From Desulfobacteraceae bacterium (GTDB lineage Bacteria; Desulfobacterota; Syntrophobacteria; Syntrophobacterales; Syntrophobacteraceae): a stretch of 50,135 nt of DNA. Positions 1 through 50,135 of this stretch are shown here, piece by piece; positions within the stretch are counted from its first letter, which is position 1, and each line of letters begins with the position of its first letter. Below the pieces are notes generated by a model. That model ran no database searches. It was not told the DNA's origin and saw nothing but the letters and a program-made list of their open reading frames with translations. The translations under genes and the position numbers were made by a program. The stretch lies in NCBI GenBank assembly GCA_021372055.1, contig JAJFVB010000128.1, forward strand, positions 1 through 50,135. Direction: 5' to 3'.

Positions 1-1
1 A

Positions 2-94
2 CGGGTCATCGAGGGCTACACCGGCGTGAAGACGTTCATACCCGCGAACCCCCTGTTTGTGACACCCCTGGGGATTGCAATGCACAATCAATGA
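2..94 (+). CDS. C-terminal fragment of an EutJ-like (actin-fold chaperone) protein, left edge
   Basis: An open frame enters from the left edge and stops at TGA 92-94. The 30 visible residues end in NPLFVTPLGIAMHNQ. The string NPxFVTPLGIA resembles the end of ethanolamine-utilisation EutJ-type proteins, DnaK/actin-fold ATPases found in BMC operons; this is from memory of the family. The next gene, 70 bases downstream on the same strand, is a BMC shell protein, which supports the call. The rest of the protein lies outside the window. Confidence 0.45.
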   Translation, partial: RVIEGYTGVKTFIPANPLFVTPLGIAMHNQ

Positions 95-164
95 AAGCAG
101 GAATCTCGGAGACCGGCATCCAGGAAAGATTGTTCCCGGCCGGCTCCCTGGCACTGGAGGAATC

Positions 165-794
165 ATGGCCAATCAGTTTCAACTTCGCTGTTACTCCTAC
201 ATAGACCGCATGCAGCCTCAGTTCGCATCGTTTTGCGGCACCATCACGCAAGGCGACCTGCCCACGGAAGGCATGGCGGCGCTTTACATCGAGGTAGCCA
301 CGGGCAACGAGGTATACCGCCTGGTCGTTATTGCCGTGAAAGCCACGGAAGCAAGACCCGGCGCGCAGATCGTGGAACGCGAATTCGGAATGTTCGAAGT
401 GCATTCCCGCTCGCAGGCCGAAGTCCTCGAAGCCGGGCAGGTTGTCTTGGAACGTTTGAACCTGAAGGTGGAAGACCGGATCAAACCCCAGGTCGCTTCC
501 GTGCAGGTCATCACCAACGTCGACCCCTACCAGGCGCAGCTTCTCAATCGCTTTCGCCGCGGCTCCATCCTCGTCAGAGGCGAGACGCTCCTCGTGCTGG
601 AGTGCGCTCCGGCCGCCTACATCAACTTTGCCCTCAACGAAGCGGAAAAAGGCGCGACCATCAAGCTCATCCATTGTTCTTCACTGGGTCGCTTCGGGCG
701 CATGTGGCTTTCCGGGTCCGAGTCGGAGATTGCGTCGGCCCAGGCGGCGGCGCTTGGAGCGCTCGAGTCGGTTACGGGCAAGGCCGGGAAATAA
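165..794 (+). CDS. Bacterial microcompartment shell protein, tandem-BMC (BMC-T) type
   Basis: 209 residues. ATG 165 is chosen over an upstream in-frame ATG at 75 because GGAGG at 156-160 sits just before it and the protein then starts MANQFQL, with no odd N-terminal tail. The length equals two BMC domains. The first half carries the region around TITQGDLPTEGMAALYIEVA. The second ends with GRFGRMWLSGSESEI, typical of the last strand and helix of a BMC domain. BMC-T proteins form pseudohexameric trimers that sit in the shell facets and often carry the larger, gated pore. The EutJ-like fragment before it and the small gene after it fit the end of a BMC operon. The cargo pathway cannot be read from this window. 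Confidence 0.82.
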   Translation: MANQFQLRCYSYIDRMQPQFASFCGTITQGDLPTEGMAALYIEVATGNEVYRLVVIAVKATEARPGAQIVEREFGMFEVHSRSQAEVLEAGQVVLERLNLKVEDRIKPQVASVQVITNVDPYQAQLLNRFRRGSILVRGETLLVLECAPAAYINFALNEAEKGATIKLIHCSSLGRFGRMWLSGSESEIASAQAAALGALESVTGKAGK

Positions 795-823
795 ACGGAT
801 TCGGATAGAACATCGAGGCGTGT

Positions 824-1132
824 ATGGCCAAAGTCTTTTACACGGAACGCGATATCGACGACCTCCACGAAAAGGGAGTCGCCAGCCTCGACCTGCACGA
901 CAATGTGGTCCTGACCGATTTGGCGCGGGACCGTGCCGCAAGGCTCGGCATTCGCCTGCGGCGCCTCCAACCGCCGGAGGAGCCGCAGGCGCCGGAACCT
1001 TGTGGTGTGGATGTCCGGTCGATTCACAGCAGCATCAAGGCGATTGTCGTGGCGCGTTTGGGAGACGGGGTGGACGGGCCGCCGCTCGACGCCGTGATCG
1101 AGAAAGTGCTCGCCGGGCTTGGCGTTGCCTGA
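824..1132 (+). CDS. Small conserved protein of the BMC locus, function unknown
   Basis: 102 residues, starting at ATG 824 with GAGGCG at 814-819 and lying 29 bases after the shell gene. The N-terminal half (MAKVFYTERDIDDLHEKGV, then DNVVLTDLARDRAARLGI) resembles the short N-terminal segment found in several BMC-associated enzymes such as EutT/EutQ-like proteins. I infer a targeting or assembly role from this, but no catalytic motif is visible. The C-terminal half (about residues 64-102) looks like a small helical domain. It is the last plus-strand gene before the convergent RACo-type gene, so it probably ends the operon. Confidence 0.6.
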   Translation: MAKVFYTERDIDDLHEKGVASLDLHDNVVLTDLARDRAARLGIRLRRLQPPEEPQAPEPCGVDVRSIHSSIKAIVVARLGDGVDGPPLDAVIEKVLAGLGVA

Positions 1133-1148
1133 CCTTCGGGATTGAATC

Positions 1149-1188
1149 CCTGCCGGCGCGGGCCGGCAGGCTTGAACGGCTTCGTTCA
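1149..1188. repeat. Two tandem perfect hairpins after the BMC operon
   Basis: CCTGCCGGC (1149-1157) pairs with GCCGGCAGG (1162-1170) across a 4-base loop. TGAACG (1173-1178) pairs with CGTTCA (1183-1188) across GCTT. Neither is followed by a T-run on either strand, so a canonical intrinsic terminator is not shown. They lie between converging genes and may mark a transcript 3' end or a REP-like element. The rest of 1133-1386 holds no gene I can support. Confidence 0.5.
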
Positions 1189-1386
1189 GCCCTCGCGGCA
1201 CAGGGAGAGAATTGTGACTTCGCCGCGGCGGTTGAACCGAACCGGCACCTCCGCAACCCAACGGCCCTGTCGTAATCCCATCATGGCGTCGCAGCTGCGA
1301 ACTCCCTCGCAATACTTTCCCGGGGCGCCGCCGTTTTTTGGGGGAAGAGCGGGCGGAAGCCGGCCGCAACCCGGCCAAGGGGGCTG

Positions 1387-3351
1387 TTAAGCCTTCTTCT
1401 GAACCGCCTCGCCACGGCCGTTGCTTCCGTTATTCCGAAGCCTCTCCCGCACGGACGGGAAGTAATCCAGTTCCGTATGAGGGAGAAAAAGCGCCGCCAC
1501 GTAGCGGTCCATGTATCCGGGAGTCGATGACAGGTCGAAGTTGGTCATCATCCCCGCCACCCTGCGTTCTTCTTCCAGGAGGTCCCGGGAAAGCGCCAGA
1601 AGCGTGGCGCCCCTCAGCGAACCGTTACCCACGAACTGAAATCTCGAGCGCGGCAGGTCCGGCAGAAGCCCTATTGCCACGGCATCTTCAATATTTATGA
1701 AGTTTCCGAACCCGCCCGCGAGAATGACCTGTTCGATGTCCTGGAGAGTAAGCCCCACGCTTTCGATAAGCGTCACGTAGCCGGCAAAAAGAGCCGCCTT
1801 GGCCCGCATGAGGTTGTCGATATCGGTTTCGCTGATGGCGATGTCGCGCCCCGTATGACTTTCCTTTGCATAGACAAGCGCGTATTCCCGCCCGTTTTCC
1901 CCCATGCGGATGCGCTCGGTGCCACAATCCTCCCGGAATTTTCCATTGGCTTCAAGCAGCCCCGCCCCGCTGAGGGCCGCGATCAGGTTTATCAAACCGG
2001 ACCCGCAAACGCCCTTCGGTTTGGACATGTCGATCGTGAGGATCATGGGCTCGAAAGTCTCGGGATTGATGCTCACCCGCTCGATCGCTCCGCTTGTCGC
2101 GCGCATGCCGCACTGTATGCCCCCACCCTCGAAGGCGGGACCGGCGGAACACGCGGTGCACGTGAGCCACTGCTTATTTCCGATAACGATCTCCCCATTC
2201 GTCCCGATGTCGATATAAAGGGTCAGCCTGGGGTCCTTGTAGATGCCGGAAGCGATTACCCCGGCCACGATATCCCCTCCGACGAAACTTGAAACCGAGC
2301 TGACGCAGTTCATGAAAACGTGGGGAGGCATATCGAGATTCATATCCCGTGCGCGGGCGAGCGGGACGTTGCAGACGGCGGGCACATACGGTGAAAGCCG
2401 GATGTTTTTCGGTTCTATGCCGTAGAACAGATGCGTCATGGTCGTGTTCCCGGCAAGAGTGATATGCGAGATGTCCTCCTTGTTCAGGGCAAACCGCTTG
2501 AGCAACCGTTGCATGAGATGGTTGACGGTGGCGGCCACAGCGCCCTGAAGCCTCGACAGCCCCCGCTCGCTCTGGCTGTAGATGATCCTTGCGATGATGT
2601 CGTCCCCGTAGTTGATCTGCTCGTTGTAGTCCGCCGCCGTGCCGATGATCTCTCCTCCGGCGATGTCTATCAACTGCACCCAGACCGTGGTTGTGCCGAT
2701 GTCGACGGCAAAGGCGAAGTGCCGCCCCGTCGTGTCCCCGGGCTCAACGTTCAGGAGGTGCGGAAACCGGTATCTCCGGCGCGAAAAATCGAGCGTCGCG
2801 GTGATCTCGAAGTTATTCTCCCGCATGACGCGGGCGAGCTTGCGCGTCAGGTGGAAATCGAGGGTTATGTGATGAATGTCGTGCTGCTTTGCGAGAGCCT
2901 TTTCGAGCCGCCCGAGGTCGCAGAGGTTGTCCCCGGCGGTCGGACGATGCAGTTTGACGAACCTTTTCTGAAAGGCCGGATTGTAGAGGCCGATTTGCTT
3001 CAGGCTCTGGAGATCGATCGGACTCGGCCGGAGTGCTATTCCCTCCCGTCGCCGCATCAATGTCTTCCGGTCCAGCAGGGACTCCGAAGGCACGCGGACC
3101 GTCACGTCTCCAACCACCCGGCTGCGGCAGGCGAGCCGGTACCCGACATTCCAGTCGTCTTCCCCTATGGACTCCGCGCCCTCGGCTTCAACTTCGCCCT
3201 CTTCCACGACGACGCGGCACTTCCCGCAGGCCCCTTCCCCTCCGCATGAAGCGTTCACGTGAACGCCCGCATCCATTGCGGCACGGATGAGGTTCGCGCC
3301 CTCCACAACCTCGACCGTGATGCTGTAAGGATTGAAGGTTACTTTTGGCAT
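1387..3351 (-). CDS. Ferredoxin-ASKHA protein, RACo-like reductive activator of corrinoid proteins (DUF4445 type)
   Basis: 654 residues. The N-terminal 2Fe-2S ferredoxin domain has C36, C42, C45 and C75 in the plant-type C-x5-C-x2-C...C spacing. A linker domain follows (about 90-205), then an ASKHA ATPase domain opening with VDIGTTT (216-222) and containing DIGTNGEIVIG, SAGPAFEGGG and LAGGFGNF. Proteins of this build use ATP and a low-potential electron to return oxidised Co(II) corrinoid proteins to Co(I), often in methyltransferase systems. No corrinoid protein or methyltransferase gene is adjacent here, so the partner is unknown. A paralogue of exactly the same length lies at 28707-30671. 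The gene converges on the BMC operon. Confidence 0.9.
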   Translation of the reverse strand: MPKVTFNPYSITVEVVEGANLIRAAMDAGVHVNASCGGEGACGKCRVVVEEGEVEAEGAESIGEDDWNVGYRLACRSRVVGDVTVRVPSESLLDRKTLMRRREGIALRPSPIDLQSLKQIGLYNPAFQKRFVKLHRPTAGDNLCDLGRLEKALAKQHDIHHITLDFHLTRKLARVMRENNFEITATLDFSRRRYRFPHLLNVEPGDTTGRHFAFAVDIGTTTVWVQLIDIAGGEIIGTAADYNEQINYGDDIIARIIYSQSERGLSRLQGAVAATVNHLMQRLLKRFALNKEDISHITLAGNTTMTHLFYGIEPKNIRLSPYVPAVCNVPLARARDMNLDMPPHVFMNCVSSVSSFVGGDIVAGVIASGIYKDPRLTLYIDIGTNGEIVIGNKQWLTCTACSAGPAFEGGGIQCGMRATSGAIERVSINPETFEPMILTIDMSKPKGVCGSGLINLIAALSGAGLLEANGKFREDCGTERIRMGENGREYALVYAKESHTGRDIAISETDIDNLMRAKAALFAGYVTLIESVGLTLQDIEQVILAGGFGNFINIEDAVAIGLLPDLPRSRFQFVGNGSLRGATLLALSRDLLEEERRVAGMMTNFDLSSTPGYMDRYVAALFLPHTELDYFPSVRERLRNNGSNGRGEAVQKKA

Positions 3352-3563
3352 GATTCACCTCACATCGAATATCACGTACACAAAACCACCGCCTACACGC
3401 AAAGACCCGGTCAAGGCTCCAGCCCTTCCCTTTCCATGGCACGCATCAACGTCAGGCAAAGTTAGCGGGTATGAATTTGAAAGTCGTCCGAGAAGGAACT
3501 GGAAGAGAAGTCCATGAGTATCTCGTGGTCCGCGTGGAGCTTCGGGAGATATAATAGGTCACC

Positions 3564-3734
3564 ATGGACGCGACAGGGAAGCAAAATCACAAGAGAGAGC
3601 CCCTGTCCGCCAAACTCGGCAGCACGCTTTACGCGGGGGCCACGGCTCCCCACGCTTTTCAAAAGCATTCTAAGGACAGCGCAGCCGCCCCATGCCAAAA
3701 TAACAGTAAAGATTTCTATTACAGGGGACGATAA
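3564..3734 (+). CDS. Doubtful 56-residue ORF upstream of fliS
   Basis: Open from ATG 3564 to TAA 3732-3734, with GGGAG about 17 bases upstream, which is further than ideal. The product is basic and hydrophilic with one Cys and no motif I recognise. It sits in the 650-base gap between the RACo-type gene and fliS, where flaG/fliD would be usual, but it does not resemble either. The preceding bases 3352-3563 show nothing I can support apart from presumed promoters. Confidence 0.2.
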   Translation: MDATGKQNHKREPLSAKLGSTLYAGATAPHAFQKHSKDSAAAPCQNNSKDFYYRGR

Positions 3735-3770
3735 ATGAAATAACCGGTATATCAAGAGAGGAGAGGGGTC

Positions 3771-4013
3771 GTGGCAGATCTTGGCGTCAGCGGTATCCTA
3801 GGCAGGCATTCCGGGTGGCGAGCCTCCGGAAAGCGCCTGAGCACCTTCCTCCGGGCTTCAGCCTCCCTCAAACACTACACCGGTCTTAATCTCTGCAGCG
3901 CCACTTCGACCCCGTTCAGCACCAGAGCAAACACATCTGGCCCGCTGAGCGCGTTGGAGTCCCAAGCAATAGAGACAGCACTAACCCCTAGGGGAGATTA
4001 CCGATGGCAATGA
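3771..4013 (+). CDS. Possible small ORF or fliD remnant overlapping fliS
   Basis: Open from GTG 3771, behind the purine-rich GAGAGGAGAGGGG (3756-3768), to TGA 4011-4013, so it overlaps the first 10 bases of fliS. The 80-residue product begins MADLGVSGILG, reminiscent of the start of some FliD filament caps. It then loses any family resemblance and is far shorter than FliD (over 400 residues). FliD normally precedes FliS, so this could be a heavily deleted fliD or a chance ORF with a good ribosome site. Confidence 0.3.
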   Translation: MADLGVSGILGRHSGWRASGKRLSTFLRASASLKHYTGLNLCSATSTPFSTRANTSGPLSALESQAIETALTPRGDYRWQ

Positions 4014-4435
4014 ATCATGCACTGAACACGTACCAGAAAACCGCAGTAGAAACCGCAGACCCGCTCCAGCTCATTATCCTTTGTTACGATGCAGCGATCC
4101 GCGATCTCAAAGAAGCCAGGGACCTGCACGAAAAGCACGACATGGACGCCGCTTACCGTAAAATCCGGCATGCCCAGGACATCATCACGGAGCTTCTCGT
4201 TGGGCTCGACTACGAACGCGGCGGTGATATAGCGAAAAACCTGAACCGGCTGTACAATTTCGTCCTCAGGCGCCTCATGGGCATCAACAGCCGCGAAGAC
4301 ACCGCCATTTACGGGCACCTGATCAAGATCCTCTCGGAACTGAAAAGCGCGTGGGACGAACTCAAGCTCCGCGCACACGATGCCTCCGGAATGGATGCGG
4401 GCGCGCCTGCCAGGTCTTGGCAAGCCTCAGCATAA
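4004..4435 (+). CDS. fliS: Flagellar export chaperone FliS
   Basis: 143 residues, from ATG 4004 with GGGGAG at 3991-3996. The start MNHALNTYQKTAVETADPLQLIILCYDAAIRDLKEA matches the FliS pattern of a conserved Tyr, then TA-x-P-x-x-LI-x-x-LYDGAI. FliS is a four-helix cytosolic chaperone that binds the C-terminal helices of flagellin and prevents premature polymerisation. The last 15 residues (Ala/Gly/Ser-rich) extend slightly beyond the usual 125-130. A FliT-like gene follows after 27 bases. No flagellin or intact fliD is visible within the window. Confidence 0.88.
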   Translation: MAMNHALNTYQKTAVETADPLQLIILCYDAAIRDLKEARDLHEKHDMDAAYRKIRHAQDIITELLVGLDYERGGDIAKNLNRLYNFVLRRLMGINSREDTAIYGHLIKILSELKSAWDELKLRAHDASGMDAGAPARSWQASA

Positions 4436-4462
4436 TCGAAACTAACTCAAATCGGGGCGAAA

Positions 4463-4789
4463 ATGTCGCAGGACAGGTTCCTGGAAGCCACACAGATCTT
4501 TGAGCAACTCATGAAGTACACCGCACAACTCGCAAACTACGAGAGCGATCCCCGTATCGACGTGGTCGCCCTGAGCCGCGCCTGCAATCGCCGCATACAA
4601 GAACTGAAGGGTATTCTTTCCGATTCCGCGCCGCCAAACCGTGATCCCAGATTCGACGGCATGCTCGAAGAACTTCAGCGCCAGGCCCAAATCTGCTCGG
4701 ATATCCTGCAAAAAGAACGCTCGAAGCTCTCGTCGCAGATGGCATTTATGACCAAGAGCCGACGTGCGGTTCGGGCTTACAAAGCTTAG
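4463..4789 (+). CDS. FliT-like flagellar chaperone (by position and size)
   Basis: 108 residues, almost entirely helical, beginning MSQDRFLEATQIFEQLMKYT. ATG 4463 has GGGGCGA at 4453-4459. Position immediately after fliS, length and helical character fit FliT, the chaperone of the FliD cap protein, but sequence identity to FliT is not obvious to me. The call is therefore mostly synteny. Bases 4790-4941 after it are GC-rich, with no clear terminator. Confidence 0.5.
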   Translation: MSQDRFLEATQIFEQLMKYTAQLANYESDPRIDVVALSRACNRRIQELKGILSDSAPPNRDPRFDGMLEELQRQAQICSDILQKERSKLSSQMAFMTKSRRAVRAYKA

Positions 4790-4941
4790 AAAAGTCCCTG
4801 CCGGCATCCGATCCCGGTCTCGGCGCCCCCTCGCCTCCCATCACGCCCGCCCCGTGCGAAGATCCGCATCAGGCCCCGGCGCGTACCTCCGCGAAACCGT
4901 ACCGAATGCCTTTTCGCCCGCCTTTGCCGGTCCGGCCGGTC

Positions 4942-6288
4942 TCAGCCTCCGTTCGTATTCTCGCCCGCTATCGCCGGGAAAATGTTTCCCGAAAACAGAA
5001 GCGGAACATGCCGCGCGTTAAACCCGATGGCCGTCATGCTTGATTCAAGGTGCGACGTGTTCTTCTTGTCGATGCTCAATCCGGGATTGAACCGGCAGCA
5101 CAGCAGGTCAGCCACGTACACGATGTGCACCATATCGTAATCGCTCTCGGCGAAATCCGGATCGTGGTGGTGAAGGATCGCCTGCTCTATGCTTCGAGGC
5201 AGTCCGAAACGAAGGGCAAGCCGCCCGCCGGCCTCGCAGTGAGTCAGACCGAAAAGCTCTTTTTCCGCATCCAGAAGATCGATGTCCATCTTCTGCAACT
5301 GGCGGTAAAACAGCGGGTGAGCATCGTAGACATACTGATCGAGAACGACTTTCCCGATATCGTGGAGCAGCCCTGCGGTGTAGGCGAGGTCCGGAGGCGC
5401 TGCCCCGGTCATTTCCGCAAGCCTGCTGCTCAGCGTGGCCGTCCAGAGCGAATGCCGGAAGAGTCCGCCCTTACACAGGGAATACCCCTGGTAAGCTCGC
5501 GAGATGAAGTCCTCGAGCGAAAAGGAGAGCGCCATCAACAGCAGGTTCTTTTCACCTATTCTGACCAGGGCCTTTTCGATCGACTCCACCTTCATCCGGG
5601 ACTGTATCGCAACCGAGTTGCACATCCGTATGATTCTGGCGCTGAGAACCTGATCCTGGACGACTTCCATCGCCAGGTCCCTGAAGCTGCAGTGTGCGCT
5701 GTTGATCATGCGGATAATCTTCAGGGCCGTTTGGGGTACCGGGAGCAGGGTTTGTATGACGCGTTCGAGCTGTTCCGGCTCGGGACGCCGCACGGCCTGC
5801 GTCGAGAGTCCCTTTGCGCCGGGATATACGATCGGTTCAATCGTCGCGTCCATTGTGCCCAGATTGAGGCTCAGACAACAGGAGTAGTAGCCTCCGATCT
5901 CCGAATCAACAATCGGAATGTTTTCGCGATTAAGAATGGATTGAGCTATCTCGGCCGTTCGACCGCCGATATCGAGCACCAGGTCCGATTCCGAAACCGG
6001 ATCGATCAGCGCGCCGCCCGCGATCGTCGCCACGAGCCTTTCCTTCCTGGCACCCTGCGCCAGGAGGGCTTCGATGAAGATCGGCATGCCGGTACCGGCG
6101 CTCACAACGGGATTCCAGCTCAGATCCATGCTGGGCGGCTCCGGCAGGAGCAGATGAATGAGTCCGCCCACACCCGCCGTCCGGTCCCGCATCGCAACTC
6201 CCACGCAACTCCCAAGCAAAGCTTGCAACAGCTCCGGCTTGCTCCCGCAGACAACGTAACTCCCAGAATTGACAGTTCTCGATTTCAC
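4942..6288 (-). CDS. CheD-like deamidase domain fused to an HDOD signalling domain
   Basis: 448 residues. Residues about 5-160 are CheD-like: LLGSCVGVAMRD gives the putative nucleophile C28, GGLIHLLLP gives H45, and GGALIDP and DSEIGGYYS follow. CheD deamidates glutamines in chemoreceptors. In the Thermotoga protein a Thr six residues before the Cys completes the triad; here that position reads Gln22. Residues about 175-400 form an HDOD domain (LLPVPQTALKIIRMINS...), including LLHDIGK and HHHD, so the HD residues are retained in part. HDOD domains are regulatory in many bacteria. The gene is transcribed away from the hybrid kinase. Fusion of the two domains suggests coupling of receptor modification to another signal. 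Confidence 0.85.
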   Translation of the reverse strand: MKSRTVNSGSYVVCGSKPELLQALLGSCVGVAMRDRTAGVGGLIHLLLPEPPSMDLSWNPVVSAGTGMPIFIEALLAQGARKERLVATIAGGALIDPVSESDLVLDIGGRTAEIAQSILNRENIPIVDSEIGGYYSCCLSLNLGTMDATIEPIVYPGAKGLSTQAVRRPEPEQLERVIQTLLPVPQTALKIIRMINSAHCSFRDLAMEVVQDQVLSARIIRMCNSVAIQSRMKVESIEKALVRIGEKNLLLMALSFSLEDFISRAYQGYSLCKGGLFRHSLWTATLSSRLAEMTGAAPPDLAYTAGLLHDIGKVVLDQYVYDAHPLFYRQLQKMDIDLLDAEKELFGLTHCEAGGRLALRFGLPRSIEQAILHHHDPDFAESDYDMVHIVYVADLLCCRFNPGLSIDKKNTSHLESSMTAIGFNARHVPLLFSGNIFPAIAGENTNGG

Positions 6289-6615
6289 CTGACCGCTGTT
6301 CCAATATTGAAATTACAAATAACGATTCCGAATTTCCCCCGGCCGAATTACCCGCAGGCACATAGTAATTCGGATATCGGGGATATTTCCTACAACCTTT
6401 TCCTCGTGCGTCGGAAAAGAGAGCAGAGCAATCCGGGGGCAGATCGCGCAGCCGCCATGGGAGCGTCCGGAGGATTTCCCATATGGTTTCGCGAACAGGC
6501 GGGCGTGCAGGTACGCGGCGGGAATACACGCCAAAACCGGGTTGAGCCCGCTTGTCTTAAGCAGGGGTAAGGATGTTTGCCATGGCGGGGCAAAAGGGGT
6601 ATTATCGCGCAAGAA

Positions 6616-6722
6616 ATGAGGCATTCTTTTTGAGAATCGGCTCGCTACGGAGATCCATTACCGTAGGCCGATTCTTCTTATTTGTTAAGCCTTCTACACC
6701 TTAGGCACGAGAATTGCCTCAT
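6616..6722 (+). promoter_or_regulatory. Candidate structured RNA leader upstream of the hybrid kinase
   Basis: ATGAGGCA (6616-6623) can pair with TGCCTCAT (6715-6722), closing a region that contains two further helices. The larger is GAATCGGC/GCCGATTC (6634-6641 with 6667-6674), continued by CTACGG/CCGTAG (6645-6650 with 6661-6666) over a 3-base bulge. The smaller is GCCT/AGGC (6689-6692 with 6703-6706). The large hairpin is followed by TTCTTATTTG, so it could also act as an intrinsic terminator on the plus strand. It lies 79 bases before the kinase start. No known riboswitch was recognised. Confidence 0.4.
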
Positions 6723-6800
6723 CCAGCTCCGGTCCAGGCTCACCCCCTGGGCGGAAGTCATTCTTGTGTTAGAATCATTGCTACACGGAGCACGTTCTTC

Positions 6801-9800
6801 ATGCGGATTGTTCTTAGGAATCTCAGGGTCAGGCTGATCGCTTTGCTCACGGTGGCGATCGTGCCGGCGATAGTCCTTGCTTCATACAACCTGGTCAAAG
6901 AATATCAGGCGACAAACTTCCGGATCCGGCAGGACACTCAGTACCTGACCCGGATCGCCGATGAGAAGATATCACGGCTGATCGGCAACGCGCAGCAACT
7001 CGTCACACTTCTGGGGAACATACCGCCGTCCGTCCCGCAGGGTTTCGACTTCAGCGCGATCATGGCCGATCTCAGGAGCGGATATCCGAATATAACCGAT
7101 ATAATCGTTGCCGCATCCGATGGACGGGTGATCTACGGAGCTTCCTCCGAGGAGATATCGGGGGATATGCGGGAGGCGGAATGGTTCCATCGCGCCGCGG
7201 AAGCGAAGGATTTCATCCTCGGAGAGTTTCGACTGACCAGTCAGGCGCATTTTTCCTCGCTGATTCTCGCAGGCCCCAGATATAACGAATCCGGAGAGCT
7301 CGACTCCGTGATCTGCGTAGGCATCGATCCGGCGTCCTTCGAACGAATTGCCGCAAGCCTGCAGCCGCCGGAGGGGTGGGGTCTTTCTTTGAGCAACGCA
7401 GCGGGGAGGATCCTCGCTCGATACTCAACCGGAGCGAAGCCCGCACCGCAATCTCCACCCCAGGAACACGGGACCGGCGCCAATCTTGACGTTTTGTCCA
7501 CAGCCCCCCGGACGATCCTCGACGCGGACGGGGTCGAACGCGTATACACCTCTTCAATTCTCAGAACAAATGTGCCGCAGGGGACTCTTTACATCAGTGT
7601 CGGCGCGCCCGCCTCGATTTTCAGCAAGGCCCGGCAGAACCTCGCGATATGTCTTTTCGGCCTCGCTCTCGTCGTTTTGTTCGCGCTTATGGCCATGATC
7701 GTCGGGAGCCAGGTTCTCATCCTGAACAAGGTCGACACGCTCATCGTGGCTACGCGCCAACTCTGCAGCGGGAATCTCAGCGTGCGGACGGGGCTTTCCC
7801 ATTACGGCGGAGAGTTCGGGCAACTGGCCGCCGCGTTCGATCAAATGGCGGAATCCCTTGAGGTGCAGGAGATCGTGCGCATGCGATCCCAGGCCGCTCT
7901 CGGAGAAAGCGAGCAGCGGTTCAGAACCGTATTCGACTGGGTCAACGACGCCATACTCGTTATCAACCACTCGACCGGGGCCATTCTCGACGTCAACCAA
8001 ACGGTGTGCGAACTCTTCGGATACACGCGCGAAGAGGCGCTGAGGAGAAACGTATCGGACTTCAGCTCGGGCGTGACCCCGTACACCGACGTTGAACTCA
8101 TGGAGTTTCTGGGCAGGGCCATCGAGGAAGGACCGCAGCTGTTCGAATGGAATGCCCGGCGCAGTTCCGGAGAGCTGTTCTGGTGCGAGGTGAGCATGAG
8201 ATCGGCCATGATCGGCAGCAGGAAAAGGCTGCTCATGACCCTGCGCGACGTGACCGAACGCAAGAAATCCGAGTTGGCCCTTCGCGAAAGCGAATCAAGG
8301 TATCGCGCTTTTATCACCAACAGCACCGAAGGGGTCTTCCGTCTGGAACTGAGAAAACCCATTCCCGTGACCCTTCCCCTGGACGAACAGGTCGGCCTGA
8401 TGCTCCGGAATGCGTACCTGGCCGAGTGCAATGACATAATGGCCCGGATCTACGGGATGCGAGTGGCGCGCCACATGATCGGCCAGCGCCTCTCGGACGT
8501 CCTCCCGGACTCCGATCCCCGCAGTGTTGAATACCTCCGGTCCTTCGTGACCTCGGGATACAGGCTCACGGATATCGAGTTCACCCTCGCCGGAAGAGGC
8601 GGCAAGAACATAGTCCTGCTGAGCAGCCTCGTCGGTGTCGTCGAAAACGATATGCTGGTGCGAGCCTGGGGCGTGCAGCGCAACATCACGGAGCAGAAGA
8701 TGTCGGCGGAGGAACTGAGGTTTCTCAGCCAGTTCAACCAGGAGATCATCTCGAGTGCCCGAAACGGCATCGTCGTATACGACACCGAGCTGAACTATCT
8801 CGTCTGGAACAGGTTCATGGAGGAACTCACGGGAGTTCCCGCAAAGGACATCCTCGGGAAAAACGCCCTCGAGGTCTTCCCTCACCTCCGCGAGCACGGA
8901 ATCGACCTGCTTTTGGCCCAGGCAAGAGCCGGGAAAAGCTGCCGCTCCCGCGACGTCCACTTTACCGTGCCTCATACGGGGAGGGAGGTGTGGATGTTTT
9001 CAACGTTCGGCCCGCACACGGACCCGGACGGCAACAATATCGGGGTGATCGAGATAGCAACGGACATCCAGTCCCGCAAACAGGCCGAAGAAGAGGTCGA
9101 GCGGCTCAGCAGGCAGCGTCAGCTCATACTCGATGCGGCCGACGAGGCCATAATCGGGCTGAACCTCGAAGGCTCGATCATCTTCGCCAATCCGGCTTCG
9201 GCCCAGATGTTCGGTTACGCGCCTCACGAACTGCTCGGGCAGGAGCTTCACAAACTGATCTTCCACGCAAGGCCGGACGGCTTCCCGTGCCGGGATGCAG
9301 ACTGTCCCATGAAGGTCACCATCGAGACCGGATCTCCCTGCCGGGCGCGCGACGATATTCTCTGGAGAAAAAACGGGGAGCAGTTTCCGGCGGTCTATTC
9401 GAGCACGCCCATCATCGAGGCCGGGAAGATTACCGGCGCCGTCGTGACGTTCAAAGACGTTACGGAACAGAAATGCGCCGAGGAAACCCGGGCAAAGCTG
9501 GAAGCGCAGCTGCGCCAGGCTCAGAAGATGGAAGCTATCGGCACTCTTGCGGGGGGCATTGCCCACGACTTCAACAATATCCTCACTCCCATCATGGGCT
9601 ATTGCCAGCTGGCCCTTTCCGAAACAGACCCGGAGAGCAGCCTGCACAGGCAGATAGCGCAGGTGTTCCAATCCAGCGTCCGGGCACGGGATCTGGTCAA
9701 ACAGATTCTTGCCTTCAGCCGCAAGGGCGAGCAGCAGCGAAGGGCCGTTCAGGTAAGCTTCATCGTAAAGGAGGCGCTCAATTTCATGCGTTCCTCCCTT

Positions 9801-10688
9801 CCCTCCACCCTTGAAATTCGCCACGAAATCGACCAGGACGCCCTCATGTGCTCGGTCATGGCGGACCCCACGCAGATCCATCAGATCATTATGAATCTGT
9901 GCACCAATGCCGCCCATGCCGTAGGGGAGCAGGACGGAACCCTGGTCGTCAAACTCAGCCTCATGGCTGTCGCAACCGATGCCGAGTATCCGAATATCCG
10001 GCCCGGCATGTACCTGAAGCTCTCGGTCTCGGATACGGGCTGCGGCATGGACGAAAGCGTCCTGCAAAGAATCTACGAGCCTTACTTCACGACCAAGGGA
10101 GCGAGCGAAGGCACCGGCCTCGGGCTCTCCGTCGTTTACGGAATCGTGAATACCCTCAGGGGCACCATCGCGGTGCGGAGCAAGCCGGGCAAGGGCACAA
10201 CCTTTACGATCCTCCTGCCCCAGGCCGACGAGAGCGAATTCAACATTGCCGACACGATGCCGGACCCGCTTTCCGGGACCGGACGCATCCTGCTGGTCGA
10301 TGACGAAAAATCGGTGGTCGACGTCGTAAAGGAAGTCCTGGAACAGATGGGCTACAACGTTGTCGCCCGGTACAGCAGCCTGGACGCCCTCGAAGCTTTC
10401 CAGGCCAATCCCTGGAGATTCGACCTCGTGATGTCGGATCAAACGATGCCGCAGATGACGGGGATCGATCTGGCGAAGGAGATGCTCAAGATCCGGCCCA
10501 ATACTCCGATCGTATTGTGCACGGGAATGATTGACACGGCCTACAAGGAACGGGCGCTCGAAGCCGGGGTAAAGGCCTTTCTCGTCAAGCCCCTGATATT
10601 GCACGAACTTGCCGAAACACTCAAAAAAGCTCTCGAAAGCAATGTAAAGGATCTGGTCAGCGTAATAGGGAACAGACCCCTGCGGTAG
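6801..10688 (+). CDS. Hybrid sensor histidine kinase: extracytoplasmic sensor, HAMP, four PAS, HisKA, HATPase, receiver
   Basis: 1295 residues from ATG 6801 (ACGGAG at 6785-6790). An upstream in-frame ATG at 6714 would add 29 residues without membrane character, so the later start, MRIVLRNLRVRLIALL, is preferred. Order: TM1 about 10-28; periplasmic Cache-like sensor about 30-280; TM2 about 281-303; HAMP to about 358; PAS domains starting near 374, 499, 650 and 776; HisKA with GGIAHDFNN (phospho-acceptor H922); HATPase with NLCTNAAHAV near 1032 and GTGLGLSVVYGIV; C-terminal receiver with DDE near 1166 and phospho-acceptor D1213 in MSDQTMP. The conserved receiver Lys is in FLVKPL. It resembles kinases that pass phosphate to a separate effector, none of which is adjacent. 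Confidence 0.92.
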   Translation: MRIVLRNLRVRLIALLTVAIVPAIVLASYNLVKEYQATNFRIRQDTQYLTRIADEKISRLIGNAQQLVTLLGNIPPSVPQGFDFSAIMADLRSGYPNITDIIVAASDGRVIYGASSEEISGDMREAEWFHRAAEAKDFILGEFRLTSQAHFSSLILAGPRYNESGELDSVICVGIDPASFERIAASLQPPEGWGLSLSNAAGRILARYSTGAKPAPQSPPQEHGTGANLDVLSTAPRTILDADGVERVYTSSILRTNVPQGTLYISVGAPASIFSKARQNLAICLFGLALVVLFALMAMIVGSQVLILNKVDTLIVATRQLCSGNLSVRTGLSHYGGEFGQLAAAFDQMAESLEVQEIVRMRSQAALGESEQRFRTVFDWVNDAILVINHSTGAILDVNQTVCELFGYTREEALRRNVSDFSSGVTPYTDVELMEFLGRAIEEGPQLFEWNARRSSGELFWCEVSMRSAMIGSRKRLLMTLRDVTERKKSELALRESESRYRAFITNSTEGVFRLELRKPIPVTLPLDEQVGLMLRNAYLAECNDIMARIYGMRVARHMIGQRLSDVLPDSDPRSVEYLRSFVTSGYRLTDIEFTLAGRGGKNIVLLSSLVGVVENDMLVRAWGVQRNITEQKMSAEELRFLSQFNQEIISSARNGIVVYDTELNYLVWNRFMEELTGVPAKDILGKNALEVFPHLREHGIDLLLAQARAGKSCRSRDVHFTVPHTGREVWMFSTFGPHTDPDGNNIGVIEIATDIQSRKQAEEEVERLSRQRQLILDAADEAIIGLNLEGSIIFANPASAQMFGYAPHELLGQELHKLIFHARPDGFPCRDADCPMKVTIETGSPCRARDDILWRKNGEQFPAVYSSTPIIEAGKITGAVVTFKDVTEQKCAEETRAKLEAQLRQAQKMEAIGTLAGGIAHDFNNILTPIMGYCQLALSETDPESSLHRQIAQVFQSSVRARDLVKQILAFSRKGEQQRRAVQVSFIVKEALNFMRSSLPSTLEIRHEIDQDALMCSVMADPTQIHQIIMNLCTNAAHAVGEQDGTLVVKLSLMAVATDAEYPNIRPGMYLKLSVSDTGCGMDESVLQRIYEPYFTTKGASEGTGLGLSVVYGIVNTLRGTIAVRSKPGKGTTFTILLPQADESEFNIADTMPDPLSGTGRILLVDDEKSVVDVVKEVLEQMGYNVVARYSSLDALEAFQANPWRFDLVMSDQTMPQMTGIDLAKEMLKIRPNTPIVLCTGMIDTAYKERALEAGVKAFLVKPLILHELAETLKKALESNVKDLVSVIGNRPLR

Positions 10689-10701
10689 GCATCTCAAGAA
10701 G

Positions 10702-10721
10702 AAACCCCGCAGGCGGGTTTT
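10702..10721 (+). terminator. Intrinsic terminator after the hybrid kinase
   Basis: AAACCC (10702-10707) pairs with GGGTTT (10715-10720) across a short GC-rich loop and is followed by one further T. The A-tract on the 5' side means it could also serve the convergent minus-strand gene ending at 10761. The stem is short, so efficiency is uncertain. Confidence 0.5.
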
Positions 10722-10760
10722 CCCGAATCCTGTGCCGATGATTTCTTCCGCACCCCACGT

Positions 10761-11687
10761 TTAACGGGTTGCCGCGGAGGTCTTGTCCCGCACCGCCGAC
10801 TGCAGGCTTGCCAGCGTCTCGTCGCAATGCGCCATCACTTTCCTCTTCTGGCCCAGGGAAAGCTCCAGTGATTTGACATTTGTATTTTTCCTCGAAAGTT
10901 TGACCACTTCTGCCGTCACACCTTCGAAGTCTATCCAGGCGGCTTCGGCTTCCTTTACCGTGTGGCGGTTCTGTTCCGGCACCAGTTCCTCAACTTTTTG
11001 GAGATCCTGCCTGGTAAGGCCGTTCAGCCTCGCGATCTCTTTTTCCATCCGGTCCATGTCCTCATCGCCCGCCGCCGCGATGTGCGGCCCCATCAGTTGC
11101 TGGATCTTGAATCCATCGATCATGGCCTCCGCAACCAGTCTCAGGAATTGAGCCTCCCGGTCCGCCTGCACTCCGGCCTTTGACACCAGTTCTTCGATGC
11201 TCTTCTCGAACCGCTCCAGGGCCCTTCTGCCCTGACCGAACGAGAGCTTGGAGGCCTTGATGTTCGTGTTTTCGACAGAGAACTCGAGGATGACCTTGTC
11301 AAGTCTTCTCAACTCAACCCAACAACTGTCGAACTCCCTCAACAGTCCGGTTTCCCTCGGGATTTTATCCTCTTCAACGAGCTGTCCGAGAACAACACGG
11401 TCGCCCTCGACAGCGTCCGAAGCCTTAATCGATTCGTCGGCAAGAAGTCGCGACAGTTCGTCGGTTTCGGCCATAACGGCGCCCTTTTCAATGTCGGCGG
11501 ACTTTAAAAGATTTATCCGCATTCGTGCCAGCAGCTCCTCCTTCTGACCCGACTTCAGAGCATTTCCTTCCAAATCCGGATTTGAGCTTTTGTATTTTAT
11601 GCCGATAATAGTCAGGAACAGCATTACAATCAGGGCGCTTGCAACGGACAGGAGAAGGGACCTGCCGCGGGAATGTTCCTTTCTCAT
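10761..11687 (-). CDS. Membrane-anchored four-helix-bundle sensor-like protein with internal duplication, no output domain
   Basis: 308 residues. A basic N-terminus and one TM segment (about 11-30) are followed by an all-helical periplasmic region. Two copies of a motif are visible: FSVENTNIKASKLSFGQGRR near 137-156 and LSRKNTNVKSLELSLGQKRK about 130 residues later. This shows a duplicated 4HB_MCP-type ligand-binding module. Such modules are normally the sensor part of chemoreceptors or kinases, but here there is no HAMP, kinase or MCP signalling domain. It is preceded by a good ribosome site (GGAGGACTTCC just upstream on the minus strand) and converges on the hybrid kinase. A helper or co-sensor role is a guess. 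Confidence 0.65.
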   Translation of the reverse strand: MRKEHSRGRSLLLSVASALIVMLFLTIIGIKYKSSNPDLEGNALKSGQKEELLARMRINLLKSADIEKGAVMAETDELSRLLADESIKASDAVEGDRVVLGQLVEEDKIPRETGLLREFDSCWVELRRLDKVILEFSVENTNIKASKLSFGQGRRALERFEKSIEELVSKAGVQADREAQFLRLVAEAMIDGFKIQQLMGPHIAAAGDEDMDRMEKEIARLNGLTRQDLQKVEELVPEQNRHTVKEAEAAWIDFEGVTAEVVKLSRKNTNVKSLELSLGQKRKVMAHCDETLASLQSAVRDKTSAATR

Positions 11688-11851
11688 TGGAAGTCCTCCG
11701 GGGTGACCTTTAAAAAGGAAAATTAACGGCGCTGCCGCACCGGATTTATAGCACTACGGGGAGCACCACTACAAATGAAAGAAGCGGCTTTGGAAAACCC
11801 CCGCGATACTGCTGTACTCTTCCATACGGGTAGCAGGGGAATACCTTACTG

Positions 11852-11880
11852 TAGACTTGATAACAGAAATTAAGTATAAC
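11852..11880 (+). promoter_or_regulatory. Candidate sigma70-type promoter for kup
   Basis: TAGACT (11852-11857), 17-base spacer, TATAAC (11875-11880). A start near 11887 would give a leader of about 113 bases before ATG 12000. That leader contains the hairpin GGTGCC/GGCACC (11944-11949 with 11959-11964). The rest of 11688-11999 shows no gene. Confidence 0.4.
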
Positions 11881-11999
11881 GCGAACGCGAACTCTCCGGG
11901 CATTTTTGCTTAAGGAGACATAGTAAAGAACTCGGGCGGGGGAGGTGCCACAGCCTTCGGCACCGTTCGGAAACATTGCCTGCTAACCGGAATCACCTA

Positions 12000-13922
12000 A
12001 TGTCACAGACGGGTACCAGCAAAAATACACTCTCAAGCAACGATCAGAGTCCTCTCATTTCTTCTTCCACGCTCCTGCTCGCACTCGGCGCTTTGGGAAT
12101 CGTCTACGGAGACATCGGCACAAGTCCGCTCTACGCCATCCGCGAGTGTTTTCACGGTACACATGCCGTTCAACTGACCGAAACGAACATCTTCGGCGTC
12201 CTGTCCCTGGTTTTCTGGTCGATGACGATGGTAGTCTGCGTCAAGTACGTCATTTTCGTCATGCGCGCGGACAATCACCACATGGGGGGCATCTTTGCCC
12301 TGCTTGCCCTGATTCCATCGAATCCCGGCAAAATATCCCCGAAGCTTTATTCCGTCGTCGTGCTCGCCGCAATTTTCGGTTCCGCGCTTCTCTATGGCGA
12401 CGGCGTGATAACCCCTGCGATTTCAGTGCTTTCCGCCGTCGAGGGTCTGGAAGTGGCCACGGAAGCGGCCAAGCCGCTTGTCGTTCCGCTCACCTGCACG
12501 ATTCTTCTTGTGCTCTTTCTCGTGCAGCACCGGGGCACAGGCCTCATCGGAAGCGTTTTCGGGCCGATCATGGTGATCTGGTTCATTACAATCGCGACTA
12601 TGGGGATAGCGCAGATCGTCCAGAGGCCGGACATCCTCCAGGCCGTAAACCCCATCTATGCTTTCAGGTTCTTCGCAGCCAACCACCTGCACGGAATCGT
12701 GGTGCTCGGCTCCGTGGTCTTGTGTATCACGGGCGGCGAAGCCCTTTATGCCGACATGGGGCATTTCGGCCGGAACCCGATCCGAATCTCCTGGCTCTGT
12801 CTTGCATACCCGGCCCTTCTCTCCAACTACTTCGGACAGGGAGCCCTGCTCCTCACCGATCACAGTTTTGCCTTCAATCCCTTTTATGGGCTTGTTCCCA
12901 GGACTTTTCTCTATCCCATGGTCTGCCTGTCGACCATTGCGACGATCATCGCCTCGCAGGCTATGATCTCCGGCATCTTCTCCATCACCCAGCAGGCGAT
13001 TCAGCTCGGATTCTGCCCCCGCATGCAGCTTGTCCACACTTCCCGCGAAACGCAGGGACAGATTTACATACCCGAGGTGAATTATCTCATGATGGTCACC
13101 TGCATCAGTCTGGTGCTCATATTCCAGAAATCGAGCGGGCTGGCCGGAGCATACGGCATCGCAGTAACCGCGGACATGGCCTTTACATCGATTCTTTTCT
13201 TTTTCGTCGTCACGCGAACCTGGGGGTGGTCGATGGCAAAGGCCGTACCTCTTCTGGTTCTTTTCCTGATCTTCGATTTTTCCTTCTTCGGAGCAAATCT
13301 GCTTAAAATTTTCGACGGAGGGTGGATCACCCTGACCATTGCGGCCGTAGTGGCGACGGCCCTTACCACCTGGAGGGACGGTCGCGCGGCCCTTGCGAAA
13401 ATAATGGCCGGCTCGCGCCTTCCCGTCGACACATTCCTGGAGGACGTGGCCCGGCACAAACCCATCCGCGTGCCCGGCACGGCCGTTTTCATGTCGGTTT
13501 CGCCCCTCGGCATCCCGATCTCCCTGCTCCACCACTTCAAGCACAACAAGGTGCTCCATGAACAGGTGGTCATCCTCTCTATTCGCTCGGCGGACATTCC
13601 CACCGTTTCCGACCAGAACAAGGTCACCCTGGAGGAACTCGGCCAGGGCTTCTATCGTCTGACCGCGCTCTACGGATTCATGGAGAAGCCGGACGTTCCG
13701 AGGATTATGGAGCTTGCGTGCGCCAAGGGGCTCCAAAACGATCTCCACACCACCTCCTACTATCTGAGCCGGGAGGTTCTGCTCACCGGAGGCGATTCGA
13801 ACCTCATGAGGTGGCGTAAGGCGATTTTCGCATTCATGTCCCGCAACGCCCGGACGGCCACGGCCTATTTCGACGTTCCGCCGGATCGTGTCGTCGAACT
13901 GGGCGTACAGATAAGGCTCTAA
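12000..13922 (+). CDS. kup: Kup-type low-affinity K+ uptake transporter
   Basis: 640 residues from ATG 12000; a TTG at 11976 is possible, but neither start has a strong Shine-Dalgarno. The family hallmark GIVYGDIGTSPLYAIRECF is present near residues 42-60, followed by about 12 hydrophobic segments to near residue 440 and a C-terminal cytoplasmic domain of about 170 residues. Conserved pieces include LYGDGVITPAISVLSAVEGL and FNPFYGLVPRTFLYPMV. Kup proteins are H+/K+ symporters of the inner membrane. It is a single gene with its own promoter candidate and converges on a DUF6178-type gene 32 bases away. Confidence 0.95.
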   Translation: MSQTGTSKNTLSSNDQSPLISSSTLLLALGALGIVYGDIGTSPLYAIRECFHGTHAVQLTETNIFGVLSLVFWSMTMVVCVKYVIFVMRADNHHMGGIFALLALIPSNPGKISPKLYSVVVLAAIFGSALLYGDGVITPAISVLSAVEGLEVATEAAKPLVVPLTCTILLVLFLVQHRGTGLIGSVFGPIMVIWFITIATMGIAQIVQRPDILQAVNPIYAFRFFAANHLHGIVVLGSVVLCITGGEALYADMGHFGRNPIRISWLCLAYPALLSNYFGQGALLLTDHSFAFNPFYGLVPRTFLYPMVCLSTIATIIASQAMISGIFSITQQAIQLGFCPRMQLVHTSRETQGQIYIPEVNYLMMVTCISLVLIFQKSSGLAGAYGIAVTADMAFTSILFFFVVTRTWGWSMAKAVPLLVLFLIFDFSFFGANLLKIFDGGWITLTIAAVVATALTTWRDGRAALAKIMAGSRLPVDTFLEDVARHKPIRVPGTAVFMSVSPLGIPISLLHHFKHNKVLHEQVVILSIRSADIPTVSDQNKVTLEELGQGFYRLTALYGFMEKPDVPRIMELACAKGLQNDLHTTSYYLSREVLLTGGDSNLMRWRKAIFAFMSRNARTATAYFDVPPDRVVELGVQIRL

Positions 13923-13954
13923 GCGGGCAGGATCAATCAGGGAGCATCCGGGCA

Positions 13955-15646
13955 TCAGTCGCGAAACATAAAGTACGGCACGAACTCCGGTTCCGGTGGA
14001 TTTACAGCGGAATAGCGACCCATATCCGAGTCATAATCCCTCAGAAGAGGGCTCAGGTATGCCTCGGCCATCCGCCTTGCCCCGGCATCGGATTCCACCG
14101 TGTAGACCCAATCCATGACCACGCGGTCGATCTCCGAGGGCGCAAGACGGGTCCGGACATCCGCCCAATCCCGAAGAGGGATGGGGTCCACGGCCCACTT
14201 TCCATTGATGATCTCTTGTGCCCCAGCGGTAAGGATCATGACGCCCAGCGTGATGTCCTCCGGGGCGCTCACCTGCCCTCCGCTCCACAACTGCTCCGCC
14301 ACCCGGTTCGGGTCCACGCTCAATGCTCCATAGAGCCTCCCCGCGCCCATGATCACGTCCACAACGCGGTTGCCCTCCGCAATATCCAGCGGGGTCCTGA
14401 AAAAATCGAAGCGCGGCGCCCTTCCCGAAGCGGCATCCCCTGCCCTCTGCAGCTTCGGCGTCTTTCCTAGCAACTCCTCGACCGCATCGAACCATTCTCC
14501 ATCGAGACACCTGGACCCGGACGGGCATTGTGCGAGCCAGCCGTTTCGAACTACGGCCGCGAGGCGCGCCCTCACCCTCGCAGCTTCGGCCTGCGCAAGC
14601 CGGAAAAGATGCTCCAGAAAAGTATTCCCTATAATCTCCAGCGCGTTGTCCTCGTTTCCTCCCGAACGGATTTCCAGTCCCAGATTGACGTAGGCAAGCG
14701 CTTTTTCGACCGCGTTTTTCAGAGCGCCGGCATTGTCGAGCGGCACCTGGTCCGCGACGATTACCTTGTTCCCGAGGGATGCAAGCTCGAATTGCAGCGC
14801 TTCCGCGACATCGGTCCTGTCGACTCTTTTCAAAACACGGCCGAGCAGATCGGACTCGCGCAAGAGGGCAAGCGCCAGCGACGGCGCGACCTGTCCCTCT
14901 TCATCGGCCGGGCGGGGGGACAATACCTTCCCCGGCTCGTTCGCCCCCGGGTCGGTGTAAATCCGGAGAGCATCGTAGAAGTCCGGAACGGCATGATCGG
15001 CAAGCCGTGCACTATGAAACCGATAGGCATCCTCTTCCGTTTCTTCCTTCAGGGCATAGAGGACGCCGTTCATAAGTTCCTTAAAGAAGCCGTAGCTGGT
15101 CTCGTAAATCACTGTGAGCAGGTGCATGAGCAGATCGTCGAACTGAGGGTATTTCGCCTCCCAGAAGTAAACATCGTCCAGCGTCTTTGGCGGCAGCGAC
15201 TCTCTGGCTTCAAGCATGTCGATATCCTCCGGGGGAATATCGACCGTGATCCATTCCTTGAAAAAGCTCACGAGCAATTCGAAATCCGCGTGTGAAATCC
15301 AATCCACGAGTTTTCTGTTGCTTGCCTTCGACAGCCGTTCGAGCCAGGTCAGGGACCTCGCGGGTTCGATGGCGTCCTTTCGCCACCATTGGAGATCGAA
15401 GATATGGTTAACCTGCTCAAGGCTCGCAAGACCGAGAATCGGCAAAGCATCGTCGGGGCCGATCTCCTGGAGAGTGAAAAATAAATCGTTGGCGTCCATG
15501 GCGGCAACGACGGACTCGCTGTCCGTCCTCTCCAGGATCAGATCCATTCTCCTTTTTGCGGGCAACCGCATCAACTCGCGCGCAAGCTCTCGCACGGGAA
15601 GCCTTTCAAGTCTTTTCTCGTTGAGGTCTAGAATATTTGCGGGCAT
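13955..15646 (-). CDS. Conserved protein, probably DUF6178 family, function unknown
   Basis: 563 residues from ATG 15646, chosen over a far upstream start because GGAGAGAG precedes it and the protein then opens MPANILDLNEKRLERL. It is soluble and mostly helical, with no signal peptide. Distinct segments are LPAKRRMDLILERTDSE, an aromatic-rich DLQWWRKD, and a second half containing FFRTPLDIAEGNRVVDVI. I associate this architecture with the uncharacterised DUF6178 family seen mainly in Desulfobacterota; that is memory, not a search. No catalytic motif is obvious. Its neighbour Kup converges on it, so no operon partner suggests a role. Confidence 0.7.
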   Translation of the reverse strand: MPANILDLNEKRLERLPVRELARELMRLPAKRRMDLILERTDSESVVAAMDANDLFFTLQEIGPDDALPILGLASLEQVNHIFDLQWWRKDAIEPARSLTWLERLSKASNRKLVDWISHADFELLVSFFKEWITVDIPPEDIDMLEARESLPPKTLDDVYFWEAKYPQFDDLLMHLLTVIYETSYGFFKELMNGVLYALKEETEEDAYRFHSARLADHAVPDFYDALRIYTDPGANEPGKVLSPRPADEEGQVAPSLALALLRESDLLGRVLKRVDRTDVAEALQFELASLGNKVIVADQVPLDNAGALKNAVEKALAYVNLGLEIRSGGNEDNALEIIGNTFLEHLFRLAQAEAARVRARLAAVVRNGWLAQCPSGSRCLDGEWFDAVEELLGKTPKLQRAGDAASGRAPRFDFFRTPLDIAEGNRVVDVIMGAGRLYGALSVDPNRVAEQLWSGGQVSAPEDITLGVMILTAGAQEIINGKWAVDPIPLRDWADVRTRLAPSEIDRVVMDWVYTVESDAGARRMAEAYLSPLLRDYDSDMGRYSAVNPPEPEFVPYFMFRD

Positions 15647-16147
15647 TACGTCTCTCTCCGATCCGAAAAAACACAATTCTGAAAATGAATGCAGCCGTGC
15701 GCGGTATAACGCTCCGTCCACTGCACATTAAACGCAGCCCGGCCCCGCGGCAAGCGGGAATCGATCCGGCCGAGGCTCATCCGTTCCGGGAGTTTTGCAC
15801 GGCCGATGATAATTCTAAGAACAGCGGGACAAAACACAGGCCACGGCCTTTTTCCGCGCCCAGATCCCGCGGCGGTCGTTTTTCCCCTCCAGAAACGGAG
15901 CCGATCGGCCGAACATGTAAAAGAGCCGTCTTGATCTTTTTGCGGATTACTGTTCTTGAATTATGGCGCCTTTGACAATAGTATAGAGTAGCGGTAGGAG
16001 CATAGGGCCTCCCGGGACTTCCCGCGAGAGCCCGCGATACCGCATAGACCGGCAACGTGACCGTTTCTCAGCTTATGGAACGCAGCCTGGCCGACCGGAG
16101 GGCTGTTCCGAAATGAGTTCGGCCTCAATTGGATTGGAGGAACCGCT
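15647..16147. other. Divergent intergenic region, no gene seen
   Basis: About 500 bases between the DUF6178-type gene and the small membrane protein gene. A TTGACA at 15972-15977 has only a weak -10 (TAGGAG, 15995-16000) at 17-base spacing. No RNA gene or convincing ORF was found. Confidence 0.5.
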
Positions 16148-16471
16148 ATGAGAAAAGCAATCGTAGTCCTGACCGCGTTTGTCATGCTGGCCCTAACGGC
16201 CTTGCCGGTGCTCGCGGACGATGACAGACTTCCTCCCGACCCGTCCCTTTCGGGTGATTTCATGAGGCCCTATCAGGGCGAACGGATCCTGGCGGATGTG
16301 TTCCTGATCAGGCCCATCGCATTCGGGGGCGCGCTGCTCGGGCTTGCGGCAAGCGTCGTTGCCTATCCGGTAGCATCGCTTTCAGGCAGCCAGGATCGGG
16401 TAACGGAATCCCTGATAGAGGAACCCTGGTGCTATACGTTCAAAAGACCCGTGGGCGATATAGACTTTTAG
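16148..16471 (+). CDS. Small exported or membrane protein, function unknown
   Basis: 107 residues from ATG 16148 with GGAGG at 16136-16140. A signal peptide is clear: MRKA, a hydrophobic stretch, then LPVLADDD with likely cleavage after LA. A second hydrophobic segment (about 52-72, RPIAFGGALLGLAASVVAYPV) follows, then a C-terminal tail ending EEPWCYTFKRPVGDIDF. The combination of RP, a small TM and a terminal YTF-x-RPVGD motif recalls small conserved envelope proteins of unknown role. It leads the coaE-nudix-gre-cobO run, but the 36-base gap does not prove cotranscription. Confidence 0.65.
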   Translation: MRKAIVVLTAFVMLALTALPVLADDDRLPPDPSLSGDFMRPYQGERILADVFLIRPIAFGGALLGLAASVVAYPVASLSGSQDRVTESLIEEPWCYTFKRPVGDIDF

Positions 16472-16507
16472 CGCCCCACGGCACCGGACGGGCGATTTCC
16501 GTTGCAC

Positions 16508-17110
16508 ATGAGGCATAAGAAAATCGCGCTCACCGGCGGAATTGCGACGGGGAAGACAACCGTCGCAAACCGTTTCCGGGAACTCGGCGCTCTAATCCTG
16601 GACGCGGATGAATATGCGCGCAGAGTTGTCGAGCCGGGGACTCCGTCCGCGGCGGCGTTGCGCGAACTCATCGGTCCCGGCTACTACCACGCCAACGGTA
16701 CGTTAAAAAGGCGGGAACTCCGCGAACGTATCATCGAAGACCCCGCCCTGCGCGATCAATTGGACGCGGTGCTCCATCCGTTCATCCTCCAGGCGATGTG
16801 GTCCGAATGGGAAAAGCGCAGAGAACGCAACCCCGGGGCCGTCATAATCTTTGATATTCCACTCCTGTTCGAAGGTGGTTTCGACCGCGATTTCGATGTG
16901 ATCATCCTCGTATTCACTCAGCCCGGCATCCAGGCCCGAAGGTTGGCGGAGCGCGATTGCATAAGCCTCCCCGAGGCTCAACGCACCCTTTCCATTCAGT
17001 TTCCGATCGAGAGCAAGAAAGTCCTCTCCGATTTCGTAATCGAAAACTCCGGCAGCCTGGAAATTACCCTGGAACAAACCGACAAAATCTGGAAGACGCT
17101 AAGCGAATAA
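16508..17110 (+). CDS. coaE: Dephospho-CoA kinase
   Basis: 200 residues from ATG 16508; a TTG two codons upstream is possible, and the ribosome site is weak for both. The P-loop GGIATGKTT is at 10-18, with the typical following LGALILDADEYAR. The substrate-lid region RRELRERIIEDP and the DIPLLFEGG segment are conserved in CoaE. The enzyme phosphorylates the 3'-hydroxyl of dephospho-CoA in the last step of CoA synthesis. Length is normal (about 200). The Nudix gene follows after 132 bases. Confidence 0.92.
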   Translation: MRHKKIALTGGIATGKTTVANRFRELGALILDADEYARRVVEPGTPSAAALRELIGPGYYHANGTLKRRELRERIIEDPALRDQLDAVLHPFILQAMWSEWEKRRERNPGAVIIFDIPLLFEGGFDRDFDVIILVFTQPGIQARRLAERDCISLPEAQRTLSIQFPIESKKVLSDFVIENSGSLEITLEQTDKIWKTLSE

Positions 17111-17242
17111 ACCGGCCCTTCGCAGCCTTTGACCTTCAACGGCCCCGGTCAGGACTGCGTTTACTTTCATCCATTCTGGAGTATAATTTTTCCTTCGGCA
17201 ACGTTTCGCGACACTTTTCGGATACGGAGGAGAAAATACGCC

Positions 17243-17797
17243 ATGGAAGAAACCATCAGGACGCTTGCGATGCTCAAGGCGCGGCATTTCAGCGCAAGGC
17301 TTGACGCTGTCAGGCTCCGAACCGGAAAGATCACGGAACGCATCAAAATTGAGCACCCCGAAGCCGCCGCGATTCTTGCGTTTCAGGACCGCGACAACAT
17401 CCTCATGGTCCGGCAGTGGCGCTACGCCATCGGATGCGAGACGCTCGAGATCCCGGCTGGCAAAGTCGATCCGGGGGAAGCGGTGGAAGCCTGCGCGCGC
17501 CGCGAATTGTTCGAGGAAACCGGCTACAGGGCCGCCCGCATGACGGAAATCTTCAATTATTTTCCTGCGATCGGCTATGCCAATGAGGTCATTCGCATTT
17601 TCGTCGCCACCGGTCTTGAACGCATATCCGACCGGGAGGACAAGGACGAAATCTCCCGCGTGGAACTCGTCGGACTGGAGGATGTTTACGGACGGGTTAC
17701 TCGAGGCGAAATCAGAGACGGCAAGACCGTGATAGGGCTCTCCCTTTTCCGCGCCAAACTCGAAAAGGGTGAAATACAGGACCGTTTTTTCAGTTGA
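17243..17797 (+). CDS. Nudix hydrolase, ADP-ribose pyrophosphatase-like
   Basis: 184 residues. ATG 17243 is chosen because CGGAGGAG (17225-17232) precedes it; the longer upstream reading lacks a ribosome site. The Nudix box runs from GKVDPGEAVEACARRELFEE to TGYRA (73-97), with the catalytic REL-x-EE core. The upstream WRYAIGCETLEIPAG is typical of ADP-sugar and ADP-ribose pyrophosphatases. Its stop is six bases before the gre-like ATG, so the two are probably translated from one message. Confidence 0.88.
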   Translation: MEETIRTLAMLKARHFSARLDAVRLRTGKITERIKIEHPEAAAILAFQDRDNILMVRQWRYAIGCETLEIPAGKVDPGEAVEACARRELFEETGYRAARMTEIFNYFPAIGYANEVIRIFVATGLERISDREDKDEISRVELVGLEDVYGRVTRGEIRDGKTVIGLSLFRAKLEKGEIQDRFFS

Positions 17798-17802
17798 TTC
17801 CC

Positions 17803-18276
17803 ATGAAAAGAAAGATACCCATAACCCGAAGCGGCTACCGCCGCCTTGTACATGAACTGGCGCACCTGCGGCGCAATGTCCGCCCCGAGGTGCTCGAGGA
17901 ACTGCAGGAAGCCAGGGGTTACGGCGTCAAGATTGAAAATCAGCAGTACCTGCTTGCACGCGAAAAGCACCTGAGCCTCCAAAAACGCATCAACGATATA
18001 GAAGACAACCTCGAGCGCTGCGAGATCGTGGTCGGACGCAAGTTTTTCATGAAGCAGGTGGGATTCGGCACTTCGATCACGCTTCTGAATTCGGAATCGG
18101 GAGAAATCAACCGCTACGAAATGGTCGGACCTCTCGAATCGGACATTTCCGAAGGCAAGCTCTCCGTGGAATCACCCGTCGGCAAGGCCGTGATGGGTCG
18201 CCGGGAAGAAGAGGAGGTCCTTGTCCTTACGCCCTCCGGACCCCGCATTTTCCGCATTCTATCGATCGAAATCTAG
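17803..18276 (+). CDS. GreA/GreB-family protein with an altered catalytic tip
   Basis: 157 residues. ATG 17803 lies five bases after the Nudix stop; a TTG at 17794 overlaps that stop. No Shine-Dalgarno is evident for either, so translational coupling is likely. The N-terminal coiled coil and C-terminal FKBP-like domain (FGTSITLLNSESGE, ESPVGKAVMGRREEE) align with GreA throughout. At the tip, where GreA reads EAREHGDLKENAEY, this protein reads EARGYGVKIENQQY. The Asp equivalent to E. coli D41 is Val42, while the Glu equivalent to E44 (E45) is kept. Those two acids hold the Mg2+ that drives RNA cleavage in RNA polymerase, so cleavage may be weak or absent and the protein may regulate polymerase through the secondary channel. 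Confidence 0.85.
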   Translation: MKRKIPITRSGYRRLVHELAHLRRNVRPEVLEELQEARGYGVKIENQQYLLAREKHLSLQKRINDIEDNLERCEIVVGRKFFMKQVGFGTSITLLNSESGEINRYEMVGPLESDISEGKLSVESPVGKAVMGRREEEEVLVLTPSGPRIFRILSIEI

Positions 18277-18375
18277 CGCATCAATTGCGTTCAAGATAGA
18301 ACTGAGGGGGGCGCTCTGGCGCTTGCGACCCGGCCAGCGGCCCGTCAACCCTCATCCCGAAAGGAAACCGGAAAG

Positions 18376-18975
18376 ATGACTGACTTTGACCGTAAGCTCA
18401 ACCGGCTTTACCCTCAGCTTGAAGTGACCCGCATAGACCCCCGGAAAAGGGTCGGACTCGTCGTCGTCCTGACGGGATATGGGAAGGGAAAGACTTCATC
18501 GGCGCTCGGGATGGTGCTCCGGGCCTGCGGTCACGGCATGAAGGTCTGCATGATCCAGTTCATGAAGGGCGATATCTTCACGGGCGAATGGGAAGCAGTC
18601 AAGAAGATGGCCTGCGATGTCGAGTTGATTCCATCCGGCATGGGATTTTGCGGCATACAGGGCAATCCCTTTACGCATGCACAGCACCGGGAGGCGGCCC
18701 AACGCGCGATTGTTCTCGCCAGGCAGCGGATTACATCGGGCGAATACGGCCTCATCGTGCTAGACGAGATAAACAACGCGGTCCATCTGAACCTGGTGGA
18801 TCAGGCGCAGGTCATCGACCTGATCGAGAGCAAGCCGCCTCTCCTGCACCTGGTGCTTACCGGCCGCGACGCAACACCGGAAACAATCGCGCGAGCCGAT
18901 ACGGTGAGCGAGGTCAAGGAAATCGCCCACGCCTACCGTAAGGGCATCGAACCGCAACCGGGAATCGATTTCTGA
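18376..18975 (+). CDS. cobO: Cob(I)alamin/corrinoid adenosyltransferase, CobO/CobA/BtuR type
   Basis: 199 residues from ATG 18376 (GAAAGGAAA upstream). The P-loop GYGKGKTSSALG (34-45), MIQFMKGD, LIVLDEINNAV and LVLTGRDA are family hallmarks. The enzyme transfers the adenosyl group of ATP to Co(I) corrinoids, making coenzyme B12. Adenosylcobalamin is used by diol and ethanolamine lyases housed in some BMCs and by methylmalonyl-CoA mutase. The 99-base leader carries no recognisable cobalamin riboswitch. Confidence 0.92.
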   Translation: MTDFDRKLNRLYPQLEVTRIDPRKRVGLVVVLTGYGKGKTSSALGMVLRACGHGMKVCMIQFMKGDIFTGEWEAVKKMACDVELIPSGMGFCGIQGNPFTHAQHREAAQRAIVLARQRITSGEYGLIVLDEINNAVHLNLVDQAQVIDLIESKPPLLHLVLTGRDATPETIARADTVSEVKEIAHAYRKGIEPQPGIDF

Positions 18976-19016
18976 ATTTTCCAATACCGCATTGAGGGAA
19001 GGAAAAGCGGCCGAAC

Positions 19017-19613
19017 TCAGCCGAGGACCAGGAAAACCTGCTCCGACCGGATGCTGCAATCCTTGAACGGAGCCTCGGCGTCCATGACGGCGCCGTCCAG
19101 TTCGGCTTCGAGTATCGCAGGTTTGAGCAATTCGCACCGGGTCTCGAAAAAGTCGCGAAGATTCGCCCCCTCCAGGAGGATCCCCCGCGCAAGCAGTGCC
19201 GGCCCCATGTCTTCGGCAACGCTATTGAACAGTTTCAACCGCACCGTTACGGTACGTTCTTCGTCGAACAGCGTGCTCCGCCCCCCCCCGTCCACGCGGG
19301 AGCGCAACGAGGCTATCGGGCTTCCCTGCCGGAATATCGCGCCCGCAAGCCCGGGCAGGGCGGCGGAAAGCGCTATTACCGAACCGCTTCCGATATATTC
19401 CTTCCGGGCGTCGTCCACGGCCCCGCCGTTATGGAAGACCGTCTGCACCCGCGTCCGAAGGTACCCGGGGGAAAAGCCCGCAAGGAAAAGCACCTCCTCA
19501 AGCGGCAGGCCCGCTGCGACATTGAGGAGAAATCCCTGCTGAAAAAGGGCCAGGAAACGCTTGACGAGATTCGCTTCCACCTTGAGTCGGAGCTTCGGAA
19601 CTGCGGCAATCAC
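19017..19613 (-). CDS. Unknown protein, third gene of the tyrosine operon
   Basis: 198 residues starting at GTG 19613, with GGAG upstream on the minus strand, 21 bases after the tyrA stop. I do not recognise the family securely. Visible features are an N-terminal segment RFLALFQQGFLLNVAAGLPLEEVLF; a block RTRVQTVFHNGGAVDD...GSGSVIALSAALPGLAGAIFRQGS, which looks like a conserved domain; and a C-terminal domain with LARGILLEGANLRDFF. It has no clear TM helix or cofactor motif. The tight spacing and shared strand put it under the aroF leader control. Confidence 0.6.
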   Translation of the reverse strand: MIAAVPKLRLKVEANLVKRFLALFQQGFLLNVAAGLPLEEVLFLAGFSPGYLRTRVQTVFHNGGAVDDARKEYIGSGSVIALSAALPGLAGAIFRQGSPIASLRSRVDGGGRSTLFDEERTVTVRLKLFNSVAEDMGPALLARGILLEGANLRDFFETRCELLKPAILEAELDGAVMDAEAPFKDCSIRSEQVFLVLG

Positions 19614-19634
19614 CGGGCTTCTCCAGGCTTGCGG

Positions 19635-20540
19635 TCAGACGACGGCATTCTTTCCGTTTGTCAGTTGAACGGAAAAGTCGAGGATCTCGGAACTCTCCCG
19701 GTAGGCCTCCCTGCAAAAGCCGCCAAGGTGACGAGCGCTACGCTCGAAATCCTCGGCAAAGCTCTTCAGGTCGCCGCTCCGGTAGAACTTCTCGTAAATC
19801 TCCAAACCTTCCCTCAGGGTCGAAAAAATCTCGCCCGAATTCGGGTTCATCCCGGTGATGGCCGCGTAGAGTTCCGGGTTCTGCGCCAGTATCCGGCCCA
19901 CCAGGTTCATTTCTATCCTGTAGCTCGGACTTGTATATTCCATAGTCTCCGCGATGTCTATGTCAAGCCGGCGCAGGGTCCTTCCGATGAGCATCGTCGT
20001 GAGGTGAAACAGGACCTGGATGATGCTCATCATCCGGTCGTGCTCCTCCGGACTGCACTCTTTAACGCGGATCCGGCTGTCCGAGAAAAGGCCGCGAAGC
20101 CACGCCCAGTCGGCCTCGTCGATCCGAACCGGGCATGCGACAAGCGTCTGTCCGACAAAACTCGAAACGCGTCCGCCGAACATGGGATGAAGTCCGACAA
20201 CGAAAGCCCTGGACTTGAGCATCTCCCGGACCGGTCCCGACTTGAGGCTGGTAAGGTCCATTACGAGCTGATCCGGACGTATGACAGAGAGGAGTCCCCG
20301 TATGATTTCAACCGTTTTGTGCAGCGGAACGGCGAAAAGGACGATATCCGATGCCTTCACGACTTCTTCGGGGCTCAAGTCTGTTCCCCGATCGCCCACC
20401 ACGACCCGAAACCCGAGGGACTGGAAGAATCCGGAAAAAAGCCTTCCCATTTCACCGCATCCGCCGACGATCCCCACAACCGACCCGGTGTTCCAGCGCG
20501 GGTTTACGGTCGCGGGGCTCGAAAAGTGAGGGTTATCCAT
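19635..20540 (-). CDS. tyrA: Prephenate dehydrogenase (TyrA family)
   Basis: 301 residues from ATG 20540, chosen because GGAGAAAGG precedes it on the minus strand; an alternative TTG lies 10 codons upstream. The NAD(P)-binding loop is GGCGEMG (26-32). DIVLFAVPLHKT and LHPMFGG are conserved in TyrA; the HPMFG loop contacts prephenate. The C-terminal half is helical. There is no fused chorismate mutase and no obvious C-terminal ACT domain. It converts prephenate to 4-hydroxyphenylpyruvate (or acts on arogenate) in tyrosine synthesis. It lies 74 bases downstream of the DAHP synthase gene. Confidence 0.88.
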   Translation of the reverse strand: MDNPHFSSPATVNPRWNTGSVVGIVGGCGEMGRLFSGFFQSLGFRVVVGDRGTDLSPEEVVKASDIVLFAVPLHKTVEIIRGLLSVIRPDQLVMDLTSLKSGPVREMLKSRAFVVGLHPMFGGRVSSFVGQTLVACPVRIDEADWAWLRGLFSDSRIRVKECSPEEHDRMMSIIQVLFHLTTMLIGRTLRRLDIDIAETMEYTSPSYRIEMNLVGRILAQNPELYAAITGMNPNSGEIFSTLREGLEIYEKFYRSGDLKSFAEDFERSARHLGGFCREAYRESSEILDFSVQLTNGKNAVV

Positions 20541-20614
20541 GTCCTTTCTCCATTGTCTTCCGCCGGACAATGCCCAAGCAAGGTCCCGCGGCTGGAATCG
20601 CCGTTAAGGCGGGT

Positions 20615-21628
20615 CTATATAAACCGGTCGACCGCTTCCGCAACCCGGCGGCAATCCTCGACCATTTTTGAGAAATCCTTTGGACGAAGCGATTGCGGGC
20701 CATCGCTCAAAGCCTCCTCCGGACGCACATGGACCTCGACCAGAAGCCCGTCCGCACCCGCCGCAATCGCCGCTTTCGCCATCGCCGGAACCAGATCCAC
20801 CCTGCCCACGGCATGACTCGGATCGACTATCACGGGAAGGTGTGTCAGCTGCTTCAAAAGAGGCACGGCGCTGATATCCAGCGTGTTGCGCGTCTCGGTC
20901 TCAAAGGTCCGGAGTCCCCGCTCGCAAAGGATCACCTTCTCGTTGCCCTGAGCCATGATGTATTCGGCCGACATGAGGAACTCTTTAATGGTCGCGCAGA
21001 GGCCTCTTTTGAGGATCACGGGCTTGTCGATGTTCCCCACTTCAGTCAGTAACCTGAAATTCTGCATGTTCCGCGTGCCGATCTGGACGATATCGGCGTA
21101 CTTGCAGACCAGCACCGTATCTCGCGGGTCCATCAGTTCGGTTACCACCATCATGCCGTGACGGTCGCGAACGCTGGCAAGAAACTTCAATCCCTTTTCG
21201 CCCCAACCCTGGAAAGCATAGGGGGACGTGCGAGGCTTGAATGCCCCGCCCCTCAGGAACTTCACTCCCGCCGGCTGGATCGCATCCGCTATTTCGTCAA
21301 GCACCTCCCTGCTCTCGACCGCGCAAGGACCCGCAATGATCTGGATCTGCTGGCCGCCGATTTCGGAGCCGTTAACCCGTATAACGGTATTTTCCGGTTT
21401 GAACTCCCTGCTGACCAGTTTGTAAGGCTTGAGTATGGGCAGCACCGATTCCACTCCGGGAAAGGACTGCATCGGCAGTTCCGCAATTAGCCGTTCGTCG
21501 CCGATTGCCCCAATGATCGTCCTGTGTTCGCCCTTCGAGATATGGGCCCTCAGACCCATGTCCTCAAGACGCTGAACGATCCTGGACAAGTCTTCCTCCT
21601 GGTGATCGGGCCGCAATACGATAATCAT
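20615..21628 (-). CDS. aroF: 3-deoxy-7-phosphoheptulonate (DAHP) synthase, type I with ferredoxin-like regulatory domain
   Basis: 337 residues from ATG 21628, with AGGAGGAGGT just upstream on the minus strand; an in-frame start further upstream would overlap the attenuator tail. Residues about 1-70 ([30 protein letters not shown]) form the ferredoxin-like domain that binds tyrosine or phenylalanine in Thermotoga-type enzymes. The catalytic barrel has [44 protein letters not shown] and VDPSHAVGR. The enzyme condenses phosphoenolpyruvate and erythrose 4-phosphate, the first step of the shikimate pathway. It heads the operon behind a Tyr/Phe leader peptide and terminator. Confidence 0.95.
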
Positions 21629-21701
21629 GACGTTTGTACCTCCTCCTAAAACATTGCCGATTCCTTCGATACCCCCGGCCGAACCGCCGGACGGAAGCAT
21701 C

Positions 21702-21742
21702 AAAAAACAAAAAAGCCGTGAGCACCTCAGGCACTCACGGCT
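21702..21742 (-). terminator. Intrinsic terminator of the aroF attenuator
   Basis: On the minus strand AGCCGTGAG (21742-21734) pairs perfectly with CTCACGGCT (21722-21714) over an 11-base loop. It is followed by TTTTTTG and TTTTTTG (21713-21702 region). It lies 27 bases after the leader peptide stop and 85 bases before the aroF start. A competing helix is possible: CGCCTCGGGTAT within the leader ORF (21794-21783) can pair, with some G-U pairs, to GTGCCTGAGGTG (21734-21723) in the terminator loop and its edge. Confidence 0.85.
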
Positions 21743-21769
21743 TCCAACACTTACACGGCTGGATACTTT

Positions 21770-21847
21770 TCAGGAGCAGAGCATACCCGAGGCGTTCCCT
21801 TCGGAGGGATAAAAATAAAAGCAATAATAATACAGCCGGGTCGTCAT
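21770..21847 (-). CDS. Tyr/Phe-rich leader peptide controlling aroF-tyrA
   Basis: 25 residues from ATG 21847, with AGGAGAAA a few bases upstream on the minus strand, to TGA 21772-21770. Codons 6-13 read TAT TAT TAT TGC TTT TAT TTT TAT (YYYCFYFY), that is five Tyr and two Phe codons in eight. It sits between a sigma70-like promoter and an intrinsic terminator, the layout of a ribosome-mediated attenuator. The inference is that shortage of charged tRNA-Tyr (or tRNA-Phe) stalls the ribosome here and allows read-through into aroF-tyrA. Confidence 0.85.
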   Translation of the reverse strand: MTTRLYYYCFYFYPSEGNASGMLCS

Positions 21848-21870
21848 GCTTTCTCCTGTCAGTTCTACTG

Positions 21871-21899
21871 AATAGAAAGGATCATCTCGTTTTTGTCAA
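21871..21899 (-). promoter_or_regulatory. Sigma70-type promoter of the aroF-tyrA operon
   Basis: On the minus strand, TTGACA (21899-21894), a 17-base spacer, then TCTATT (21876-21871). The predicted start is near 21864, about 17 bases before the leader peptide ATG. The -35 is a perfect match. Confidence 0.75.
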
Positions 21900-22137
21900 G
21901 AAGAATTATTCCCATGTCCTTGTCCGGACCGCGGGAAATATCGGCTGACAGCCCGCATTTGCGCCGCTAAAAAAAAGTACTTTTCCGGAAACGCCTCAAT
22001 CCGCGAAACACTACTGCCTAACGTCTTTCTGGGAGGCTTTACCGCCTCACCGGATTCTCTCCGATTGAAATTCGACCCATTCTCAAAGGATCGCGCGCTC
22101 CGACGATAAATCGAATCAGCGCACCCGCGCCCGAATC

Positions 22138-22184
22138 ACCGTGGACAATATTTGCCCCGTCCACCGGTCCGCTTTTTTGTGGAC
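22138..22184 (+). promoter_or_regulatory. Alternative hairpins upstream of lysC
   Basis: GTCCAC (22159-22164) can pair either with GTGGAC at 22141-22146 or with GTGGAC at 22179-22184. The upstream option extends to ACC/GGT with one bulged C and is followed, four bases on, by six Ts (22173-22178). This looks like a terminator with a competing helix. No leader peptide with Lys, Thr or Met runs was found. The rest of 21900-22267 shows no gene. Confidence 0.35.
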
Positions 22185-22267
22185 AACGCCGCTCATTTTG
22201 GTTACTTGCGTATTGTTTTTATTGCGACTTCGGGTCGTGACTCTGCACAGTGGAGGTAAGGAGACAG

Positions 22268-23533
22268 ATGGCGTTAGTTGTACAAAAATATGGTGGAACG
22301 TCGGTGGCCAATGCCGAACGGATAAATGCCGTGGCCGACAGGGTTCTACGTCGGCAAAAGCAGGGGGATCAGGTTGTTGTCGTTTTGTCGGCCCGTGCCG
22401 GTGAAACCGACAGGCTGATCAAGCTCGGAAACGAAATGACCTCATGCCCCGACGCCCGGGAAATGGACGTGCTGCTCGCCACGGGTGAACAGACCACGAT
22501 CGCCCTTTTCTGCATCGCGGTTAAAGCCCGTGGGTTCGACGCCGTTTCCATGACCGGCTATCAGGCCGGAATCATGACGGATGGCCGGTTCGGCGCAGCC
22601 AGGATACACTGGATCCAGACACAGCCGATCATGGACAAGCTCTCCGAGGGCAAGATCGTTGTGGTGGCCGGATTCCAGGGATACGACGACGACGGCAACA
22701 TAACCACGCTCGGCCGCGGCGGCTCCGATACGACCGCGGTTGCCCTTGCCGCCGCCCTGGGCGCCGATGTATGCGAAATCTACACCGATGTTGAAGGCGT
22801 TTTTACGACCGATCCCAATATATGCTCCAAGGCACGCAAACTCGAACGGATAAGCTACGAGGAAATGCTGGAGATGGCCAGCATGGGCGCGAAGGTCCTT
22901 CACATCCGCTCTGTTGAGTTCGGCATGAAGTACAACGTTCCCATAATGGTGCTTTCCTCTTTCACCGACGCTCCGGGAACCCTGGTTACACGGGAGGATG
23001 ATACAATGGAAAAGGTGGTCGTTTCCGGAATCACCTACAATAAGACCGAAGGAAGAATTACGATTACCAACGTTCCCGATCAGCCCGGGGTGGCCGCAAA
23101 GGTTTTCGACCCCATTTCCGGCGCTGGAATCAATGTGGATCTCATCGTGCAGGGCGCAAGCGGCGTTCCCGGAACGGCGAATATGTCCTTTACGGTCCCC
23201 AAGGCCGCGCACGCCAAGACGATCGACATTCTCAAGCAGGTCGCGCAGGGATTCGGGAACTCCAGCCAGGTGCTCGGAGACACGGATATCGCAAAGATCT
23301 CCATCATCGGGCTCGGCATGAGAAATCACAGCGGCGTAGCTACAAAAATGTTCTCGACGCTTGCGCAGAACAATATCAACATCAAGATGATTGCGACATC
23401 GGAGATAAAGATCTCCTGCATCATCGACGAAAAATACACCGAACTGGCCGTAAGAGTGCTGCACGACGCCTTCGAACTCGACAAGGAGTTCCAGGCTCCC
23501 GGCAACATCCAGATTCGGGAAGAAAAAGAATAG
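22268..23533 (+). CDS. lysC: Aspartate kinase
   Basis: 421 residues from ATG 22268 with AAGGAG at 22257-22262. MALVVQKYGGTSVANAERI is the classic aspartokinase start. FQGYDDDGNITTLGRGGSDTTAVALAAALGA holds the nucleotide and aspartate site. Two ACT-type regulatory regions fill the C-terminal 150 residues (ITNVPDQPGVAAKVFDPISGAGINVDLIVQ and SIIGLGMRNHSGVATKMF). It makes aspartyl phosphate for lysine, threonine and methionine. An internal start for the beta-subunit found in some species is possible but not demonstrated. Confidence 0.96.
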   Translation: MALVVQKYGGTSVANAERINAVADRVLRRQKQGDQVVVVLSARAGETDRLIKLGNEMTSCPDAREMDVLLATGEQTTIALFCIAVKARGFDAVSMTGYQAGIMTDGRFGAARIHWIQTQPIMDKLSEGKIVVVAGFQGYDDDGNITTLGRGGSDTTAVALAAALGADVCEIYTDVEGVFTTDPNICSKARKLERISYEEMLEMASMGAKVLHIRSVEFGMKYNVPIMVLSSFTDAPGTLVTREDDTMEKVVVSGITYNKTEGRITITNVPDQPGVAAKVFDPISGAGINVDLIVQGASGVPGTANMSFTVPKAAHAKTIDILKQVAQGFGNSSQVLGDTDIAKISIIGLGMRNHSGVATKMFSTLAQNNINIKMIATSEIKISCIIDEKYTELAVRVLHDAFELDKEFQAPGNIQIREEKE

Positions 23534-23548
23534 CGCGGAATTTTCGGT

Positions 23549-23597
23549 CCGGAAAGCCGGCGCAGACAAACCTTCAATCCCTTGCGCCGCTTTCCGG
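23549..23597. repeat. Long hairpin after lysC
   Basis: CCGGAAAG plus CGGCGCA (23549-23556 and 23558-23564) pair with TGCGCCG plus CTTTCCGG (23583-23597). This gives 15 base pairs with one bulged C and an 18-base loop. No T-run follows, so it may be a factor-dependent end or an RNA-stability element for lysC. Confidence 0.5.
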
Positions 23598-23775
23598 GCA
23601 TGAGCGTTCGCTCCGGCATATTCCCCAGTCCTCGTTGCATGTCCGCCCGATTCGCATCCTCGTCTCCACAGCTCACGGGTCGTCCGCTTTTGCGACCAGG
23701 CTCCCGATGAAGCCGTATCCGGCGGGCCGCAACCATTGCCCGTTTTACGCAACCACGACTTGAGGAACTGACCCG

Positions 23776-25377
23776 ATGGAAATTGAAATCTACGACACCA
23801 CGCTCCGGGATGGAACGCAGGCCGAGGACTTTGCCTTTTCGGCGGAAGACAAGGTCCGCATCGCCCTCAAGCTCGATGACCTTGGCGTGCACTACATTGA
23901 AGGCGGATGGCCCGGATCGAACCCCAAAGATGCCTGTTTTTTTCGTGAAATCCGAAACTATCATGTGAAAAACGCGAGGATCACGGCTTTCGGCGCAACG
24001 CACCACCCCGGCACGACCGCCTCCGCCGACGCCAATCTCAAGGCGCTGCTCGCCGCAAAAACGGAAACCGTCGCCATCTTCGGGAAGACCTGGACGGTGC
24101 ACGTCAAGGATGCCCTCCACACGACGCTCGAGCGTAACTTAAGCCTCATATCCGACAGCGTTTCCTTTCTGCGGCAAAATGAAAAAACCGTCATCTACGA
24201 CGCGGAACACTTCTTCGACGGCTTCAAGGCCGATCCGGAATATTCGCTTTCGACCCTCGCCAGGGCTATCGAAGCCGGCGCCTCCCGCATCGTTTTGTGC
24301 GACACCACCGGCGGTTCTTTGCTCGGATCGGTGCGCGATACGATCGAGTCCGTCAAAAACCGCTTTCCCGGTGTCCCCCTGGGCATCCACGCACACAACG
24401 ACTCGGATCTTGCCGTGGCCATTTCGCTCCTTGCCGTCGAAATGGGCGCAACGCACGTCCAGGGAACAATTAACGGGATCGGCGAAAGATGCGGAAACGC
24501 CAACCTGTGCTCCATCATCGCAAACCTCTGCCTCAAAATGGGCTTCGAGTGCCTTTCGCCGGAGAGTCTGTCGAGGCTGCGCCACGTGAGCCGCTTCATC
24601 CTTGAACTTGCCAACGTTCCCTCGAACAAATACCAGCCCTTCGTCGGCCGGAGCGCCTTCGCGCACAAGGGCGGCGTGCACATCAGCGCGGTCGAGAAAA
24701 ATCCCTCGACCTACGAGCATGTCAATCCCCGCGCGGTCGGCAACAAACGAAGGATTCTGGTTTCGGACCTGTCCGGGCGCGCGGCCATCACGCGAAAGGC
24801 CGAAGAGTTCGGGTTGCGGCTTTCGAAATCCGACCCCGTCGCAATGCAGGTCCTCGAGGAACTGAAGGGTCTGGAAAACCAGGGTTTTCAGTTCGAAGCC
24901 GCTGAGGCGAGTTTCGAACTTCTCGTGAACCGGGCGATGGGAAGGGGCAAAAAGTACTTCGATCTCGTAGGCTTCCGCGTAATCGACCAGAAGCAGGACG
25001 AAGGGAACGAACCCGTTGCCGAGGCCACGATCCTGATCCGTGTCGGAGGACAGCTCGAACATACCGCCGCTCTCGGAAACGGGCCGGTGAACGCGCTCGA
25101 CAATGCGCTTCGCAAGTCTTTGGAAAAATTCTACCCCGAGCTCAAGGACATGGAGTTGAGCGACTATAAGGTCCGCGTGCTTCCGGGGACCCCCGGCACG
25201 TCGGCAAAGGTCCGCGTCCTGATCGAATCCCACGATTCCCGCGACTCCTGGGGAACCGTGGGCGTTTCCACGGACATCATCGAAGCGAGCTGGCAGGCCT
25301 TAGTCGACAGCATCAACTATAAGATGTACAGGGTCGAACGCGAGCGGGAATCCGCACAGGAAGCCAAACGATCATGA
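23776..25377 (+). CDS. cimA: (R)-citramalate synthase
   Basis: 533 residues, from ATG 23776 with GAGG about 11 bases upstream. The DRE-TIM metallolyase signature [16 protein letters not shown] is at 7-22, with [11 protein letters not shown] and [12 protein letters not shown] following, and a C-terminal LeuA-type regulatory domain ([18 protein letters not shown]). The AEDFAFS variant after the first motif and the length near 530 are typical of CimA rather than of 2-isopropylmalate synthase. It condenses pyruvate and acetyl-CoA to citramalate, giving isoleucine without threonine deaminase, common in Geobacter-like anaerobes. Confidence 0.9.
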
Positions 25378-25392
25378 CGCGACACCCGCGCC

Positions 25393-26034
25393 CTATTTCA
25401 GAATTCCTTCGAGTTTTTTGATTTCGTTGTCCGCCATCACGGCCGGACACTTGCGGTCTTCGAGCACCGAGGCGTAACAGAAGATTTTTGCCGCATGTTC
25501 GAGTTTTTCCATCCGCATGTAAGCCTGCATGACGCTCGAGCCGAAGGTCAGTGCCCCGTGCCTTCTCAGGAGTATCGCGTTGCTCCGCCCGACATGGGGG
25601 GCGATCGCCTGCGGCACCTCGTCCGTGGACGGCGTGGCGTACGGAGCGGTCGGAACATTGCCCAAGCTCAGCCAGACTTCGGGCAGGACCTTCGAATTGA
25701 AGGGGAACCCGACCAGCGTGAAAGCGGTCACCATGGGCGGATGCGCATGCACGACGGCAAAGACGTCGGGACGGTTACGGTAGACGTGCAGGTGCATTTT
25801 GATCTCGCTCGAGGGCTTGCGCGTGCCTTCGAGCAACTCGCCCTCATAGGAGGCCGTAACCAGGTCGCCGGCTTCCATGTCTCCTTTGGCAACGCCCCCG
25901 GGAGTAATCAATATACGGCCCTCGCCCGCCCTGCAACTCACGTTTCCGTCGCTCGCGGCGATAAGCCCTTTCGCCTCCAACTTGCGGCAGACCGTAATTA
26001 TTTCGCAACGCAAATTCCGTTCTTGACTATCCAT
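25393..26034 (-). CDS. Class II aldolase/adducin family protein, fuculose-phosphate aldolase-like
   Basis: 213 residues from ATG 26034, GGGGGAG upstream on the minus strand. Zn ligands are visible as H96 and H98 in VVHAHPP and H159 in RRHG; E77 in SSEIKMH is the likely catalytic acid. AASDGNVSCRAGEGRILITPGG is the phosphate-binding region. The family includes L-fuculose-1-phosphate aldolase, ribulose-5-phosphate epimerase and methylthioribulose-1-phosphate dehydratase; sequence alone does not settle the substrate. It converges on cimA (15-base gap) and is divergent from ftsY. Confidence 0.85.
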   Translation of the reverse strand: MDSQERNLRCEIITVCRKLEAKGLIAASDGNVSCRAGEGRILITPGGVAKGDMEAGDLVTASYEGELLEGTRKPSSEIKMHLHVYRNRPDVFAVVHAHPPMVTAFTLVGFPFNSKVLPEVWLSLGNVPTAPYATPSTDEVPQAIAPHVGRSNAILLRRHGALTFGSSVMQAYMRMEKLEHAAKIFCYASVLEDRKCPAVMADNEIKKLEGILK

Positions 26035-26158
26035 CTTTCTCCCCCGAAAATTCCGCCTTGCGCGGCAGCATCGCCGCAGTCCCTTTTTCCCTTTGCAGGC
26101 ACTGCATCAGGTGGGACTACAATTTGCATCAAAATCTCCCGGGGAGCCAGGAATAAAA

Positions 26159-27322
26159 ATGATCAAATGGTTTAAGAAAAAGAAGACCGAGGAACCGGAG
26201 CCGGAAAAGCAGGAAGGAAAACGCGAGGAGGAAAATTCCCGCGAAGAACTTGAGGCGCGGGGAGTGGTCCAAGAGGAGCGCGAGACTCCCGCAGACCGGC
26301 CTGAACCCGAAACGGAACCGGAGCCCGAGACCGAAGGCGTCATCGCTACGGTTGAAGCCGGGGAGGAAACCCTCCAGGATGAGGAAATTCCCCAAGATGA
26401 GGAAACCTCCAAGACGGGCTTTTTCAGCCGCCTCCGGGAGCGTCTTAACAAGACGCGCGAGAAATTTGTCAACCGCATAGATCGTCTCGTACTCGGCAGG
26501 AAGGTCATCGACGAAGACCTTCTCGACGAGCTCGAGGAAATTCTCATCACATCGGATCTCGGGGTAAAAACGACCGAACTTCTCCTGAAAAAGGTGGCCG
26601 ACAAGGTCAAGCGAAACGAACTGAGCGATCCGTCGAAGCTCCGCGAGCAGATCCGTGAGGAGATCCGCAATGTTTTGTCGGTGGAGGCCCCTCCCCTCGA
26701 CTACCGCGCGGACCGCCCTTTCGTGGTGATGATCATCGGGGTGAACGGCGTGGGCAAGACCACCACCATCGGGAAATTGGCGAATCAGCTCAAACGGCAG
26801 GGGCTGAAGGTCATGCTGGTTGCGGGCGACACCTTCCGGGCCGCCGCGGTCGAACAGCTATCCATCTGGGGCGAACGGATCGGCGTTCCCGTCGTCAAGC
26901 AGAAGAGCGGCTCCGATCCTTCCGCGGTCGCATTCGACGCCATGGATGCGGCGGTTGCCCGGGATATGGACGTTGTCCTGATTGACACCGCGGGCCGGAT
27001 GCACACCAAGGTCAATCTCATGGAGCAACTCAAGAAGGTCCACCGGGTGGTCAACAAGAAGCTTCCGGCCGCCCCCCATGAGATCTTTCTCGTGCTCGAC
27101 GCATCGACGGGACAGAACGCGCTTTCACAGGCACGGCTCTTCAAGGAGGGAATCGGCCTCACGGGGCTCGTGCTGACCAAGCTGGACGGAACGGCCAAAG
27201 GAGGGATCATCGCGGCCATCTGCGACGACCTGGGAGTTCCGGTCCGCTACATCGGAATCGGGGAAAGGGTGGACGATCTTCGCACGTTCGATGCGGACGA
27301 ATTCACCAAAGCGCTTTTCTAG
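26159..27322 (+). CDS. ftsY: Signal recognition particle receptor FtsY
   Basis: 387 residues from ATG 26159 (GGGGAGCCAGGA upstream). The acidic, Pro/Glu-rich A domain covers about 10-85, then come the N domain and a GTPase G domain with P-loop GVNGVGKTTTIGKLA (194-208), DTAGRMHTK, TKLDGTAKGG and a C-terminal GIGERVDDLRTFDADEF. FtsY docks SRP-ribosome complexes at the membrane, with the basic start MIKWFKKKK likely helping membrane contact. A terminator follows at 27336. Confidence 0.97.
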   Translation: MIKWFKKKKTEEPEPEKQEGKREEENSREELEARGVVQEERETPADRPEPETEPEPETEGVIATVEAGEETLQDEEIPQDEETSKTGFFSRLRERLNKTREKFVNRIDRLVLGRKVIDEDLLDELEEILITSDLGVKTTELLLKKVADKVKRNELSDPSKLREQIREEIRNVLSVEAPPLDYRADRPFVVMIIGVNGVGKTTTIGKLANQLKRQGLKVMLVAGDTFRAAAVEQLSIWGERIGVPVVKQKSGSDPSAVAFDAMDAAVARDMDVVLIDTAGRMHTKVNLMEQLKKVHRVVNKKLPAAPHEIFLVLDASTGQNALSQARLFKEGIGLTGLVLTKLDGTAKGGIIAAICDDLGVPVRYIGIGERVDDLRTFDADEFTKALF

Positions 27323-27335
27323 CCGGGGATATCGG

Positions 27336-27363
27336 TGAGCCCGGATTGCCGGCTCATCCTTTT
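27336..27363 (+). terminator. Intrinsic terminator after ftsY
   Basis: TGAGC plus CGG (27336-27344, one bulged C) pair with CCG plus GCTCA (27349-27356) over ATTG, followed by CCTTTT. It lies 14 bases after the ftsY stop. Confidence 0.6.
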
Positions 27364-27396
27364 CCGCGGCGCCGGCATGACGATCCGCTCTTTCCG

Positions 27397-28521
27397 TCAT
27401 CCAATGACGGCGGTACCGTTTTCAACCACCTGCAATATCTTTCGTGCGGCGACTTCCGCTCCGTCCAGCCTCATGGCCGGGGATCTTGGGGGAAGTGCGT
27501 CGATCTTCCGTATGGCGCTCTCCCATTCCCCCTCGCCGAACTCACCGGCGGGGATAAAGACCGCGGAAAGGTTCCTTTCAATCTCCTCCACGAGATAGGG
27601 ATACTCCAGGAAACCGCCGCGCTCGGTATAGATTATCGGAGTACCGTTTGCCAGGCAGTCCGACACGATCCCATACCCGGGCTTCGTTATGACCCCATCC
27701 ACCGCGCCGACGACGTCCACGTAGCGGATGCCCCCGTTATCGAACGATCGCGCGTTCGGCAGGGGCAGTTCAAGCGGCGCACTGTAGAGCAGGAGCACAT
27801 CTTCGATCGACCGCAACCGCTCCCAGGCACGGGACTCGAGCCGCAGGCTCGTAAAGGACACAAGAAAGGCTTTCCGATCCGGATCGATGCCGAGCGCCCG
27901 GCGCACTTCCCTCCTGCCCTTTTGAGCTTTCCGCGCAACGAGCGGGATATCTTCGATCACAGGGCAGGCGGAGCAATCGCCGTGCATGGGGAGTTGAAGA
28001 AAAAGAGCGCACCGCCCGTAATAGTCCCGGGCCCACGCGACGATCTCCTTCCATGCGGGGTCCAGCGTTTCATAGCCGGAATAGATCCAGTCCCATGTAA
28101 AATTGCTGATTCCGATCGAAGGAATCCCGCAAGACCTGGCGGCTTCAAACGGCAGGAAAGCGACATCCGAAACGACGGTTCCGACGTTTTTGCGCTCCAG
28201 GAACTCCTTTTCCGCCTCGACGATTTCCGAACTTCTTTCCATGAGGCCGTGGAGAGCCTCCAGCGTCCTGGCCAGGTCCGAACGCACGCTGTCGAGCTGA
28301 TAGAGCCCCAGATCGAGGAACACCGGCCTGATTTCAAGTCGCCTGCCGATATTCTTTTCGAGCAGCCATTCCGGCAGAGTCGAAACCACCGTTATGTCGA
28401 GATCGGGTCTCATTTCCGTCAGGACCCGAATGATTTCACAGGATCGAACACCATGGCCGAAGCCGTGAGGCGTTATGTAGTAAGCCAGGGACTTTCCGTT
28501 TCTCGACAATGCTGCCTCCAT
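27397..28521 (-). CDS. GT-B fold glycosyltransferase-like protein (MurG/GT28-like)
   Basis: 374 residues from ATG 28521. The start AYYITPHGFGHGVRSCEIIRVL carries the glycine-rich first loop of GT-B enzymes. The C-terminal half has DGVITKPGYGIVSDCLANGTPIIYTERGGFLEYPYL, a nucleotide-sugar binding pattern like that of MurG. The same fold forms the N-terminal part of plant arabinokinase, and proteins of this kind are often annotated only as glycosyl transferase. Donor and acceptor cannot be inferred. It is divergent from the second RACo-type gene across a 185-base gap. Confidence 0.75.
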   Translation of the reverse strand: MEAALSRNGKSLAYYITPHGFGHGVRSCEIIRVLTEMRPDLDITVVSTLPEWLLEKNIGRRLEIRPVFLDLGLYQLDSVRSDLARTLEALHGLMERSSEIVEAEKEFLERKNVGTVVSDVAFLPFEAARSCGIPSIGISNFTWDWIYSGYETLDPAWKEIVAWARDYYGRCALFLQLPMHGDCSACPVIEDIPLVARKAQKGRREVRRALGIDPDRKAFLVSFTSLRLESRAWERLRSIEDVLLLYSAPLELPLPNARSFDNGGIRYVDVVGAVDGVITKPGYGIVSDCLANGTPIIYTERGGFLEYPYLVEEIERNLSAVFIPAGEFGEGEWESAIRKIDALPPRSPAMRLDGAEVAARKILQVVENGTAVIG

Positions 28522-28706
28522 CCTGGAAGTAGTGAAAAAATCCGCAACTTTCTGGAACTTTATCCCGAATCGAGCTATATATCACGAGATTTGGATTTTC
28601 TGAACACGCTCCACAAGACAATGCTTTCCCTCAGAGGTTTGAGACTTGAAAATTCCCAGCCGGATTTCGACCGTTCAAGTGCGGCCGGATCCGGGCGGAG
28701 ATATAA

Positions 28707-30671
28707 ATGAGCGAAGTCACTGTAAAATTTAATCCGGAGGCGACAAGCGCGGAGGCGCAATCGGGCGCAAAGCTCATTGAGGTCGCATCCTGCTCCGGAA
28801 TCGACATAAGCAATCTCTGCGGCGGCCAGGGCGTGTGCGGCAAGTGTCGCGTAAGGATCGACAAAGGGCGGGTAAAATTCAGCAACCGGGTGATCGGCAA
28901 GCTCAGTCAGAAGGAACTCGAGCAGGGCTATACCCTTGCCTGCCAGTCCGAGCTCCAGGACAGCGACGTGGAAGTCTGGATACCTCCGGAGTCGAGGTCG
29001 GACAGCCTCGTGCAGATCTCGGATTACGTGATTGCCTCAAGCGAGTACATCTCCGAGGCCAGGACCTTCGGCATTCAGTCCGATCCGCCTATCAGGCCCC
29101 TTTGCCAGAAATTCTACCTGCAGCTTCCTCCCCCTACCCTGACGGACAGCCTTTCGGATCTGGATCGCATCTACCGGGAGATCCGCAGGAACCACCCCGA
29201 GATTCCCTCCGCCATTCAGGCCCATTTTTCCTGTCTATGGGGCCTTGGCGATCTGCTGCGCAGGAACAAGTGGCGTATCACCGTCACCGTTCATTTCCAG
29301 GACAACGAATCGCCCCAGATCTGCGCAATTGAAGGCGGAAATACCACCAAGCGCAATTTCGGCGTTGCGATAGATGTCGGAACGACAACCATCGTCGTAC
29401 AACTCGTGGATCTGCGCACCGGGGCTATCCTTGGAGCGCAGGCAAGCAGCAACAGCCAGGCCCGCTACGGAGAGGACGTCATCTCCCGGATGATCTATGC
29501 CTGCACTCATGGAGGACTCGCTCCTCTCAACGATGCCGTGCTCCATACCATAAACGCTCTAATCGACTCCCTGGTCCGGAAAAACAGGATCAGGCAGCAG
29601 GACATCACGGCTCTGGTCGCAGCCGGGAATACCGTGATGAATCACCTCCTGCTCGGCCTTGAGCCCTGCAATATTCGCGTTGCGCCCTACATTCCGACGG
29701 CCAACAGGTTCCCTCAGTTCCAGGCGGCCGAAGTGGGGCTCAAAGGCCATCCGAAGGCCGTGCTTCACTGCATGCCGTGCGTCAGCAGCTACGTTGGCGG
29801 CGACATCGCGGCCGGGGTGCTCGCCTGCGGAATGCACGAAAAGCCCGAGATCAGCGCGTTGATCGATGTCGGGACCAACGGGGAGATCGTCATCGGCAAC
29901 AACGAATGGTTGGTGTGCTGCTCCTCGTCGGCGGGACCGGCCTTCGAGGGCGGCGGCGTCAAGTGCGGGACCCGTGCCATCCCGGGAGCTATCGAGAAGG
30001 TCAATATAGAGCGCCACCGCGTCACTTACGAAACGATCGGTCACCAGGCTCCGCTCGGGTTGTGCGGCTCCGCCATCATAGACTTGATATCGGAATTGCT
30101 CATGGACGGCATTATCGACCAGAGCGGCAAGTTCTCGCTTCTCGATCACCCGCGGGTCCGCGTGATCGATGACGTTCCCGAGTTCATTGTGGCCCACGCG
30201 GACGAAACGCTCCTGGGGGAGCCCATAGTCATTACCGAAGACGACGTGAGCAACCTGATCAAGAGCAAGGGGGCGGTTCTGGCCGCGGTAAAGCTGCTTC
30301 TCAAAACGCTTGACATGGGTTTTGCGGACCTCGAGAAAATCTACGTCGCGGGCGGATTCGGCGCGCACCTCGATATAGAAAAATCCATCCTTATCGGCTT
30401 GCTTCCCGATATTCCGAAAGAAAGAATACAGTATGTCGGCAACAGTTCGTTGGCGGGGGCCAGGCTCGCCCTGCTTTCCACAAGCGCGTTCCGCAAGGCG
30501 GAGTCAATCGCAAGCCGGATGACTTATATTGAGTTGAGCGTGCATCCGGAGTTCATGAACGAGTTCATCGCATCGCTCTTCCTGCCGCACACGGACATGG
30601 ATCTCTTTCCGTCCGCCAAGGCGGCCTTGGAGAGAAAACGGAAGGTTCGGCCCGTTTGCGCTTTTGCATGA
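28707..30671 (+). CDS. Second ferredoxin-ASKHA protein, RACo-like (DUF4445 type)
   Basis: 654 residues from ATG 28707 (GGGCGGAGATATAA upstream). The domain order is the same as in the 1387-3351 protein: ferredoxin cysteines C38, C44, C47 and C79, then the linker, then the ASKHA domain starting IDVGTTT (222-228), with VGTNGEIVIG, SAGPAFEGGG and VAGGFGAHL. The two proteins have equal length but diverge strongly in the linker (about 90-210), which suggests different corrinoid-protein partners. The lipase-like gene starts 13 bases after its stop. Confidence 0.9.
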   Translation: MSEVTVKFNPEATSAEAQSGAKLIEVASCSGIDISNLCGGQGVCGKCRVRIDKGRVKFSNRVIGKLSQKELEQGYTLACQSELQDSDVEVWIPPESRSDSLVQISDYVIASSEYISEARTFGIQSDPPIRPLCQKFYLQLPPPTLTDSLSDLDRIYREIRRNHPEIPSAIQAHFSCLWGLGDLLRRNKWRITVTVHFQDNESPQICAIEGGNTTKRNFGVAIDVGTTTIVVQLVDLRTGAILGAQASSNSQARYGEDVISRMIYACTHGGLAPLNDAVLHTINALIDSLVRKNRIRQQDITALVAAGNTVMNHLLLGLEPCNIRVAPYIPTANRFPQFQAAEVGLKGHPKAVLHCMPCVSSYVGGDIAAGVLACGMHEKPEISALIDVGTNGEIVIGNNEWLVCCSSSAGPAFEGGGVKCGTRAIPGAIEKVNIERHRVTYETIGHQAPLGLCGSAIIDLISELLMDGIIDQSGKFSLLDHPRVRVIDDVPEFIVAHADETLLGEPIVITEDDVSNLIKSKGAVLAAVKLLLKTLDMGFADLEKIYVAGGFGAHLDIEKSILIGLLPDIPKERIQYVGNSSLAGARLALLSTSAFRKAESIASRMTYIELSVHPEFMNEFIASLFLPHTDMDLFPSAKAALERKRKVRPVCAFA

Positions 30672-30684
30672 CAAAGGAGACACC

Positions 30685-31515
30685 ATGGGATCTCTTGCCT
30701 GCGTGATTTTCCTGCTGTTCGCCGTTTCGGTCGCCGTATCGCTTTTCGCGTATACATTTTTCTGGTTTGAGAATTCGGCTTCTTTCAGGTCGGGGAAGCG
30801 GTCTTTTATCGAACTCCTCGGCGGGTTTTTCTCGGGGATTTTCAGCCTTCCGATGGTCATCGTCTGCTTCCCTTTCGGGTGGACCGGAAAGCTGCAAAGG
30901 CCGAAATCCGTGTCCTCATCCGAACCCGTCATCATTCTCACTCACGGGCTCTACCACAACGCCAGCGGCTGGGCCCTGTTCAAACGGCGGTTGCACAAAG
31001 CCGGTTTCAACAATATTTTTCTGATGAACTACGGGAGCTTTTTCACCTCCTTTGAGAATGTCCTGGAAAAATTCGAGGGGTTCGTTTCAGAGGTCCGGCA
31101 GTCCACACCGGGACAGCCATTGATTCTTATCGGCCACAGCCTCGGGGGACTCGTTTCCCGGGTCTACGCGGAGAAGGCAAACGAGCAAGAGGCCCCTTTG
31201 GCGGTAATTACTCTCGGGGCCCCGCATCAGGGATCCAGGATGACCGCGTTTGGCCCGGGACAGCTCGCGTCCAGCCTGGTCTATCGCGGACCACTGTACG
31301 AGGAGCTTGAAAGAATGGGCCGCGAGATTCCCTGTCCCGCCATTGCGTTCTATTCGCCCGCCGATGCCCTGGTGCTTCCCGAAGAGGGGCTGAAAGCTCC
31401 CTATGGGGGATGGATTCATTGCGAAACGGCCCCGGTAAGCCATGTCTCGATGCTTTTTTCCGCATCCGTTTCCCGGCAAGTGATCGATCAGGTAAATTGC
31501 ATCCTGAACCGGTAG
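30685..31515 (+). CDS. Membrane-anchored alpha/beta hydrolase, lipase-like
   Basis: 276 residues from ATG 30685 (AAAGGAGA at 30673-30680). There are two hydrophobic segments, about 3-27 and 43-66, then an alpha/beta hydrolase domain. ILTHGLYHNASGW forms the oxyanion region and LIGHSLGGLV the nucleophile elbow with S152. A likely catalytic His lies in CETAPVSHVSML near the C-terminus, with Asp in YSPADALVLP. The pattern resembles triacylglycerol lipases of the LipA/PGAP1-like group. Substrate unknown. It is probably cotranscribed with the RACo-like gene; the functional link is unclear. Confidence 0.8.
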   Translation: MGSLACVIFLLFAVSVAVSLFAYTFFWFENSASFRSGKRSFIELLGGFFSGIFSLPMVIVCFPFGWTGKLQRPKSVSSSEPVIILTHGLYHNASGWALFKRRLHKAGFNNIFLMNYGSFFTSFENVLEKFEGFVSEVRQSTPGQPLILIGHSLGGLVSRVYAEKANEQEAPLAVITLGAPHQGSRMTAFGPGQLASSLVYRGPLYEELERMGREIPCPAIAFYSPADALVLPEEGLKAPYGGWIHCETAPVSHVSMLFSASVSRQVIDQVNCILNR

Positions 31516-31549
31516 AATATGGCGGACGCACCATCGTCGGCGCATATTC
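31515..31549. terminator. Imperfect hairpin after the lipase-like gene
   Basis: GAATATG (31515-31521) pairs with CATATTC (31543-31549), and GACG/CGTC pair inside. The arm overlaps the gene's stop codon. There is no T-run, so this is at best a weak or factor-dependent terminator. The following stretch 31550-31819 is AT-richer and holds no gene I can support. Confidence 0.3.
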
Positions 31550-31819
31550 GCTGATTGAAAAATAATAGGTCTCAGGTGGTGATTATTGCGTTCAGGTTAT
31601 GTTATAAATAACCGATTACATGCATATAAGAATGTGGAAAGGGGGGCCGCGCGGAGTGATTTCGCCGGCACAGGGATTTCCATGGATCCGGTTTCGTCCT
31701 GCCGTAATGGGGGCGGCAATTCGAGAATGAAGCATCGTAGAGTTGCGTTTTTCTCTCCTTTTTGAGTTTCTGATCGCGGTTTTCGGGCTATGATAGATGA
31801 CTTCGAGTTCCCTCGACAG

Positions 31820-31849
31820 TTGACTTCACAGGTGTCCATATGCTAATAG
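31820..31849 (+). promoter_or_regulatory. Sigma70-type promoter for HPr-EI
   Basis: TTGACT (31820-31825), 18-base spacer, extended -10 TGCTAATAG with TAATAG at 31844-31849. The predicted start is near 31856, downstream of the ATG at 31840, which would favour the TTG start for the HPr gene. Confidence 0.6.
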
Positions 31850-31884
31850 TCCCGCGGAATTTTTCGTATCAAGAGGAAATCGTT

Positions 31885-32178
31885 TTGAACCAGAGTCCCG
31901 AAGAACTGCCTGCCCAGGAGCAGGAATTCATAGTCGCCAATAAGCTGGGAATTCACGCCCGCGTTGCAGCACAAATCGTGAAGGTGGCCTGCCAGTTCCA
32001 ATCGGAGGTTTTTATCTCGAAATGCGGGATCTCAGTCAACGGTAAGAGCATTCTTGACGTTATGACGCTTGTTTGCCCGCACGGGAGCAAAATTCATATT
32101 TCTGCGAAAGGCCCCGATGCACACGAAGCTCTCAATGCCCTCGCGGCACTCTTTCAGACCAAGTTCGGAGAGCCATAG
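31885..32178 (+). CDS. ptsH: HPr-like phosphocarrier protein
   Basis: 97 residues if started at TTG 31885, which has AGAGGAAA at 31872-31879 and lies inside the transcript predicted from the promoter at 31820. The in-frame ATG 31840 would give 112 residues but overlaps the -10. The phospho-His is in NKLGIHARVAAQIV (H24 from the TTG). The usual HARP motif reads HARV here. The regulatory-serine region is NGKSILDVMTL, so the Ser46 equivalent is kept. HPr carries phosphate from EI to EIIA proteins or regulators. EI follows after 90 bases; no sugar permease is nearby, suggesting a regulatory PTS. Confidence 0.85.
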   Translation: MNQSPEELPAQEQEFIVANKLGIHARVAAQIVKVACQFQSEVFISKCGISVNGKSILDVMTLVCPHGSKIHISAKGPDAHEALNALAALFQTKFGEP

Positions 32179-32268
32179 AAACTCTTCCCACCAAAGCCGA
32201 AATAGAATAATTTCGAACAAGATTTCGGGCTTATATTGTTTTTCCTATTCGAGGAGAACTGAAGCCTC

Positions 32269-34110
32269 ATGAGCAGTTCTTCGATTGTCATCAAGGGTAT
32301 CGGAGCATCGCCGGGCATCGCCATCGGCAAAGCGCACCTGCTGGAGCAGGGACGCATTCCCGTCCCGCAGTACAGCGTCTTCGGCGAAGAGGCGCTGAAG
32401 GGCGAGTGCAACCGGTTCAAAGAGGCCGTCGCCAAGGCGGAGGCAGACCTGGAGGCGATCAAGAGGACAATCCGCTCCGAGTTCAAGGAACATGCGCATC
32501 TGCTTGAAGTGCAGCAGATGATCCTGCGGGACCGTTCCATTTACCACGAATCCCTGCGTCTCATCGAAAAGGAAGGTCTCAACGCCCAACAGGCGCTTCT
32601 GCAGTCCATCTCCAAGGCCCGAGAGCTTTTCAGCGCGCTGAACGACGAGTACGTCCAGAGCAGAATGGCCGATGTCGATGCCGCCGGAGACCGGGTGCTT
32701 CGCATTCTCGCCGGCCAGGAAAACCTCGCGCTGGACACCATCCAGGAGCGCGTCATCATCATTGCTCACGAACTCTCTCCCGCCGACGCCATTCAGCTTC
32801 AGGTCGACCGTACCCTGGGCGTTGTGACGGAAATCGGAGGCAGCACCTCCCATACTTCGATTGTGGCGCGTTCCTTGAACATTCCCGCCGTCGTCGGCGC
32901 CGAAAGTTCGACCAAGCTCATTTCGATGGGCGACGTGCTCATAATCGACGGCACCACCGGCAGGATCATAATCAATCCCACCCAGGCGGAGGTCGGGTTC
33001 TATTCCGACCGTCAGATCGAGCTTCAGAACTACGTCAAGGAGATCAACCGCAAGGCCCACCTGCCCGCCATAACCCAGGATGGGCACAGGGTGAGCACGG
33101 AAGCCAACATCGAGCTTCTCGAGGAGGTCGTTGCCGCAAAGGACAACGGCGCCGAGGCGATCGGGCTCTATCGGACCGAGTTTTTCTTCATGAACAGGGT
33201 CGACATGCCCGATGAAGACGCTCTGTACCGCGACTACAGGGACCTCTCCGAGTTGATCGCCCCGGGCAATGTGACCATACGCACGCTCGACCTCGGCGCC
33301 GATAAGCTCTCGGCATGGTACCCAAAGCTCGAGGAAGTCAATCCCGCGCTGGGCTTGCGATCCATCAGGCTCTGCCTGCACCACAGGGACCTTTTCAAGA
33401 CGCAGCTCAGGGCCATTTTGCGTGCGAGCGCGCACGCGGGCAACATCAAGCTCATGTTTCCGATGGTATCAGGGGTGGCCGAACTGCTTGAGACCAAACG
33501 CATTCTCAAGGAGGTACAGGCGGATCTTTCGCGAAAACGGATCCCCTTCGACAAGCAGATGTCCGTCGGAGTCATGATAGAGGTCCCCTCGGCCGTCGCC
33601 GTCGCCGATATGCTCGCCGCCGAGGTTGACTTTTTCAGCATCGGGACCAACGATCTGATTCAGTACAGCATAGGAATCGACCGTTCAAACGAGAACGTCG
33701 CCTATCTTTTCGAACCCCTTCATCCCGCCGTGCTGCGGTTTATAAAGCAAACCGTGGAAGCGGGCCACAAGGCCGGGATTCCGGTCGCCCTCTGCGGGGA
33801 AATGGCCGGAGAACCGATGTACGTTCCGATTCTGCTGGGGTTGAAGATCGACTCCTTCAGCATGAACCCGCAGTCTTTGCCGCGGGTGAAAAATCTCATT
33901 CGAAGATCCCGTCTGAAGGAGTGCTGCCGGCTTGCAAACCGGGCACTGCGGCTCAGAACGGCCGACGACGTGGATGAGTCGCTCAAGAAAACCCTCATGA
34001 GAGACTTTCCCGAGGAGGTCCGGGTATTCGATCCGAACGCTCTGCGCGACGGCTACGCACTGCAGAGGCGCAGCCGCAAGCCGGCGAGCAGGAAAGGTTC
34101 AATCGGGTAG
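32269..34110 (+). CDS. ptsI: Phosphoenolpyruvate-protein phosphotransferase, PTS enzyme I
   Basis: 613 residues from ATG 32269 (GAGGAGA upstream). The N-terminal swivel domain carries phospho-His H195 in [13 protein letters not shown]. The C-terminal PEP-binding barrel has [26 protein letters not shown]-like [24 protein letters not shown] and the catalytic C509 in [11 protein letters not shown]. Length is slightly above the usual 570-590 because of a basic C-terminal tail. It autophosphorylates with PEP and passes phosphate to HPr. Confidence 0.95.
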
Positions 34111-34115
34111 AACGC

Positions 34116-34598
34116 ATGGCCAAAGCAAAGAGTTCAGAAGAAGGCATTCGCATTATCGCCCAGAACAAGAAGGCCTTCCATGATTACGAGATAGCCGAAA
34201 AATTCGAAGCCGGGATGGTTTTGCTCGGGACCGAGGTCAAATCGCTTCGGGAGGGCCGGGCCAATCTCAAGGACAGCTACGCGAGAGTGAAGCAGGACGA
34301 GGTATTTCTCTACGGATTGCACATAAGCCCGTACACACACGCATCTTTCGACAACCACGATCCCGAAAGAGTCAGGAAGCTGCTCCTGAACCGGCATGAA
34401 ATAAGGAAGCTGGTTGGAAAGACTCAAGAACGCGGATTTTCGCTGATCCCTCTCAGGCTTTATTTCAAGGGCGGACGGGCAAAGGTCGAAATCGCCCTCG
34501 CAAAGGGCAAGAAGGAATACGACAAAAGAGAAAGCATCAAGAGAAAAGAAGAAAACCGCGAACTGGACAGGCTGCGAAAGCACAACAAGCTGTCCTGA
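34116..34598 (+). CDS. smpB: SsrA-binding protein SmpB
   Basis: 160 residues from ATG 34116, five bases after the ptsI stop. [42 protein letters not shown] is the SmpB core, followed by the C-terminal tail [23 protein letters not shown] that enters the ribosome decoding centre. SmpB brings tmRNA to stalled ribosomes. The tmRNA gene is not adjacent. A strong terminator follows at 34621. Confidence 0.96.
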
Positions 34599-34620
34599 AG
34601 GCGGCTCCGCATGCATGCAA

Positions 34621-34658
34621 AAGGGCGGGAGGAATCTTTCCCCCGCCCTTCTTTTATT
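34621..34658 (+). terminator. Bidirectional intrinsic terminator after smpB
   Basis: AAGGGCGGG (34621-34629) pairs with CCCGCCCTT (34642-34650), followed by CTTTTATTT. On the minus strand the stem is followed by TTTT, so it can also serve the convergent gene ending at 34681. Confidence 0.85.
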
Positions 34659-34680
34659 TGGCGGAACAGCAGCAGCAAAC

Positions 34681-35370
34681 CTACTTCTGCATACCTTTTT
34701 CCATGCCTTTCAGAAATTGTCCCATCGCCTTCCCCGCTTCCTCCGGATCCATCTTTTCCATTTCGCCGACTTTGTTCGAAAACGCATTCATCTTTTTCTC
34801 AAAACTCCTTGCCGACATCTGCATGCTGATCGAGCTCAAAGCGAGCAGAGCGCCGATTGCGCCGAAGACAATCCACGCGGGCTTTGGCCGGATTCCATGG
34901 ATTTCAGTGGATGCCGCCACAAGGATATAGGCCGTCCATGCAAGTCCGGCGATCACTCCGATATAGGGGATGAGGTTCAACACGGCGGTGATCGGGCTGA
35001 TGGCCAGAGCATAGGCGGCGCACCGGAACGACACTTCGTAGGACTCCTGCGAGCCCATGACCTTCCAGATTGCGAACAGAACGCCGGCGCAAATGAACGT
35101 GAAGACCCCCGTCACTATGGGCGTCAAAATGATTGAGGATGCCGCCCCCGCGAACGAAGAATGCCCTCCCAACCCCACTATGGTCGCCAGGGCGGTGATG
35201 ATTCCGGCTGCAACCCCCATGGTGAGAGCGAAGATGAGCGGGTCCGCATACCCGCCCGATTTGGGCATCTCCCTGAAGAACCCGGCCGGATCGACAATGA
35301 TCTTTCCGACGGTTTCTTTCATGGAGTTGAGGAAAACTTTCGGGTCGGCCGCAATCGTCTTCTGGTCCAT
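34681..35370 (-). CDS. Yip1-domain inner-membrane protein
   Basis: 229 residues from ATG 35370 (CGGAGGG upstream on the minus strand). A short cytosolic N-terminus (VGKIIVDPAGFFREMPKSGGYADPLIFAL) matches the start of bacterial YIP1-family proteins. About five hydrophobic segments follow between residues 45 and 195, then a charged C-terminal tail (MEKMDPEEAGKAMGQFLKGME). The family is widespread and uncharacterised in bacteria. It is alone on its strand. Confidence 0.75.
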   Translation of the reverse strand: MDQKTIAADPKVFLNSMKETVGKIIVDPAGFFREMPKSGGYADPLIFALTMGVAAGIITALATIVGLGGHSSFAGAASSIILTPIVTGVFTFICAGVLFAIWKVMGSQESYEVSFRCAAYALAISPITAVLNLIPYIGVIAGLAWTAYILVAASTEIHGIRPKPAWIVFGAIGALLALSSISMQMSARSFEKKMNAFSNKVGEMEKMDPEEAGKAMGQFLKGMEKGMQK

Positions 35371-35430
35371 GGATTACCCTCCGAATCAGATTTTCCATAA
35401 GTTCCGGCCCATAGCCTGCAAGGACGTAAT

Positions 35431-35459
35431 CCGGACTGTCTCGGACCTAGACAGTCCGG
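35431..35459. repeat. Perfect 11-bp inverted repeat upstream of the Yip1-like gene
   Basis: CCGGACTGTCT (35431-35441) and AGACAGTCCGG (35449-35459) are exact complements around a 7-base loop. There is no T-run on either side. It lies 61 bases upstream of the minus-strand Yip1-like start in the divergent gap, so an operator or mRNA-leader hairpin is possible. Nothing else supportable was seen in 35371-35831. Confidence 0.6.
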
Positions 35460-35831
35460 CAATAAAAACCGACAGATCATATTTGAGGCCGGGAAGCAGA
35501 ATTCAGTTGAGGCTGACATTACCGCTCAATTCAATTCAATGCAACCGGCTACTCTCATCCGGAAGTTTCGCTGCGGAATCGCGGAAGGTTCCGGGCCGTC
35601 ATCGGTTCCGGCATGTCCGCTTTGAAACCATTTTTGCATCTGCCGTTTGAGTTTCCCGCCGGCGGTCGTCAAAATTACGGTTGAGTTTGGCCGCGGAGTG
35701 CTCGATAATCTCACATTCTGAAATTTGGATTTTTCCGGATTGTTCTCGCTTCGGTTTCATTCGGGGCTTATCCCCCGCTCGACTTACCTCCATGCGGCAT
35801 TTCCCGGAAAAATACCTGGAAGGCAACTGCA

Positions 35832-37118
35832 TTGAGCGACAATTCGAAAAAAGTCCCCCGCGCAGGCGAAGTCCATTGGCTCGCCCTGCTTTGCCTCGGC
35901 CGCGTAGGCTTCAGCTTCGTCTTTACGGCTTACTCCGCCGCGCTGCCCCTGCTTGTTACGGACTGGAAAATGAGCGCCACCAAGGCCGGGCTGATCCAGT
36001 CCGCCTGGCACCTCGGCTTTCTTATCTCCCTGTTCAACGTCGGATTTGCCTCGGACCGTTTCGGAGCGAAGCGCACCTTCCTCTGGAGCGCCGTTGCGGC
36101 AAGCCTCAGTGCTCTGCTGTTCGCGTTCTTCGCAAGAGACTTCACCTCCGGGCTGCTTCTCTACGGCATTGCGGGACTTTGCTCCGGCGGATCCTACACT
36201 CCGGGGCTTACCCTCGTCGCGGAAAGATTCGGGCCCGCGACCCGAGGCCGGGCCATGGGATTCTATCTCGGCGCGGCTTCGCTCGCGTACGCCATCTCCA
36301 TAGCTCTATCGAGCCGCCTTTTTCCCTTCGGCGGCTGGAAGCTTTCTTTTCTGGTTACATGCAGCATGCCCGCGATCGGACTCATCATATCCCTGTTCGC
36401 TCTGCGCGACACTCCCAACATCGTCCATGCCGCGGCGCGAAGCGGCCAGGTCTGGCGATCGATACCGAAAGTGGTCAAAAACCGTCCGGCTTTTCTCTCC
36501 ATGCTGGCTTACTCGTTTCACAACTGGGAACTGCTGGGAATGTGGGCATGGCTTCCGGCCTATCTCGGAATGGCGGCGCAGGCTGGGAGCAGCGGTTCCG
36601 CGTCCGCCTCCATGCTCGGTCTCGGCGTTTTCCTCTCCGGCCTGACCTACATTACAAGCATGCTCGGAAGCCTCATAGGCGGCACGCTTTCCGACAGGTG
36701 GGGACGATCCCTCACTATCCTTCTCTTCTCCTGTATCAGCCTCGCTTTCTCCTTTTCCTTCGGCTGGATGAGCAGCCTGCCGCTCTGGCTTCTTTTCATC
36801 GCCGCCGCCGTCTATAACCTTTCATCGATTGCGGATTCGTCGGTCTACTCCACGGCGCTGACCGAACTGGTCGAACCTCGCTACATCGGCGCGGCCTACG
36901 CGATTCGCTCCGTCATGGGATTCGGCGCGGGCGCCATAAGCCCGTGGATTTTCGGGTTTGTTCTGGACGTTGTGCGGGATGGGACTCCCTCTGCGGAACG
37001 GCTTGCCTGGGGACTCGCCTGGACGAGCCTCGGCATCGGGGCGCTGTTGGGGCCTCTTATGACGCTCAGGCTGCGAAAGGTGCCCGAGGCGGTCCAAATG
37101 GCGAGGGGCCTGAGATAG
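35832..37118 (+). CDS. Major facilitator superfamily transporter
   Basis: 428 residues from TTG 35832, with GGAAGG about 8 bases upstream; no ATG is available before the first helix. About 12 hydrophobic segments. The motif-A loop after TM2 is FASDRFGAKRTFLW, with a weaker copy, GTLSDRWGRSLT, in the second half, as in many MFS carriers. The substrate is not inferable. It converges on the HAD phosphatase gene with a 6-base gap. Confidence 0.85.
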   Translation: MSDNSKKVPRAGEVHWLALLCLGRVGFSFVFTAYSAALPLLVTDWKMSATKAGLIQSAWHLGFLISLFNVGFASDRFGAKRTFLWSAVAASLSALLFAFFARDFTSGLLLYGIAGLCSGGSYTPGLTLVAERFGPATRGRAMGFYLGAASLAYAISIALSSRLFPFGGWKLSFLVTCSMPAIGLIISLFALRDTPNIVHAAARSGQVWRSIPKVVKNRPAFLSMLAYSFHNWELLGMWAWLPAYLGMAAQAGSSGSASASMLGLGVFLSGLTYITSMLGSLIGGTLSDRWGRSLTILLFSCISLAFSFSFGWMSSLPLWLLFIAAAVYNLSSIADSSVYSTALTELVEPRYIGAAYAIRSVMGFGAGAISPWIFGFVLDVVRDGTPSAERLAWGLAWTSLGIGALLGPLMTLRLRKVPEAVQMARGLR

Positions 37119-37124
37119 CCCGCA

Positions 37125-37934
37125 TCAACCCGTCCGCCTCCCGGGCTTCCATCCGACGATGCGCCGGGCAAGTTCGGCAAACCCCCAGCCACCTTCCTTT
37201 TCAGTCACATAGGCAGGCAGGTCGCGCATCTTTTCCGTGAAGGGCAGTATGTTCCTGACACCCACGCTTTTCGGAAAAAAACGGAACATCGGTTCATCGT
37301 TTGGCGAATCCCCGCAGAAAAGGAAACGGCTCTTTTCCCGTTCAAGATCCACGTCCCAGAGTTCCCGGGCCATGATTTTTGTCATGTTGAGCTTGTCGTA
37401 GTCCCCGAACCACCCGTTCACATGAATTGAGGACACCTTGCAGTTCGCTCCGTACTTCCGAAAAATCGCGCAGATGCGCTCGATATCGTCCCAACCCAGC
37501 CGGGGAACATCCTCACAGAAATCGATCGCAACATCCGCCTCGCGGTAGGGCTGATCGGAGGCAAGAGCGGTGCCGCAAACGGAGGCCAAAATCTCCGCTT
37601 CCACGGCCTTGAGCTTCGCGCGCTTACTTCTCCTGACATCCTCGGAGTCCAGGAAGCGCTTTTTCAATTTTCCCTCCCGCATGGTGAAATAGAACGCCCC
37701 GTTTTCCCCGACGACGGCATCCACCGGCCACATCCTCGCGATATGGTCGCACCATCCTGCGGGGCGGCCCGTAATGGGAACGACTTTGAGGCCGCGTTCC
37801 TTGAGCCTCCACAGGCCCTCGAAGGCGGGGGCCGGAATCTTGCCGTGAAATGTGAAGGTATCGTCGATATCAAAGAAAATGCCCTCGATACGTTCCGCGG
37901 CCTTCATGTCGAAAGAATCAAAAGGATCAAGCAT
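37125..37934 (-). CDS. HAD-superfamily (type IIB, Cof-like) phosphatase
   Basis: 269 residues from ATG 37934, chosen for the GGGGGAAC just upstream; the longer reading has no ribosome site. Motif I FFDIDDTFTFHG gives D22 and D24; motif II is PITGRPAGW; motif III/IV includes CGDSPNDEPMFRFF. A IIB-type cap domain lies between. Relatives dephosphorylate sugar phosphates, for example mannosyl-3-phosphoglycerate or sucrose phosphate. Substrate unknown; its neighbours do not form an operon with it. Confidence 0.85.
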   Translation of the reverse strand: MLDPFDSFDMKAAERIEGIFFDIDDTFTFHGKIPAPAFEGLWRLKERGLKVVPITGRPAGWCDHIARMWPVDAVVGENGAFYFTMREGKLKKRFLDSEDVRRSKRAKLKAVEAEILASVCGTALASDQPYREADVAIDFCEDVPRLGWDDIERICAIFRKYGANCKVSSIHVNGWFGDYDKLNMTKIMARELWDVDLEREKSRFLFCGDSPNDEPMFRFFPKSVGVRNILPFTEKMRDLPAYVTEKEGGWGFAELARRIVGWKPGRRTG

Positions 37935-38147
37935 CGAGTTCCCCCAATGGTGTCGAGCTGTGAAACAGTCCCGCGCCGGCGTCGCCGGCAACCCGTCCGA
38001 ACCATACCCGCTCTTACTATCGAATGCGGTTTGTAGTATATTGAGAAGGTCCGGCCCGAGCAACAGTATCCGGTGCGCCCGGCATCTTTTCAGTCATCCA
38101 GGGCGCTTTCGCCGGCCACCTGCATTAACCGATTCCGGGTGCATAGC

Positions 38148-39713
38148 ATGAATTCGTCAAAAACGAAGCTCCAAACTGAGGTCGTAATAATCGGTGGCGG
38201 CATTACGGGTACGGGTCTCGCCCGTGATTTGGCCCTGCGCGGGATACAATGCGTGGTGGTGGAAAAAGGCCGCCTCAACGCCGGCGCGTCCGGCTCGAAC
38301 CAGGGATTGCTCCACAGCGGCGCGCGCTACGTGTCAAACGATCCCGAAACCGCCCGCGAGTGCCGGAGCGAAACCGACCTGCTGCTCAGGCTCGCTCCCG
38401 AGAGTTGTGAAAACAGCGGCGGACTCTGGGTAGCCGTCCCCGGTGACGACGAAGGCTATATCGCCGATTTTCCCGGGCTCTGCAAACAGTCCGGCATCGA
38501 GGCAACCCCGATCGACTGCGCCGAAGCCCGGGCGCTCGAACCCGGCCTGGCGGAAGACATTATCGCCGCGTACAAGGTGGACGACGCATCCGTGGACCCC
38601 TTCCGGCTCACTTTCGACAACATGAGCGACGCAAGGGCTCACGGTGCGAGCCTCCTGACACACTCCCAGGTGATCGGAATGCACCGGGACAGCGGCCGCA
38701 TCCGCTCGGTGCGTGTCCGTCACCTCAAGACGGGCGCAGAAATCGAAATCGAAGCCGAGCAGATTGTCAACGCTTCCGGCCCCTGGATCGGGGAAGTCGC
38801 TCAACTGGCCGGCATCACGCTTCCGGTGATCTGGTCCAAGGGCAGCATACTGATAACCCAGCAAAGGATCAGCGACCGCGTCATAAGCCGCCTCCGCCCC
38901 GCGGGCAGCGGCGACATCATCGTACCCGGCGGGACTGTCTCCCTGCTCGGCACCACCTCCATCCGGGCTACCCGTATCGAGCACCCGCATGTCGGCTCGG
39001 ACGAAGTGGACTTCCTCGTCGAAGAGACTTCGAAGCTCATTCCGGAGATTCGCACCAGCCGTCTGATACGGGCTTTTGCGGGGGTTCGCCCGCTCATCAG
39101 CTATGCGTCCGTAAACGACGACAGGGCGATCAGCCGCGCCTCCAGCATCATCGATCATACTCAGGATGGAATTGCCAATCTGACTACCGTTCTCGGCGGA
39201 AAACTGACTACTTACAGGCTGACGGCCGAAAAAACCGCCGATCTTGTCTGCTCACGCTTCGGGAACAAGCCCCCCTGCTCCACGGGACACATTCCGCTTC
39301 CCGCAGCATCGATCAACGGCTGGGTCTCCGCGGGTCATGCTCCCACGGTCTGGCTGCACAGGAAAGCCCGGTTCGATGCCCTGCTTTGCGAGTGCGAAAT
39401 GGTGCCGGAAAGCGGTATCACCGCCGTCGTGGAACACCTCAGGGAAATACCCGAGCGGGTCGACCTCGACGCCATCCGGCTCCACACCCGAATGGGCAAG
39501 GGCACATGCCAGGGGGCATTCTGCGCGGTCCGAACAACCGGCCTGCTCTATGACCTCGGGGTTTTCCAGGAGGAGCAGGGAATCGAGGATATAAAGTGTT
39601 TCCTCCAGACCCGCTGGAAGGGACTGCGACCCGTACTGTGGGGGCAGCAGATGGTGCAGGAACAGCTGCAGGAGGCGATCCACTGCGGCCTGTTCAACCT
39701 TGAGAATTCCTGA
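38148..39713 (+). CDS. glpA: Anaerobic glycerol-3-phosphate dehydrogenase subunit A
   Basis: 521 residues from ATG 38148; the ribosome site is weak. The FAD fold opens EVVIIGGGITGTGLARDLALRG (11-32). The DAO-type catalytic core runs to about 400. The C-terminal BFD-like [2Fe-2S] domain has C414 and C416 (CEC) and C454 and C459 (TCQGAFC). This cluster domain marks GlpA rather than aerobic GlpD. GlpA oxidises G3P to dihydroxyacetone phosphate and passes electrons through GlpB/GlpC to the membrane. GlpB is encoded opposite and convergent, not in the usual glpABC operon; no glpC is seen. Confidence 0.9.
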   Translation: MNSSKTKLQTEVVIIGGGITGTGLARDLALRGIQCVVVEKGRLNAGASGSNQGLLHSGARYVSNDPETARECRSETDLLLRLAPESCENSGGLWVAVPGDDEGYIADFPGLCKQSGIEATPIDCAEARALEPGLAEDIIAAYKVDDASVDPFRLTFDNMSDARAHGASLLTHSQVIGMHRDSGRIRSVRVRHLKTGAEIEIEAEQIVNASGPWIGEVAQLAGITLPVIWSKGSILITQQRISDRVISRLRPAGSGDIIVPGGTVSLLGTTSIRATRIEHPHVGSDEVDFLVEETSKLIPEIRTSRLIRAFAGVRPLISYASVNDDRAISRASSIIDHTQDGIANLTTVLGGKLTTYRLTAEKTADLVCSRFGNKPPCSTGHIPLPAASINGWVSAGHAPTVWLHRKARFDALLCECEMVPESGITAVVEHLREIPERVDLDAIRLHTRMGKGTCQGAFCAVRTTGLLYDLGVFQEEQGIEDIKCFLQTRWKGLRPVLWGQQMVQEQLQEAIHCGLFNLENS

Positions 39714-39748
39714 TGAGCGTTCAAAGATGATACCGGGTCTTTCAGACC

Positions 39749-39869
39749 GTGGGGAGCCTGCTCCCCACACCCCACACGCAGCTGCGCTGCTCATTTTGGC
39801 GCTTGCGGCGGGCTTTTGGCCGGGCCGCAGGCGCCGGAGCGCCCGGCCTTACGCGCGCGTGCGTAAGGC
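39749..39869. repeat. Cluster of GC-rich inverted repeats between glpA and glpB
   Basis: Three perfect inverted repeats fall within 120 bases: GTGGGGAGC/GCTCCCCAC (39749-39757 with 39760-39768), GGCCGGGC/GCCCGGCC (39818-39825 with 39841-39848) and GCCTTACGC/GCGTAAGGC (39846-39854 with 39861-39869). The last two overlap by three bases, so their helices compete. It looks like a dispersed repeat or a bidirectional transcript end between the convergent genes. No ORF or transposase is visible. Confidence 0.55.
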
Positions 39870-39952
39870 TGCGGCAGAAATCCCGAGGGGGCGCGAGGGA
39901 AATCATTTCCCCCGCTCTTTTCCATCAGTTTTATCTTGAACGCAATTTCGTA

Positions 39953-41254
39953 TTACCTTCCGCTCTCGCCGCGGGCCTTGAGAAAAGCCTCGACGGCAGC
40001 ATAGGCGGTTGCCACCGCCAGCCCTCCCCCGCTCTTGGTCCGGACCCAGTTCTGGTGAGCGAGAATGGACCCGGCCGCAAACACGTTTTCGAATGCGGCC
40101 CTGCCGTCCGGCCCAAGCGGGCGGAAATCCGAATCGATTTCGATTCCTGCTTCGTTCGCGGGATGTCCCCGCTCATCCAGGAAGTTCTCCCTGTGCCAGG
40201 ATTCCCTGTCCTTCGGCTGCGCAACGGGCAGTCCGAACAGATTCTCCCGGATCTCCGTTCGCCCCGCCGTGAGCCCTCCACCGAGAAAGCGCCCGGTGGC
40301 AAGGATGACGCCTTCGGGCTCGAAGGTCTCCCGCCATTCGTTCCTGCCCGTGACTATCCCGGTGCACTTTCCATCGTCGATCCGGGCCGAAAGAGCAAGC
40401 CTGCCCCTGAGGATTTCCGCTCCGAGTTCGGTCAGGGATTTCTCGAAGGCTTCCCGCATGCGGAAGCCGGTAATGGCGGGCGGCATGGTCGGAATTTCGA
40501 AAACATGAACTCCCAGGCGTTCCTCCAGGGCGGCGATGATTGCCGCAGTGGAACGGATACCCAATATGGCGGGCACGCCCAGGGCCTGACAGCCTTCGAT
40601 ATGGGGGGCGACGAGATCGGCGATCCCCCTGACCGTTGCCGCGGTTTCCATGGCATCGGCAAGAACGGGCACCGAGCGGTCATCCCCCGTCAGTTTGGAC
40701 GGAAAAGGAAACCGCTTCGCTCTGAGAAGAGGCCATTGGCGCCGGAGCATCTCCGCCATGAGCTTCGCGTTGAAGTCCTTCATCCCCTCAAAATCAATCA
40801 CGAGAGCGGGAAGCCGCCGGTCGAGCGCAAGGGCGCCCCACCACATGGACTCCGGCACCCGGAAGGTCGGCTTGACCGTTCCGGCCGCCGTCGGGATCCG
40901 GACATTCCGGTCGGCGTACCCGCGATAGGGGAACCCGGCCTCGGCCGCGAATCGGGTAAATTTTTCAATAGCCTTCCGTATGCGCTCTATTCCGATCTTG
41001 GCAAAAGGGTGCCGTGGGGAACCGGCAATGAGCGCCTCGAGGCCTTCCCATGGGTTATCCCAGTGCTTCTTCTCATCGAGAGGGTAAACTTCGAGCAGAT
41101 CGAGCAACCCGCTGGCGAACGCAAGTTCGCCGCTCGTTGCCGATACCTGGACAACGCTCAGGCCGCGCGCCGTCGCAAAGCATGTCGCGGCCGTCCCGGC
41201 AAGACCCGAGCCTATGACGACAAGATCGAGTTTCTTTTCGACTCGATTCGTCAT
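39953..41254 (-). CDS. glpB: Anaerobic glycerol-3-phosphate dehydrogenase subunit B
   Basis: 433 residues from ATG 41254 (GAGG upstream on the minus strand). The flavin motif is LVVIGSGLAGTAATCFATARG. GLLDLLEVYPLDEKKHWDNPWEGL, SKLTGDDRSVPVLAD and GVILATGRFLGGGLTA are GlpB features, and the C-terminus WVRTKSGGGLAVATAY is the last FAD-binding strand. GlpB is the FMN/FAD subunit between GlpA and membrane GlpC. It starts 49 bases after the ABC permease stop and is probably the last gene of that operon. Confidence 0.88.
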   Translation of the reverse strand: MTNRVEKKLDLVVIGSGLAGTAATCFATARGLSVVQVSATSGELAFASGLLDLLEVYPLDEKKHWDNPWEGLEALIAGSPRHPFAKIGIERIRKAIEKFTRFAAEAGFPYRGYADRNVRIPTAAGTVKPTFRVPESMWWGALALDRRLPALVIDFEGMKDFNAKLMAEMLRRQWPLLRAKRFPFPSKLTGDDRSVPVLADAMETAATVRGIADLVAPHIEGCQALGVPAILGIRSTAAIIAALEERLGVHVFEIPTMPPAITGFRMREAFEKSLTELGAEILRGRLALSARIDDGKCTGIVTGRNEWRETFEPEGVILATGRFLGGGLTAGRTEIRENLFGLPVAQPKDRESWHRENFLDERGHPANEAGIEIDSDFRPLGPDGRAAFENVFAAGSILAHQNWVRTKSGGGLAVATAYAAVEAFLKARGESGR

Positions 41255-41302
41255 TGTGGAACCTCGTATTTCAAAAAACATGATCAGGACGTAACGGCGG
41301 TT

Positions 41303-43024
41303 CTAGCCGAAGACGCCTCCCGCCTTGGCCCCGGTGATCTTGTTTATGGCGAAAAGGCAAACCGCCCCAAGCACAATGAGAATCAGTCCCAGAGCAGCTG
41401 CTTCGTTCACCGACCCGCCCATGTAAAAATTGAAAATTCCAACGGGCATCATCTCATGCCCGGGGACAACCAGCAGGAGTGTGGCCGAGGCTTCCTGCAG
41501 AGCGAGGATGAACGAGTAGAGAGAGCCAACGAGAACGCCTTTCCAGATCAGGGGCAGCGTCACGTCCTTGAACGTGACCGTCTTCTTTGCACCGACGCTT
41601 TCGGCAGCCTCCTCGAAGGACTTGTGCACTATCAAAAGCGATGCAAAGGTACCCCGCACCGTATAGGGAAGCCTTCTGATTCCGAGAACAATCGGAATGA
41701 CGAGCCACATCCCGATCAGAGCCGTCTCCGTGAAAGGGAACGGGTCCCGGAAAGCCCTCAGGTAGGCGATGCCTATGCCGGTGCCGGGCAAAGCCAGAAT
41801 CAGCGTCGTGAGCGAATCCAGCGTATCCCGTCCGGGCAGTTTCGTCCTCGCCATGACCCATGCTATCGGCACCCCGAACACAATACATATGGCGACGGAT
41901 ATCCCGGAATAGAGCAGGCTGTTCAGAATGAACTTGGGCGTTTCTATCGATACACGTTCGAAATACTGCATCGTGTACTTGACCGGGAAAGGCGTCAGAG
42001 CCCATCCCTTTCCGAACGAATCGAGGATGATGCCGAAGTAGGGGATGAACGCCGCTATGAGGACGGAGCTAAGGAATACGACAACGCCGATATTTCCGGC
42101 CGTCGAAAGCGTTCTTCTTTCGATGACCGAATAGGACAGCGAGCTGTAGTCCTTTTGGGCGACATAGCGTTTTGCCACGATCAGAAACACTATGGCAAGA
42201 AGGATCATGATCGCGGAAATGACTATTCCCATCTTGAAAAGCCGCCGGTCGACGAACTGAACGATATTCAGGTAGGCCTGCGACGCAAGCAGATCGTCGA
42301 TGCCGACCACCAGAGGCGTCGCGAAGTCTGCAAACGTCCAGATGAAAACAAGCAGAGCGCCCGCGACGTATCCCGGGGTGGTCAGGGGAAAGGTGATATC
42401 CCAGAACTTCCTTAGCCCTCTGGAGCCCACGCTTTCCGCAGCCTCGTCCAGGGACGGCGAAATCTTGCCCATGGCGTCGACGATGCTCAGGGTCATCAGC
42501 GGAAAGAGATGGAGCGTCTCCACAATAAGCACGCCGTGAATGCCGTACATGAAGTTGACAGGTTTGGCAAACCCGAGATAGTCCATCAGAATGACGTTTA
42601 CCGTCCCCGCCCTCCCCATGATGAACACAAATCCCATGACGCCGACCAGAGGCGGCATGATCATGGGGATGATCGAGAGATAGGAGAAAAGGCCCCTGCC
42701 CGGAAACTCGTAGCGGAGGAGCAGGAAGGCAAAGGGAATCCCGATGAGCGACGTGGTGATTACCGTTGCCACCCCGAGGAGAAGCGAATTGATGGTAGCC
42801 TTCAGATAATAGGTATCCGTGAAGAAATCGCTGAAATTCATCAGCGTGAAGGCATTGGCGTCGTCTGTAAAGGCGTCGTAGAACAGACGGATCAAGGGAT
42901 AGATCAGAAATATGGCCAGAAAAAGCCAGATCCCCGCATAGCCCGCAAGGCCTCCGAAGTTCCTCCGGGACCACAGGCGCGTCGCACCGCCGGATAAAGT
43001 GGCTTCACCGTTTTCAAAACTCAT
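41303..43024 (-). CDS. ABC importer permease, two permease domains fused (FbpB/ThiP-like)
   Basis: 573 residues, about 12 TM helices in two homologous halves. Each half has an EAA loop: EAAESVGSRGLRKFWDITFPL near residue 200 and EAAESVGAKKTVTFKDVTLPL near residue 480. A single polypeptide with two permease domains is typical of importers for ferric iron, thiamine and 2-aminoethylphosphonate. It starts 21 bases after the ATPase stop in the minus-strand operon SBP-ATPase-permease-glpB. Confidence 0.92.
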   Translation of the reverse strand: MSFENGEATLSGGATRLWSRRNFGGLAGYAGIWLFLAIFLIYPLIRLFYDAFTDDANAFTLMNFSDFFTDTYYLKATINSLLLGVATVITTSLIGIPFAFLLLRYEFPGRGLFSYLSIIPMIMPPLVGVMGFVFIMGRAGTVNVILMDYLGFAKPVNFMYGIHGVLIVETLHLFPLMTLSIVDAMGKISPSLDEAAESVGSRGLRKFWDITFPLTTPGYVAGALLVFIWTFADFATPLVVGIDDLLASQAYLNIVQFVDRRLFKMGIVISAIMILLAIVFLIVAKRYVAQKDYSSLSYSVIERRTLSTAGNIGVVVFLSSVLIAAFIPYFGIILDSFGKGWALTPFPVKYTMQYFERVSIETPKFILNSLLYSGISVAICIVFGVPIAWVMARTKLPGRDTLDSLTTLILALPGTGIGIAYLRAFRDPFPFTETALIGMWLVIPIVLGIRRLPYTVRGTFASLLIVHKSFEEAAESVGAKKTVTFKDVTLPLIWKGVLVGSLYSFILALQEASATLLLVVPGHEMMPVGIFNFYMGGSVNEAAALGLILIVLGAVCLFAINKITGAKAGGVFG

Positions 43025-43045
43025 GGAAAACCCTTTGCTGATCGC

Positions 43046-44122
43046 TTATGACGGTATTGCCAGCGTAGTCGCCGTCGAAAACACCACGTTCACCTTGTCC
43101 CCGATATCATGGGGGCTGTGATTGCGAGGGTTCTGGATGTCCACTCTCAAGATGGTATTCTCGCCGATGTCGATGTCATAGCGCATCGTGTTCCCGATGA
43201 ACGAGGCGAAGCTGATGGCGCCCGGAATCATATTTTCGCTGGCGCCGTTTTTCCGCTCCCCTATCGCGGCGGTTTCGGGACGCACGCAAACGGTGCACTT
43301 GTCCCCGATCTTGAGCCTGCTGTCACACGCGCCCAGAAGGACTCCGAATTTTGTCGCGACTTTTGCGCGTTTTCCGTTGTCCTCCGTCTCCCGGATCTCG
43401 CCGGGAATGAGGTTGTTTATGCCGATGAAATCGGCCACAAAGGGGTTTGCCGGACGTTCGTAGAGCTCCCAGGGCGTGCCCACCTGCTGGAGCTCGCCGT
43501 GGTTGAGAACCGCAATACGATCCGAGAGGGTAAGCGCTTCCTCCTGATCGTGAGTAACATAGACCGTGGTGATGCCGAGGTCCTTTTGAAGCTTGCGGAT
43601 TTCCGCCCGCACCTGAAGGCGGATCTTGGCGTCCAGGTTGCTCAAAGGCTCATCGAGCAGCAGCACTCCGGGATTGAGGACCAGAGCGCGCGCAAGGGCG
43701 ACGCGCTGCTGCTGCCCGCCGGAGAGCTGGCCGGGGTACCGGTCTCCCAGTCCTTCGAGGTTTACCTTCCCCAGGGCATGATTCACCCTTTCCACAATCT
43801 CGTTTCGCGGAACTTTTTTGATCTTCAGGCCGTAGGCAACGTTTTCAGCGTTCGTCATGTGCGGCCACAGGGCATAGTTCTGAAACACCATTCCGATATT
43901 GCGCTCGTAGGGCGGCTTTCCCATGACGGGCTTGCCGTCGAACAGTATTCGACCGGAGTTTGCCTCATGGAATCCCCCAATGAGGCGCAGTATTGTGGTT
44001 TTGCCGCAACCAGGCGGTCCCAAAAGGGTAAACAGCTCGCCATCCTTGATGTCCAATGAGACATGGCTTACCGCTTCGAGGGATCCAAAGCTCTTGACGA
44101 TATCTTTCAGCTCGATATTCAT
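43046..44122 (-). CDS. ABC importer ATP-binding protein (FbpC/PotA-like)
   Basis: 358 residues. Walker [10 protein letters not shown] is at 35-43, with Pro where Ser is most common. LSGGQQQR (133-140), Walker B LLLDEP (154-159) and [12 protein letters not shown] are intact. The C-terminal TOBE region is about 240-358. Class MOI importers (iron, polyamine, maltose, G3P) share this build. The gene lies between the binding protein (139-base gap) and the permease (21 bases). Confidence 0.92.
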
Positions 44123-44261
44123 AGGATCTAACAGGTCGCTCCCTTATTCAAAGCCGCCCTCTCCTCCATCGCCCCTGTCGGGCGGGAGGCAACCAATAGC
44201 GAGAAGTCCCCGAAAATGCACCGGGGCCGCCTCGGCAGCCCCGGCCTTGCAGATCCGGTTT

Positions 44262-45392
44262 CTATTTTTCCTTGACTATATCTTTGTGCTTCTCCGTGAT
44301 TTCCTTTCGGAAATAGGAATTCACATCTTCTATGCGCTTCTTGTCCCCGGCCTGCTGCACGTTGTAAACATTGCCCACCTGGATGTCGAAGAAGGACCGC
44401 ATGCCTCCGGTGAACGCAACGGCCTTTTCCTGGTTCGATCCCGGAGCGCCCTGCACCTTGTACTTGGGCGTGACGGGGTAGACGCCAAGCTGAGAAATCA
44501 GCTTCTGCCCGTCTTCGGAAAGCAGGAACTCGATGAAAGCGTGCGCCGCCTTTGCATGGGGCGCTCCCTTGAGCACGGACATGGGTTCGGGAGTGACATA
44601 GGCATTCGACGGATAAACGTACATCACGTCATAGCCGCCCAGCACCTCGGCAAATGCCATGTAGCTCGGAACGCCGAAGCCGACCGCGAATTCTCCCTTG
44701 GCAACCACGCTCGGAACGTCACGAGACCGCGCGGTGAAGATACCCGTGTTTGCCGCGAGCTTTCTCATCCAATCCCAGCCCTTTTCCCATCCGTGCGTCA
44801 TCAGGACGACTTCGACCGTGGCGTGGCTGGAGCTCGACCTGTCGGGGGTGCATTGAGCGATCTGGCCCTTCAGTTTCGGATTGAGCAAATCGTCCCAGTC
44901 TTTTATCTCGACCCCGAGACGCTTCACCAGTTTGGGCTGATAAATGATGCCGTAAGGCTCCAGCATCGTGCCCACCCAGAACTGCTTCGGGTCCTTGAGC
45001 GGCAGAGGAACGGGTTTTCCGATGCTTTCCGGAATCTCATCCCACATCTTTTTGGGAAGCTGGATCTTTTCCAAAAGTCCCTGGGCTGCCAAATCGTCGA
45101 AAAGCGTCCCCTCGCCGCCCCAGAAGATGTCGGCCTGCGGATTGCCCTTCCATTCGATAATCTGACCGTAGGCAACGGGGGTGCCCTTCGGGATGGCGCT
45201 CGTCTTTACATCGACATTGAATTTCTTCTTGGCATACTCCGCGAACGCCTTCAGTACCGGATCATGCACGTCCTTGGATACAGGGGTGATCAGGTAGAGT
45301 TCGTTTTCGATCGTTTGTGCGTTGCCGGTACCCAAGCAGCCAAAAACCATCGCCGTGAAGAGTACAGCCACAATCAGGACTTTCTTCATCAT
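44262..45392 (-). CDS. Periplasmic solute-binding protein of the ABC importer (AfuA/FbpA-like)
   Basis: 376 residues from ATG 45392; a second ATG follows immediately (45389). GGGGGAG lies directly before them, so the second ATG may be used. The signal peptide is MMKKVLIVAVLFTAMVFGCLGTGNAQ, a 26-residue stretch read in two parts as a hydrophobic core and VFGC. The FGC could be a poor lipobox, but NAQ also permits ordinary cleavage. The mature part begins LYLITPVSKDVHDPVLKAF and has PQADIFWGGEGTLFDDL and PEPMSVLKGAPHA, a type 2 binding-protein family that includes ferric, thiamine and phosphonate binders. The ligand is not readable. Confidence 0.88.
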   Translation of the reverse strand: MMKKVLIVAVLFTAMVFGCLGTGNAQTIENELYLITPVSKDVHDPVLKAFAEYAKKKFNVDVKTSAIPKGTPVAYGQIIEWKGNPQADIFWGGEGTLFDDLAAQGLLEKIQLPKKMWDEIPESIGKPVPLPLKDPKQFWVGTMLEPYGIIYQPKLVKRLGVEIKDWDDLLNPKLKGQIAQCTPDRSSSSHATVEVVLMTHGWEKGWDWMRKLAANTGIFTARSRDVPSVVAKGEFAVGFGVPSYMAFAEVLGGYDVMYVYPSNAYVTPEPMSVLKGAPHAKAAHAFIEFLLSEDGQKLISQLGVYPVTPKYKVQGAPGSNQEKAVAFTGGMRSFFDIQVGNVYNVQQAGDKKRIEDVNSYFRKEITEKHKDIVKEK

Positions 45393-45525
45393 CTCCCCCT
45401 TTTGATGAACGATGTTCACTGCAATTCCCAATTGTCCTCGAATGATCGCCTGCCCGGGCGAATTCCCGGCAGGAATGGATACTATGAGTGGAACCGGCCC
45501 CGATGCCTACAAACCGGTCGGGGAA

Positions 45526-45554
45526 AGTCTAGTGGAGTCGTTATTAAGAGTCAA
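45526..45554 (-). promoter_or_regulatory. Sigma70-type promoter of the ABC importer-glpB operon
   Basis: On the minus strand, TTGACT (45554-45549), 17-base spacer, TAGACT (45531-45526). The predicted start is near 45519, giving a leader of about 127 bases. The leader contains a strong hairpin at 45473-45449 and a small palindrome TGAAC/GTTCA (45406-45418) just before the ribosome site, a possible operator or translational block. Confidence 0.6.
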
Positions 45555-45779
45555 GCCAATATCGGAATGACTGTCCCACCAGGATGCGTAGTCATAAAGC
45601 AATTTTTGGGGGGATTTCAAGCCGATTATTATCGGCATGGCTCCGGATATTTCCTGATGAACCGCTTTGGGCTGGCGACAACTTCCGGTAGTCCTTGAAC
45701 GGCAACCGGCATGAACAGGCTCCGGCCGCTATCCTTCCGAAATGCCTTTCCCTTCCCGCGCTATTCACATCTTTTGCAA

Positions 45780-45809
45780 TTGACCTTCTCTTCCCGGATT
45801 GGCTAGACT
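45780..45809 (+). promoter_or_regulatory. Sigma70-type promoter of lptF-lptG
   Basis: TTGACC (45780-45785), 18-base spacer, TAGACT (45804-45809). The expected start near 45816 is only about three bases before the lptF ATG (45819), and no Shine-Dalgarno is seen. Confidence 0.55.
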
Positions 45810-45818
45810 AGGCCTACT

Positions 45819-47009
45819 ATGACAAGAACTCTGAACCGCTATCTGCTGCGCGAACAGGCGCTCCCGATCCTCATCTGCATGGCCGTGGTGAGTTTTATTC
45901 TCGTTACGGGGCAGTTGTTCCAACTCAAGCGCATACTCTTCGCCTCTTCCTGCAGTATGAAGGACGTGGCCGAGATCATTGTCCTCGCCATGCCCAAGCT
46001 CTTTCTCTATGCCACTCCGATGGCGGCTCTCCTGGGAGTGATGCTCGCTTTCATGCGCCTCAACGGCGACAACGAACTGATCGCATTGCGTTCGGTCGGA
46101 ATAGGTTTTCTCCATCTCCTGCCCCCGGTCCTGGCGGTCCTGCTTTTCGTGACCGCGGCGGCTTTCATCAACGCCATTTTTGTCATACCCGTCGCGAATG
46201 CGGCATTCGAGATGAAACTAAAATCCCTCGGACGATCCTCCATTCCTTCGCTTCTCAAGGAAGGCAGCTTTATATCGACCATCCCCAACCTGGTCTTTCT
46301 GTTTCGTTCCGTGGACCACGCCGAGTTGACCATCAAGGGTGTTTTTATCCAGGATCAGAGGCACCCGAACGAAAGAGTCACCATCGACGCCGAGAGCGCT
46401 CAAGTACTCATCCCCCCGGATTCGAAGAGCATCACCTTCAAGATCACCAACGGGGTCATCACGCGAACGGGTCAGGATATGAAAGACGCCCAGGCCGTTT
46501 CCTTCAAGAACTACGACTTCACCCTTTCCATGGACGACGTCGTGGGGGCGGCCGAGAAGGGAATTCGCAAGAAGCGGGAGATGAACCTCACCCAACTCTA
46601 TGAGCAGGTGCAACATCTGACCGGGATGAACCAGGCAATCAATTTCAAGCTGGAACTCCACCAGAGGCTCGCCTTTCCCTCGGCCTGCCTCCTGCTCGGG
46701 CTCCTTGGACCACCGCTCGGCTCGTTTTTCCGGCAGCGCGCCCGGATGACCGGAGTTACGATGGGCGTGACCATCTTTCTGCTCTACTATGTTATTCTTT
46801 CCGCCGGCAAAGGCCTCGGGGAAAGCGACATCATTTCGCCCTTTTTCGCCGTCTGGACGCCCAACCTGCTCAGTTTCGCCCTGGCAATCTTCCTGTGGCG
46901 CAAGCTTCACACCGAGACCCCGTTCGGCATTCCCGTACTCGCGGCAAAAACGGCCCGGCTTTTCCGCTCCGGAACCAAGGCGGCCGATGTTGGAGCCGCG
47001 CCCAAATGA
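45819..47009 (+). CDS. lptF: LPS export ABC permease LptF
   Basis: 396 residues. The start MTRTLNRYLLREQALPILICM is the usual LptF/G N-terminus, so ATG 45819 is firm despite having no ribosome site. Six TM helices flank a periplasmic beta-jellyroll (about 130-270). LALRSVG-like IALRSVGIG and FINAIFVIPVANAAF are conserved. With LptG and the LptB ATPase it extracts lipopolysaccharide from the inner membrane. Its last four bases overlap the lptG start (ATGA). Confidence 0.92.
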   Translation: MTRTLNRYLLREQALPILICMAVVSFILVTGQLFQLKRILFASSCSMKDVAEIIVLAMPKLFLYATPMAALLGVMLAFMRLNGDNELIALRSVGIGFLHLLPPVLAVLLFVTAAAFINAIFVIPVANAAFEMKLKSLGRSSIPSLLKEGSFISTIPNLVFLFRSVDHAELTIKGVFIQDQRHPNERVTIDAESAQVLIPPDSKSITFKITNGVITRTGQDMKDAQAVSFKNYDFTLSMDDVVGAAEKGIRKKREMNLTQLYEQVQHLTGMNQAINFKLELHQRLAFPSACLLLGLLGPPLGSFFRQRARMTGVTMGVTIFLLYYVILSAGKGLGESDIISPFFAVWTPNLLSFALAIFLWRKLHTETPFGIPVLAAKTARLFRSGTKAADVGAAPK

Positions 47010-48082
47010 GGATACTCCCGCGGTATGTTCTGAAGCATTTCCTGCCCGTCTTCGCCCTCGCGACCGTCGGCTTTCTCGGGCTCTACCTTATTGTGGATTT
47101 TTTCGAACGAATTGACCGCATGATGGAGAAGAACCTTCCTCTCCAGGATATCTATTCTTACTTCCTTTTAAAGATCCCTTTGATCGTAACGCAGGGAATT
47201 CCGATGGCGGCAATTCTTTCGACCATAATCGCGCTCGGAATTCTCAAAAGGAACCGCGAGCTTATCGCGATGGAGACCGCAGGGGTAAGCCCGGTCCATT
47301 ACGTTACGCCCCTCGCGGTCACGGCCCTCGTGCTTTCCTTTATCCATTTCGGAGTAAGCGAGTTCGCCGCGCGCCCTCTGAACCAGAGGCTCGACAACAT
47401 CTGGGAAGTCAAGGTTCAGAAAAAGAAGCCGTCGGCCTGGATGAGCCTTGAGAACATGTGGTACCGCGAGGAAAACACCATCTACCAGATCCGGCTCTAT
47501 GACGCCCAGAACCATGTCATGGAGAAGGCGTCGATCTTTTTCCTCGACTCGCAGTTCAAACTGGTAAAGCGGGTGGATGCCCGGAGGATAGTCTGGAAGG
47601 AACCCCTGTGGGAGGCCGAAGACGGCGTGATCATACGGTTTGAAGGCGCCGATGTCATCCAGCAGCGGTTTGATAAACAACAATTCCGGCTGAACGTGGA
47701 ACCCAAGGATTTTTCGTCCGGAGGGACTTTTCCCGATAATCTTTCCTGGTTTGACCTCTACCGCTACATAGATAAGATCGAAGGGGAGGGATTCACGGCA
47801 ACGCCATACAGAGTCGACCTGCACCTGCGCTTCGCATCACCTCTGGCGACATTCGTCCTCACTCTTTTCGGGATTGTCGTTGCGCTGAGGCCGGGACTTC
47901 ACGGGGGAATTGCCGCCGGAGTCGGGATATCGCTTGCCGTGGCATTCTCGTTTTTTTTCATAAGCAACATGGGCACATCGCTCGCCTCCGCGGGAATCCT
48001 CTCCCCGTTTCTGGGCGTCTGGGCCGGGAACATGCTTTTCTGTGCTTTTGTGGCTTATTTCTGGACGAAAAGATTTGCGTAG
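47006..48082 (+). CDS. lptG: LPS export ABC permease LptG
   Basis: 358 residues from ATG 47006, which overlaps the lptF stop as ATGA; GGAG at 46992-46995 helps. MRILPRYVLKHFLPVFALATVGFLGLYLIVDFFERID is the standard LptG opening. The order TM helices 1-3, jellyroll, TM 4-6 is visible. NRELIAMETAGVS is the coupling-helix region that touches LptB. Translation is coupled to lptF. Confidence 0.92.
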   Translation: MRILPRYVLKHFLPVFALATVGFLGLYLIVDFFERIDRMMEKNLPLQDIYSYFLLKIPLIVTQGIPMAAILSTIIALGILKRNRELIAMETAGVSPVHYVTPLAVTALVLSFIHFGVSEFAARPLNQRLDNIWEVKVQKKKPSAWMSLENMWYREENTIYQIRLYDAQNHVMEKASIFFLDSQFKLVKRVDARRIVWKEPLWEAEDGVIIRFEGADVIQQRFDKQQFRLNVEPKDFSSGGTFPDNLSWFDLYRYIDKIEGEGFTATPYRVDLHLRFASPLATFVLTLFGIVVALRPGLHGGIAAGVGISLAVAFSFFFISNMGTSLASAGILSPFLGVWAGNMLFCAFVAYFWTKRFA

Positions 48083-48091
48083 AAGGAGATG

Positions 48092-48128
48092 ATCCCGTCT
48101 CCCTCGTGTTTTCACGATTTATCGGGAT
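48092..48128. terminator. Nested hairpin between lptG and the ferritin gene
   Basis: ATCCCG (48092-48097) pairs with CGGGAT (48123-48128), enclosing TCGTG/CACGA (48104-48108 with 48113-48117) over TTTT. There is no downstream T-run, so terminator function is only suggested by its place between convergent genes. Confidence 0.3.
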
Positions 48129-48211
48129 GCTAAGAGACTTTGCCCAACCGACTTTCCCAAACGACGGCGACGGCCGCTCCGGCGCAACCCGCACGGGGCC
48201 AAGTCGCAGGA

Positions 48212-48739
48212 TTACATTCCACTCTGCAATATCGTGGTCCCCGGAGGCGGCGTGAACATCCTCTGTCCCAGTTCCTGATCCAGCATGAACAGCCCTCCAC
48301 CCTCGCCTTTTATCAGTTTTAGCTTCTGGACGATCCCGTCCGCCGTCGTTTCCTCCTCGACCTGCTCGGTGATGAACCACTGGAGAAAGTTGGTCGTCGC
48401 ATGGTCCTTTTCCTCCATTCCGACATCGACGAGGTTGTAGATCAGGCTGGTTACCTTTACTTCATGCCTGTAGACGTGTTCGAAAGCGTCATCGGGCGAG
48501 TCCCACTGGGTCGGGGGGCCCTGGATTGTCTTGAGTTCGACCTTGCCCCCGCGTTCGTGTATGAAGTTGAAAAACTTCATCGCGTGGGTCATTTCCTCGA
48601 GGGCCTGAATCTCGAGCCACCGGGCAAACCCTTCGAGGTTGATGCGCTTGAAGTAGGCGCACATGGACAGGTAGAGATAAGAGGAATAGAGCTCCGCATT
48701 GATCTGATCGTTCAAGGCTTCCCTGATTCTTTCATTCAT
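48212..48739 (-). CDS. ftn: Non-haem ferritin
   Basis: 175 residues from ATG 48739 (GAGAGGAGCC upstream). The four-helix ferritin fold has iron ligands E16 (NAELYSSYLYL), E49 and H52 (EEMTHAMKF), and a conserved EKDHATTNFLQWFITEQVEEE with the second Glu/Gln set. It stores iron as a 24-mer with ferroxidase activity. The C-terminal tail is somewhat longer than that of E. coli FtnA. Confidence 0.94.
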   Translation of the reverse strand: MNERIREALNDQINAELYSSYLYLSMCAYFKRINLEGFARWLEIQALEEMTHAMKFFNFIHERGGKVELKTIQGPPTQWDSPDDAFEHVYRHEVKVTSLIYNLVDVGMEEKDHATTNFLQWFITEQVEEETTADGIVQKLKLIKGEGGGLFMLDQELGQRMFTPPPGTTILQSGM

Positions 48740-48934
48740 AACGGCTCCTCTCTTGAATATGGAAACGAAAGCGAAACTTCTCGGGCGGGCTCACGGGGCG
48801 GGCCGACGCAACGGCGGAGCAAGCGCCGGGAACCATTCCCCTGGAGACCCATCCGTCCCTTTTGAGACCGCTTCACGGCACCCGCTCGAACATCGAAGAT
48901 TTTTCCTCGGCGCCAGTTCTCTCACCGGGAACGT

Positions 48935-49498
48935 CTATTTTATCGCCTCGAAGATTCTCAGGGGCGGGATATTGACCAGTTCGTACTTGGAGTGGACTAT
49001 GGGAAAGTATTTCTGAAGGTGGACCTTGAGGTGATTGTTGGTTTGAAAGCAGGTTTGGTACACGAGAAATTTTCCGCCCTTTTTGAGCGCTCTGTGCGTA
49101 TTGTACAAAATCCTGTGCTTGAGATCGGAATCCAGAAAGGAAAAAGGTATGCCCGAAATAATGTAATCGGCTTCCTCTTCCTTATAGGAGCGAAGCGTAT
49201 CGAGAACATTTTCGGCACTTTCCTGGACCACGAAGACTCTGGGGTCCCGGAGCTTGTTCCTCAGGATCGAATTGAAATTCTTGTTCCGCTCTATCAGGAT
49301 CAGGCGCGATTCCTCACCCATGTTCTTGAGCAGGTATCTGGAGAAAACCCCGGTCCCCGGCCCATACTCCACAATCAGGTTTTCCCTGTTGAAGTCTATC
49401 TTATCGCATACCCTTTTGACACCGACAGAGGAAGTAGGCGTAATCGAGGCGACATTTCTGTCCTTGATAAAGTTCATTATATATACAAGAGTATCCAT
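48935..49498 (-). CDS. Class I SAM-dependent methyltransferase, PmtA/KsgA-like
   Basis: 187 residues from ATG 49498 (AGGAGATG upstream). FIKDRNVASITPTSSVGVKRVCDKIDF followed by VEYGPGTGVFSRYLL (43-57) resembles phospholipid N-methyltransferases of the PmtA type, which are related to rRNA adenine methylases; ISGIPFSFLD occupies the catalytic-loop position. The substrate could be phosphatidylethanolamine, but this is inferred only. Codon use is a little more AT-rich than in its neighbours. Confidence 0.8.
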   Translation of the reverse strand: MDTLVYIMNFIKDRNVASITPTSSVGVKRVCDKIDFNRENLIVEYGPGTGVFSRYLLKNMGEESRLILIERNKNFNSILRNKLRDPRVFVVQESAENVLDTLRSYKEEEADYIISGIPFSFLDSDLKHRILYNTHRALKKGGKFLVYQTCFQTNNHLKVHLQKYFPIVHSKYELVNIPPLRIFEAIK

Positions 49499-49934
49499 TC
49501 GACATCTCCTGATGTGAAGCGAAAACCTGCTGCGCGTGGCTTGTATGTTCGTGGGAGGGAAAGATAATAGCGCAGAATATTTAGTTTTTTATATCCATCC
49601 CTTCACTATCTAGTCCCCTATCGTATATTGTGCAAAACTCGTTTCCGGCTATATTTTCTCAATTGCCATCCATTTCTCCCATTCTCAGCCTAAATGACGC
49701 TATTTCTGACATTTTCTGGAGGTTACGCATCCCCCTCCATTTCCACAGGGTCCGGCGCGCACTTATACCAGATTCCAGGTTCAATAGAAATCCCATTTAT
49801 GCGTCTCAGGGCTCACAATTTGTGCAAAAGCCCGCCGTCCTCGACCTCCAGGGGGACATTTGATATAAGATGCCGGTCGGATATGAACGCCTGTTTATCC
49901 ACCATCACCTTTTGCTACGCTTTAAGGGGCCGGA
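49499..49934. other. AT-rich intergenic region
   Basis: About 435 bases noticeably lower in GC than the rest. The decamer TTGTGCAAAA occurs at 49628-49637 and 49820-49829. The second copy lies in a possible hairpin, GGGCT...AGCCC. No ORF with a ribosome site or RNA gene was recognised. Confidence 0.45.
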
Positions 49935-50135
49935 ATGTCAAGGGAAAGTCTTATTAGACCGATTTGGGAGATCGTGACGGGAACCGTTCCGAAGACGGTT
50001 GAAGACGTCATCGACCTTTTGCTGGCAAACCGCTCTCTCGACCGGGGCTCCATCGCAGCCGACCTCACGAACATGGCCCCCTATCTCGCGATCCGCGGCA
50101 TGTCCGAGGCAGCGGCCCTTCTGGCCGACCACATG
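49935..50135 (+). CDS. N-terminal part of a possible DHH-family phosphoesterase (RecJ-like), right edge
   Basis: ATG 49935, preceded by AAGGGGCCGGA, opens a frame that runs off the right edge with no stop (67 residues visible). MSRESLIRPIWEIVTG...DVIDLLLANRSL...MAPYLAIRGMSEAAALLADHM resembles the segment that precedes the DHH catalytic motif in RecJ-like exonucleases, where the helix with AA-x-LL-x-x-I comes just before the GDYDxDG strand. The motif itself would lie outside the window, so the call is tentative. Confidence 0.5.
   Translation, partial: MSRESLIRPIWEIVTGTVPKTVEDVIDLLLANRSLDRGSIAADLTNMAPYLAIRGMSEAAALLADHM

Follow-up and report, generated by a model that had tools for sequence, protein, structure and literature searches.

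What controls the aroF-tyrA operon encoded on the minus strand of the 50,135-nucleotide stretch of DNA analysed here (the window)? Ribosome-mediated attenuation is textbook knowledge for Trp, Phe, His, Leu, Thr and Ile/Val, and the control of tyrosine genes is commonly attributed to TyrR or to T-boxes. The original prediction, made from the letters alone, had read the region 5' of aroF as a Tyr/Phe leader-peptide attenuator in a presumed Desulfobacterota genome. The taxonomic guess was borne out, since most relatives whose AroF is 82-87% identical are metagenome-assembled genomes (MAGs) of Syntrophobacteraceae or Syntrophobacterales. Based on comparative and folding analyses, we consider it highly probable that the operon is controlled by a trp-type ribosome-mediated transcription attenuator that is specific for tyrosine.

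Organization of the locus

All features described here lie on the minus strand, in the order promoter, AGGAG Shine-Dalgarno sequence, 25-codon leader ORF, terminator with T tract, strong ribosome site, aroF and tyrA. Promoter, ribosome site, 25-codon ORF, nine-pair stem, T tract and aroF were all found where the original prediction had placed them. The predicted promoter (21871..21899) consists of TTGACA (21899-21894), a 17-nt spacer and TCTATT (21876-21871). It is missing from the list of a sigma-70 consensus scan, TCTATT having no A at position 2. TTGACA-17-TCTATT nevertheless recurs in seven genus members, the window counted among them, and a TTGAC-16/18-TATnnn-like pair is present in nearly all of the 27 relatives. 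The Shine-Dalgarno sequence (21853..21857) precedes the leader peptide ORF MTTRLYYYCFYFYPSEGNASGMLCS, whose 25 codons and TGA span 21770..21847. Its codons 6-13 (21809..21832) read Y Y Y C F Y F Y and were assigned as the sensor by ribosome-masked folding; five of the seven aromatic codons are Tyr and two are Phe.

Three segments of the leader RNA can pair in mutually alternative ways. Segment 1 (AGCAUgacgACCCGG, 21836..21850), the protector strand, is located around the leader start codon and pairs with segment 2, as indicated by folding and by co-adaptation (p=5e-5). Segment 2 (CGCCTCGGGTATGCTC, 21779..21794), defined by folding, lies inside the ORF 3' of the Tyr codons, and its nucleotide core GGTATGC is kept in most relatives. 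Segment 3 (GAGTGCCTGAGGTG, 21723..21736) comprises the 5' arm and loop of the terminator and is the antiterminator partner of segment 2. The intrinsic terminator itself (3:4, 21711..21745) is followed by the T tract, and an alignment of 27 sequences gives it a consensus stem supported by compensatory changes at six pairs. Its core AGCCGTGAG:CTCACGGCT forms nine Watson-Crick pairs, or up to 16 when G-U pairs and A-U ends are included, and the terminated product is predicted to be a discrete short RNA of about 160 nt.

The ATG of aroF at 21628 is preceded by the ribosome site AGGAGGAGG. The gene (20615..21628) encodes a type I DAHP synthase (DAHPS) of 337 aa (PF00793, NF006421), and its N-terminal ferredoxin-like domain, also named in the original prediction, matches PF18152. 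The following tyrA (19635..20570; PF02153, PF20463) encodes a prephenate dehydrogenase of 311 aa when counted from the listed TTG, the true start being uncertain. The proposed pairing of the two genes in one operon holds beyond the window, as tyrA lies directly 3' of aroF in each of the ten loci of the order that were inspected, namely the window and nine relatives. On the plus strand, the operon has genes for an aspartate kinase and a citramalate synthase as divergent neighbours.

Conservation of the leader within the order

An aroF orthologue is present in 30 of the 39 order genomes. Every one of the 29 with readable upstream DNA has a Tyr-rich leader ORF and a terminator 5' of aroF; the thirtieth (L008) stands outside this count because its contig starts within the leader, where Tyr codons are still visible. 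Conservation of the ORF and its Tyr codons in relatives was the check on which the original prediction had staked itself, and it came out in favour of the prediction throughout. The leader of L016 has an early stop. Together the 29 leaders contain 154 Tyr, 54 Phe and 16 Trp among 754 residues, and Phe does not exceed Tyr in any of them. The tyrosine part of the originally proposed Tyr/Phe signal is thus upheld, but an equal weight of the two amino acids is not, and the signal appears to be mainly Tyr. Within the genus the peptides share the end ASGML, and across families the rest of the peptide varies with its Tyr density maintained. In two more distant genomes (L025, L026) aroF lies downstream of two genes that read as trpB and trpA in translation, at a distance of no more than about 65 bases, and the leader is absent, which is the loss to be expected once another operon takes over control.

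Two further observations concern the layout of these loci. In two members of family f2 (L138 2893-4905 and L139 2867-4912, minus strand), the Tyr leader is followed by a fusion of TyrA with 3-dehydroquinate synthase (AroB), the proteins having 670-681 aa. Nine loci (L014, L016, L020, L021, L029-L033) have, between the terminator and aroF, a second terminator-like hairpin, GGCCGTGGGC..GCTCACGGCC, with T-rich sequence behind it, possibly forming tandem terminators.

The combination of a Tyr-rich leader with a terminator before aroF is beyond chance. No short ORF on either strand of the 50-kb window other than the aroF leader reaches five Tyr/Phe codons out of eight. Under an equal strict rule, ORF and terminator occurred together in 2 of 8100 dinucleotide-shuffled versions of related upstream regions compared with 23 of 27 real regions, and the fold of the window leader has a z of -3.9.

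Pairing and co-adaptation of the leader RNA

The competing pairing put forward in the original prediction, 21794-21783 with 21734-21723, is real: it consists of 12 contiguous pairs, G-U included, and an alternative register lengthens it by UGCUC:GAGUG (21783-21779 with 21736-21732). The best antiterminator helix in relatives has 10-18 pairs, small interruptions included. In two alignments of family f1, 95% and 91% of the antiterminator cells are paired in register, and sliding the partner by 1-3 columns lowers this to 31-59%. The genus-level alignment gives modest covariation counts, with a score reached in 11 of 500 shuffles and other measures that are not significant.

Segments were also exchanged among genomes, in a swap test in which relatedness is only partly corrected. 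For the 2:3 pairing, the energies were -23.8 kcal/mol with a leader's own segment, -21.8 with segments of the same family and -18.5 with those of other families (p=5e-5), and for the 1:2 pairing they were -24.2, -21.5 and -19.7 kcal/mol, respectively (p=5e-5). Both results stay at p=5e-5 with the exchange confined to the family group, and the 1:3 control pairing had no own-segment advantage in the same test (p=0.82 and 0.98). By these sequence-based measures, antiterminator and protector pairings are co-adapted.

Predicted ribosome-dependent switching

Folding of a partial transcript ending at segment 3, with a ribosome footprint of 18 nt upstream and 9 nt downstream, links these pairings to the position of the ribosome. 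A ribosome whose A site lies between about codons 5 and 10 masks segment 1 and frees segment 2, and the antiterminator then has a probability of 0.61-0.70. From codon 11 onward this falls to at most 0.02 because segment 1 is freed or segment 2 is itself covered, and the 1:2 protector forms when the ribosome is beyond codon 11 or when there is none. Footprints are assumed values, and other choices move the border by one or two codons. The switch expected in the original prediction for a ribosome on the Tyr/Phe stretch is reproduced at codons 5-10, and at codons 11-13 antitermination is not favoured for most footprints. As codons 5-10 are the effective A-site positions, the tandem Tyr codons 6-8 form the core of the working positions. 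Folding of 29 leaders gave a gain of at least four expected antiterminator pairs in 26 of them when the ribosome was stalled at Tyr/Phe codons, relative to a ribosome at the stop codon; the other three, all from family f3 (L024, L027, L028), show no switch in simple folding. In the full-length transcript no structure outcompetes the terminator at equilibrium, which means that switching has to be kinetic, as it is in the classical attenuators.

From these data the following sequence of events can be proposed. Transcription would start just 5' of the leader, with immediate translation of the leader peptide. Under a shortage of Tyr-tRNA, the ribosome would stall on Tyr codons 6-8 and cover segment 1, so that segment 2 could pair with segment 3. 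With this 2:3 pairing the terminator would not form, and the polymerase would continue through aroF and tyrA. With ample Tyr-tRNA, the ribosome would reach the stop codon and cover segment 2, the 3:4 stem would form and transcription would end. It would end as well if no ribosome translated the leader, by way of the 1:2 pairing. Tyrosine would accordingly be the signal sensed in the cell, and Phe limitation may contribute in leaders that hold Phe codons.

The locus has the parts of a trp-type attenuator: a leader ORF with a Shine-Dalgarno sequence, predicted to be translated, and clustered codons for the end product; an intrinsic terminator between this ORF and aroF; a 2:3 antiterminator that excludes the terminator (save for the three f3 leaders in folding); a 1:2 protector hairpin that folds, co-adapts and is predicted to serve in pausing; and an operon that makes the very amino acid whose codons fill the leader. 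Conservation, co-adaptation, constrained folding and the link to tyrA thus lend in silico support to the attenuation mechanism that had been proposed.

Alternative explanations

Since two of the seven aromatic residues of the window leader, and 54 residues in the 29 leaders, are Phe, the leader could instead sense Phe, or Tyr and Phe jointly, much as the AroR leader of Corynebacterium glutamicum, a Phe-Tyr-Phe peptide before aroF, answers to Phe and not to Tyr (PMC11802643). We regard this as unlikely, as no leader has more Phe than Tyr, the effective stall positions in the window centre on the tandem Tyr codons, the operon partner is tyrA, and a separate Phe-rich leader is kept on a DAHPS-PheA fusion within these genomes. 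In a role of a different kind, the terminated leader RNA or the peptide might additionally act on other mRNAs in trans, like peTrpL of Sinorhizobium, the one trp leader peptide for which such action is described in PMC7298713, and the discrete short RNA predicted here would fit this. The conservation pattern does not call for it, however, and we judge it very unlikely.

Stalling might also depend on the peptide itself, with its sequence and a bound metabolite arresting the ribosome as in TnaC, and not on codon starvation. The conserved ASGML end would be consistent with such nascent-peptide arrest, but this stretch coincides with RNA segment 2, the bases of which are conserved and paired, and the peptide otherwise varies across families with only its Tyr density kept; an arrest peptide is for this reason most improbable. 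It is scarcely credible that the terminator is constitutive and the ORF accidental, or that a riboswitch or T-box works here without translation. The terminator is indeed the most stable structure at equilibrium, yet the Tyr codons are conserved, the shuffles rarely produce such an arrangement and the pairings are co-adapted. Searches with the Rfam leader families (Trp, His, Leu, Thr and others) returned no hit above the gathering threshold, either in the window or in 20 related loci, and nothing relevant up to E=1 for this region, and the T-box model had no match in any of the 39 order genomes. T-box, chance ORF and plain terminator were accordingly rejected on the basis of the shuffles, the swap test and the T-box search. 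No TrpR scored above the cut-off in the 39 order genomes, but TyrR-type HTH domains (PF18024) are widespread in them, and a DNA-level layer of control may exist besides attenuation.

Leaders of the sister DAHP synthases

Judged from the related genomes, the story is wider than the original prediction, as sister DAHP synthases carry leaders of Phe and Trp type. Genomes of the order encode up to two DAHP synthases besides AroF. One is a DAHPS-prephenate dehydratase fusion (PF00793 and PF00800) preceded by Phe-rich leaders such as ...SGFFFFFFRCARPG (GFFFFFF; L147-L165, e.g. L147 2320-2500), with a conserved terminator, AAACCCCGAGGA...TCCTCGGGGTTT, that differs from the Tyr-type terminator. In relatives, the gene for the third DAHP synthase follows Trp-rich leaders such as FWWCWWW (L167-L186) with terminators such as GGACCGTGGGCC...GGCCCACGGTCC; in the window's own genome it adjoins and precedes trpE (contig C104; L145 = G000:C104:1-6000). 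There are 146 Phe and 11 Tyr in 18 Phe-type leaders and 71 Trp and 5 Tyr in 18 Trp-type leaders, and the three enzymes form separate, well-supported clades that match the leader type.

All three leaders were read in six genomes (G001, G015, G019, G027, G029, G033), and the three-leader set rests on these relatives and not on the window's own genome, in which the Tyr-type leader is the only readable one. There, the Trp-type DAHP synthase on C104 starts 56 bases from the contig end, which cuts off its leader; no Phe-type DAHPS fusion and no match to the Phe- or Trp-type terminator patterns were found, and PheA is a chorismate mutase-prephenate dehydratase (CM-PDT) without a readable Phe leader. 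Based on this comparison, attenuator logic appears to be repeated with Phe and Trp codons at the sister DAHPS operons of related genomes. Probably, then, the three isozymes of Syntrophobacterales are each wired to their own branch (aroF-tyrA, DAHPS::prephenate dehydratase and DAHPS-trp operon) by a codon-matched leader for Tyr, Phe or Trp, with RNA attenuation replacing the work done by TyrR and TrpR in E. coli.

In other Desulfobacterota families (L112-L117, L120, L123, L126), aroF homologues are preceded by Phe-rich or mixed Tyr/Phe/Trp leaders and terminators, and no tyrA was recognised 3' of them where the next genes could be read. A serC-like aminotransferase gene lies downstream in four of these genomes (L130-L133), and a cobalamin riboswitch is located near the aroF leader region of one relative (L117 296-461). 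Outside Desulfobacterota, a Clostridiales MAG (SVHB01000054.1; L060) contains the ORF MYNLFNSDNFRYFSFTYFYFGKACFGCAKDAK and a terminator before a DAHPS gene, which is possibly another Tyr/Phe leader. The window's genome also encodes an archaeal-type 3-dehydroquinate synthase II beside CM-PDT and aroD in addition to a classical AroB (L187 = G000:C97, L188 = G000:C315), possibly providing two routes to dehydroquinate.

With Phe and Trp leaders in parallel on its sister genes, the aroF system offers a natural experiment in how codon exchange retunes one switch architecture. The short leader peptide allows the feedback specificity of uncharacterised DAHPS isozymes to be predicted, and the leaders could serve as Tyr-, Phe- and Trp-specific RNA sensors.

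Comparison with known attenuators and tyrosine control

Attenuation has been established at trp, his, leu, thr, ilv and pheA (PMC1183508). For tyrosine genes, the mechanism otherwise described is the T-box (PMC1262725), and aroF of E. coli is controlled by TyrR/TrpR (PMC11802643). A survey of Rfam leader motifs suggested a gamma-proteobacterial origin of amino acid attenuators with few transfers (PMC3766115), and the Syntrophobacterales loci extend the set covered there. We found no description of a Tyr-type attenuator or of a three-isozyme leader set, although Lopatovskaya et al. 2010 (cited in PMC4833913) and Vitreschak et al. 2004 (cited in PMC1262725) may hold predictions.

A close mechanistic likeness is to the trp and pheA attenuators of E. 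coli and Salmonella (RF00513 Trp leader; pheL), with which the aroF leader shares a short ORF with tandem end-product codons, protector, antiterminator and terminator, and the ribosome as sensor. It differs from them in its Tyr codons, in controlling the pathway-entry enzyme together with tyrA, in the position of segment 1 at the leader start codon and in matching no Rfam model. A leader-peptide attenuator at a DAHP synthase gene is also known from aroR before aroF in C. glutamicum (Neshat et al. 2014, cited in PMC11802643; PMC4046766), but according to PMC11802643 that leader, from another phylum, has only Phe-Tyr-Phe and responds to Phe without a response to Tyr. The uORFC-13-1 motif of Acholeplasma likewise combines a uORF and a terminator before aroF, although its U run encodes Phe, it belongs to another phylum and is itself a prediction (PMC8632094). 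In E. coli the same gene pair, aroF-tyrA, is under tyrosine end-product control, yet through the DNA-binding repressor TyrR and not through a leader peptide; attenuation-like control was merely hypothesised there, going by the citation of Camakaris 1980 in PMC8632094. The tyrosine T-boxes of Firmicutes also control tyrosine genes at the RNA level via tRNA charging, but by binding the tRNA directly. The kind of mechanism is thus known, and its specificity for Tyr and the matching of leaders to three isozymes appear to be new; as a conserved Tyr-type attenuator, the aroF leader fills a gap in the attenuation repertoire.
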